Assembly: GCA_024277955.1 (NCBI GenBank)
Contig: JAJRUE010000054.1
Coordinates: forward strand, 1 to 47,101
DNA from: Alphaproteobacteria bacterium
Lineage (GTDB): Bacteria > Pseudomonadota > Alphaproteobacteria > Rhodobacterales > Rhodobacteraceae
DNA length: 47,101 bases
Direction of reading: 5' to 3'
The notes beneath the pieces were generated by a model. It made no database searches. It worked only from the letters and a program-made list of their open reading frames with translations, and had not been told where the DNA came from. The position numbers were made by a program, and so were the translations under genes. Of this stretch, positions 1-47,101 are shown piece by piece (position 1 is the first letter of the stretch; each line of letters begins with the position of its first letter).

Positions 1-1
1 C

Positions 2-121
2 GGCATGGGCGCGGAAATCGGCATCGCCACCGGCAAGATGCACGCCCGTGGCCCGGTGGGGGCGGAACAGCTGACCAGTTTCAAATACCTGGTGGAAGGC
101 GAGGGCGCCACGCGGGCCTAG
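2..121 (+). CDS. proA: Glutamate-5-semialdehyde dehydrogenase, C-terminal end (partial, runs off window start)
   Basis: Translation [39 protein letters not shown] matches the ProA C-terminal motif (GAEIGIxTxKxHARGPVGxExLTxxKY). Confidence 0.85.
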
Positions 122-122
122 A

Positions 123-274
123 GCATGTCGCGTCTGACTGAATTCACTTCGCCCGGGTCGCGCAGCGGCCCGGGCATGCGCCCGCCCGCCCCAAGGCGGG
201 CGCATTCGCGCCCACCCGGGCGGCCGCCTGCCCTCCGTCCGGAAACGAGGTGAATCCGATCAGGTGCGACAGGC
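123..274. repeat. MITE-like palindromic element R1
   Basis: 25-bp imperfect terminal inverted repeats (123-147 GCATGTCGCGTCTGACTGAATTCAC; 250-274, reverse complement GCCTGTCGCACCTGATCGGATTCAC; 19/25 identical); interior shared with copies near 6930 and 23379. Confidence 0.8.
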
Positions 275-320
275 ACTAGATTCGGGCGCCTGAGCCCCTC
301 CGCCCCGCAAGTGCAACGGG

Positions 321-365
321 GCAAGGTTTTTGCAAAAACCTTGCAAGGCGCTTGCAAGCGCCTTG
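321..365. terminator. Double palindrome between convergent proA and dcd; probable bidirectional terminator
   Basis: GCAAGGTTTTTGCAAAAACCTTGC (321-344) and CAAGGCGCTTGCAAGCGCCTTG (344-365), both perfect palindromes. Confidence 0.6.
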
Positions 366-387
366 GCCCAGGCCCGGCCGGGGGCGC

Positions 388-1473
388 TCAGGCCCGGAAG
401 TGTTTGGACAGTTTCAGCCCCTGGCCCTGGTAGTTCGACTTGATCCCGGCGCCATACAGGGTTTCGGGCAGGCTTTGCATCTGCTCATAGACCAGCCGGC
501 CCACCACCTGGGCGTGTTCCAGCACAAACGGCGCTTCGTGGCAGCGCACTTCCAGCACCCCGCGCGATCCCGCGCCCCCGGCGGCGGCGTGGCCAAAACC
601 GGGGTCGAAGAACCCGGCGTAATGCACCCGGAATTCGCCCACCATGGCCAGATAGGGCGCCATTTCGGCGGCGCAGTCGGGCGGGATATGCACCGCTTCC
701 CGGCTGACCAGGATGTAGAAGGCGCCGGGGTCCAGGATGATCCGGCCCCGCCTGGTGCGGATCTCCTCCCAGAACTCCGCCGGGTCATAGGCGCCGATCC
801 GGTCCAGGTCGATCACCCCGGAATGCGGCTTGGCGCGGTAGCCCACAAGGTCGCCGTCCCGGCCATCGCCGCCGGGCTGCAGGTCGACCGAAAACCCCAG
901 CCCGTCCGAGATAACCGCCTCTCCCGACACCAGCGCCACCTTGGCGTGGCGCGCGCGCAGGGCGTCGTCGTCCAGCACCGCCTGGCCCCGGCGGAACCGG
1001 ATCTGGTTCAGCCGCATCCCCGGCCGCACCAGGACCGAAAACGACCGCGGGCAGATCTCGGCGTAAAGCGGGCCGCTGTAGCCCGACGCCACCCGGTCGA
1101 ATTCCACGCCGCCATCGGTGATCATCCGGGTCAAGAGATCCAGCCGCCCGGTCGAGCTTTTGGCGTCGGCCACCGCCTGTACGCCCGCGGGCAGGGCCAG
1201 GCTTTCCATCAGCGGCACCACATAGACGCAGCCCTTTTCCAGCACCGCGCCATCGCTGAGGTCCACCCGGTGCATTTCGAATTCGCGCAGCCGGTCGCGC
1301 ACGGTCCCGCCCTGGCCCGCCAGGAAGGAGGCGCGCACCCGGTAGGCCATATCGCCCAGCCGCAGGTCCAGCGACGCCGGCTGCACCTGTTCGCGCGCCA
1401 CCGGCGCCGTGGCCCGGATCGCGCCGCTGTCGACAAGCCGGCGTATCGCGTGGTCTGGAAGAACGCCCGTCAT
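388..1473 (-). CDS. dcd: 2'-deoxycytidine 5'-triphosphate deaminase
   Basis: MTGVLPDHAIRRLVDSGAI...QPASLDLRLGDMAYRVRASFL...SSTGRLDLLTR; ORF track start moved to internal Met. Confidence 0.88.
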   Translation of the reverse strand: MTGVLPDHAIRRLVDSGAIRATAPVAREQVQPASLDLRLGDMAYRVRASFLAGQGGTVRDRLREFEMHRVDLSDGAVLEKGCVYVVPLMESLALPAGVQAVADAKSSTGRLDLLTRMITDGGVEFDRVASGYSGPLYAEICPRSFSVLVRPGMRLNQIRFRRGQAVLDDDALRARHAKVALVSGEAVISDGLGFSVDLQPGGDGRDGDLVGYRAKPHSGVIDLDRIGAYDPAEFWEEIRTRRGRIILDPGAFYILVSREAVHIPPDCAAEMAPYLAMVGEFRVHYAGFFDPGFGHAAAGGAGSRGVLEVRCHEAPFVLEHAQVVGRLVYEQMQSLPETLYGAGIKSNYQGQGLKLSKHFRA

Positions 1474-1576
1474 CGGTATCCGCCCCCCTGGACAGCCTGC
1501 CCGGCACACCGCGCATGGCGGCTGGTCAGACAAAACGCCCGCCGCCCTGGGGGCGGGGGCGTTGTCGTTGTGTTGG

Positions 1577-1650
1577 TCGGGCTAGCAGGACTCGAACCTG
1601 CGACCTTCCGTCCCCCAGACGGACGCGCTACCAGACTGCGCCATAGCCCG
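1577..1650 (-). tRNA. tRNA-Pro (anticodon GGG)
   Basis: Cloverleaf on reverse strand: CGGGCTA acceptor / TAGCCCG+A, anticodon loop CTGGGGG, T arm GCAGG-TTCGAGT-CCTGC. Confidence 0.95.
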
Positions 1651-1714
1651 ACTTGGGCCCCTAAATAATGCTTTTGCGCGCGGGGGCAAGCAGGAAAGAT
1701 CATCGCCGGTGGCT

Positions 1715-2842
1715 TCAGGTGTCGCTGCCGGATCCGGCGGGCTGCGCGTCCATGCGTTCGCGCAGCGCAACCAGCTTGTCATGCAGCGGGCGGAGCGCCG
1801 CCGGGTCGGGCCGGGCGCCGGCGGGGGCGCGGGCGGCGCGGCGCAACGCGCCGGTGATCAGCGGTGCCGCCGGCGGGGCCGATTCGTCCGTATCGTCGCT
1901 GGGCGGGTCTTCCGGGATCAAGGCCCCCATGCGCGGCGGCTGTTCCCCGGCAAGCGTTCTGGCGGCGCGGTAGCCGGTGACCGGCGGCTCGTCCGCGGGG
2001 GCTTGCGCTGCCGCGTCGTCCAGCAGATCGCCGCGCGGGCCGTAGCGGGGCGCGTCGCCGCCCTCGGGCGGCTGGGCCTGGGGAGGATGCGCGGCGGCGG
2101 GGGCCTGATCCGGGGCCGGATCGGCGGGCGGCGCGGTGGTTGTCTCGCCAGCCGGCTCGGCGGGTTTCAGGGGCACGACGTTTTCCGGCGCTTCGGGTTC
2201 CACGTCCACGGCCATCGGCGCGTCGTCGTCGGGCGTCTCCGCGGGCGTCTCTGCGGGCGCTGCGGGATCGGCGGGCGCGGCATCAGCGGAAGCGGCATTG
2301 GCGGGCGACGCCTCGGCCGGTGGCGGTGCCTCCGTCGCCGCGGCGGGCTGGGCGGGTTGCGAGGGCGGCGCGGGCGACAGGGCCGGGGCATCGGGCGCTG
2401 TTTCGGGCGGGGTTTCCGGCGGGGCCTCCGGGGCGGCTTCGGGCGGGGTTTCGCGGGCGGCTTCGGGGGCGGAGGCCCGGGGCGGGGCCTCGGTCGCGGT
2501 TGCCTCGATCACCTCGCCACCGGGCGGGGCCTGCAGGGTGCCATCGGCCCGGGCGCTGTCTTCGCCCGGCAGCGGCGGCGACATCTCGGACACGTGGCGC
2601 AGCCCTTCTTCGCGCAGCAGTTTCTGCACCCCGCGGATGGTCATGCCGTCATCGTGCAGCAGCTTGCGGATGCCGCCCAGCAGTTCCATGTCGCGGGGCC
2701 GGTAGTAGCGCCGCCCGCCGGCCCGCTTGACCGGCTTCACCTGGGCAAAGCGGCTTTCCCAGAAGCGCAGCACATGCGTCGGGATGCCAAGCCAGTCGGC
2801 CACTTCCGAGATGGTGCGAAAGGCGTCGGGCGACTTGTCCAT
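1715..2842 (-). CDS. MerR family transcriptional regulator with long Ala/Pro/Glu-rich C-terminal tail
   Basis: N-terminus [48 protein letters not shown] is a MerR wHTH; low-complexity tail. Confidence 0.88.
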
Positions 2843-2860
2843 CCGGCTGACCCTTACCTT

Positions 2861-3163
2861 TTATTTGCGGTTGCCGGCAGCGACCCGTTCTTTCATCAGT
2901 TGCGAAGGGCGGAAGGTCAGTACCCGGCGCGGAGAGATCGGCACTTCTTCCCCGGTCTTCGGGTTGCGGCCGACGCGGGCCGCCTTGTCGCGGACCTTGA
3001 AGGTGCCAAAGGACGAAATCTTGACCGTCTCGCCGGCCACCAGGGCGTCGGAAATGTGGTCGAGGACGGATTCGACCAACTGGGCCGATTCGTTGCGCGA
3101 CAGACCGACTTCGCGGAACACCGCTTCCGACAGATCCATCCTTGTCAAAGTGCCTTCGCTCAT
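2861..3163 (-). CDS. ihfA: Integration host factor subunit alpha
   Basis: [36 protein letters not shown]...[36 protein letters not shown]. Confidence 0.95.
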
Positions 3164-3262
3164 TCTATCCCCCTGTCTGGTTTTCAGAACCATAGGTCGC
3201 GGGCAATTTACGAGTCAATATCAAGACCTTGCCCAGCGCTGTTAATAGGCCATTTCCGGCCC

Positions 3263-4237
3263 CTACCAGCGCAAAACCACCGATCCCCAGGCCAAACCGC
3301 CGCCGATCGCCTCGAGCAGCAGCACATCGCCGGGCTGAAACTTGCCCGCCTGCTTGCCATGCGCCAGCGCCAGGGGAATCGATGCGGCCGAGGTATTGCC
3401 GTGATCCTGGAGCGTCACGATCACCCGCTCCATCGGCAGGCCCAGCTTTTTGGCGGTGCCGGCGATGATGCGGATATTGGCCTGGTGGGGCACGATCCAG
3501 TCCAGGTCGCCGTCGCCGAGACCGGCGCGTTCCAGCGATGCGCGCGCGGTTTCGGCCAGCTTGTTCACCGCCTGCTTGAACAGCTCGGGGCCCTGCATCT
3601 TGAGCACCCCGACCGTGCCGGTGGACGACACCCCGCCATCCACATAGAGCAGTTCGCGCTGGCTGCCGTCGGAATTCAGATCCACCGACAGGATGCCCCG
3701 GTCGGCCGGCGTTCCGTCGCCCTCGGCGGCTTCCAGCACCAGCGCCCCGGCGCCGTCGCCGAACAGCACGCAGGTGGCCCGGTCGGTGAAATCGAGGATC
3801 CGCGAAAAGGTTTCGGCGCCGATGATCAGCACCCGGCGCGCCTGGCCCGAGATGATCAGCGCATTGGCATTGGCCAGCGCAAAGATGAACCCGGCGCAGA
3901 CCGCCTGCACGTCAAAGGCGTAGCTGGCGCGCGCGCCGATCTTTTCCTGCACGATGGTGGCGGTCGAGGGAAAGGTCAGATCCGGGGTCGAGGTGGCGAG
4001 AATGATCGCGTCGATGTCCGAGGCCTCAAGCCCGGCGTCGTCCAGCGCCCGGCGCGCCGCGATCGCCGCCATGTCGGACGTGGTTTCGCCCTGGGCCGCG
4101 AAATGCCGGCGTTCGATACCGCTGCGGGTGCGGATCCATTCGTCGGATGTGTCCAGGGTCCTGGTGAATTCGTCGTTTTCCACCACCCGCTCGGGCAGGT
4201 AATGCCCCAGGCCCCGCACCACTGCCCGCACCGTCAT
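3263..4237 (-). CDS. fabH: Beta-ketoacyl-ACP synthase III
   Basis: RAVVRGLGHYLPERVVEN...IRTRSGIERRHFA...QAVCAGFIFAL...VPHQANIRI...DHGNTSAASIPLAL. Confidence 0.96.
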   Translation of the reverse strand: MTVRAVVRGLGHYLPERVVENDEFTRTLDTSDEWIRTRSGIERRHFAAQGETTSDMAAIAARRALDDAGLEASDIDAIILATSTPDLTFPSTATIVQEKIGARASYAFDVQAVCAGFIFALANANALIISGQARRVLIIGAETFSRILDFTDRATCVLFGDGAGALVLEAAEGDGTPADRGILSVDLNSDGSQRELLYVDGGVSSTGTVGVLKMQGPELFKQAVNKLAETARASLERAGLGDGDLDWIVPHQANIRIIAGTAKKLGLPMERVIVTLQDHGNTSAASIPLALAHGKQAGKFQPGDVLLLEAIGGGLAWGSVVLRW

Positions 4238-4240
4238 TGC

Positions 4241-5365
4241 CTATGCACCACTGTTATTGTTGTTTTCGTCTTCGTTCCCGGCGTCATTGTGGCCCGGCAC
4301 CCCGGCCGATGCAACCCGCGCCGCCAGCCGTTCCTGAAAGCCGCCCTGGGCCAGTTGCGCCGCCAGTCCGACCGCCGCCGCCACCCCGGTTTCGTCGGCC
4401 GAGCCGTGCGACTTGATCACCGTGCCGTTCAGCCCCAGGAACACCCCGCCGTTGACCCGGCGCGGGTCGATCCGCCGGTTCAGCCGCTTGAGCGAGCTCA
4501 GCGCCAGCAGCGCCGCGATCCGGGCAAAGGGCGTGGCCTTGAAGGCCTGGCGCAGCAGTTCTCCGATCAGGCTGGCGGTGCCTTCGCCGGTCTTCAGCGC
4601 CACATTGCCGGTAAAGCCGTCGGTCACGATCACGTCCACCCGGTCCGACGGAATATCGCCGCCCTCGACAAAGCCCAGATAGTCGAAAGCGCCAAGGTCG
4701 GCCTTTTCGGCGATCAGCTCGTTTGCGCTTTTCAGTTCCGGGCGGCCCTTGTGTTCTTCGGTGCCGACGTTCAGCAGCCCGACCCGCGGGCGCGCCAGCC
4801 CCAGCCCGTTGCGCGCATAGGACGCGCCCATCAGCGCATATTGCAGCAGGTCGCATTCGTCGGCGCGGATATCGGCGCCCACGTCCAGCATGATGTTGAA
4901 ACCGCCCGGATTGCGCGACGGCCACAGGCAGGCGATCGCCGGGCGGTTGACGCCGGGCAGCTTGCGCAGCCGGATCATGGAAATCGCCATCAGCGCGCCG
5001 GTGTTGCCGCACGACACCGCGACCGAAGCCTGGCCGTCGCGCACGCATTCGATCGCCGACCACATCGAAGTGTCCTTGCCGTTGCGCAACACGTGGCTGG
5101 GCTTGTCTTCCATCGACACCACGGCGCGCGCGTCGCGGATCTCGCAGCGCCCGGCCAGCACCCGGCGCTTGTCCACCAGCGGGCGCAGCACCTCTTCCGG
5201 GCCATGCAGCACGAAACCGGTGCCGGCCATTTTCGCGGCCGACAGCGCAACGCCGGCAACCACGGCTGCCGGCCCGCGATCGCCACCCATCGCGTCTACG
5301 GAAATGATCGTGCGTGGCGCAGCACCGGTGCCGGGCGAAACGAGGTTATTGTCGTTGGCCGTCAT
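4241..5365 (-). CDS. plsX: Phosphate acyltransferase PlsX
   Basis: ISVDAMGGDRGPAAVVAGV...SCGNTGALMAIS...VTDGFTGNVALKTGEG. Confidence 0.95.
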   Translation of the reverse strand: MTANDNNLVSPGTGAAPRTIISVDAMGGDRGPAAVVAGVALSAAKMAGTGFVLHGPEEVLRPLVDKRRVLAGRCEIRDARAVVSMEDKPSHVLRNGKDTSMWSAIECVRDGQASVAVSCGNTGALMAISMIRLRKLPGVNRPAIACLWPSRNPGGFNIMLDVGADIRADECDLLQYALMGASYARNGLGLARPRVGLLNVGTEEHKGRPELKSANELIAEKADLGAFDYLGFVEGGDIPSDRVDVIVTDGFTGNVALKTGEGTASLIGELLRQAFKATPFARIAALLALSSLKRLNRRIDPRRVNGGVFLGLNGTVIKSHGSADETGVAAAVGLAAQLAQGGFQERLAARVASAGVPGHNDAGNEDENNNNSGA

Positions 5366-5390
5366 GCCGGGGCTGCCGCCGGACCGGCGC

Positions 5391-5600
5391 TTAGGCCGCG
5401 TCTTCGTCGTCGAAGTCGATTTCGTCAGCAATCGCCACGACTTCGCGTTCGGCGTAGTGGCCGCAGGACGGGCACACGTGATGCGGACGCTTCAGTTCGC
5501 CGCATTCCGGGCACTCGGCCGGGTTGCCGGCAACCAGCGCATCATGGGCACGGCGCATGTTGCGCTTGGAGCGGGTAATCTTGTTCTGAGGGACAGCCAT
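5391..5600 (-). CDS. rpmF: 50S ribosomal protein L32
   Basis: [22 protein letters not shown]...[25 protein letters not shown]. Confidence 0.97.
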
Positions 5601-5767
5601 GTCACAAACCTCGGGCTATTCGGGGCATGGCCCCAGGTGAATTCAGGTCTTTCAAGGGTCTTACGCGTTCGTTTCGCCCCTGTCCAACCTATCTTGTAAA
5701 CGAGGCCGGGAACATACTGCGATTTTCCCCACGCGCAAGGCTTTTCTTGGCGGCTTGCGCGGCGGCT

Positions 5768-6331
5768 TCAGCCCTTGTCGCCAGACAGCTTGTCGCGCAG
5801 TTCCTGCAGGGCCGCAAAGGGCTTTACGTCGTCGTCGCTCAGCGGCTGCTTTCCCGGCTCGGTAAAGCTGGCGCGCTCCAGCTCGGCCCCCGGCGCGCGG
5901 GGAAACAGCGGCAGCGCCAGCGCCAGCGCTTCCACCATGACGCGGCCCGGATCGATGCTGTCGCCCAGTTCTTCGAGTGTGTCGTCGGCGGGCATTTCCA
6001 CTTCGCTGCCGGCTTCGAACTGCGGCAGATCGCGGCGAAACTCGCGGCGCACATCTTCGTCGATGCGGGTGGTGACCGGCGCCAGCGTGACGACGCAGGG
6101 CTGCACGACCGTGGCCCCAAGCCGGCCCGCCAGTTCCCAGTAGTCCGGGCCCAGCGGGCGGATTTCGCCGCTGAAGCTGAGCTTTGACAGCGATGTCAGG
6201 TCCAGCGCGGCGGCGATTTCGCGCAGCATTGCCGGCGCCGGGCGGATCGAGAACCGGGTCGGTTTGCGGGTTGGCAGGCTGGCCACGCGCAAAGCCTGGC
6301 TCCAGGGTTCGGAAGCGGTCGCGGCGGTCAT
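5768..6331 (-). CDS. DUF177 / YceD family protein
   Basis: Position upstream of rpmF-plsX-fabH and YceD-like sequence (VQPCVVTLAPVTTRIDEDVRREFRRDL...DPGRVMVEALALALPLFPRAPGAE). Confidence 0.85.
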   Translation of the reverse strand: MTAATASEPWSQALRVASLPTRKPTRFSIRPAPAMLREIAAALDLTSLSKLSFSGEIRPLGPDYWELAGRLGATVVQPCVVTLAPVTTRIDEDVRREFRRDLPQFEAGSEVEMPADDTLEELGDSIDPGRVMVEALALALPLFPRAPGAELERASFTEPGKQPLSDDDVKPFAALQELRDKLSGDKG

Positions 6332-6408
6332 GGCAAGCCTTCTTGAACAGGATCGAAACCTTCTGTAAGCCGGATAAAAGGCATGCGGCCACATGGCAAG
6401 GGGGCAAA

Positions 6409-6855
6409 ATGGCGGGATTGGGCAGGTGGATCGGCAAGTGGGGCGCGATCGCAGCCGTGCTTCTGCTGGCCGGATGCAGCGCGCAGTTCAGGAACCACGG
6501 CTATGTGCCCGACGAAGCGGCGCTGGCCAATATTGCCGTGGGCCGCGACACGCGCGACAGCGTCGCCCGGCTGATCGGCGCCCCGAGCGTGTCGGCGCTG
6601 GTGGGGGACGGTGCTTGGTACTATGTGGAAAGCCGCTTCAAGACCGTCGCCTGGATGGCGCCCAGGGAAGTCGACCGGGTGGTGGTGGCGATCAGCTTCG
6701 ACCGCGCCGGGCGGGTGGCGAATATCGAGAAGTTCGGGCTTGAGGACGGGGCGATCGTGACGCTTTCGCGCCGGGTGACCAAGACCACCTCGGACCGCAT
6801 CCCGTTCCTGCGCAAGGTCTTTGGCAATCTCGCCCAGGGCGGGCTGTTCAAGTAG
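6409..6855 (+). CDS. bamE: Outer membrane protein assembly factor BamE (lipoprotein)
   Basis: Lipobox LLLAGC; FRNHGYVPDEAALANIAVGRDTRDSVARLIGAPS...GAWYYVESRFK. Confidence 0.85.
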   Translation: MAGLGRWIGKWGAIAAVLLLAGCSAQFRNHGYVPDEAALANIAVGRDTRDSVARLIGAPSVSALVGDGAWYYVESRFKTVAWMAPREVDRVVVAISFDRAGRVANIEKFGLEDGAIVTLSRRVTKTTSDRIPFLRKVFGNLAQGGLFK

Positions 6856-6929
6856 CGCAATCCGGGCGGTGGCATTCGCCTGGGGCGACGCTCTTGGTGC
6901 GCCATTTCTAACGCGATTCCCTAGTGTTG

Positions 6930-7113
6930 GAGTCTGTCGTACCTGATCGGGTCCGCCTCTTCTCCAGACGGAGGGCAGGCGGCCGCCCGGGTGGGCGCGA
7001 ATGCGCCCGCCGTTGCGCTGGAAGCGCACCAAAGGTGCGACGGGGCGGGCGGGCGCATGCCCGGGCCGTTGCGCGACCCGGGCTCAGTGAATTCAGTCAG
7101 ACGCGACGCGCTC
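6930..7113. repeat. MITE-like palindromic element R2 (opposite orientation to R1, with extra apical hairpins)
   Basis: Shares GACGGAGGGCAGGCGGCCGCCCGGGTGGGCGCGAATGCGCCCGCC and GGGGCGGGCGGGCGCATGCCCGGGCCG with the R1 complement; TIR-like ends. Confidence 0.75.
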
Positions 7114-7145
7114 GAGCCGTGCCAACCGTTTCAGGCAGGGGGGGC

Positions 7146-7595
7146 TTACCCGTCCTGTTCCCCGTGCGGCACGAAGCGCAGCGCCACGCCGTTCATGCAG
7201 TAGCGCAGCCCCGTCGGTTGCGGCCCGTCGTCAAAGACATGGCCCAGATGGGCCTCGCAGCGGGCGCAATGCACTTCGGTCCGGCGCATGAACAGCTTGC
7301 GGTCCTGCGACGTGGCGATGCTGTCCGCGCCCAGCGGTTGCCAGAACGACGGCCAGCCGGTGCCGCTGTCGTATTTCGCCGCCGCGTCAAACAGCGGCTG
7401 GCCGCAGCAGACGCAGACGAACTGCCCGGGCCGGTCGGGAAAATCATCATGGCTGAAGGCGCGTTCGGTGGCGTGGCGGCGCGTCACCTGGTAGACCAGC
7501 GGCGACAGCTGCGCGCGCCATTGCTCGTCGGTTTTGGTGATCCGGTCCGGGGCGGTCTCGGGCTGGGGCGCGCGGGGCTTGGATTTGTCGGGCAT
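7146..7595 (-). CDS. msrB: Peptide-methionine (R)-S-oxide reductase
   Basis: VTRRHATERAFSHD...FVCVCCGQPLFDAAAKYDSGTGWPSFWQP...RTEVHCARCEAHLGHVFDDGP...RYCMNGVAL. Confidence 0.95.
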   Translation of the reverse strand: MPDKSKPRAPQPETAPDRITKTDEQWRAQLSPLVYQVTRRHATERAFSHDDFPDRPGQFVCVCCGQPLFDAAAKYDSGTGWPSFWQPLGADSIATSQDRKLFMRRTEVHCARCEAHLGHVFDDGPQPTGLRYCMNGVALRFVPHGEQDG

Positions 7596-7694
7596 CGTGG
7601 CCGGGGTCCTCGGGTCTGTTGGCTTGCGCTTGTGCAGGGCGCGGCGAAGGCTCATAACTGGGGCGCAACTGGCCCCGGATCAAGAGATACTGCG

Positions 7695-8558
7695 TTGTTC
7701 ACCGCTGCAAATCAACGTGCGAATGGACGCTATCGCTTGCGGCTGGCGCGCTCGGAGGGCGACATGCGCGCCATCGGGCACCTGCGCTACCGCTGTTTTC
7801 GCGCGCGCGCCGGCGCGGTTCTGCCGGGCGGGCTGGACCTGGACCGGTTCGACCGCACCAGCCTGCAGATCGTCGTCGAGGACCGCGTTTCGGGCGGCAT
7901 CGCGGGCTGTTTCCGGCTGGCGGTCCACCGGCCCGGCGGCGCGGTCCGCCGGGGCTACAGCGGCCAGTTCTACGACCTGGGCGGGCTGGCGCGCTATCCC
8001 GGCGTCATTGGCGAGGTGGGGCGGTTCTGCACAGCGCCGGGCAGGTATGACCCGGACATCTGGCGCCTGGCGCTGGCCGGGCTGGGGCGGCTGGTGGAAG
8101 ACCACGGCATCGGACTGCTGATGGGCTGCACCTCGTTTCCCGGCGCCGACGGGGAGGGGCTGGACCGGCGGTTCGCGCGGCTGATGCGCGACCATGGCGC
8201 GCCCGAGCCGTGGCGTCCGCGCATCGGCGCGCCGGAAATCCTGCGCTTTGCAGCTGGCGGGGACACAGCCGCCGCGCGCCAAAGCAAGACTCCTCAGGTG
8301 GCGCTGCCGCCGCTGCTGCGCTTCTACCTCGGGCTTGGCGGCTGGGTCAGCGATCACGCGGTGATCGACCGGGATCTGGACACGCTGCACGTCTTCACCG
8401 GGGTCGAGATCGCCCGCATCCCCGCCGCCTGGCGGCGCTTCCTGACCGGCAGCGCCAATGGGGCGGCCCCCAACAGCCCAACACCCGGCACCCCGCCACC
8501 TGACGCACTCGGACAGCCGCGCGGCTTGCACGTTGACGCCGCAGGCCCGGCGGTATAG
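7695..8558 (+). CDS. GNAT-family L-ornithine N(alpha)-acyltransferase (OlsB-like); start uncertain (TTG 7695 or ATG 7764)
   Basis: RLARSEGDMRAIGHLRYRCFRA...FDRTSLQIVVEDRVSGGIAGCFRL...GEVGRFC...LLMGCTSFPGAD; C-terminus HVFTGVEIARIPAAWRRFL. Confidence 0.75.
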   Translation: MFTAANQRANGRYRLRLARSEGDMRAIGHLRYRCFRARAGAVLPGGLDLDRFDRTSLQIVVEDRVSGGIAGCFRLAVHRPGGAVRRGYSGQFYDLGGLARYPGVIGEVGRFCTAPGRYDPDIWRLALAGLGRLVEDHGIGLLMGCTSFPGADGEGLDRRFARLMRDHGAPEPWRPRIGAPEILRFAAGGDTAAARQSKTPQVALPPLLRFYLGLGGWVSDHAVIDRDLDTLHVFTGVEIARIPAAWRRFLTGSANGAAPNSPTPGTPPPDALGQPRGLHVDAAGPAV

Positions 8559-8567
8559 CCCGCAGCC

Positions 8568-10397
8568 ATGGCGCGCGCCCCCTTGCTACAACTGTCCGGC
8601 ATCACCCTCGGTTTCGGGGGAGATGCGCTGTTTGACGACCTGTCGCTGGTGGTGCAGCCCGGCGACCGGCTGGCGCTGGTGGGGCGCAACGGGTCGGGCA
8701 AGTCGACGCTGCTCAAGGTGATGGCCGGGCTGGTCGAACCCGACGCCGGCAGCCGCATCGTGCCCCCCGGAACCAGCATCGCCTACATGGAACAACACCC
8801 TGACATGACAGGGTTTTCCACGCTGGGCGACTTTGCCCTGCGCGGCCTTGGCCCGGCCGACAGCTACCGCGTCGAGATCGCCGCCGAGGGGCTGAAATTC
8901 GACCCCTCAACCGCGGTGGAAACCGCATCCGGCGGCGAACGGCGGCGCGCGGCGCTGGCCGGTGTGCTGGCGCGCGAGGCGGAACTGATGCTGCTGGACG
9001 AGCCCACCAACCACCTCGACATCCAGGCGATCGGCTGGCTGGAAGAGCAGCTGCGCGCCACCCGGTCGGCCTTTGTACTGATCAGCCACGACCGGGCGTT
9101 CCTGCGCGAGCTCAGCCGGGCGACGCTGTGGATCGACCGCGGCCGGGTGCGCCGCCAGGACAAGGGGTTCGCGCATTTCGAGGCCTGGCGCGACAAGGTC
9201 TGGGCCGAAGAAGACCTTGCCCGCCACAAGCTGAACCGCAAGATCAAGGCCGAGGCGCGCTGGGCGGTGGAAGGCATTTCCGCCCGGCGCAAGCGCAACC
9301 AGGGCCGGGTGCGCGCGCTGGCCGAGCTGCGCGCCGAACGCGCCGCGATGATCGCGCGCCAGGGGGCGGCGCAGATGGGGTTCGGGGCGGCGGAAAAGTC
9401 CGGCAAGCGGGTGATCGAAGCGCGCCACATCTCAAAAGCCTTCGGCAACCATCAGATCATAAAGGATTTTTCCATCCGCATCGCGCGCGGCGACCGGGTG
9501 GCGCTGGTAGGGCCAAACGGGGTGGGCAAGACCACCTTGCTGAAGATGCTTACGGGTCGGCTGGCGCCCGACAGCGGCTCGGTCAAGCTGGGGACCAACC
9601 TGCTGATCGCGGTTTTCGACCAGGACCGCAGCGGACTGATGGAAGACGCGAGCCTGTGGGAAAACCTGGTCGGCTCGCCCGAAATGCGGGTGTCGGGGCG
9701 GGCCGATCAGGTGATGGTGCGCGGCCAGCCCCGCCATGTGGTCGGCTATCTCAAGGACTTTCTGTTCGACGAAACCCAGGCCCGCGCGCCGGCGCGGTCG
9801 TTATCGGGGGGCGAAAAGTCGCGCCTGTTGCTGGCCCGGCTGATGGCGCAGCCGTCGAACCTGCTGGTGCTGGACGAGCCGACCAACGATCTGGACGTGG
9901 AAACGCTGGATCTCTTGCAGGATCTGCTGGGCGATTATGACGGCACCGCGCTGATCGTCAGCCACGACCGGGACTTCATCGACCGGGTGGCGACGATGAC
10001 GGTAGCGATGGAGGGCGACGGGCGCGCGACGCTCTATGCCGGCGGCTGGAGCGACTACCAGGCGCAGCGCGGCGCAGGGGGCGAAAAACCAGCGAAAACG
10101 GCATTAAAAAAGATGTCCAAGGCACTGGAACCGCGGGGTAAATCGGAAACAAAACGTCCAGGGAAATCGGGTCTGTCTTTCACCCAAAAGCACCGTCTGG
10201 CCGTGCTTCCCGGCGAGATTGAGCGGCTGGAAGCCGAGATCGCCAAGCTGGCCGAGGCGCTCGCCGACGGCGATCTCTACAGCCGCGACCCGGCGAAATT
10301 CGCGCGCTTCTCCAAGGCGCTTGCCGCCCGGCAACAGGCGCTCGAGGCCGCCGAAGAAGAATGGCTGGCGCTGGAAGAACGCGCCGAGGGCGGCTGA
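8568..10397 (+). CDS. uup: ABC-F family ATP-binding protein (Uup-like)
   Basis: Two ATPase domains (GRNGSGKSTLL, GPNGVGKTTLL; SGGE signatures; LLDEPTNHLDI / VLDEPTNDLDVETL). Confidence 0.88.
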   Translation: MARAPLLQLSGITLGFGGDALFDDLSLVVQPGDRLALVGRNGSGKSTLLKVMAGLVEPDAGSRIVPPGTSIAYMEQHPDMTGFSTLGDFALRGLGPADSYRVEIAAEGLKFDPSTAVETASGGERRRAALAGVLAREAELMLLDEPTNHLDIQAIGWLEEQLRATRSAFVLISHDRAFLRELSRATLWIDRGRVRRQDKGFAHFEAWRDKVWAEEDLARHKLNRKIKAEARWAVEGISARRKRNQGRVRALAELRAERAAMIARQGAAQMGFGAAEKSGKRVIEARHISKAFGNHQIIKDFSIRIARGDRVALVGPNGVGKTTLLKMLTGRLAPDSGSVKLGTNLLIAVFDQDRSGLMEDASLWENLVGSPEMRVSGRADQVMVRGQPRHVVGYLKDFLFDETQARAPARSLSGGEKSRLLLARLMAQPSNLLVLDEPTNDLDVETLDLLQDLLGDYDGTALIVSHDRDFIDRVATMTVAMEGDGRATLYAGGWSDYQAQRGAGGEKPAKTALKKMSKALEPRGKSETKRPGKSGLSFTQKHRLAVLPGEIERLEAEIAKLAEALADGDLYSRDPAKFARFSKALAARQQALEAAEEEWLALEERAEGG

Positions 10398-10419
10398 TCG
10401 GCGGGGTCTGGCCCTATGC

Positions 10420-10503
10420 GAGGGCGGCGCGCGGACCTCGGGGTGGGCGTGTAGCGCTCTCCCCGTGGGGGAGGTCCGGGCGCTGCCCGGCGTGCCGCCG
10501 GGC
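10420..10503. repeat. GC-rich palindromic element A
   Basis: Arms GCGCGGACCTC...GAGGTCCGGGCGC followed by hairpin GCCCGGC-GTGCC-GCCGGGC; related copies at 19560, 28381 and 34197. Confidence 0.7.
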
Positions 10504-10534
10504 GCATTCTCAGCCGGGCGCGGCCCGACCCGCC

Positions 10535-12073
10535 TCAGCGCGGCAGATGAATGTTGAACGCGGCGCGGATGCGCGCGTCCAGCGCCGGGTCCAGGGCGGC
10601 GGCCGAGGGGGCCGACAGGATGTCCTGCTTCTTCCGCCTTGCCTGTTCGATCAGATCCGGGCGGCCCTGTTCTTCCCACTCCTTTGGCGAGCTGCGGTCG
10701 CCCAGCGCCGGGTAGACGTATTCGCTTTGCATCAGCGCCAGGGTCTGGGGTTGGCCCAGGTAGTGCCCCGGCCCGCCCAGGCAGACCGCGCGCATGGTGT
10801 CCAGGCTCAGGTTATCGTCGCTCACCTCGATGCCGCGCACGCAGCGCAGCGCCTGGCCGATCAGATCGTCGCCCAGGATCAGGCTTTCGTGGCAATACCC
10901 CAAAAGCGACGCATGCATCCCGGCGGCCTCGTAGACCAGGTTCAACCCGGAAAGCCCCGCCATCACCGCCGACATCGCCTGTTCCCAGCCGGCCTGCATG
11001 TCGGGCAGTTTCGCATCCGAAAACCCCGCCGGCGCGCCGCCCGGCAGCCCGTAAAAGCGGTGCATCTGGGCGCAGGCGGCGGTCATCAGGGCCTGCTCGC
11101 CCGATCCGCCCGACATCGCCCCGGTGCGCAGGTCGGAAACGAAGGGCCAGGTGCCAAAGATCACCGGCGCGCCGGGCGTGATGGCTTCGGCATAGAACAA
11201 CCCGGCAAGGCATTCGGCCACCGCCTGCATGATGGCGCCGGCCAGCGGCGCAGGCGCGGTGGCCCCGGCCTGGCCCGCCGACAGCAGCAGCAGCGGCATG
11301 CCCGCGCGCAGGCAGAATTCCATGGTCTGACAGCTTTCGGTGGCGAATTTCATCGGCGGCACCACAAAACAGTTCGACGCCGACACAAAGGGCCGGGCGC
11401 GCCAGCGTTCTTCGCCCCCCGCCAGCAGGTGCAGAAAGTCAAAAACCCCCGGCGCAAAGGCTGGATCGCTGATCGAAATGCCCACGTGTTTGGTGGTGCC
11501 GGCGCAGCAGGCGTAAAGCGTGTTGATGTCCATTTCAAAGTTGTCGGCAATGTCGCGCGCGACCATCGGACGTTGAAAAAAGTGAATGTTGTCAAGCCGG
11601 TCGGCGATTCGTGCGGCGTCGAAAATATCGCGCGCGGTGCTGTCGCGGTAGCTGCGTCCGTCGCTTTCGACCAAGTGGACGGCGGCGCCGGCGGTGCCGA
11701 AATGGACGCGTGTGCCGCGCAGCTCCAGGTCATGCGCCGGGTCGCGCGCGTGCAGCACCAGATCGGGGCGCGGGCGGGCCAGCAGGTCTTCGATCAGCGC
11801 CCGCGAAAACCGCAACCGGCCGTCGTCGCCCAGGGTGGCCCCGGCGGCGCACATCGCCTCGACCCCCGAAGGCGGGGCGTCGGCCAGGCCGATCTCGGCC
11901 AGCGCGTCGAGCGCGGCGCGGTGGATGCGGGCGATGTCGGCCTCAGACAGCGGGTTGTAGCGCCCGCCGGTCAGGCCGGGGCGCACCGGGCGGTCGGCGG
12001 CGGGCAGGGGGCGGGCGCGCTGCGCCTTGCGGGCGGCGCGGCCACCGGAACGGCGGGAAGATGGTGCGGGCAT
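10535..12073 (-). CDS. Trimethylamine methyltransferase (MttB) family protein, non-pyrrolysine type
   Basis: RPGLTGGRYNPLSEADIARIHRAALDALAEIGLADAPP...TRVHFGTAGAAVHLVE...TTKHVGISISDP...; uninterrupted ORF. Confidence 0.85.
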   Translation of the reverse strand: MPAPSSRRSGGRAARKAQRARPLPAADRPVRPGLTGGRYNPLSEADIARIHRAALDALAEIGLADAPPSGVEAMCAAGATLGDDGRLRFSRALIEDLLARPRPDLVLHARDPAHDLELRGTRVHFGTAGAAVHLVESDGRSYRDSTARDIFDAARIADRLDNIHFFQRPMVARDIADNFEMDINTLYACCAGTTKHVGISISDPAFAPGVFDFLHLLAGGEERWRARPFVSASNCFVVPPMKFATESCQTMEFCLRAGMPLLLLSAGQAGATAPAPLAGAIMQAVAECLAGLFYAEAITPGAPVIFGTWPFVSDLRTGAMSGGSGEQALMTAACAQMHRFYGLPGGAPAGFSDAKLPDMQAGWEQAMSAVMAGLSGLNLVYEAAGMHASLLGYCHESLILGDDLIGQALRCVRGIEVSDDNLSLDTMRAVCLGGPGHYLGQPQTLALMQSEYVYPALGDRSSPKEWEEQGRPDLIEQARRKKQDILSAPSAAALDPALDARIRAAFNIHLPR

Positions 12074-12361
12074 GGCGTGGTCTCCGATAAGCGCATGTGA
12101 ACACATGGGAAATGTCTATCGGGGCAGCGGCGCTCCGCGTGCGGCACGGCCACGGGCGGCGCCGATGGTGCGCGAAACCAGTTCGATGAGCCAAGTCAAA
12201 GCGTCCATGTCAGGCCGATCCTGGGCGGTGTCCTGCCGCCAAGAGTGGCAAGGCGATTCGCCGCGGTCTTGCCTGTCAGCGGCATGATGTCGTTTTTCGC
12301 CCCCAAGGCCGCCCTGGGACCACCCCGAGACCGCCCCGGCGCCGCGTCCCAAAGCCCCGTC

Positions 12362-13210
12362 TTACCAGCTGCCCGACGCGCCCCCACCCGAGGAACTGCC
12401 GCCGCCAAATGACCCGCCGCCGGAGGACGAGCTGCTCGAGATCATGCCAATCGTGTAGGGCAGGGCCGAGCGGTAGCCGCAGCTTTCGCATTCGAGGATC
12501 TTTACGCCGTGTCCCTTGGTCTTGCGGGTGGGTTGTTTCAGCACCTTTCGCGACGTGTGCACCCCGCGCTGGCCGCAAGAAGGGCAGCGGCGCAGCCGGT
12601 CGAACAGGCGCTGGCCGAACAGCATCAACCCGATCACCGCGGCGATGAACACGCCCACGATGCCAAGGGCGATGCTGATGATCGCGCCGCCCGGCGGTGG
12701 CGCGGCCTCGGGTTCCTGGCCCGCCGCCTTGCGCAGGGCGATTTTCCGGATCACCGCGTCGGTGCCGGTTTCGATGCCGCGCGCATAGTCGCCATCGCGA
12801 AACGCGGGCAGGAAATCGTTGTCGATGATGCGTTTGGCGGTGTTGTCATAGCCGGTGGAATAGCCGGCCCCCAGTTCGATGCGCATGTCGCGGTCGCCCG
12901 ACAGCACCAGCACCAGGATGCCGTCGTTGCGTTCGCTGTCGCCGATGCCCCAGGCGTTGAACAGCCCGGTTGCGAACTGTTCGAGCGACGCGCCGGGCCA
13001 GTAATCCTGGCGGCTGGTCAGGGTCAGCACCGTCAGTTCGATGCCGGTGTCGGCGCGCAGGCTTTTGATGGCCTCGCGCAGCCGGGCTTCGGTGGCGTCA
13101 TCGATGATCGCTGCAAAGTCGTTCACCGCCAGTTCGCGGTATTCCGGCCAGGCTTGCGCCCCGGCGGTGAATGGAAAAAGAAATAGTAAAAACAATAATA
13201 TGCGTGGCAT
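12362..13210 (-). CDS. TPM domain (YgcG-like) membrane protein with Gly/Ser-rich C-terminus
   Basis: Signal peptide; VNDFAAIIDDATEARLREAIKSLRADTGIELTVLTL...FNAWGIGDSERNDGILVLVLSGDRDMRIELGAGY; tail SSSSSGGGSFGGGSSSGGGASGSW. Confidence 0.88.
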   Translation of the reverse strand: MPRILLFLLFLFPFTAGAQAWPEYRELAVNDFAAIIDDATEARLREAIKSLRADTGIELTVLTLTSRQDYWPGASLEQFATGLFNAWGIGDSERNDGILVLVLSGDRDMRIELGAGYSTGYDNTAKRIIDNDFLPAFRDGDYARGIETGTDAVIRKIALRKAAGQEPEAAPPPGGAIISIALGIVGVFIAAVIGLMLFGQRLFDRLRRCPSCGQRGVHTSRKVLKQPTRKTKGHGVKILECESCGYRSALPYTIGMISSSSSSGGGSFGGGSSSGGGASGSW

Positions 13211-13225
13211 TCTTCAGGTTCCTGT

Positions 13226-14620
13226 TCAATCCCTTGTCAAATCCTTCAAGACCTCGAGCACGCAGCGCACATCGTCGCGGGTGCAGTCGAACTGGCCGAC
13301 CTGCAGCCGGATGACAAAGCGCCCGGCATGGCTGGTCTGGGTCAGGTAGATGCGCCCGTCGTCATTGATGCGCGCCAGCAGATCGCGGGTGCGCGCGTCA
13401 TCGTGCCAGCGAAATGTAAACAGCGACAGAACCGGGGCGGTGGTGATCTCGAAGCCCGGCAGGGCTGCGATGTCGTCGGCCAATTCGCGCGACCAGGCCA
13501 CATGGTTGCGGATGCGCGCGCGCAGGCCTTCAAGCCCGTAGGCGCGCAGCAGGAACCACAGTTTCAGCGCCCGAAAGCGGCGGCCCAGCGGCACCGTCCA
13601 TTCGTTGAAATTGGTCACCTCGTCCTGGTCGAGGGTCTGCAGGTAGTCCGGGCGCAGTCCGAGCGTGCGCACCTGTTCGGCGGGATTGGCCAGGAACTGC
13701 ACGGCGCAGTCGAACTGGGCGCCCAGCCACTTGTGCGGGTTGAAGACGATGCTGTCGGCGCCGTCCACCCCGTCCCAGAGGGCGCGAAACTCGGGGCAGA
13801 TCATCGCCGAGCCGGCCCAGGCGGCATCCACATGGGTGTAAAGATCGTGGGCGCGGGCGATTGCGATGCAGTCGCGGATCCGGTCGATCGCGCCCACCGA
13901 GGTGCCGCCGACGCACAGGATCACACCGGCCGGCGTCAGGCCCGCGGCCTTGTCGGCGCGGATCGCGGCGTCCAGCGCCTGCGGGTCCATCGACAGCTGC
14001 GCGTCGTCGGGATCGGTGGCGACCTTGACCAGGTTGTCCTGGCCGATGCCCGACAGCCGCGCCGCCTTGTCCACCGAGGAATGGGTTTCGCGCGACGCAT
14101 AGAGCCGCAGCCGCGCCTGGCCCGAAAGCCCCGCTTCGAGCCCGCGCCAGCCCAACGCGCGTTCGCGCATGGTCAGCACCGCGCAAAGCGTGGCGGTGGT
14201 GGCGCTGTCGTGGATCGTGCCGGTGAAATGGCCGGCAAGACCCAGGGCGTCGCGCAGCCAGCGCATCATCACCTGTTCGATCTCGGTGGCCGCGGGCGAG
14301 GTCTGCCACAGCATCGCCTGCGCCGCCATCGCCGCGGTCAGCTGTTCGGCCAGGATCGAGGCGGGCGCCGCGTTGGCCGGGAAATAGGCAAAGAAACGCG
14401 GGTGTTGCCAGTGAGTCATGGCGTCGGGGACCAGGGTTTCGAAGTCGGCGAAGATGGTCTCGATCGGCTCGGGCGCTTCGGGGGCGGTGGCCGGCAGGCG
14501 GGCGGCGGTGTCGCCGGGGCGGGTGCGGGCGCGCACGGGGCGGTCGCGCAAACCGGCGTGGTAGTCGCGGGTCCAGTCGGCGGCGCGGCGCGACCAGAAA
14601 TGCAGGTCATCGTGGTTCAT
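13226..14620 (-). CDS. PLP-dependent group II decarboxylase (aromatic-L-amino-acid decarboxylase family)
   Basis: HPRFFAYFPANAAPASILAEQLTAAM...YASRETHSSVDKAARL...VDAAWAGSAMICPEFR...SIVFNPHKWLGAQFDCAVQFL. Confidence 0.9.
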   Translation of the reverse strand: MNHDDLHFWSRRAADWTRDYHAGLRDRPVRARTRPGDTAARLPATAPEAPEPIETIFADFETLVPDAMTHWQHPRFFAYFPANAAPASILAEQLTAAMAAQAMLWQTSPAATEIEQVMMRWLRDALGLAGHFTGTIHDSATTATLCAVLTMRERALGWRGLEAGLSGQARLRLYASRETHSSVDKAARLSGIGQDNLVKVATDPDDAQLSMDPQALDAAIRADKAAGLTPAGVILCVGGTSVGAIDRIRDCIAIARAHDLYTHVDAAWAGSAMICPEFRALWDGVDGADSIVFNPHKWLGAQFDCAVQFLANPAEQVRTLGLRPDYLQTLDQDEVTNFNEWTVPLGRRFRALKLWFLLRAYGLEGLRARIRNHVAWSRELADDIAALPGFEITTAPVLSLFTFRWHDDARTRDLLARINDDGRIYLTQTSHAGRFVIRLQVGQFDCTRDDVRCVLEVLKDLTRD

Positions 14621-14660
14621 GGGCGCGAGTTAGTCATGGGCTTGCGCGGCTGGCAAGGGC

Positions 14661-14698
14661 GGATGCCTCCGGCGGGGATATTTTCGGACAGACGAAGA
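14661..14698 (+). repeat. Dispersed intergenic motif GATGCCTCCGGCGGGGATATTTTCGGACAGACGAAGA
   Basis: Near-identical copies at 17894-17930 (+), 31494-31522 (+) and 31535-31572 (-). Confidence 0.65.
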
Positions 14699-14723
14699 TA
14701 CGGAAGAAGATCAGGCCAGAAGA

Positions 14724-15212
14724 TCAGGCCAGAAGATCGTCGATCCTGGCGCCGGAAATGCCCTGGCCGAGCGGCGAAAAGTCTCCGTTGTCGAACATCG
14801 CCCGGGCGGCGGCGCGGATGCGTTCGACGGCCAGCTCGCGCGGGTAGGCGTCGGGGCCGGGCAGGGCCATGTCCTCGATGGAAATCCCGGCCAGGCCGGC
14901 TTCGGCGGCCAGGCGCACGATCTGGGCGCAGGTTTCGGGATCGTCGCCAAAGCCGTTTTCGAAATCGCCCGACACCGGGACATTGACCGCCGCGACGAGG
15001 TCGGCGGCATGGGCGAGCGCTTCGTCCCGGCTGACGTGGCCCAGGTCGGCCCGGCCAAGGGTGAAGGCATGCGCCGCCGACGAGGTGGCGATGGCGCGCG
15101 CCCCCAGGGCGGCGAGCATTCTGGCCGACCCGGCGTCCCAGGCGTCGGCCAGGATGAACGGATCGCCCGGGCGGTGCAGTGTGCGAAAGGCGGCGCCGGG
15201 GTCATGCGGCAT
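14724..15212 (-). pseudogene. Isocitrate lyase/PEP mutase family protein, apparently internally deleted (163 aa)
   Basis: Intact N-terminal half (FILADAWDAGSARMLAALGARAIATSSAAHAFTLG...VSGDFENGFGDDPE...GISIEDM), then jumps at ERIRAAARAMFDNGDFS... to a family-like C-terminus. Confidence 0.6.
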
Positions 15213-16380
15213 GGGCGTTGTCCTGGGCAAAGCGCACCAGCCGCGACAGGGCGTCGGCAAAGGTGTCATCGTCGATGGTCATGGCGACGCGGACATGCCC
15301 GGCAGCGGCCCGGCCAAAGCTTTCGCCCGGCATCACCGCGATATGTTCGCGCTCAAGCAGCGCGTCGGCAAAGGCTTCGCCGGTCATGCCGGTGGGGCGC
15401 ACGTCGAGCATCAGATACATCGCCCCGCCCGCGGGCACGAGCCCCAGCGTATTCTGCCGCGCAAGGATCGCGCGCGCCAGGTCGCGGCGGCGGCGGAACG
15501 GTTCGCCGACCCGGCGTTCAAGCTCTTCGCCCTGTTCCAGCGCAAAGGCGGCGGCGTCCTGGATGTAGCCGGGTACCCCATAGGTGGTGTGGGTCGCCAG
15601 CGTGATCAGGTGGTCGATCACCTCGGGCGGGCCGGCGATCCAGCCGATGCGGCTGCCGGTCATCGCGTGGCTTTTCGACATCGAGCCGATCACCAGCGTG
15701 CGCTCGGCCATCCCCGGCAGGGCGCGCGGGCTGAGGTGGCGGCCTTCCCAGACCTGGGTATCGTAGACTTCGTCCGAGATCAGCCACAGGTCGGCGTCGC
15801 GGCAGGTGTCGGCGATGGCGTCCAGGGTTTCGCGCGAATAGACCACGCCGGTGGGGTTGTTGGGGGTGTTGATCAGCAGCGATCGTGCGCCCTCGGCCCG
15901 CGCGCCCAGCGCCTGGCGGGTCGGCTGGAACGCATCGCGCGGCCGGGTGGGGATGGCGACCGGCACCGCGCCGACGCCGCGGATCGTGCCGGGGTAGGTG
16001 GCATAGTAGGGGTCGCAGTAGAGCGCCCGGTCGCCGGCATCGCAGACCGCCGCATGGGCCGCGAAAAGCGCCGCCTGGCCGCCGGGGGTGATCAGGATGT
16101 TCCGCGGACCCGTGGGCACGCCGGTGCGCGCCTGGATCCGCGCGGCGACGGTTTTTCTGAGCCGGGCGTTGCCGGGCACTTCGGCATAGCCGGTGTTGCC
16201 GGCGCGCGCCGAGGCGTCCATCGCCGCGAGAATAACCGGGTCGGTGCGGATGTCATGTTCGCCGATGGTCAGCTCGACCACCGGCTCGCCCGCTTCGATC
16301 ATCGCGCGCGCCTTGTAAAACAAGCCCCAGCCGTCGCCGCCGCCGCCGGTCAGCCCGGTAATTCTGTGCGAAAGTTCCAT
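15202..16380 (-). CDS. Pyridoxal phosphate-dependent aminotransferase (class I/II)
   Basis: ELTIGEHDIRTDPVILAAM...GNTGYAEVPGNARLRKTVA...NNPTGVVYSRETLDAI...SDEVYD...SMSKSHAMTGSRIGWI. Confidence 0.92.
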   Translation of the reverse strand: MELSHRITGLTGGGGDGWGLFYKARAMIEAGEPVVELTIGEHDIRTDPVILAAMDASARAGNTGYAEVPGNARLRKTVAARIQARTGVPTGPRNILITPGGQAALFAAHAAVCDAGDRALYCDPYYATYPGTIRGVGAVPVAIPTRPRDAFQPTRQALGARAEGARSLLINTPNNPTGVVYSRETLDAIADTCRDADLWLISDEVYDTQVWEGRHLSPRALPGMAERTLVIGSMSKSHAMTGSRIGWIAGPPEVIDHLITLATHTTYGVPGYIQDAAAFALEQGEELERRVGEPFRRRRDLARAILARQNTLGLVPAGGAMYLMLDVRPTGMTGEAFADALLEREHIAVMPGESFGRAAAGHVRVAMTIDDDTFADALSRLVRFAQDNAHAA

Positions 16381-16382
16381 GC

Positions 16383-16407
16383 GCCACCTCCAACGTCGCG
16401 AGGTGGC
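16383..16407 (-). promoter_or_regulatory. 5'-UTR hairpin sequestering the Shine-Dalgarno of the aminotransferase gene
   Basis: Reverse strand: GCCACCTC-gcgacgttg-GAGGTGGC followed by gc-ATG; SD GGAGG lies in the 3' part of the hairpin. Confidence 0.5.
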
Positions 16408-16634
16408 CACGGGTTGTCCCGGCTGTCAATTCCGGGTTTGCGGTTTTTCGCCCGAGACGGTTTTTCCCGTCCCCCGGCGTCGCCTGCCACTGGCGGTCTT
16501 GCGGCTTTCGGCTGGCCCGTGCCATTTGCACCGCTGGCCAGCCGTTCTTTTCTTTCGCCGGGCGTTTTTCACGGGGAGCGCCCTCCGCGCCCGGTCAGCG
16601 GCCAGTCAGCGCTCGGCCCGTGGTCAGTTGGTGC

Positions 16635-16796
16635 TCAGTTCGAGCTTTCCATCATCGAATCGCCATCGCTCATCGCGTTTTCCATGCTTGCGCCCGTCAT
16701 GCTGTCGCCGGCGTTGGCGGCGGCATGCGGCGGCCGTTCGCAGGCCATCAGGGCCAGAAAGGCGGCGATTGCGGTGACGGATTTCAAGGCTGTCAT
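16635..16796 (-). CDS. Small Met-rich lipoprotein (53 aa; not in ORF track)
   Basis: MTALKSVTAIAAFLALMACERPPHAAANAGDSMTGASMENAMSDGDSMMESSN*; lipobox LMAC; SD-like AAAGGGA upstream. Confidence 0.6.
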   Translation of the reverse strand: MTALKSVTAIAAFLALMACERPPHAAANAGDSMTGASMENAMSDGDSMMESSN

Positions 16797-16870
16797 GTGA
16801 ATGTCCCTTTTTCGAATGTTGTTGACGCGCAGACGCGCAAGGCGCGTGATTGATGATCACCCGATCACGA

Positions 16871-17356
16871 TCAACTAAAACTTCTGTGTGGTCTACTGAT
16901 TTTTTCGGCCGGCGCGGCGTCGCCCATAAGGTAGCGCGGCCCGGTTCCGCGCGCCCCCGCCCGGTCCGCCGGGTTGTAGAGCGCGCAGGTCTTCAGCGAA
17001 AGGCAACCGCAGCCGATGCAGCCGTCAAGCCGGTCGCGCAGCGCGCTCAGCGCGTCGATGCGGGCATCGATGTCGGCGCGGAAACGGCGGCTGATCCGGG
17101 CCCAGTCGGCCTTTGTCGGGGGGCGGTCGTCGGGCAGCGACCGCAGCAGGGCTGCGATATCGGCCAGCGCAAAGCCAAGCTGCTGCGAGATCATCACGAA
17201 AGACAGCCGCCGGATGTCGGCCCGCTGGTAGCGGCGCTGGCCGGCGGCGTTTCGGCCGGGGCGGATCAGGCCCTTTTCCTCGTAAAACCGGATTGCCGAG
17301 ACTGCGAGCCCGGTGCGTTTGGCGATCTGGCCGATCGAAAGCGCGTGTTTCGGCAT
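16871..17356 (-). CDS. soxR: Redox-sensitive transcriptional activator SoxR (MerR family)
   Basis: LSIGQIAKRTGLAVSAIRFYEEKGLI...RRYQRADIRRL; [2Fe-2S] motif CIGCGCLSLKTCALYNP. Confidence 0.95.
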   Translation of the reverse strand: MPKHALSIGQIAKRTGLAVSAIRFYEEKGLIRPGRNAAGQRRYQRADIRRLSFVMISQQLGFALADIAALLRSLPDDRPPTKADWARISRRFRADIDARIDALSALRDRLDGCIGCGCLSLKTCALYNPADRAGARGTGPRYLMGDAAPAEKISRPHRSFS

Positions 17357-17377
17357 CTGGGGGCTTCTGGCTATTGA

Positions 17378-17395
17378 CCTCAAGTTAACTTGAGG
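17378..17395 (+). promoter_or_regulatory. SoxR operator in the promoter of the VOC gene
   Basis: Perfect 18-bp palindrome CCTCAAGTTAACTTGAGG between -35 TTGACC (17374-17379) and -10 TACAAG (17399-17404), 19-bp spacer. Confidence 0.9.
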
Positions 17396-17440
17396 AATTA
17401 CAAGTGATTCGTCGGTATTTCAATGAGGAAAGGATATGAA

Positions 17441-17827
17441 ATGGCTGCAGGACGGATTGAGCATGTGAACGTCACGGTGAGTGATCCGCAGGCGACGGCG
17501 GCGATGCTGGGCGACGTGTTCGGCTGGAAGCTGCGCTGGCAGGGTGATGCGATTTCGGGCGGGTTCACGGTGCATGTGGGCACGGATGAAGACTACATTG
17601 CCGTCTATTCCGGCCCGTCGGGCCGGCAGACGCCGGCGCAGGACAGCTATGCGCAGCTGGGCGGGTTGAACCATGTGGGGGTGGTTGTGGACGACCTGGA
17701 GGCTTGCGAGGCGCGGGTGCGTGCGGCGGGGTTTTCGCCGCGCAACCATGCGGACTACGAGCCGGGGCGGCGGTTCTATTTTCACGACGGCGACGGGATC
17801 GAATACGAGGTGGTGAGCTACGGCTGA
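17441..17827 (+). CDS. VOC (glyoxalase/bleomycin resistance) superfamily protein
   Basis: GRIEHVNVTVSDPQATAAMLGDVFGWKLRW...LNHVGVVVDDLEACEARVRAAGF...FYFHDGDGIEYEVVSY. Confidence 0.88.
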   Translation: MAAGRIEHVNVTVSDPQATAAMLGDVFGWKLRWQGDAISGGFTVHVGTDEDYIAVYSGPSGRQTPAQDSYAQLGGLNHVGVVVDDLEACEARVRAAGFSPRNHADYEPGRRFYFHDGDGIEYEVVSYG

Positions 17828-17893
17828 GGTTTGAAAAAGGCGACGCCTTGCGGCGTCACGAGATTGATTAGCGCCCGCCTTTTCAGGCGGGCG

Positions 17894-17930
17894 CGATGCC
17901 TCCGGCGGGAGTATTTGGGCAAAGAAGAAT
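17894..17930 (+). repeat. Dispersed intergenic motif, second copy
   Basis: cgatgcctccggcgggagtatttgggcaaagaagaat, compare 14661-14698. Confidence 0.65.
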
Positions 17931-18090
17931 GGGGGGTTGGCAGCGGGCACCGAGGTGGTTAGTTTGTGGCGCATGACCCGTGCCGTGATCATCATTTGCT
18001 GCATTACCCGCTGAACATTTCGCGGGCCGGTCATCTTTTATCCTGGATGTCAGTTTGTTAAGGCCCGCGGGGACACCCGAAGGACGCCGC

Positions 18091-19542
18091 ATGAAAGACA
18101 TTCGCCTTTATGACACCAGGACCCGCTCGAAGCGGGTATTCAGGCCGCTCGACCCCGCAAACGTGCGGATGTATGTCTGCGGGCCGACGGTTTACGACCG
18201 CGCCCATCTGGGCAATGCCCGCCCGGTGGTGGTGTTTGACGTGCTCTACCGGCTGTTGCGGCATGTTTATGGGCCGGATCATGTGACCTACGTGCGCAAT
18301 TTCACCGATGTGGATGACAAGATCATCGCGCGCGCCGAAGAGACCGGGCGCGAGATCGGGCAGATCACGTCGGAGACCACCGAGTGGTTCCTGGAGGACA
18401 TGGGGGCGCTCGGGGCGTTGGAGCCGGACGCGATGCCGCGGGCGACGGAATACATCCCGCAGATGGTGGCGATGATCGCGGATCTGGTGGCGCGCGGCCA
18501 TGCCTATGCGGCCGAGGGGCATGTGCTGTTCGCGGTGGAGAGCTACAAGGATTATGGCGCGCTGTCCGGGCGCACGGTCGAGGACATGATCGCCGGGGCG
18601 CGGGTCGAGGTGGCGCCCTACAAGCGTAATCCGATGGATTTCGTGTTGTGGAAGCCTTCGGACGACGATCAGCCGGGTTGGGACAGCCCCTGGGGGCGGG
18701 GGCGGCCGGGCTGGCATATCGAGTGTTCGGCGATGTCTTACGCGTTGCTGGGGCCGCGGTTCGACATTCACGGCGGCGGCAACGACCTGATGTTCCCGCA
18801 TCATGAAAACGAGATCGCGCAGAGCTGCTGCGCGCATCCGGGGGCGGGGTGTTTCGCGCAATACTGGCTGCATAACGAGATGTTGCAGGTGGAGGGCAAG
18901 AAGATGTCCAAGTCGCTGGGCAATTTTTTCACCGTGCGCGATCTGCTGCAACAGGGGGTGCCCGGCGAGGTGATCCGGTTCGTGATGCTGAGCACGCATT
19001 ACCGCAAGCCGATGGACTGGACGGAAAACATGCGGCGGACGGCGCATCGGGCCTTGTCCGTCATTTACGAGAAGTTCGAGAGCGCTTTGCACAACATTCA
19101 TTCGGACGTGGTGCGCGAGAAACTGCCGGAGTGGCGGCGCGAAAACCTGCCGCCGCCCGATACGGCGATCGTGCAGGCGCTGGCGAACGATCTCAACACG
19201 GTCGAGGCGTTGCGGCTCTTTCGCGAACATGCGCGCGAAGCGGACGCGACGGCACTTGTCGACCAGCAGAAGGTGCTGGCCAACGGGCTGTTTCTCGGGT
19301 TCTTCGCCAGCAGCACGCTCGCGTCTGCGGTTGTCGCCCGGCGGGCGGTCGATCTGGCCCCGCTGGCGCGCCGGCTGGAAGAGCTGCGGTCGCGGGCCAG
19401 GGAAAAAGGCGATTTCTCGGAGGCGGATGCCTTGAGATCCGCTCTGGTGGCGTCCGGGGTAGAGGTTCTGATTTCGAAGTCGGGCGTGAAGCTGCTGCAG
19501 GGGCCGGACTTCGACCCCTCCAAGCTGGAGGGTCTGGAATGA
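18091..19542 (+). CDS. cysS: Cysteinyl-tRNA synthetase
   Basis: [32 protein letters not shown]...[12 protein letters not shown]...[16 protein letters not shown]...[17 protein letters not shown]...[16 protein letters not shown]. Confidence 0.97.
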
Positions 19543-19559
19543 CCTCGTATCTTCTTGCA

Positions 19560-19640
19560 GAGGGCGGCGCGCGACCGCGGGGGGGTGCGAAGCGCCCGCC
19601 CGGGGGGGCGGTCGGGCGCTGCCCGGCGGTGCCGCCGGGC
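19560..19640. repeat. GC-rich palindromic element B
   Basis: Arms CGACCGC (19572-19578)/GCGGTCG (19608-19614) followed by GCCCGGCGG-TG-CCGCCGGGC hairpin. Confidence 0.7.
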
Positions 19641-19714
19641 AAGAATTTTCCGGGAAACGCCCCATTGGCCGCTGAAAGGTTTGCGCATTCAGGCAGTTTG
19701 CCGGAGCCACGCCC

Positions 19715-21349
19715 ATGACCCGCGAACCCCTCTCGATCTTCGACACCACCCTGCGCGACGGACAGCAGACGCAGGGGGTGCAGTTCTCGACCCCCGAAAA
19801 GCACCAGATTGCCCGGATGCTCGACGAACTCGGCGTCGATTATATCGAAGGCGGCTGGCCCGGCGCCAACCCCACCGACAGCGAGTTTTTCGACCATCCC
19901 CCACGCACCCGCGCGCGCTTTACCGCCTTCGGGATGACCAAGCGGTCCGGGCGCTCGGCGGAGAACGACGAGGTGCTGGCGGGCGTGCTCAATGCCGGGA
20001 CGGATAGCGTCTGTCTGGTCGGCAAGACCCATGATTTCCATGTGGAAACCGCGCTGGGGATCGCTCTGGCGGACAATGTCGCCAATATCCGCGACAGCTT
20101 TGCCCACCTGGTGGCGCAGGGGCGCGAAGCGCTGTTCGATGCCGAGCATTTCTTTGACGGCTACAAGGCGAACCCGGAGTACGCGCTGGAATGCCTGCAT
20201 GCGGCCCATGACGCCGGCGCGCGCTGGATCGTGCTGTGCGACACCAACGGCGGCACGCTGCCCCATGAAATTGCCGAGATCACCACCGCCGTGATCGCCA
20301 GCGGCATCCCCGGCAGCCATCTGGGCATCCACACCCATGACGACACCGGCAACGCCATCGCCAACACGCTGGCGGCGGTGGATGCGGGCGCGCGGCAGGT
20401 GCAGGGCACGCTGAACGGGCTGGGCGAGCGCTGCGGCAACGCCAATCTGACCACCCTGATCCCGACGCTGCTGCTGAAAGAGCCCTATGCCAGCCGTTAC
20501 GCCACCGGCATCACGCGCGAGGCGCTGGCCGGGCTGACGCAGGTGTCGCGCATGCTCGACGACATCCTGAACCGGGTGCCGCTGCGCAGCGCGCCCTATG
20601 TCGGCGCCAGCGCCTTTGCCCACAAGGCGGGGCTGCATGCCAGCGCCATCGTCAAGAACCCCACAACTTACGAACATGTCCCGCCCGAAACCGTCGGCAA
20701 CGCCCGCATCGTGCCCATGTCCAACCAGGCGGGGCAGTCCAACCTGCGCGCGCGGCTGGCCGACATGGGGCTGAGCGTCGAAAAGGGCGACCCGGCGCTT
20801 GGCCGCATCCTCGAAGTGATCAAGGAGCGTGAGGCGCTGGGCTATTCCTATGACACGGCGCAGGCCAGCTTTGAGCTGCTGGCGCGGCGCGAACTGGGGC
20901 AGTTGCCGAGCTTCTTCGAGGTCAAGCGCTACAAGGTCACCGTCGAGCGGCGCAAGAACAAGTATGACCGCATGGTCAGCCTGTCCGAAGCGGTGGTGGT
21001 GGTGAAGATCGGCGACGAAAAGAAACTGTCGGTTTCGGAAAGCATGGACGAAACCGGCCAGGACCGCGGCCCGGTGAACGCGCTCGCCCGCGCGCTGGCC
21101 AAGGATCTGGGGCCGTATCAGGCGCTGATCGATGATGTGCGGCTGGTGGATTTCAAGGTGCGCATCACCGATGGCGGCACCGAAGCGGTGACCCGCGTGG
21201 TGATCGACAGCGAAGACAGCCAGGGGCGGCGATGGGCCACAGTTGGCGTTTCGCCCAATATCGTCGATGCTTCCTTCGAGGCGCTGCTGGACGCCATCAA
21301 CTGGAAACTGATCCGCGACGCGAACAGGAACGGAGAGTCGAACACATGA
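19715..21349 (+). CDS. cimA: Citramalate synthase
   Basis: LSIFDTTLRDGQQTQGVQFSTPEKHQIARMLDELGVDYIEGGWPGANPTDSEFF...HTHDDTGNAIANTLAAVDAGARQVQGTLNGLGERCGNANL. Confidence 0.9.
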   Translation: MTREPLSIFDTTLRDGQQTQGVQFSTPEKHQIARMLDELGVDYIEGGWPGANPTDSEFFDHPPRTRARFTAFGMTKRSGRSAENDEVLAGVLNAGTDSVCLVGKTHDFHVETALGIALADNVANIRDSFAHLVAQGREALFDAEHFFDGYKANPEYALECLHAAHDAGARWIVLCDTNGGTLPHEIAEITTAVIASGIPGSHLGIHTHDDTGNAIANTLAAVDAGARQVQGTLNGLGERCGNANLTTLIPTLLLKEPYASRYATGITREALAGLTQVSRMLDDILNRVPLRSAPYVGASAFAHKAGLHASAIVKNPTTYEHVPPETVGNARIVPMSNQAGQSNLRARLADMGLSVEKGDPALGRILEVIKEREALGYSYDTAQASFELLARRELGQLPSFFEVKRYKVTVERRKNKYDRMVSLSEAVVVVKIGDEKKLSVSESMDETGQDRGPVNALARALAKDLGPYQALIDDVRLVDFKVRITDGGTEAVTRVVIDSEDSQGRRWATVGVSPNIVDASFEALLDAINWKLIRDANRNGESNT

Positions 21350-21407
21350 AAACCGCTGCCAAAATGAGCGCCTGCGGCGCAAGACATTGCATGATCGGGC
21401 TGCAATC

Positions 21408-22121
21408 ATGAGCGCCGAGGCCTTTCTCACCCTGCATCGCAACTTGCCGCGCGAAGGGCCCGGCGAACCTGCCGATGTGGCATGGGTCGGCCAGCATGTC
21501 GAGCTGCCCGAGGACGCGCTGATCTGCGATGTGGCCTGTGGGCCGGGGGCCGACATCGGCCCGCTGCTTGACCTTGCGCCCGAGGCGAGTGTGGTCGCCA
21601 TCGACCATCACCCGCAATTCGTCGGCGAAGCGGCGGAAACCTGGACCGGCGATCCGCGCGTTGATCTGCGCCTTGCCGACATGCGCGAGCTTGGCGGGCG
21701 CTACGATCTGATCTGGTGCGCCGGTGCGGCCTGGTTCATCGGCACCAGCGAAGCGCTGAAAACCTGGCGGTCGAACCTGACCCAGGGCGGGGTGATCGCC
21801 TTTTCGGAACCCTGTTTCTGGCGCGATCCGCCGATGCCCAGGGTGGCCGCGCTCTGGGCCGAATACCCCGAGATGAGCGGCGAAGCCGGCATTGCCGCGC
21901 GCGTCGCAGAGGCCGGGTTTGAAACCATCGCCACCCGGCGTCTGTCCGACGACGCCTGGGCCGCCTATTACAACCCGCTGCTCGAACGCATGGCGGCGCT
22001 TTACGAAGACGCCGACGACGAGCTGCGTCAGGTTCTGGCCGCTCAGGCCGCCGAGATCGCCGCCTGGAACGAATACGGCGACGAGTTCGGCTATCTGCTG
22101 AGCGTCGTGCGCCCGGTCTGA
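21408..22121 (+). CDS. Class I SAM-dependent methyltransferase
   Basis: ALICDVACGPGADIGPLLDLAPEASVVAIDHHPQFVGEA...LADMRELGGRYDLIWCAGAAWFIG. Confidence 0.88.
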   Translation: MSAEAFLTLHRNLPREGPGEPADVAWVGQHVELPEDALICDVACGPGADIGPLLDLAPEASVVAIDHHPQFVGEAAETWTGDPRVDLRLADMRELGGRYDLIWCAGAAWFIGTSEALKTWRSNLTQGGVIAFSEPCFWRDPPMPRVAALWAEYPEMSGEAGIAARVAEAGFETIATRRLSDDAWAAYYNPLLERMAALYEDADDELRQVLAAQAAEIAAWNEYGDEFGYLLSVVRPV

Positions 22122-22135
22122 GCCGGAGCGCGCCG

Positions 22136-22873
22136 ATGAGCCTGGAAACCTGCGCCGAGATCGTCCGCCAGGGCGATCCCGACCGGTTCCTGGCGACCAT
22201 GGCGGCGCCGGTGGCGCTGCGGCCCCGGCTGTTTGCGCTGTTTGCGCTCAACCTCGAAGTGGCGCGCGCGCCCTGGGTGTCGCCCGAACCGCTGGTGTGC
22301 GAAATGCGCCTGCAATGGTGGCACGACGGGGTCGAGGCGATCGGCCAGGGCCGCCGCGCGCCGCGCCACGATGTGTTCGAGGCGCTGGAGGGCGCGCTGA
22401 GCGCGCGCGATGCGCAAACCCTGCTGGCGCTGATCGCGGCGCGGCGGGGCGATATCGGCCGGACCGGATTTTCCGACGAGGCGGCGCTGGCGCGCTATCT
22501 GCAGGCGACCTCGGGCGGGCTGATGTGGGTGGCGGCGCGGCTGTGCGGCACGCGCGAGGACGACGCCCGGGGCGAAGCCGCGGTGCGCGAGATCGGCCAG
22601 GCGTCGGGGCTTGCGGCCTGGTTCATGGCGGTGCCGGCGCTGTCGGCGCGCGGGCTTTCGCCGCTGCCCGATCCCGCGCCCGAGGCGATCCGGGCGCTGG
22701 CGCGCGACGCCCTGGCGCGGCTGGCGGCGGCGCGCCGGCGGGTTCCGGCGCCCGCCCGCCCGGCAACACGGACGGGTTGGCGGGCACAAAAGACCTTGTC
22801 TCTTGCGGCCGCCAACCCAGCTGCCGTAATCGGCGGCTCGCTGCATATCTCGGAATTTTCGCGGAAACTGTAG
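22136..22873 (+). CDS. Squalene/phytoene synthase family protein
   Basis: FALFALNLEVARAPWVSPEPLVCEMRLQWWHDGVEAIGQG...EALEGALSARD. Confidence 0.82.
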   Translation: MSLETCAEIVRQGDPDRFLATMAAPVALRPRLFALFALNLEVARAPWVSPEPLVCEMRLQWWHDGVEAIGQGRRAPRHDVFEALEGALSARDAQTLLALIAARRGDIGRTGFSDEAALARYLQATSGGLMWVAARLCGTREDDARGEAAVREIGQASGLAAWFMAVPALSARGLSPLPDPAPEAIRALARDALARLAAARRRVPAPARPATRTGWRAQKTLSLAAANPAAVIGGSLHISEFSRKL

Positions 22874-23378
22874 CTGTTGGTTCGGGTTCTGTCAGGGTCT
22901 CCCTGACCTGTGGCCGTGACGGGCCTGGTATTGGCGCGACGCAAGGCTGTGCGCCGAAAACGGCACTTGCGCGGCGCGTTGGTCCACCGGGCGAATGCCA
23001 CACGCCAATTGCGGGGTGTGGCAATACGCTTGTGCCGGCACCGGGACATGAACCGGCGCCGGGTTCGGCGGGGACAAACGGGTAAGAATTCGGGTCGCAA
23101 GACGGGCGACATGGGACATCAGGATACTCATTACACTACCGATCAGAATCGCTGTTCGTTGAGACTGATAATGCGGAGTTTTCTAAAAAACGAAAGAAAT
23201 TCCGGGGAAACGGCCTGTTTCCGCACCGGCGACGGAACAAAGAGGCCGATTGCGCGGGGCTGTTTCCGGGATCGGCGCAATCGCCGCTTTTCGGCGCGTT
23301 GCCGGGGCGCGGTTGGGGGGCGCAGTGCCGCGCCGGGAGGAACCGGCGCCGAGGGACGGAGAACTGGCGGGCGGGCGA

Positions 23379-23533
23379 GAGCACGTCGCATTTGATCGAA
23401 TTCGCTTCGCCCGGGGCCGCAGCGGCCCGGGCATGCGCCCGCCCGCCCCAAGGCGGGCGCATCCGCGCCCACCCGGGCAGCCGCATGCCCTCGGTTTCGA
23501 ACTGCAGCGAATCTGATCAGCTGCGACCTGCTC
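23379..23533. repeat. MITE-like palindromic element R3 (same orientation as R1)
   Basis: 27-bp TIRs (GAGCACGTCGCATTTGATCGAATTCGC / GAGCAGGTCGCAGCTGATCAGATTCGC, 22/27 identical); interior as R1. Confidence 0.82.
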
Positions 23534-23567
23534 GAGCGGACGGGCGGAAACCGGCGCGCCGTGCGGT

Positions 23568-24863
23568 TCAGGCGGTTTCGCGCGGACGCAGCGCCAGCCA
23601 GATCAGCGCCGCCCCGGCCAGCGCCAGGAACGGCACCATCGCCAGGTTGACCGCCTGCCAGCCTTCGACCGGGTTGCCGCCGGAACAGTTCATCAGCCCG
23701 CCCGAGGCCAGCGACGCGACGGTCACGCCTCCGAAAACGAACATGTCGTTCATGCCTTGCACGCGGCCGCGCTCTTCGGGGCGGTGCGAATTGGCCAGCA
23801 TCGTGGTGGCCCCGATAAAGCCGAAGTTCCAGCCCACCCCCAGCAGGATCAGCGCGATATAGAACTGCGAAAGCTCGACCCCCGACAACCCCACCGCGCC
23901 GGCGGCGGCCAGGATTGCCAGCCCCGTACCCATGATCTTTTCCACCCCGAAGCGGTTGATCAGCGGCCCGGTAAAGAACGACGGCGCATACATCGCCAGC
24001 ACATGGCCCATCACCACGTCGGCGGCGTTGCTTTGCTTGTAGCCGCAGCCGACCACCGCCAGCGGCGTCGAGGTCATCACCAGGTTCATCAGCGCATAGG
24101 ACACCATCGCCACGATGATCGAAACCGCGATGCGCGGGCTGCGCAGCAGTTGCAGGCGGGTGCGTCCGGCGGGCGCGCCTTCGCTGGCGGGGACCGGGGT
24201 CGGGATGTCCAGCAGCAAGAACAGGAGCGAGCCGAACAGGTTGATCGCGATCACCGCCATGTAGGTGCCCATGAACGGCACCACCATCGCCTGGCTCGTC
24301 ACCTTGACCATCTGCGGGCCGATCACCGCCGACAGCAACCCCGCCGCCAGCACCAGCGAGATGGCGCGGGGGCGAAACGCTTCGCTGGCGGTGTCGGCGG
24401 CGGCAAAGCGGAAGAACCCCTGGCTGGACATGTAGATGCCGGTCAGGAACGAGCCCAGCAGGAACAGCGGAAAACTGGTGTAGAGCAGTCCCAGCGTCGC
24501 CACCGCCGCCCCCGCCGCGCCGCCAAGCGTGCCGGCAAAGAACCCGGCGCGCCGGCCATAGCGCTGCATCAGCGCCGACAGCGGCGTGGCCGCCACCATC
24601 GAGCCAACCACGATCAGCGAGATCGGCAAGGTCGCCAGGCAGGCGTTGCTGGCCAGCGATTGCCCGGCCAGGCCGCCCAGGATGAACAGCATCGGCATTT
24701 GAGAGCCAAGCACCGCCTGCGCCAGCATCAGCACGGTAACGTTGCGCCGGGCGCGGGCGGAGGATGCCGGGGTGTCGGCAGTGCTTTCGGCAGTGCTTTC
24801 GGGGGCGCTTTCGGGGGCGCTTTCGGGGTCCAGGGCAGAGTCGGAGGCGGAATGGTTGCTCAT
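23568..24863 (-). CDS. MFS transporter
   Basis: Multi-pass hydrophobic protein: VTVLMLAQAVLGSQMPMLFILGGLAGQSLASN...MQRYGRRAGFFAGTLGGAAG. Confidence 0.88.
   Translation of the reverse strand: MSNHSASDSALDPESAPESAPESTAESTADTPASSARARRNVTVLMLAQAVLGSQMPMLFILGGLAGQSLASNACLATLPISLIVVGSMVAATPLSALMQRYGRRAGFFAGTLGGAAGAAVATLGLLYTSFPLFLLGSFLTGIYMSSQGFFRFAAADTASEAFRPRAISLVLAAGLLSAVIGPQMVKVTSQAMVVPFMGTYMAVIAINLFGSLLFLLLDIPTPVPASEGAPAGRTRLQLLRSPRIAVSIIVAMVSYALMNLVMTSTPLAVVGCGYKQSNAADVVMGHVLAMYAPSFFTGPLINRFGVEKIMGTGLAILAAAGAVGLSGVELSQFYIALILLGVGWNFGFIGATTMLANSHRPEERGRVQGMNDMFVFGGVTVASLASGGLMNCSGGNPVEGWQAVNLAMVPFLALAGAALIWLALRPRETA
24781..24828. repeat. 12-bp tandem repeat (4 units) within the MFS N-terminus coding region
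   Basis: gtgctttcggca gtgctttcgggg gcgctttcgggg gcgctttcgggg; encodes the (S)APESAPEST(A) region. Confidence 0.8.
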
Positions 24864-24904
24864 GCAACAACTGCTACGGTCTTGGCGGGGAAATGAAAAG
24901 GGGG

Positions 24905-26248
24905 TCAGGGCGCCGCATCTGCCGCATCTGCCGCAGGTTGCCCCGGTTGCGCGTCCGGCGCGGCGGCGTCGATCACATGGGCGAAGGATCCGCTGACCGA
25001 TCCCGCGCGCAGCCCCATGTCGGGCAGGGGGGCGCCCTGGGCGTCGGCGGCGCGAAACAGCGGTGCGCCCTCGGCCCTGAGCGTGGTGGCGTAATGGAAC
25101 TCGTGCCCGTTCAGCGCGCCGGAAAACGGCCCGCCCAGCGCGTTCAGCCGGCGGTAGCCCAGGTGCAGCCGGCGCTGCGCGAAACTGGTTTCCAGCGCCA
25201 GCAGCCCCAGCATCTCGTGCGTCTTGCCAGCCGCATCGGTCAGGGCGCGGCCCAGCACCATGTAGCCGCCGCATTCTGCGTAGATGCGCGCGCGGCCGGC
25301 GGCGCGCTGCATGCCGTCGCGAAACCGTCGGGCGGCGGCCAGGCGTTCGGCGTGCAGCTCGGGGTAGCCGCCGGGCAGAAAGACCAGATCGCAGGGCGGC
25401 GGCGGCTGGTCGGCCAGCGGCGAGAAGAATGCGATTTCGGCCCCCGCGGCGCGCCAGTCGGCCAGAAGATGCGGGTAGGCAAAGGCAAATGCCTGGTCGC
25501 GGGCGATGGCGATGCGCTGCGCGGGGGGGGCGATGGACGGCGACGATTCCGGCGCGGGGCCGGGCAGCGGGCCGGGCAGTGGGCTGGCCAGATCGGCCAG
25601 CGCGGCGATGTCGGTGGCCGCCTCGACCGCATCGGCGGCGCGATCAAGATAGGCCTGCAGATCCGCATGTTCGCCCGCCTGCACCAGGCCGAGGTGGCGC
25701 GACGGATGGGTCAGCCCGTCCTGCCGGTGCAGCGCGCCCAGAACCGGCAGGCCCAGCGGTTCCAGCGCCCGGCGCAGCATCTCTTCGTGGCGGGGCGAGC
25801 CGATCTTGTTCAGCACCAGTCCGGTGATGCGCACCTGCGCGTCGTGGCGCGCGAAGCCTGCCACCAGCGCCGCCACCGATTGCGCCATGTGGGTGCAGTC
25901 CACCACCAGCACCACCGGCAGGCCCAGAAGGCGCGCCAGATCGGCGGTGGCGCCCTTGCCCGCGGGCGGCGCGCCGTCGAACAGCCCCATCGCGCCCTCG
26001 ATCATCAGCAGCCCGTCGCCGCCCGCCGCCAGCGCGCGCAGCCGGGCGGGCGCCATCGCCCAGGCGTCGAGGTTGGGGCAGGGCTGGCCGCAGGCGGCCT
26101 CGTGGAAGCGCGGGTCGATGTAGTCGGGGCCGGACTTGGCGCCGCTGACCGCGATCCCCTTGCGCGCCATCGCCCGCAGCAGCCCCAGCGTCAGCGTGGT
26201 CTTGCCGCTGCCGGATCCGGGCGCGGCCAGGATCAGAGCGCGTCTCAT
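24905..26248 (-). CDS. cobB: Cobyrinate a,c-diamide synthase
   Basis: LILAAPGSGSGKTTLTLGLLRAMARKGIAVSGAKSGPDYIDPRFHEAACGQPCPNLDAWAM...FLPGGYPELHAERLA...YAECGGYMVLG. Confidence 0.93.
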   Translation of the reverse strand: MRRALILAAPGSGSGKTTLTLGLLRAMARKGIAVSGAKSGPDYIDPRFHEAACGQPCPNLDAWAMAPARLRALAAGGDGLLMIEGAMGLFDGAPPAGKGATADLARLLGLPVVLVVDCTHMAQSVAALVAGFARHDAQVRITGLVLNKIGSPRHEEMLRRALEPLGLPVLGALHRQDGLTHPSRHLGLVQAGEHADLQAYLDRAADAVEAATDIAALADLASPLPGPLPGPAPESSPSIAPPAQRIAIARDQAFAFAYPHLLADWRAAGAEIAFFSPLADQPPPPCDLVFLPGGYPELHAERLAAARRFRDGMQRAAGRARIYAECGGYMVLGRALTDAAGKTHEMLGLLALETSFAQRRLHLGYRRLNALGGPFSGALNGHEFHYATTLRAEGAPLFRAADAQGAPLPDMGLRAGSVSGSFAHVIDAAAPDAQPGQPAADAADAAP

Positions 26249-27096
26249 CCCTGTTCCGCCGGCCGGCCGCGTCCCAGCGGGTCCGGGTCGCGCAGCGGCG
26301 CGCCCGCCGCCAGCGCCTGCCAGTCGAGCGCTTGTCGCAGCAGCGCCCCGCGCCCGATGCAGATGATCGCGGGTGCGCCAAGATCGGCCTTGGCCGCATC
26401 CCCGGCGGCGCGCGCCAGCGTGGTTTCCAGCACTTGCTGGTCGGGCAGCGAAGCGTTGCGCACCACCGCGACCGGTTCGTCGGGCGCGCGGCCCGCCGCC
26501 AGCAGGGCGCGCGCGATCCGCTCGAGGTGGCGCATCCCCATGTAGATCACGATCATCGCCGATCCGCGCCCGATCGCGCCCCAGTCCAGCGGCGGCGTGT
26601 CGCCCGAGGGGTCGTGGCCGGTGACAAAGGTCACCGCCTGGTTCACGTCGCGGTGGGTGACCGGGATGCCGGCCTGCGCCAGCCCGCCGATGCCCGCCGT
26701 TATGCCCGGGATCACCCGGATCGGCACGCCGTGCTGCACCAGCGTCTGCGCCTCTTCGCCGCCGCGCCCGAACATGTAGGGATCGCCGCCCTTGAGGCGC
26801 AGCACCCGCCTGCCGGCGCGCGCCAGTTCCACCAGTTGCAACGATATGTCGCGCTGTTTTGGCGAAGCCCGCCCGGCGCGCTTGCCCGCGTCGATCCGTT
26901 CGGCCGCCGGATTGGCCCAGTCCAGGATCGCCGGGTTGACCAGCGCGTCATGCACGATGGTGTCGGCCCGGCGCAGCGCGTTGAGCCCGTGCAGGGTCAG
27001 CAGGCCCGGATCGCCGGGGCCCGCGCCACACAGCCAGACCCAGCCCGGCAGAAGATCGGGCCAGTCCAGCGGCGGCAGAGCGTTCGAGTCATCCAT
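26245..27096 (-). CDS. cobA: Uroporphyrinogen-III C-methyltransferase (SUMT)
   Basis: VWLCGAGPGDPGLLTLHGLNALRRADTIVHDALVN...RLKGGDPYMFGRGGEEAQTL...GIPVTHRDVNQAVTFVTGHD. Confidence 0.95.
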   Translation of the reverse strand: MDDSNALPPLDWPDLLPGWVWLCGAGPGDPGLLTLHGLNALRRADTIVHDALVNPAILDWANPAAERIDAGKRAGRASPKQRDISLQLVELARAGRRVLRLKGGDPYMFGRGGEEAQTLVQHGVPIRVIPGITAGIGGLAQAGIPVTHRDVNQAVTFVTGHDPSGDTPPLDWGAIGRGSAMIVIYMGMRHLERIARALLAAGRAPDEPVAVVRNASLPDQQVLETTLARAAGDAAKADLGAPAIICIGRGALLRQALDWQALAAGAPLRDPDPLGRGRPAEQG

Positions 27097-27271
27097 GCCC
27101 CGGTTATGGCGCGGATCGTCGCCGGGAAAAAGCGCCAAACGCGCGGGCCGGCGGCGCCGGGTCGGCTGGGGCCGGCTTCGGTCGCCGCCGGTCCGCCGCC
27201 GCCGGCCGCCTGCCCGCCGCACCCCGTGGGGCGCGATTGCCTTTGCCGGGCGGCGGCCTATAGTCCGGCCA

Positions 27272-28333
27272 ATGACGCGAACGCCTGCGAAACCCCTCCG
27301 CCGCGGCTGGACCACCGGCGCCTGCGCCACCGCCGCCACCAGGGCCGCGCTGATCCGGCTGTGGGGCGGCGCGTTCCCGGCGCAGGTGCAGATCACGCTG
27401 CCGCGCGGCGAAACCCCGTCATTCGCGCTCGCCCACAGCGCCGCCGGCGATGGCTGGGCCGAAGCGGGCATCACCAAGGACGCCGGCGACGACCCGGACG
27501 TGACCCACGGCGCGCTGGTGATCGCGCGGCTCGAGGCCTCGGGCGGGGGCGTGGCGTTTCGCGCGGGCCAGGGTGTCGGCACCGTCACCATGCCGGGCCT
27601 GCCGGTGGCGGTGGGCGAGGCGGCGATCAACCCGGTGCCGCGCCAGATGATGCGCGCCGTGGTTCAGGACCTGGCGGCGCAATACGGGCGCGCCCCCGAT
27701 GTCGCCATCACCCTGTCCATTCCCGGCGGCGAGGCGCTGGCCGCGAAAACCTGGAACCCGCGCCTTGGCATCGTCGGCGGGCTGTCGGTGCTGGGCACCA
27801 CCGGCGTGGTGCGGCCATTTTCGTGCTCGGCCTGGATCGCCTCGATCCACCGCGGCGTGGACGTGGCGCGCGCCAGCGGGCTGACCCATGTGGCGGGCTG
27901 CACCGGGGCGACCTCGGAACGCGCGGTGCAGGCGCTTTACGGCCTGCCGGATCACGCAATGCTGGACATGGGCGATTTCGCCGGCGGCTTGCTGAAATAC
28001 ATCGCGCGCCACCCGGTCGCGCGGCTGACCATCGGCGGAGGTCTCGGCAAGCTGGCCAAGCTGGGGCAGGGGGCGGCGGATCTGCACTCGGCCCGCAGCC
28101 AGGTGGATTTTCAGGCGCTGGCGGCGCTTGCGGGCGATGCGCGGGTGGCCGAGGCGCAGACCGTGCTCCATGCCTACGAGATGGTCGGCGCGCCGCTGGC
28201 CCGGACCATCGCCGATGCGGCGTTGGAGGCGGCGCGGGCGCGGCTGAAGCGGGCGGATGTGGCGCTGGACGTGGTGGCGGTGTCGCGCAACGGGCAGGTT
28301 TTGGCGCGGGCGGGACGAAACGATGGATTCTGA
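27272..28333 (+). CDS. cbiD: Cobalt-precorrin-5B (C1)-methyltransferase
   Basis: LRRGWTTGACATAATRAAL...GVGTVTMPGLPVAVGEAAINPVPRQMM...SIPGGEALAAKTWNPRLGIVGGLSVLGTTGVVRPFS. Confidence 0.93.
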   Translation: MTRTPAKPLRRGWTTGACATAATRAALIRLWGGAFPAQVQITLPRGETPSFALAHSAAGDGWAEAGITKDAGDDPDVTHGALVIARLEASGGGVAFRAGQGVGTVTMPGLPVAVGEAAINPVPRQMMRAVVQDLAAQYGRAPDVAITLSIPGGEALAAKTWNPRLGIVGGLSVLGTTGVVRPFSCSAWIASIHRGVDVARASGLTHVAGCTGATSERAVQALYGLPDHAMLDMGDFAGGLLKYIARHPVARLTIGGGLGKLAKLGQGAADLHSARSQVDFQALAALAGDARVAEAQTVLHAYEMVGAPLARTIADAALEAARARLKRADVALDVVAVSRNGQVLARAGRNDGF

Positions 28334-28380
28334 CATGCTGACAAGGCTATCGGCGACGTTGGAGGGCTTGGTGCAACAGA

Positions 28381-28509
28381 GGGGCGCGCCCGACCCCGAG
28401 GGTGGGCGTGGTGCCGTCGTTCCTGCGGCAGGACACCCGCGCAGAGGCTGCAATTGCCTGAAACGCCGGGACAATTCGCGCCCGCCCTGGGGGGCGGGGT
28501 CGGGCGCGA
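28381..28509. repeat. GC-rich palindromic element D (long-arm inverted repeat)
   Basis: GGCGCGCCCGACCCCGAGGGTGGGCG pairs with CGCGCCCGCCCTGGGGGGCGGGGTCGGGCGCG; between cbiD and cobK. Confidence 0.65.
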
Positions 28510-28580
28510 CCCGGATCGCAGGCGATCCGGTGAATCGGGCGCTGCTGTCGACCGAGCCTGTTCCGGAAGGAGGCTGACGG

Positions 28581-29351
28581 ATGCTGCTCTTGCTTGCAGG
28601 CACCACCGAAGCGCGCCAGATCGCGCGCGCGCTCGCCGACCGGGGCCACCGGGCGATCGCCACGCTGGCCGGGGCCACCCGCGCGCCGCAAACCCTGCCG
28701 CTGCCCACCCAGCGCGGCGGTTTTGGCGGCGAAGCGGGGTTTCGCGCCTTTCTGCAGCAGCACCCGATCAGCGCGATCCTCGATGCCACCCACCCCTTTG
28801 CCACCCGCATCACCGAACGCAGCGCGCGCATCGCCCGCGATCTGGGCCTGCCCTATCTGCAGCTTTTGCGCCCCGAATGGCGTCCCGGCCCCGGCGACCG
28901 CTGGATGATGATCGCGCGCGAAGACCAGGCCGCGCGCCACATCGCACCGGGCGCCACGGTCTTTCTGGCGACGGGCCGGCAAAGCCTGCCGGGGTTCGCC
29001 AATCTCGCGACCGACGGGCGGCGGCTGATTTGCCGGCGGATCGACGCGCCGCGCGCGCCCTTTCCCTACCCGAACGGCGAATACCTGCTGGGGCGCGGTC
29101 CCTTCACGGTCGCCCAGGAACGCGACCTGTTCGCGCGCCTGGGCGTCGATGCGCTGGTGGTCAAGAACGCCGGCGGCACCGGCAGCGCCCCCAAGCTGGA
29201 AGCGGCGCGCGCGCTTGGCCTGCCGGTGGTGATGCTGGCGCGCCCCGATCCGCTCGACATCGCGCGGGTCGAAACCGTGGCCGAGGCGCTGGCCTGGGTG
29301 CGCGGCCTCGGCCGGACGCAGGCGGGCCGCGCCGCCGGGGGGACGCCATGA
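28581..29351 (+). CDS. cobK: Precorrin-6A reductase
   Basis: LLLLAGTTEARQIARALADRGHRAIATLAGATRAP...AILDATHPFATRITERSARI...VVKNAGGTGSAPKLEAARALGLPVVMLARP. Confidence 0.92.
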   Translation: MLLLLAGTTEARQIARALADRGHRAIATLAGATRAPQTLPLPTQRGGFGGEAGFRAFLQQHPISAILDATHPFATRITERSARIARDLGLPYLQLLRPEWRPGPGDRWMMIAREDQAARHIAPGATVFLATGRQSLPGFANLATDGRRLICRRIDAPRAPFPYPNGEYLLGRGPFTVAQERDLFARLGVDALVVKNAGGTGSAPKLEAARALGLPVVMLARPDPLDIARVETVAEALAWVRGLGRTQAGRAAGGTP

Positions 29352-29977
29352 CCGGGCGGATCATCGCGGGCCCCGAAGACCTGCACGAAGGCGCCACATG
29401 GCTGGCGGCGCGCGAGGCGCGCTTTGCCCGGGCCTATGCGCTGACCGGCCCGCTGCCGCTGCGCTGGCGGCGCGACGGGTTCGGCGCGCTGATCGATGCG
29501 ATCGTGTCGCAGCAGATCTCGGTCGCGGCGGCGGAGTCGATCCTGAACCGGATGAAGGCCGCGGGGCTGACGGGGCCGCGCAAGATCGCGCGCGCCAGCG
29601 ACGAAGAGCTGCGCGCCTGCGGCCTGTCGGGGCAGAAGGTGCGCTACCTGCGCGCGCTCGCCGCCGCCCGGCTGCCCTACGCCCGGCTGCGCGAAATGCC
29701 GCTGGACGAGGTGATCGCGACCCTGACCGAGGTGCCCGGCATCGGCCCCTGGACGGCGCAGATCTACGCGATGTTTTCGCTGGGGCGCGCCGATGTGTTC
29801 GCGCCGGGCGATCTGGCCCTGCAGGAAGCCGCGCGCCTGCTGTTCGAACTGCCCGAGCGCCCGTCGCCGCGCGCCTTTGCCGACATGGCCCTGGCCTGGT
29901 CGCCGTGGCGGGCCGTTGCGGCGCGGCTCTTGTGGGCCTACTACCGCATCGAAAAGGACAGGGAAGGGATCCGATGA
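29348..29977 (+). CDS. DNA-3-methyladenine glycosylase (AlkA-like HhH-GPD)
   Basis: FGALIDAIVSQQISVAAAESILNRM...LSGQKVRYLRALA...LTEVPGIGPWTAQIYAMFSLGRADVFAPGDLALQ. Confidence 0.92.
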   Translation: MTGRIIAGPEDLHEGATWLAAREARFARAYALTGPLPLRWRRDGFGALIDAIVSQQISVAAAESILNRMKAAGLTGPRKIARASDEELRACGLSGQKVRYLRALAAARLPYARLREMPLDEVIATLTEVPGIGPWTAQIYAMFSLGRADVFAPGDLALQEAARLLFELPERPSPRAFADMALAWSPWRAVAARLLWAYYRIEKDREGIR

Positions 29978-30639
29978 CACGCAAGCTCGAATTTGGCCGC
30001 AAGGGCCCGCCGCTGGGCGAGGCAAAACAGGTGGTGGTGTTTCTGCACGGCTACGGGGCCAATGGCGCCGATCTGCTGGGGCTGGCTGATCCGCTGACGC
30101 CGCACATGCCGGGGACCGCCTTTGTCGCGCCCGACGCGCCCGAACCCTGCGCCGCCAACCCGATGGGGTTCCAGTGGTTCCCGATCCCCTGGCTTGACGG
30201 CTCGTCCGAAGACGCCGCCGCCGCGGCGATGAAGCGCGCGGTCGAAGACGTGAACGCCTTTCTCGACCAGGTGCTGGCGGACGAAGGCCTTGGCGCCGAC
30301 CGGATGATCCTGTTCGGCTTTTCCCAGGGCACGATGATGAGCCTGCACATCGCCCCGCGCCGCGCCGAGCCGGTGGCCGGCGTGGTCGGCTTTTCCGGTC
30401 GCCTGCTGAACCCCGAACGCCTGGCCGGCGAAGCGGTGTCGCGCCCGCCGGTGCTGCTCTTGCACGGCGACCAGGACGACATGGTGCCGCCGGCCAGCCT
30501 GGCGGATGCGCATGAGGCGCTCAAGGCCGCGGGGGTCGAGGTCTACGGCCACGTGATGAAGGGCACCGGCCACGGGATCGACAACGAAGGGCTTTCGGTG
30601 GCGCTGGGCTTCATGCGCGAAAAACTGTCGCTGGACTAG
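29974..30639 (+). CDS. Alpha/beta hydrolase (phospholipase/carboxylesterase family)
   Basis: VVVFLHGYGANGADLLGLADPL...ILFGFSQGTMMSLHIAPRR...VLLLHGDQDDMVP...GTGHGIDNEGL. Confidence 0.92.
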   Translation: MTRKLEFGRKGPPLGEAKQVVVFLHGYGANGADLLGLADPLTPHMPGTAFVAPDAPEPCAANPMGFQWFPIPWLDGSSEDAAAAAMKRAVEDVNAFLDQVLADEGLGADRMILFGFSQGTMMSLHIAPRRAEPVAGVVGFSGRLLNPERLAGEAVSRPPVLLLHGDQDDMVPPASLADAHEALKAAGVEVYGHVMKGTGHGIDNEGLSVALGFMREKLSLD

Positions 30640-30856
30640 GGTCAAAACCCGATCAACCTGCGCCGCCAGCGCGATAGGGGCCTGGGCCGCCGGTCCGGGG
30701 CCATGTTGCGCGCCCTATCCGCCTGCCACAAATATTGGGGGTTGCGGCCTTTTCGTCGCCATATATAGTTCAGTCAACCGGCAACGGTGGTGGCGCGCTG
30801 GTCTGGCCGGTCCGACAAGAACAGGTCTTGCGACAAGTCCGGGGGCAAAGTCTGGC

Positions 30857-31441
30857 ATGGACGGAGATTTCAGAACGGCATTTCACCACGACGCGGGCGG
30901 GTTGCGCCAATACCCTGCGCTGGTGCTGAACGCGGATTACCGGCCGCTGTCCTACTACCCTCTGTCGCTCTGGCCCTGGCAGGAGGCGATCAAGGCCGCC
31001 TACCTCGAGCGGGTCGATATCGTCGCCGAATACGACGAATATGTGCACAGCCCGTCGGTCGAGATCCGCATTCCGTCGGTGGTGGTGCTCAAGGACTATG
31101 TGAAGCCGCGCCGCCGGGTGGCCTTTACCCGCTTCAACCTGTTCCTGCGCGATGAATTTTCCTGCCAGTATTGCGGGGTGCGAAGCGATTTGACCTTTGA
31201 CCACGTGGTGCCCAAGTCGCGTGGCGGCAGGACCAGCTGGGAAAACGTGGTGGCGGCCTGTTCGCGCTGCAACCTGAAAAAGGGCGCGCGCAGCCTGCGC
31301 CAGGCGGGGATGACCCTGCGCAAGCCGCCGCGCCGCCCCGGCGCCGAGGAACTGCGCAACATGGGGCGCAAGTTCCCGCCCAACCACCTGCACGAGACCT
31401 GGATGGATTTTCTCTACTGGGATGCCGAGCTCGAAGCCTGA
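30857..31441 (+). CDS. HNH endonuclease
   Basis: PALVLNADYRPLSYYPLSLWPWQEAIKAAYLERVDIVAEY...CQYCGVRSDLTFDHVVPKSRGGRTSWENVVAACSRCNLKKG. Confidence 0.93.
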   Translation: MDGDFRTAFHHDAGGLRQYPALVLNADYRPLSYYPLSLWPWQEAIKAAYLERVDIVAEYDEYVHSPSVEIRIPSVVVLKDYVKPRRRVAFTRFNLFLRDEFSCQYCGVRSDLTFDHVVPKSRGGRTSWENVVAACSRCNLKKGARSLRQAGMTLRKPPRRPGAEELRNMGRKFPPNHLHETWMDFLYWDAELEA

Positions 31442-31493
31442 GCCGGTTTCAGGGGGCTGTCTGCCCCCTCTTGGCCCGTCCCGGGCCAATTCA

Positions 31494-31572
31494 CCCCCGA
31501 GGATATTTGCCGACAGAAGAAGTAACGCCCGCCGATTTCTTCTGTCCAAAAATATCCCCGCCGGAGGCCCGC
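31494..31572. repeat. Inverted pair of the dispersed GATATTT motif between convergent genes
   Basis: ccccgaggatatttgccgacagaagaag ... tttcttctgtccaaaaatatccccgccggagg. Confidence 0.7.
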
Positions 31573-31600
31573 GCCCGCCAGGGCGCGGAACCTGCGCGGA

Positions 31601-32653
31601 TCAGCTGGCGGCGGCGCGCATCACCATGCCGAACAGGTCGCGCGGATCGTCCGGATCGGCGAGCATGTCGAGCGGTTCAAAAAAGCCTGTGCCGTTGATG
31701 CGCTCGCGCACGAAGCGCAGGGCCGAAAAGTCCTCGATCGCGAATCCGACGCTGTCGAACAGCGTGATCTGGCGGGCGTCGGTGCGTCCCGGGCTTTCGC
31801 CGCGGATCACCTGCCACAGCTCGTGCACCGGGTGGTCGTCGGCCAGTTGCTGGATTTCGCCCTCGATCCGGGTTTGCGGCGGGTATTCCACGAAGATGTC
31901 GGACCGCAGCAGGATGTCGCGGTGCAGTTCGGTCTTGCCGGGGCAGTCGCCGCCGATGGCGTTGATGTGCACGCCGGCGCCCACCATGTTGTCGGTCAGT
32001 ATGGTCGCGTATTGCTTGTCGGCGGTGCAGGTGGTGATGATCTGGGCGCCTTCGATCGCCTCTTCGGGCGTGGTGCATTTCACGACGTTCAAGCCGCTGC
32101 CGGCCAGGTTGCGGGCGCATTTTTCGGTTGCCGCGTGGTCGATATCGTAGAGCCGCACCGTGTCGATGCCCACGACGGTTTTCATCGCCAGGGTCTGAAA
32201 CTCGCTTTGCGCGCCGTTGCCGATCATCGCCATGGTGGTCGCGCCCCGGGGCGCCAGGTGGCGCGCCGCCATCGCCGAGGTGGCGGCCGTGCGCAGCGCC
32301 GTCAGGATGGTCATCTCCGACAGCAGCACCGGGTAGCCGTTGTCCACATCCGCCAGCAGGCCAAAGGCGGTGACCGTCTGGCGGCCCTCGCGCATGTTCT
32401 TGGGGTGGCCGTTGACGTATTTGAAGCCGTAGACCTCGCCGTCCGAGGTGGGCATCAGCTCGATCACCCCCTGGGCCGAATGGCTGGCGACGCGCGGGGT
32501 CTTGTCGAACACCTCCCAGCGGGCGAAATCGGCCTGGACGTAGTCGGTCAGCTCGGCCAGCATCCTTTCCAGGCCGATGTGATGCACCAGGCGCATCATG
32601 TTCTCGACGCTGACAAAGGGGACGAGGGCGAGGGGCGAGGGTTGGTTGGTCAT
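31601..32653 (-). CDS. Ornithine cyclodeaminase
   Basis: LVPFVSVENMMRLVHHIGLERMLAELTDYVQADFARWEVFDKTPRVASHS...YVNGHPKNMREGRQTVTAFGLLADVDNGYPVLLSEMTILTALRTAATSAMAARHLAP. Confidence 0.93.
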   Translation of the reverse strand: MTNQPSPLALVPFVSVENMMRLVHHIGLERMLAELTDYVQADFARWEVFDKTPRVASHSAQGVIELMPTSDGEVYGFKYVNGHPKNMREGRQTVTAFGLLADVDNGYPVLLSEMTILTALRTAATSAMAARHLAPRGATTMAMIGNGAQSEFQTLAMKTVVGIDTVRLYDIDHAATEKCARNLAGSGLNVVKCTTPEEAIEGAQIITTCTADKQYATILTDNMVGAGVHINAIGGDCPGKTELHRDILLRSDIFVEYPPQTRIEGEIQQLADDHPVHELWQVIRGESPGRTDARQITLFDSVGFAIEDFSALRFVRERINGTGFFEPLDMLADPDDPRDLFGMVMRAAAS

Positions 32654-32666
32654 CTGGGTCTCCGGG

Positions 32667-33599
32667 TCAGTCGTAGGCGCGGGTCGGGCGGTCGAACACG
32701 CGCCGGCCAAGGGCCGAAGCGGCAAGATCCACCATCACCCGCGCGGTGCGGCCGCGTTCATCAAGAAAGGGGTTGAGTTCGACGAGGTCGAGCGAGGTCA
32801 TCAGCGCGCTGTCGTGCAGCATCTCCATCACCAGGTGGGCTTCGCGCAAGGTTGCGCCGCCGGGCACCGTGGTGCCCACCGCCGGCGCGACGCCGGGATC
32901 CAGGAAATCCACGTCCAGCGACACGTGCAGCGCGCCGCCGGCCGCCGCGACGGTTTCGAGAAAGGCGGCCAGCGGGTCGGCGATGCCGTGTTCGTCGATC
33001 TGGCGCATGTCGTGGTAGCGGATGCGGCTGGCTTCCAGCGCGGCGCGTTCCGGCGCATCGACCGAGCGCAGCCCGAGGATGCAGACGTTGGGTTCCGGGA
33101 TCGGCGCGGCCAGCGGCGGAAAGCCGTCGAACCCCGGCTGGCCGGTCGCATAGGCCAGCGGTGTGCCGTGCAGGTTGCCGCTGGCGCTGGTGACGGGCGT
33201 GTGAAAATCGCTGTGCGCATCGAGCCACAGCACGAATTGTTCGCGCCCCGCAGCGGCGGCATGGGCGGCGACGCCGGACAGCGAGCCGAGCGACAGCGAA
33301 TGGTCGCCGCCCAGAAAGATCGGCAGGCCTTCGGCCATGGTGCGCTGGGCAATTTCGGCCAGCGTTCGGGTCCAGGCGATGGTCTGCGCCAGCGCGTGCA
33401 CCTGGCCTGTGGGCGCCGGGCCGTCCGGGGCGGGGATGTCGATTGCAAGGTTGCCGTGGTCGCGCAGGCTGTGGCCCAGGTCGCCCAGCGCGCGGGCCAG
33501 GCCTGCGGTGCGATAGGCGTCGGGGCCCATCAGGCAGCCCGCGCGCCGCTTGCCGCTGTCCACGGGCGCGCCGATCAGGTGGCAGGTTTCAAGGGTCAT
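32667..33599 (-). CDS. rocF: Arginase
   Basis: CHLIGAPVDSGKRRAGCLMGPDAYRTAGL...IFLGGDHSLSLGSLSG...WLDAHSDFHTP...VSLDVDFLDPGVAPAVGTTVPGG. Confidence 0.94.
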   Translation of the reverse strand: MTLETCHLIGAPVDSGKRRAGCLMGPDAYRTAGLARALGDLGHSLRDHGNLAIDIPAPDGPAPTGQVHALAQTIAWTRTLAEIAQRTMAEGLPIFLGGDHSLSLGSLSGVAAHAAAAGREQFVLWLDAHSDFHTPVTSASGNLHGTPLAYATGQPGFDGFPPLAAPIPEPNVCILGLRSVDAPERAALEASRIRYHDMRQIDEHGIADPLAAFLETVAAAGGALHVSLDVDFLDPGVAPAVGTTVPGGATLREAHLVMEMLHDSALMTSLDLVELNPFLDERGRTARVMVDLAASALGRRVFDRPTRAYD

Positions 33600-33699
33600 G
33601 GTGTTTCTCCGGTTTGTGCTATTTTCATTCGAAACGGTGGGATTGTCAGCGGTTGTTTTGTGCAATATGGTGGCTGACAGATCAAAACGGATAAGCAAA

Positions 33700-34134
33700 A
33701 TGACCACTATGGACGATCTGGACCGGCGGCTGATCGCGCTGTTGCGGCGCGACGGGCGGGCGTCGCTTTCCGACATGGCGCTGGAACTCGGGGTGTCGCG
33801 CGCCACGGTGCGCGCGCGCCTCGAGCGGCTTCAGCACAGCGGCGAAATCGTCGGCTTTACGGTGGTCACCAAAAGCGACCACGCCACCTCGCCGGTGCGC
33901 GGGCTGATGCTGATCGGCATCGAAGGGCGCGGCGCCGACCGGATCATCCGCCAGCTGCGCGGCATCCCCGAGGTGACCGCGGTGCACACCACCAACGGGC
34001 GCTGGGATCTGGTGGTGGAAATCGGCACCGGTACGCTTGAGGCGCTGGACCGGGTGCTGGCGGAAATCCGGCGCATCGAGGGCGTGCTGGTCAGCGAAAC
34101 CAACCTGCTGCTGGCGACGCGCAAGTCGGCCTGA
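33700..34134 (+). CDS. Lrp/AsnC family transcriptional regulator
   Basis: MTTMDDLDRRLIALLRRDGRASLSDMALELGVSRATVRARLERLQHSGEIVGFTVV. Confidence 0.93.
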   Translation: MTTMDDLDRRLIALLRRDGRASLSDMALELGVSRATVRARLERLQHSGEIVGFTVVTKSDHATSPVRGLMLIGIEGRGADRIIRQLRGIPEVTAVHTTNGRWDLVVEIGTGTLEALDRVLAEIRRIEGVLVSETNLLLATRKSA

Positions 34135-34196
34135 GCGGGGCGGGGTGGCGCCGGCCTGTGCGCCCGACGGAAATCCTGGATCGCCTTTGCCTGCAA

Positions 34197-34257
34197 TCCC
34201 GCCCGGCGGCACCGCCGGGCAGCGCCCGACCCGCCCCCGGGCCGGCCGCTGCCCTCC
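34197..34257. repeat. GC-rich palindromic element C (partial, reverse orientation)
   Basis: GCCCGGCGG-CA-CCGCCGGGC hairpin then AGCGCCCGACCCGCCCCCGGGC; matches the complement of B. Confidence 0.65.
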
Positions 34258-34399
34258 ATATTTCTGCGACAACGATGCAGATACACGACCCTGGTGCGGG
34301 GACAAATGGCTGCGCCGGGGCCTGCGGGCCTTGTTCATCTCGCGGTGCGCGATTAGGGTCGCGCGAAACCCCGGATGACCCGCAAGCCATGAGATTGAG

Positions 34400-35542
34400 A
34401 TGAGCCAGAAACGTTCCATCTTCGAAGAGGTCCAGACCACCGAAAAGGCCGCCGCCCCCACCCCCGGCCTGATCGACCGCGAACGCGGCGGGCGCGGGGC
34501 GATCCGGTTTTGGCTGATGCTGCTGTTCGTGATGGTCATGGCGATCGTCGCGGTGGGCGGCGCGACCCGGCTGACCGACAGCGGCTTGTCGATCACCTCG
34601 TGGAAGCCGCTGGCCGGCGCGATCCCGCCGCTCAGCGACGCCGACTGGCAGGCGGAGTTCCAGGCCTACCAGGCGATCCCCGAATACCAGTTGCAAAACA
34701 AGGGGATGAGCCTATCAGAATTCAAGTCGATCTTCTGGTGGGAATGGGGCCACCGGCAGCTGGCGCGCTCGATCGGGCTGGTCTGGGCGGTCGGATTTTT
34801 CTGGTTTCTGGCGCGCAGGCAGATCCCCACCGGCTGGGCCGGGCGGCTGTTCGGGGTCGGCGTGCTGATCGGCCTGCAGGGGGCCGTGGGCTGGTGGATG
34901 GTGTCTTCGGGGCTGGGGGGCAAGATGCTGGACGTGGCCAGCTACCGGCTGGCGACGCATCTGGGGCTGGCGTTCTTCATCCTCGGGCTGATCGCCTGGT
35001 TCACCTTCCAGCTTGGCCGCAAGGAAGCCGACCTGATCCAGGCGCGCCGGATGCGCGAGGGCGCGCTGGTGCGCCTTGCCGGCGTCCTGCTGGGGCTGGC
35101 GTTCGCGCAGATCCTGCTGGGCGCGCTGGTCGCCGGGATCGACGCCGGGCGCGGCTATACCGACTGGCCCCTGATGGCCGGGCAGTTCTTTCCGCCGGAC
35201 GCATTCGACCTGACCCCGCTGTGGCGCAATTTCTTCGAAGACGACGGGCTGGTGCAGTTCGTGCACCGGATGTGGGGCTATCTGGTTTTCGCCTTCGGGC
35301 TGTTTGTCTGGTGGCGCTCGCGCGCGTCGGGCAACTTGGTGACCCGGCGCGCCTTTGACTGGATGGCGGTGATGCTGTTCGGCCAGATCGTGCTGGGGAT
35401 CATCACGGTGATGAACTCGGCGCCCGTCGATCTGGCGCTGACCCACCAGTTCGGGGCGGTGATCCTGTGGGTGCTGATCCTGCGGGCGCGTTTTCTGGCC
35501 GCCTACCCGGTGGCGCAATCCATCAAGGGGGCCCGCGCATGA
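34400..35542 (+). CDS. ctaA: Heme A synthase (COX15/CtaA)
   Basis: AIRFWLMLLFVMVMAIVAVGGATRLTDSGLSITSWKPLAGAIPPLSDADWQAEF...WWEWGHRQLARSIGLVWAVGF...VQFVHRMWGYLVF. Confidence 0.95.
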   Translation: MSQKRSIFEEVQTTEKAAAPTPGLIDRERGGRGAIRFWLMLLFVMVMAIVAVGGATRLTDSGLSITSWKPLAGAIPPLSDADWQAEFQAYQAIPEYQLQNKGMSLSEFKSIFWWEWGHRQLARSIGLVWAVGFFWFLARRQIPTGWAGRLFGVGVLIGLQGAVGWWMVSSGLGGKMLDVASYRLATHLGLAFFILGLIAWFTFQLGRKEADLIQARRMREGALVRLAGVLLGLAFAQILLGALVAGIDAGRGYTDWPLMAGQFFPPDAFDLTPLWRNFFEDDGLVQFVHRMWGYLVFAFGLFVWWRSRASGNLVTRRAFDWMAVMLFGQIVLGIITVMNSAPVDLALTHQFGAVILWVLILRARFLAAYPVAQSIKGARA

Positions 35543-37014
35543 GCGCCTATCAAGACCTGATCGCCTACCAGCGCGAAACCGAAGCCCTGGCCCAGGTCGC
35601 GGGCCGGCTGGGCTGGGACCAGGAAACCGTGATGCCCCGTGGCGCCGCGCCGCAGCGGGCCGAAGAAATGGGCGCGATCGAAGCGGTGCTGCACGCGCGC
35701 CGCACCGACGCGCGCATCGGCGACTGGCTGGCGGCGGTGGACGAGGCGGCGCTGGACGACGCGGGGCGCGCCAATCTGCGGCTGATCCGCCGCTCTTACG
35801 AGCGCAACGTCAAGGTGCCCGCCGATCTGGCGAGCGAGATCGCGCGGGTCACCAGCCGGGCCCAGGGCATCTGGGCGGTGGCGCGCGAAGACGAAGATTT
35901 CGCCGCCTTCGCCCCGACGCTGGAAAAGGTGGTATCCCTGCGCCGGCAAGAGGCGCAGGCGCTGGCGGCGGGGGGCGATCTCTATGATGCGCTGCTGGAC
36001 GACTACGAACCCGGCGCGACGGGGGCCGCACTGGAAGCGATGTTCGCCGCCCTGCGCCCGCGCCTGGTGGAACTGCGCGCGGGCGTGCTGGCCGCCGAAG
36101 CGCCGCCGCCGCTGGACCACGGCTTTGACGAGGCGGGGCAACTGGCGCTGTCGCGCGAACTGGCGGCGGTGTTCGGCTATGACTTTGACCACGGGCGGAT
36201 CGACAAGGCGGTGCATCCGTTTTCCTCGGGCTCGGGGCTGGACGTGCGCATCACCACCCGCACCAGCGCGCGCGACCCGTTCAACTGTTTCTATTCCACC
36301 ATCCACGAGGTCGGGCACGCGACCTATGAACAGGGGGTGGACCGCCACCATCTGCTGACCCCGGTGGGCGGCGGCGTGTCGATGGGCGTGCACGAAAGCC
36401 AGAGCCGGATCTACGAAAACCAGCTTGGCCGCTCGCGCGCCTTTACCGGCTTTCTCTACCGGCGGATGCGCGATGTTTTCGGCGATTTCGGGGTGGCGAC
36501 GGAAGAGGATTTCTACAAGCTCGTGAACCGGGTGCAGCCGGGCTACATCCGCACAGAAGCCGACGAGGTGCACTACAACCTGCACATCCTGATGCGTTTC
36601 GACCTGGAACGCGCGGTGATCTCGGGCGATCTGAAGGTTGCCGACCTGCCGGCGGCCTGGAACGAACGCTTTGAGGCCGATTTCGGCGTGGCGGTGGACA
36701 AGCCCTCGAACGGGGTGCTGCAGGATGTGCACTGGTCGGTGGGGCTGTTCGGCTACTTTCCGACCTACACGCTGGGCAACGTCTATGCCGGCTGCCTGCA
36801 CCGGGCGCTGCGCGCGGCGGTGCCGGACCTGGACGACCAGCTGGCGCGCGGCGACGCCACGGCCGCGACCGGCTGGCTACGCGAGAACCTGCAGCGCTAC
36901 GGCGGGCTGCGAGAGCCGCGCGCGACGGTGGAAAAGGCCTGTGGCTTTGCCGCCTCGGAAGCGCCGCTGCTGGAATATCTGGAAGAAAAATTCGCCGCGC
37001 TCTACGCGGTATGA
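35539..37014 (+). CDS. Carboxypeptidase M32 (thermostable carboxypeptidase 1 family)
   Basis: LGWDQETVMPRGAAPQRAEEMGAIEAVLHARRTD...HPFSSGSGLDVRITTR...STIHEVGHATYEQGVD (HExxH-like)...VHESQSRIYENQLGRS. Confidence 0.94.
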   Translation: MSAYQDLIAYQRETEALAQVAGRLGWDQETVMPRGAAPQRAEEMGAIEAVLHARRTDARIGDWLAAVDEAALDDAGRANLRLIRRSYERNVKVPADLASEIARVTSRAQGIWAVAREDEDFAAFAPTLEKVVSLRRQEAQALAAGGDLYDALLDDYEPGATGAALEAMFAALRPRLVELRAGVLAAEAPPPLDHGFDEAGQLALSRELAAVFGYDFDHGRIDKAVHPFSSGSGLDVRITTRTSARDPFNCFYSTIHEVGHATYEQGVDRHHLLTPVGGGVSMGVHESQSRIYENQLGRSRAFTGFLYRRMRDVFGDFGVATEEDFYKLVNRVQPGYIRTEADEVHYNLHILMRFDLERAVISGDLKVADLPAAWNERFEADFGVAVDKPSNGVLQDVHWSVGLFGYFPTYTLGNVYAGCLHRALRAAVPDLDDQLARGDATAATGWLRENLQRYGGLREPRATVEKACGFAASEAPLLEYLEEKFAALYAV

Positions 37015-37804
37015 GCGCGCCCGCCGGCGAGGCGCCGCGCGGCGATGCGCTGGCGGTCTGGATGCTGGCGGTGGGGCCGACGCTGGCGCTGCTGGTGTCG
37101 GCTGGCGCGGGGCGGTGCTGGTTTTTGTCGCGAATCAGATCGGGATATCGACGCCGCTGAACCTCATCGCCGGGCGGCGGCTGCGGCGCGGCGCGCGCGC
37201 CGGGGGCGACACCGGATCGGCCGACAAGGGCAAACTGCGCCTTGCGCTGCGTCATTCGGCGTTCTGGATGCTCGCCGCCGTGTTCGGCCTGTCGACGATG
37301 GTGCACACCATGCTGGTGACCTACTTCATCCCGATTTTCACCGGGCTTGGCATGGTCAAGGCCGACGCGGTTGCAGCCGCCAGCATGGTCGGGCCGTTCC
37401 AGGTTCTGGGCCGTATCGTGCTGATGGTGCAGGGCGTGCGCATCGGCGCGCGCGGGGCGACCCGCGCGGCGCTGGCGGGGCTGGTGCTGGCCTGCGCGAT
37501 TTTGCTGGGGGCGGGCCTCGAACCGCGGCTGGTTTTCCTGTTCGCGGCGATCCAGGGCGCTTCGGTCGGCATGCTCAGCATCCTGCGCCCGGTGCTGATC
37601 GCCGAGACGCTGGGCCGCGCGGGGTTCGGGGCGATCTCGGGCACCATCGCCGCGGTGCCGCTGGTCGCCAGCGCGCTGGCCCCGGTGGTCGGGGCGCTGG
37701 TGCTGACCGCCCTTGGCGTCGGCGGGTTCGTGGCGGTGACACTGACGCTTGCGCTGGTGACCCTGGGTCTGGCGGCGGCGCTGCGCCGGCCCGGTCCCGG
37801 CTGA
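37011..37804 (+). pseudogene. MFS transporter remnant (N-terminal half deleted, frame disrupted)
   Basis: ATG at 37011 gives MSAPAGEAPRGDALAVWMLAVGPTLALLVSAGAGRCWFLSRIRSGYRRR*; MFS C-half (WRGAVLVFVANQIGISTPLNLI...MLAAVFGLSTMVHTMLVTYFIPIFTGLGM...) continues in another frame. Confidence 0.72.
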
Positions 37805-37829
37805 GGCAACCGGGGAACAAACCCGGCCT

Positions 37830-38264
37830 TCAGCCCGGCTGCACCGGCCATTTCGCGTTCAGGTCGGCCAGCCCGCGCGCGATCAGCTCGCCCAGCACCT
37901 CAAGATCGATGTCGTCGAGCTTGTTCACATACCAGCAGCTTTTCCCGCGCTTGTGCTTGCCCAGCCGGGTAGCGATGTCGCTGTAGGGCGCATAGCCCGG
38001 CATGATGTAGATCGAGTGGCGCGCCTTGGCCGGGCGAAAGCCGGTGGCCAGCGTGTCGCCTTCGCGGCCGCTTTCGTAGGTATAGTGATATTGCCCGTAG
38101 CCGATCATCGACCCGGCCCAGAGCCGCGGCTGAAAGCCGGTCGTCTTGCGAAACAGCGCGTCCAGCGCTTCGGCTTCGCGGCGGCGGCGCGCGGGCAGGG
38201 CGGCGATGAAGGCTTCGACCTCGGTGATGCCGCCCTCGGGGAGGGTCTTGTTGGCCCGGCTCAT
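37830..38264 (-). CDS. DUF1801 domain-containing protein
   Basis: VEAFIAALPARRRREAEALDALFRKTTGFQPRLWAGSMIGYGQYHYTYESGREGDTLATGFRPAKARHSIYIMPGY. Confidence 0.85.
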   Translation of the reverse strand: MSRANKTLPEGGITEVEAFIAALPARRRREAEALDALFRKTTGFQPRLWAGSMIGYGQYHYTYESGREGDTLATGFRPAKARHSIYIMPGYAPYSDIATRLGKHKRGKSCWYVNKLDDIDLEVLGELIARGLADLNAKWPVQPG

Positions 38265-39046
38265 TGGCTCCACGCGGGGGGGCGTTTTTCCAGGAACGCG
38301 GCGATGCCTTCTTCGGTGTCGCGGTCCAGCATGTTTTCCACCATCGCCTCGCCGGCAAAGGCATAGGCCTGTTCGGTGGTCATCTCGAGCTGATCATAGA
38401 ACGCCCGCTTGCCGATGCGCACCGCCGAGCCAAGCTTGCCGGCGACGGTTTCGGCCAGCGCGCGGGTTTCTTCGGCCAGTGTCTCGGGCGGGGCCAGGCG
38501 GTTGATCAGCCCGAGTTCGCGGGCGCGCCCGGCCTCGATGAAAGCCCCGGTGGTGAGCATCTCGAAGGCCTGCTTGCGCGCGATGTTGCGGCTGAGCGCC
38601 ACCATCGGGGTGGAACAGAACAGGCCGATATTCACCCCGTTCACCCCAAAGCGCGTGCCCTCGGCCGCCACCGCCATGTCGCAGCTGGCCACCAGCTGGC
38701 AGCCGGCGGCGGTGGCGATGCCGTGCACCTGCGCGATCACCGGCTGCGGCAGGCGCGGGATCGCCAGCATCACCTCCGAGCAGCGCCGGAACAGGTCGGC
38801 GAAATAGGCGGCCCCGCCATCCTCGGCCTGCCGCCCGCGGGTCATTTCCTTGAGGTCGTGGCCGGCGCAAAACGCCTTGCCCTCGCCCGACAGGATCACC
38901 ACCCGCACCGAGCGGTCGTCGGCGAGGCGCGCGAATTCCTGTTTCAGCGCCGCCAGCATCGCATCCGACAGCGCGTTCAGATTGGCGGGAGAATTCATCG
39001 TCAGATGGGCGATGCCATCCTTGTCGTCACGTCGTAGCAAAGTCAT
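38261..39046 (-). CDS. Enoyl-CoA hydratase/isomerase family protein
   Basis: GIAHLTMNSPANLNALSDAMLAALKQEFARLADDRSVRVVILSGEGKAFCAGHDLKEM...VIAQVHGIATAAGCQLVASCDMAVAAEGTRFGVNGVNIGLF. Confidence 0.93.
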   Translation of the reverse strand: MTLLRRDDKDGIAHLTMNSPANLNALSDAMLAALKQEFARLADDRSVRVVILSGEGKAFCAGHDLKEMTRGRQAEDGGAAYFADLFRRCSEVMLAIPRLPQPVIAQVHGIATAAGCQLVASCDMAVAAEGTRFGVNGVNIGLFCSTPMVALSRNIARKQAFEMLTTGAFIEAGRARELGLINRLAPPETLAEETRALAETVAGKLGSAVRIGKRAFYDQLEMTTEQAYAFAGEAMVENMLDRDTEEGIAAFLEKRPPAWSQ

Positions 39047-39116
39047 CTTGCGTCCTCTGGTCTGTCGGGCCAAGTCTAGGGCAGTGCCGCCACCGGGGAA
39101 AGAGCAGGGGGAAGAG

Positions 39117-39539
39117 ATGGAACTGAAAATGTCCCGCGACGAGCTGGACGCGTTCATGCACCGGGCGTTCCCGCAGGCGGCCCACGACTATTGCATCGAC
39201 CGGGTGGACGCGGGCGAACTGACGGCGCGCCTGAAGGTGGACGACCGTCACCTGCGCCCCGGCGACACGGTGTCGGGCCCGGCGATGTTCGCGCTGGCGG
39301 ATGTGTCGGTCTATCTGGCGATCCTGGCGGTGATCGGCCCCGAGGCGCTGGCCGTCACCACCAACTGTTCCATCGACTTCATACGCAAGCCCGCCGCCGG
39401 GGTGGACCTGATCGCCGAGGCCAAGCTGCTCAAGCTGGGGCGCGCCCTGGCGGTGGGCGATGTGCTGATCCGCTCGCAGGGGCGCAGCGAACCGGTGGCG
39501 CGCGCGACGCTGACTTATTCGATCCCGCCAAAGCGTTAG
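39117..39539 (+). CDS. PaaI family (hotdog-fold) thioesterase
   Basis: LRPGDTVSGPAMFALADVSVYLAILAVIGPEALAVTTNCSIDFIRKPAAGVDLIAEAKLLKLGRALAVGDVLI. Confidence 0.9.
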   Translation: MELKMSRDELDAFMHRAFPQAAHDYCIDRVDAGELTARLKVDDRHLRPGDTVSGPAMFALADVSVYLAILAVIGPEALAVTTNCSIDFIRKPAAGVDLIAEAKLLKLGRALAVGDVLIRSQGRSEPVARATLTYSIPPKR

Positions 39540-39850
39540 CGGAATGGTCCTTGTGAACAAGATCACGTGATCCTTCAGCCAGAATCGCTACTTGCATTGA
39601 CTGGGTGTTTTCCGGCGCGCTGATGGCCGTTTCGGTCTTGAAGAGTTGCGCCGCGATCTTGGGGACGACCGGGGTTGGTATCCGGTCGGAATTCACAGTC
39701 GCCAGCTTTCCAGGGCAGCCGATGACGCGGCGAATGCGGCTTTCCGCCCGGTGGCTGGCGGAGTCGTGAAAAACGAGCCCTTGAGTGGGGTAAAATAATA
39801 CCGTAATTGCAACCCATTGAAAACACGCCAGTTATTTGTTGCTATCGCTC

Positions 39851-39878
39851 TTGACCCGCTGCGCGATTGCTTTAGAAC
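39851..39878 (+). promoter_or_regulatory. Candidate sigma70-type promoter for rplM-rpsI
   Basis: TTGACC (39851-39856), 16-bp spacer, TAGAAC (39873-39878), 33 bp before ATG. Confidence 0.45.
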
Positions 39879-39911
39879 ACCCCAATCCAATCCCACTATC
39901 AGGGTAGCAAC

Positions 39912-40379
39912 ATGAAAACCTTTTCTGCAACTCCGGCAGATATCGACAAGAAGTGGATCCTGATCGACGCCGAGGGCGTTGTTCTGGGCCGTCTTGCCTC
40001 GATCATCGCCATGCGTCTGCGTGGCAAGCATAAACCGACCTTCACCCCGTCGATGGACATGGGTGACAATGTCATCGTGATCAATGCCGACAAGGTGCAG
40101 CTGACCGGCAACAAGCGCGCCGACAAGGTGCACTACTGGCACACCGGCTATCCCGGCGGCATCAAGAGCCGCACCGCCGGCCAGATCCTCGAGGGCGACC
40201 ACCCCGAGCGCGTCGTCATCAAGGCGGTGCAGCGCATGCTGCCCGGCGGCAAGCTGAGCCGCAAGCAGATGACCAACCTGCGCGTCTATGCCGGCGCCGA
40301 GCACCCGCACGCGGCGCAAAACCCGGAAGTGCTGGACGTGAAAGCCATGAACCCGAAAAACACGAGGGTTGCCAAATGA
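39912..40379 (+). CDS. rplM: 50S ribosomal protein L13
   Basis: [68 protein letters not shown]. Confidence 0.98.
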
Positions 40380-40867
40380 CCGATGAAATCAAGACCCTCG
40401 AAGAGCTGAACACCGTCGCCGAAGGCACTCCGGCCCCCGAAGCCGAACCCGCCGTCACCCGCGAGCCGGTTCGCGACGAGCTGGGCCGCGCCTATGCCAC
40501 CGGCAAGCGCAAGGACGCGGTTGCGCGCGTCTGGATCAAGCCGGGCTCCGGCAAGGTCACCGTGAACGGGCGCGAAATGAACACCTATTTCGCCCGTCCG
40601 GTGCTGCAGATGATCCTGCGCCAGCCCTTTACCGTGGCCGGCGTCGCCGACCAGTTCGACGTGGTCGCCACCGTCAAGGGCGGCGGGCTGTCGGGCCAGG
40701 CCGGTGCGGTCAAGCACGGCATCTCGAAAGCGCTGCAGCTCTATGATCCGAGCCTGCGCGCGCCGCTCAAGGCGGCGGGTTTCCTGACCCGCGACAGCCG
40801 CGTGGTGGAACGCAAGAAATACGGCAAGCGCAAGGCGCGCCGGAGCTTCCAGTTCTCCAAGCGCTGA
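40376..40867 (+). CDS. rpsI: 30S ribosomal protein S9
   Basis: [46 protein letters not shown]...[36 protein letters not shown]. Confidence 0.98.
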
Positions 40868-40922
40868 TCCGGTCACGGATCGATCTGCCGGGGCCTGTCC
40901 CCGGCCACCGCCACAAGAACAG

Positions 40923-40954
40923 GGCGCCGCGACCTCCGCGGCGCCTTTCTTTTT
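40923..40954 (+). terminator. Intrinsic terminator downstream of rpsI
   Basis: GGCGCCGCG-acctc-CGCGGCGCC-TTTCTTTTT. Confidence 0.88.
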
Positions 40955-41156
40955 GCCGCCCCTCCAAATCCGCGCCACCCGGCCGCGCCACGCCGCATAT
41001 GGCAACAATCCTGAGGGCGCCACAGGCATTGTTTCCATAACCCGGAACAAGGGCCGAATTGTCCCCGAGATTTTCTCATTCTGCCGCGACCCCGGCCCAA
41101 ATTTGGCCCAATTCACACCTAGTTAATGGGCGTTAACCACTTAGCCGGGACCGTGA

Positions 41157-42248
41157 ATGTCTGCTGCCGCCGAACATCCCCTGGAAGAACCGCTGGACGA
41201 CGCCCGCCGCCGGGTCCGCCCGCAGGCCGGCCCGGCCGGGCAGGCGCGTGATCCCTTCACCGGTTATTTCGTGTCGGTCGCGATCGCGCTTTTGATCAGC
41301 GGCTGGCTGGGCGGGCTCATGCGCGACCAGCTGTCGGCGCTTCTGGCCAGCCCGATGGCCCCGGCCTGGCGGGTCAATTTCGGCGCCGGCATTTTCCTCG
41401 GAATTTCCTTTGCCAACCCGGTCGGCGTCGCTGCGGTCGGGCTTTCGGCGCGCCGCGCGGCGCTGCGCTTCTCGATCGGTTTCGTGGTCGGGCTGCTGAC
41501 CCAGGTCGCGCTGTTCACCCCGATCGCCGGGGCCCAGATGTCGACCTACCTGTTCCTGCTGCTGGCGGCGATGGTGGTGCCGCTGGTGGTGACCACCGAC
41601 TGGGTGCGCCGCCACATGGCGCGCCGCGGGGCCGAACCGGGCAAGGCTGCGCGCAATTGGGTGTCGCGCCTGCTGGGGCTGCCGGACCAGGTGCTGTTCA
41701 TCGTGCTGATGGGCCTGTCCTTTGCGGCCTTCATGGGGCTGGCGCAGGGGCTGGCGCAGGTGTCGCTTGGGCTTGGAGCGATCCTGGTGGCGGTCAGCGC
41801 CACGGTCGCCGCCACCGGAACCGGCCAGCCGGATCGCCGCCCGGTGATGGCGCAGGAACTGCAGGTCTGGTTCGAGCTGGACGCCCAGGACGATCCCGAG
41901 CCCCAGCCGGTGCCGCTGGGCGAACGGGCGCGCGACTTCGCCGCCCGGCTGCTGCCCGGCGCGGTGCTGTTTGGCGGCGTGGTGCGCCTGTCGGTCGAAG
42001 CGCTCCGGCTGGCCTATCCGGCGCTTGCCTCGGAACTGGCGGTGCAGGCCTCGCCGGTCAAGGCGGCGGCGGTGATCGGCGCCAGCGGCCTGGGTTTCGT
42101 GTTTTTCGGGATGCTGGCGGCGCTGGGGTTTGCGCTGATGATCCTGCGTCTTCTGGCGCGGTATTGCCGCTGGTCACCGGCGCGGCTGCACGAGGCCAAC
42201 CAGGCGCTGGTGCGGCTGATGTATCTGCGCCCGATGAACCGCGGCTGA
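41157..42248 (+). CDS. Uncharacterised multi-pass membrane protein (363 aa)
   Basis: Long ORF with several hydrophobic segments (FVSVAIALLISGWLGGLM; FLLLAAMVVPLVV; VLFIVLMGLSFAAFMGLA; GFVFFGMLAALGFALMIL); family not recognised. Confidence 0.75.
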   Translation: MSAAAEHPLEEPLDDARRRVRPQAGPAGQARDPFTGYFVSVAIALLISGWLGGLMRDQLSALLASPMAPAWRVNFGAGIFLGISFANPVGVAAVGLSARRAALRFSIGFVVGLLTQVALFTPIAGAQMSTYLFLLLAAMVVPLVVTTDWVRRHMARRGAEPGKAARNWVSRLLGLPDQVLFIVLMGLSFAAFMGLAQGLAQVSLGLGAILVAVSATVAATGTGQPDRRPVMAQELQVWFELDAQDDPEPQPVPLGERARDFAARLLPGAVLFGGVVRLSVEALRLAYPALASELAVQASPVKAAAVIGASGLGFVFFGMLAALGFALMILRLLARYCRWSPARLHEANQALVRLMYLRPMNRG

Positions 42249-42257
42249 GACCGCGCC

Positions 42258-42299
42258 GCCGGGCCGCAAGGCCCGGCAAATGATTTTCAAAATCATTTG
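42258..42299. terminator. Paired hairpins between convergent genes
   Basis: GCCGGGCC-GCAA-GGCCCGGC (42258-42277) then CAAATGATTTT-C-AAAATCATTTG (42277-42299). Confidence 0.75.
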
Positions 42300-42910
42300 T
42301 CCGGCGGCACCAGCCCCAATCCGCGCAGATAGATGCCGATACCGGTTTCCAGCAGGTCTTCGGGCGGAAACGGCGATTTGGTGCCGGGGGAGGCGCGCGC
42401 GAACAGCTCGACCACCCCGTGACACATCGCCCAGATATGGGCCGAAACCATCTGCGCGGGGGGGCGTTTTTCCGGCGCGATATGCTTGGACAGATCGACC
42501 GAGGCGCGTTCCAGCACCCCCAGCGCCCGGGTCGCCACCAGCGCCAGTTCCGGCTTTGCGTTGATCGAAATGCCGCTTTCGAACATCGCCACATAATGCC
42601 CCGGATACTTGCGCGCAAAGGCCAGATAGGCGCGGCCCGTGGCCTCGAACGACGCCAACGCCGAGGGCTGGCCCTTGGCAAAGGCGTATTCCATCAGGTC
42701 GGCGAAGATCTCGTAGCCCTGCAGCGCCGCTTCGCTGATCAGGTCTTCGCGGCCCTGGAAATGCCGGTAGACCGCCGCCGGGGTGACGCCCGCGGCCTTG
42801 GCGGCCTCGGACAGGGTAAAGCCTGTGGGGCCCTTGGTCTCGATCAGCTCGAGCGCCGCATCCACCAGCGCCTGGCGCAGGTTGCCGTGATGATAGCCGC
42901 GCTTAGCCAT
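42293..42910 (-). CDS. TetR/AcrR family transcriptional regulator
   Basis: [69 protein letters not shown]. Confidence 0.94.
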
Positions 42911-43844
42911 TCCACAGATCCGGTCCGGCGCAGATGCTGGCGTCCGGCGGCGCGGCGGCATTGCCGTTCTTGCCGGCGTAGTTGATCCCGTGCAGCACCG
43001 TCTGGATGGCGGCGATCCGGGCGCGATACTTGTCGTCGGCGCGCACCACCCACCAGGGCGCATGCGGGCTGTGGCTGCGCGCGAAGGTTTCGCGGATCGC
43101 CTGGGTGTAGGCATCCCATTTTTTCAGCCCCTCGACATCGATCCAGCTGAGCTTCCACTGTTTCAGCGGGTCGCGTTCGCGGGCCAGGAACCGGCGCAGC
43201 TGTTCGGCCCGGCCGACGTTCAGCCAGATCTTCACAAAGTGAAAGCCCTCGTCGATCAGCATTTTCTCGAAGGCCGGCAACTGGTCGAAAAACCGGGCAC
43301 GCTGGTCGTCGGTGCAAAATCCGAAGACCTTTTCCACCACGCCGCGATTGTACCACGACCGGTCGAACAGCACGATTTCGCCCGCCGTGGGCAGATGGTC
43401 GATGTAGCGCTGGAAATACCACTGCCCCTGTTCGCGTTCGCTGGGTTTCGAGAGCGCCACCACGCGGGCCACCCGCGGGTTCAGGTTTTCGCGAAACCGC
43501 TTGATGGTGCCGCCCTTGCCGGCGGCGTCGCGCCCCTCGAAGACCACCACCACCCGCTTGCCGGTCGCCTTCACATCCGCCTGCAGGCGCACAAGTTCGC
43601 GCTGCAGCGCGGCCATGGTCGTCTCGTAGGCCGATTTGGACATGCGTTTCGCATAAGCGTAGTCGGGCGACAGGATGTCCTTCTTGCCGGCCCCGGCAAT
43701 CGCGGCGCGGATCTCTTCCGGTGCCTGGTCGCGGTAGAATGCGCTGATCGCGCCGTCAAAGGGCAGGGGCTGCGGTTCCGGTTGCGGTTCGGTCTGCGGT
43801 TCTGTCTGCGGCGCGGGTTGCGGCTCGGTCGTGGGCGGGGTCAT
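42903..43844 (-). CDS. ppk2: Polyphosphate kinase 2
   Basis: [81 protein letters not shown]. Confidence 0.94.
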
Positions 43845-44001
43845 GGGGGCTCCTTCGACAAGTCCCTGTTCAGTATGGCGATTTTGCCGATGCGCGCAAT
43901 CGGGCAGCTTGCCCCGGCGCGGCGCGCGCGATCCGGGCGGGATCACGGCCCGATCAGCGGGGCCGTCAGCAGGGTCGCCCACGGTGGCGCTGCCGGCAAG
44001 G

Positions 44002-44928
44002 TCAGCCGGGCGTTTCCCCGATCCGGCTGCGCTCGAACGGGGTGGTCTGGTAGATCTCGTTGATCCAGTTGCCATAAAGCAGATGCGCATGGCTGCGCCA
44101 GCGGTTCAGAGGCGGCTTCGACGGGTCGTCATCGGGGTAGTAGTTGCGCGGCACGTTGATGGCGTTGCCGGCGGCGACGTCGCGGTCGTATTCCTCTTTC
44201 AGCGTGTGGTTGTCGTATTCGAAATGGTTGAAGATATAGAGCGACCGATGCGCCGGATCTTCGACCAGACAGGGGCCGACCTCGTCCGAGCCCAGAAGCG
44301 TCTGCAGCCCCGGCGCGGCGTCGATCTCGTCCTGGCGCATTTCGGTCCAGCGGCTGACGGGAATCACGAAGTCGTCGGAAAAGCCCCGCAGGAACGGCGA
44401 GCTGGGCGCAAGGTTGTCGTGCCGGAAACAGCCAAAGGCCTTGTGGTCCAGCATGTGCTTGTCGATGCCGTGGAAGTGGTTGATCATCGCCATGCCGCCC
44501 CAGCACACGCCAAAGGTGGAATGCACGTTGGTCTGGGTCCAGTCCATCACCTCGCGCAGCTCGTCCCAATAGGTGACCTCTTCGAAGGGCAGGTGTTCGA
44601 TCGGCGCGCCGGTGATGATCAGCCCGTCGAATTTCTCCTGCTTGACCGCCTGGAAGGGGCGGTAGAATTCGGCCATGTGTTCGGCGGCGGTGTTCCTGGT
44701 CTTGTGTTCGCTCATCCGGATCAGGTGCAGGTTGATCTGCAGCGGGGTCGCGCCGATCAGCCGGGCAAACTGGTTTTCGGTCTGGATCTTTTTCGGCATC
44801 AGGTTCAGCAGCCCGATATGCAGCGGGCGGATGTCCTGACGCGCGGCCTGGGCCTCGGACATCACCATCACGCCTTCGCTTTTCAGCACGTCGAAGGCGG
44901 GCAGATCCTTGGGAAGGGTGATGGGCAT
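44002..44928 (-). CDS. metA: Homoserine O-acyltransferase (MetA family)
   Basis: [71 protein letters not shown]...[19 protein letters not shown]...[14 protein letters not shown]. Confidence 0.96.
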
Positions 44929-45020
44929 GATGAACTCTTGGGCTGTGGCTGTTGTTGCGGCTGTGGCGGGCTGTGGCAGGGCTGTGTGAGGTTCGCAGAT
45001 AGGCGCGGATCAGGCGGTTC

Positions 45021-45980
45021 TCAAGGGTCCGCCGGGTCGTGGGCAGCCTGGTCCGGGGCGGCGGGTTCCGGGGTGGCCGGGTCCACCTGCCGCCCGGCGG
45101 GTCGCCCGGTGTGGCGTGCGTCGAGCGCGCGCGCGACCATTTCGGTAAAGTCCTGCGGGTCGCGCAGCTTGCCGATATCTTCGGCGCTGACCGTCACGCC
45201 CCAGTTGCGCGCCATCGCCGCATAGATCGGCTGGCGATGCGCCAGCGCGCGCGCATAGGCGTAACGCACGAAGGTATCAGGATCAACGTCGTCGGCTTGC
45301 AGGTTGTTTTCGCTCAGATATTCGCTCCAGACCCGGTCGAGGAACTCGGCCTGATAGCACATCGGCTTGGGGGCTTCGTCAAACCGGCGCACCAGGTGCT
45401 GGGCATGGGCTTCGTCGCCCTTGATCCAGACCATCAGCAGGTTTTGCGACAGCGACCGCAGCACCGGATCGTCGGGGTCGTCGGGGTTCACCACCTCGCA
45501 GATCGACCCGCCGCTGTCGCAGACGAAATGGTCGTAGCCGTAAAGGTCGTGGGCGCGGTCGATGAAATGCACGGTGTCCAGCAGGGCCGAAACCTCGGCC
45601 CGGTGGTGCAACTCCTGGCGGCGGCGGTATTCCTCGATCGGCAGCCCGCCGCGCGCCGCGTCCCCGGGCTTGCCCAGAAAGGTGGACAGCGGTGCCAGGT
45701 TTTCAAAGCTGAGGTTCGAGGCGATGCGCACCGAATCCGACTTGATCAGGTCGCGCAGGAACGGGTTTTTCATCGCCTCGCGCTTGAGGTTGTCATCGAT
45801 GTGTTCGCCCAGATAGCGGGTGCCGATCCGGTAATCGATCGAGTAGTGAAACCAGTCGCCCGAGCGCCGCAGCATGTTGGAAACATGGGTTTTTCCAAGG
45901 CCGGACATGCCGAACAGCAACACCCGCCGGTGCGCGTCCTCGCGCCATTGTCGTGCCGAATTGTAGATCATCGCCGTCAT
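45021..45980 (-). CDS. P-loop ATPase-like protein of unknown function
   Basis: Walker A GMSGLGKTH; HYSIDYRIGTRYLGEHIDDNLKREAMKNPFLRDLIKSDSVRIASNLSFENLAPLSTFLGKPGD; YDHFVCDSGGSICEV. Confidence 0.82.
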   Translation of the reverse strand: MTAMIYNSARQWREDAHRRVLLFGMSGLGKTHVSNMLRRSGDWFHYSIDYRIGTRYLGEHIDDNLKREAMKNPFLRDLIKSDSVRIASNLSFENLAPLSTFLGKPGDAARGGLPIEEYRRRQELHHRAEVSALLDTVHFIDRAHDLYGYDHFVCDSGGSICEVVNPDDPDDPVLRSLSQNLLMVWIKGDEAHAQHLVRRFDEAPKPMCYQAEFLDRVWSEYLSENNLQADDVDPDTFVRYAYARALAHRQPIYAAMARNWGVTVSAEDIGKLRDPQDFTEMVARALDARHTGRPAGRQVDPATPEPAAPDQAAHDPADP

Positions 45981-46108
45981 GGTAGCCGCTTTTTTCGCGC
46001 GTGTTCGGCCACAGGTTTACAGCTTGGTGCGCAAATGCCAAGTTCGACCGTCGTGCAAATCGTCACGGCCCGGGGGTTTGCGCGCGCGGGCCCGTCCCCG
46101 GCGCCGGC

Positions 46109-46969
46109 TCAGCGGCGGCGCGATTCGACCAGGATGTTCATGTAATTCGCCGCGAAAATGATCGCCGCCCCGGCAAACACCAGCCCGTCCAGCTTTTCGC
46201 CGAACAGGATCATGCCGGTCACCGCGATGATCGGCAGGCGCAGGAAATCCACCGGCACCACCACCGCCGCCGGGGCCAGCGCCAGCGCCTTGGTCAGGCA
46301 GAAATGCGCCACCAGCCCGCCGACGGCGATCAGCACGAGCCAGGGAAAGCTTTGCGCGGCGGGCCAGGCGATATCCAGGTCATAGCCCGCCCCGATCAGC
46401 GCGAAGACGCTTTGCATCGCGGTCAGCCAGAACAGGATGTTGGTAATGCTGACCGAGCGCGTCAGCAGCCGCGTGAACACCGCCGAGCCGGCAAAGCCGA
46501 TCGCCGCGAGGCCGGCGGAAATCACCCCGATGCCAAGCTCGCCCGTCCAGGGGCGGGTGATCAGCAGGATGCCGGAAAACCCCAGCGCCGCGGCCAGTAT
46601 CCGCACCCCGGTCAGCCGTTCGCCCAGCACCAGCACCGCCATGAACAACGCCCAGATCGGCGATGAGAATTCGAGCGCGAAAACCTGCGCCAGCGGGATC
46701 ACGGCGATGGCGAAATACCAGAAGTTCTGGCCGGCGAAATGGAACAGGTTGCGCGCCAGATGCACCGACAGAGACCGGGTGTCGATCTGCCCCAGGGTGC
46801 CGGCGGCGCGTCCCGCGGCCAGCACGATCGCAACCCCCATCACCGACCGGTAGAGCATGATCTCGAAGGTATCGAGATCGCTTGCCAGGTAGCGCCCGGC
46901 CACCGCCAGCGAGGTAAAGGACACGATCGCGCCAATCATCCAGATCGCGGCCCGCACCATCGGCGTCAT
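46109..46969 (-). CDS. DMT superfamily (EamA) transporter
   Basis: Multi-pass protein: AIWMIGAIVSFTSLAVAGRYLASDLDTFEIMLYRSVMGVAIVL...NLFHFAGQNFWYFAIAVIPLAQVFALEFSSPIWALFMAVLVLGERLTGVRILAAALGFSGILLI. Confidence 0.93.
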   Translation of the reverse strand: MTPMVRAAIWMIGAIVSFTSLAVAGRYLASDLDTFEIMLYRSVMGVAIVLAAGRAAGTLGQIDTRSLSVHLARNLFHFAGQNFWYFAIAVIPLAQVFALEFSSPIWALFMAVLVLGERLTGVRILAAALGFSGILLITRPWTGELGIGVISAGLAAIGFAGSAVFTRLLTRSVSITNILFWLTAMQSVFALIGAGYDLDIAWPAAQSFPWLVLIAVGGLVAHFCLTKALALAPAAVVVPVDFLRLPIIAVTGMILFGEKLDGLVFAGAAIIFAANYMNILVESRRR

Positions 46970-47016
46970 CGGCTGATTTCCTCGATCCGGTAGTTGCGCA
47001 CCAGCCCTGCCGGGCG

Positions 47017-47063
47017 CCGAAATCCTTCAAGGATTTCGGGCCGTTTTCCTTGAAAGAAAACGG
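47017..47063. terminator. Paired hairpins downstream of guaA
   Basis: CCGAAATCCTT-C-AAGGATTTCGG (47017-47039) and CCGTTTTC-cttgaaa-GAAAACGG (47041-47063). Confidence 0.75.
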
Positions 47064-47078
47064 TGCCTGCGCCCCCGG

Positions 47079-47101
47079 TCATTCCCACTCGATCGTCCCC
47101 G
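47079..47101 (-). CDS. guaA: GMP synthase, extreme C-terminus (partial)
   Basis: Reverse strand GGGACGATCGAGTGGGAATGA = GTIEWE*, the characteristic GuaA C-terminus. Confidence 0.75.

Follow-up and report, generated by a model that had tools for sequence, protein, structure and literature searches.

A Rhodobacteraceae palindromic repeat family, probably mobile and retained at the 3' ends of genes

Palindromic elements in the window and their architecture

The 47,101 nt stretch of DNA analysed here (the window) contains four copies of one palindromic element, designated A, B, C and D (Table 1). Element A is situated between the convergent uup (+ strand) and mttB-type (- strand) genes, the 3' ends of which are 23 and 31 nt away, respectively. 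Element B begins 18 nt after the cysS stop codon and is followed 74 nt later by cimA, while D separates cbiD from cbiJ, 47 nt after the former, and C lies antisense to the upstream lrp-type regulator gene, 66 nt after its end, these last two distances being taken from gene coordinates. An earlier, sequence-only reading had located each of the four copies downstream of a gene's 3' end (uup, cysS, cbiD and lrp), as is confirmed here, and the sequences it quoted, including the arm pairs of A, B and D, are all present in the window. Its description requires only small adjustments: A is present with its terminal hairpin, but starts at 10421 rather than 10420 and has a hairpin one base shorter (GCCCGGCG-TG-CCGCCGGGC), and C is indeed a partial copy, but is found on the minus strand with a truncated apex.

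Table 1. Copies of the palindromic element and family-1 units within the window
Feature	Position	Strand	Description
Element A	10421-10503	+	Full copy; inner arms GGACCTC/GAGGTCC; covariance model score 67.5 bits
Element B	19561-19640	+	Full copy; arms CGACCGC/GCGGTCG; covariance model score 61.9 bits
Element D	28381-28509	+	Long form; arms CGACCCC/GGGGTCG; ~70 nt inserted in apical loop
Element C	34201-34257	-	Partial copy; apex deleted, outer stem and terminal hairpin intact
Family-1 unit	118-279	-	Core 151-234 inside ~30 nt terminal inverted repeats; CTAG ends
Family-1 unit	6934-7116	+	Core 6972-7083; nested 30 nt hairpin GTTGCGCTGGAAGCGCACCAAAGGTGCGAC
Family-1 unit	23371-23527	-	Core 23409-23491

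When folded as single sequences, the four copies have z scores of -3.4 (A, with a predicted energy of -61.2 kcal/mol), -2.7 (B), -3.2 (C) and -3.6 (D); together with the covariance model scores and the genome-wide matches to B, these values place the element far outside what chance would produce. Element D is the most divergent in form, having a different 3' hairpin in place of GCCCGGCGG and scoring 33.8 bits (E = 0.028) in a genome-wide covariance model search. Apical loop inserts of ~65-75 nt, with no obvious common sequence, are seen in D (28410-28478) and in three other long forms, found at cysS-cimA junctions (L190, L204 and L209). Adjacent to element A, the MttB-family gene (10535-12106) includes a match to the Rfam PYLIS_3 family, the pyrrolysine insertion sequence of mttB, at 10924-11023 on the minus strand; this reading frame is open throughout, with no in-frame stop, and probably encodes a non-pyrrolysine homologue.

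The unit is 80-88 nt long (80-84 nt in A and B), starts with AGGGC and is composed of a near-perfect hairpin of ~65 nt followed by a small terminal hairpin, with the GCCC at the base of the larger hairpin being common to both. The consensus can be written as AGGGCAGCGCCCG-[5-6 nt arm]-(n)GGGTGGGCGNGAAGCGCCCKCCC-NTGGGG-[arm']-CGGGCGCTGCCC-GGCG-NN-CGCCGGGC. A GGG predicted to form a bulge on the 3' side is nearly invariant, being retained in 98-99 of 99 copies. It could replace the 5' GGG as the partner of CCC, an arrangement resembling that of the GCCC shared by the two hairpins. Three-way covariation of GGGC/GCCC/GGGC at the base hints at a two-state structure; this is only suggestive, because three of the six instances of the alternative form, GGAC/GTCC/GGAC, are orthologous copies within ackA.

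The same architecture, with different arms, is seen in the cores of a related repeat, family 1, represented by three units in the window. At a single exact position in the family-1 core, some copies have the 30 nt hairpin GTTGCGCTGGAAGCGCACCAAAGGTGCGAC and others lack it (6999-7042 in the window; loci L396-L398, L401, L403 and L416-L418), and hairpins related to it interrupt four copies of the A-D type (L023-L025 and L028).

Distribution and genomic setting

Searching the 3.29 Mb source genome with element B identified 34 places at E <= 0.01 (blastn). With a covariance model derived from 18 full copies, 23 matches were obtained at E <= 1e-3, rising to 44 at E <= 1. Among 200 sampled Rhodobacteraceae genomes, nearly all of different genera, 105 contain matches, up to 23 in each, 23 being the number of candidates scored; exact copies of the 3' part were located in several named genera, among them Ruegeria, Leisingera, Shimia, Phaeobacter, Roseovarius, Aliiroseovarius and Limimaricola. 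In a class-wide sample just five of 289 genomes are positive, four of them Rhodobacteraceae, leaving one carrier among roughly 280 other alphaproteobacteria. This single copy (G253:C5:58126-58206, E = 8e-6), in a genome from another family, may reflect transfer, contamination or chance.

The association with the 3' ends of genes generalises beyond the window. When 135 non-redundant copies were compared with gene calls, made by a codon usage-based gene finder outside the window, about 130 were found to be outside predicted genes and five within predicted ORFs; the flanking genes are convergent for 35, codirectional for 73 (28 sense and 45 antisense, p = 0.06) and divergent for eight, a significant depletion of divergent relative to convergent settings (p = 4e-5). 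Copies lie a median of 25 nt from the stop codon when sense and 36 nt when antisense. In the 20 nt on the 3' side of the element T is not enriched, and on its 5' side A is enriched only modestly; a GC-rich hairpin with no T-tract does not correspond to an intrinsic (Rho-independent) terminator.

The most extensive comparison is provided by the cysS-cimA junction, at which the element occurs in 31 of 86 genera (21 sense and 10 antisense), nearly always 9-47 nt past the cysS stop codon. In another 35 genera the two genes are separated by other sequence, in many cases containing a different strong GC hairpin, while in the remaining 20 the genes abut, overlap or nearly do so, with no element present. 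On a tree of CysS and CimA, at least 24 changes in occupancy and at least nine in orientation are implied, scattered across the phylogeny, though many branches are weak and those that are well supported force only seven (sense) and six (antisense) changes. Strictly vertical conservation at this site, which BLAST comparisons of the flanks had suggested, was rejected because of this scatter of occupancy and orientation; the slot was thus filled repeatedly. A genome has roughly two to three thousand intergenic gaps and between a few and a few tens of copies, so that insertion at random would be expected to occupy any one junction in well under a few per cent of cases; either target preference or selective retention thus seems to operate.

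A further repeat, GATGCCTCCGGCGGGGATATTTTyGG..AGA-GAA, occurs in the window at 14662-14696, 17895-17929 and 31487-31576 and many times in a congener (G003, including loci L079 and L086). Sequences related to it, consisting of a hairpin and then GAGGATATTTGG, fill many of the element-free cysS-cimA spacers.

Such a distribution could arise if the element were primarily a host 3'-end structure, kept after genes such as cysS and uup as an mRNA stabiliser, a Rho-assisted or bidirectional terminator, or a supercoiling or gyrase-type site as proposed for BIMEs. The proximity to stop codons, the excess of convergent over divergent settings and the refilling of the cysS-cimA slot, with GC hairpins often found in its element-free spacers, are all in keeping with this, as is the conservation of some resident copies above the level of flanking coding DNA; REPs, too, are generally downstream of genes, and roles for them in termination, in stabilising mRNA and in supercoiling have been suggested (PMC3733652). 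However, the element occurs in both orientations, lacks a T-tract, is absent from the 20 genera in which cysS and cimA abut or almost do so, and has a bias in base pairing, described below, that tracks its own strand and not the transcribed one. A primary role of this type is therefore considered possible, but doubtful.

Covariation and constraint on one strand

Complementary changes in the arms had been reported from A, B and D, which by themselves constitute thin evidence. The covariation is nevertheless genuine: in an alignment of 101 distinct copies (A2), 96.4% of the 2898 cells assigned to pairs do pair and 220 carry compensated changes, compared with 51 ± 6 in shuffles and 7-28 when partners are slid, although the percentages are flattered by the alignment having been fitted to the model's structure. 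The outcome that had been held to count against the proposal, a larger alignment devoid of covariation, did not materialise, since 17 of the 29 pairs have changes on both sides. The two positions originally highlighted are the best covarying of all (CG 50, GC 35 and UA 13 at one; CG 43, GC 42 and UA 12 at the other). The source genome's copies alone, aligned with MAFFT, exhibit a weaker form of the same trend, limited to three pairs and 10 cells against 4.8 in shuffles.

A fold that mattered equally on both strands would tolerate G.U and A.C equally. On the element's own + strand, however, G.U is found in 119 cells and A.C in 18; as the copies are related these counts are not independent, and a comparison by columns, of which 16 favour G.U and three A.C (sign test, p = 0.004), is safer. 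The bias is alike in insertions lying sense (27:3) and antisense (31:7) to neighbouring genes, and because it holds whichever way the element is oriented, the constraint would appear to be on the + strand of the element and not simply on a host transcript. We infer that it acts on this strand when folded, as either RNA or single-stranded DNA. The unpaired positions give no support to a mutational origin for the excess of G.U: G>A changes are at least as frequent there as C>T, albeit with counts dominated by a few columns.

A second line of evidence comes from ackA, encoding acetate kinase, which in the source genome and three congeners contains the element in frame in its N-terminal part, resulting in a net gain of about 13 residues relative to other genera. 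Between species this copy is 91-95% identical, compared with 70-89% for the surrounding codons, a contrast that is small in the closest pair of congeners. Each pair of copies has 4-7 nucleotide differences, at most one of which is synonymous; because nearly all changes inside the element thus alter an amino acid, it is the nucleotide sequence that is being kept. As placed on the fold by eye, the changes fall mainly at predicted unpaired positions, together with one compensated pair.

Compensated stems can also be generated without selection, through template switching during replication (PMC8794818). Were this process, which both creates and repairs hairpins (PMC8794818), accompanied by conversion between copies, the arms of an entirely passive passenger might stay complementary; in agreement with this, the arm classes at one orthologous locus differ, with GGCCGC in the source genome (L007) and GGACCTC in a congener (G001, L091), as though through replacement or conversion of one copy by another. 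Yet template switching predicts no excess of G.U over A.C, nor does it account for the concentration of changes in ackA at unpaired sites and a compensated pair. Repair of the ackA copy from elsewhere is unlikely because, among the source genome's aligned full-length copies, the GGAC form is present in this one only, such that no donor of the same type is evident. Passive maintenance is accordingly judged improbable as a complete explanation, and selection on the fold, as the sequence-only reading had proposed from the arms, is argued to be involved in addition to any template switching on the basis of the G.U bias and the conserved ackA copy. That the element is a canonical cis-regulatory RNA, such as a riboswitch or attenuator, can effectively be dismissed: its strong structure, with one strand shared by two hairpins, is of the appropriate kind, but the neighbouring genes are unrelated, it lies on the 3' side of genes in both orientations and it matches no Rfam family.

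Mobility and relationship to known repeats

The structured element originally described is therefore real, but it is an interspersed repeat, and its arm classes represent subfamilies. It is almost certainly mobile, because tens of copies with exact ends (AGGGC...GGGC) occur in unrelated flanks, it can be nested in another repeat unit and it is present or absent at orthologous sites. Element D, for instance, is missing from the abutting cbiD-cbiJ junction of two congeners (G001 and G002), and A is missing after uup in those congeners where the site is comparable. The ends are identical in core-only and nested copies: in the source genome the family-1 core is found either alone or, with the same ends, inside a unit of ~30 nt inverted repeats with CTAG ends, and several copies of the A-D family in another genome (G226) are likewise within TTAGAGCATCGTCCTAAAAATC-like inverted repeats, while most core copies have no terminal inverted repeats around them.

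A RAYT-driven REP was rejected as an identity, as the source genome lacks a Y1/RAYT transposase domain (Y1_Tnp, PF01797) and, in the 16 of 151 family genomes that have one, there is no visible association with the element. The enzyme responsible has not been found, and candidate insertions have no demonstrated target site duplication. Two further observations sit uneasily with a purely selfish repeat: orthologous copies within the genus can be 94-97% identical, above the level of flanking genes and exceeding what drift alone should leave, and a single junction has been used again in a third of genera, more often than insertion at random would lead one to expect.

The element fits the general description of REP and BIME sequences, including the GTAG and CGTC superfamilies, in being a multi-copy, extragenic palindrome with a common consensus, mostly downstream of genes, and shares with them subfamilies with alternative complementary stem bases, G.T pairing and occasional intragenic units (PMC3733652, PMC2817692). 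CGTC REPs, moreover, are common in Alphaproteobacteria with no dedicated transposase, comparable with the absence of a RAYT here (PMC3733652, PMC2817692). It differs in its length of 80-88 nt, against units of 20-40 nt (14-40 nt in the definition), in its two hairpins with a shared strand and in having no unpaired GTAG or CGTC tag. Rickettsia palindromic elements are similarly alphaproteobacterial and inserted in frame within conserved protein genes (PMC2229807, PMC10969869), as is the case here for one gene, ackA, in four congeners; the present element is shorter, apparently unrelated in sequence and nearly always extragenic, and its intragenic copy is constrained at the nucleotide, not the peptide, level. 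Like the bacterial MITEs Correia/NEMIS, ERIC and RUP, it is a non-autonomous long stem-loop (PMC2229807), a likeness strengthened by the family-1 form and the G226 copies inside terminal inverted repeats, although the core alone has no classical TIR. The CIR repeats of Caulobacter and Brucella are also alphaproteobacterial and intergenic, about 110 nt long and built of two stem-loops, but the exposed-loop GANTC site that defines them (PMC2229807) is not seen in the consensus here.

The kind of repeat is thus already known, because earlier surveys have described downstream locations, stems with alternative complementary bases, G.T pairs, units within genes and alphaproteobacterial REPs that lack a transposase (PMC3733652); the Rhodobacteraceae family is a new member of the REP/MITE/RPE type. 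It has no Rfam match above the gathering threshold, a literature search found no description of it, and the main texts of the RepRanger and GTAG/CGTC surveys name no repeat from Rhodobacter, Roseobacter or Paracoccus. It therefore appears to be an uncatalogued repeat family, present in about half the genera within one of the major families of marine bacteria.

Overall, the element is probably a discrete, non-autonomous mobile palindromic repeat, REP- or MITE-like, specific to Rhodobacteraceae and retained at the 3' ends of genes. A trans-acting enzyme, other than a Y1/RAYT transposase of the source genome, would recognise the folded + strand, as single-stranded DNA or RNA, and copy or move it, with insertions being retained chiefly within tens of bases past stop codons, where they would be least harmful. 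Retained copies could then serve as a stable hairpin at transcript ends, or as a DNA structure between convergent genes, and some residents (that in ackA and possibly that at cysS) have probably become useful to the host, because they are kept at the nucleotide level. More speculatively, and with rather little confidence, the element might be a hairpin transposon of a new type, the putative mobiliser's substrate being a folded + strand with two places of modelled alternative pairing, GGGC/GCCC/GGGC at the base and GGG/CCC/GGG near the apex, with copies domesticated as transcript-end structures after cysS and other genes and inside ackA.

Specialists are likely to find most to follow up in the constraint on one strand, the junction after cysS and the copy inside ackA. 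The first indicates that selection acts on the folded strand, and can aid the search for the mobiliser. The cysS-cimA junction, with, without or with an inverted element across about 86 genera, and the ackA copy offer unusually clean comparisons for asking whether palindromic repeats are parasites or useful to their hosts.
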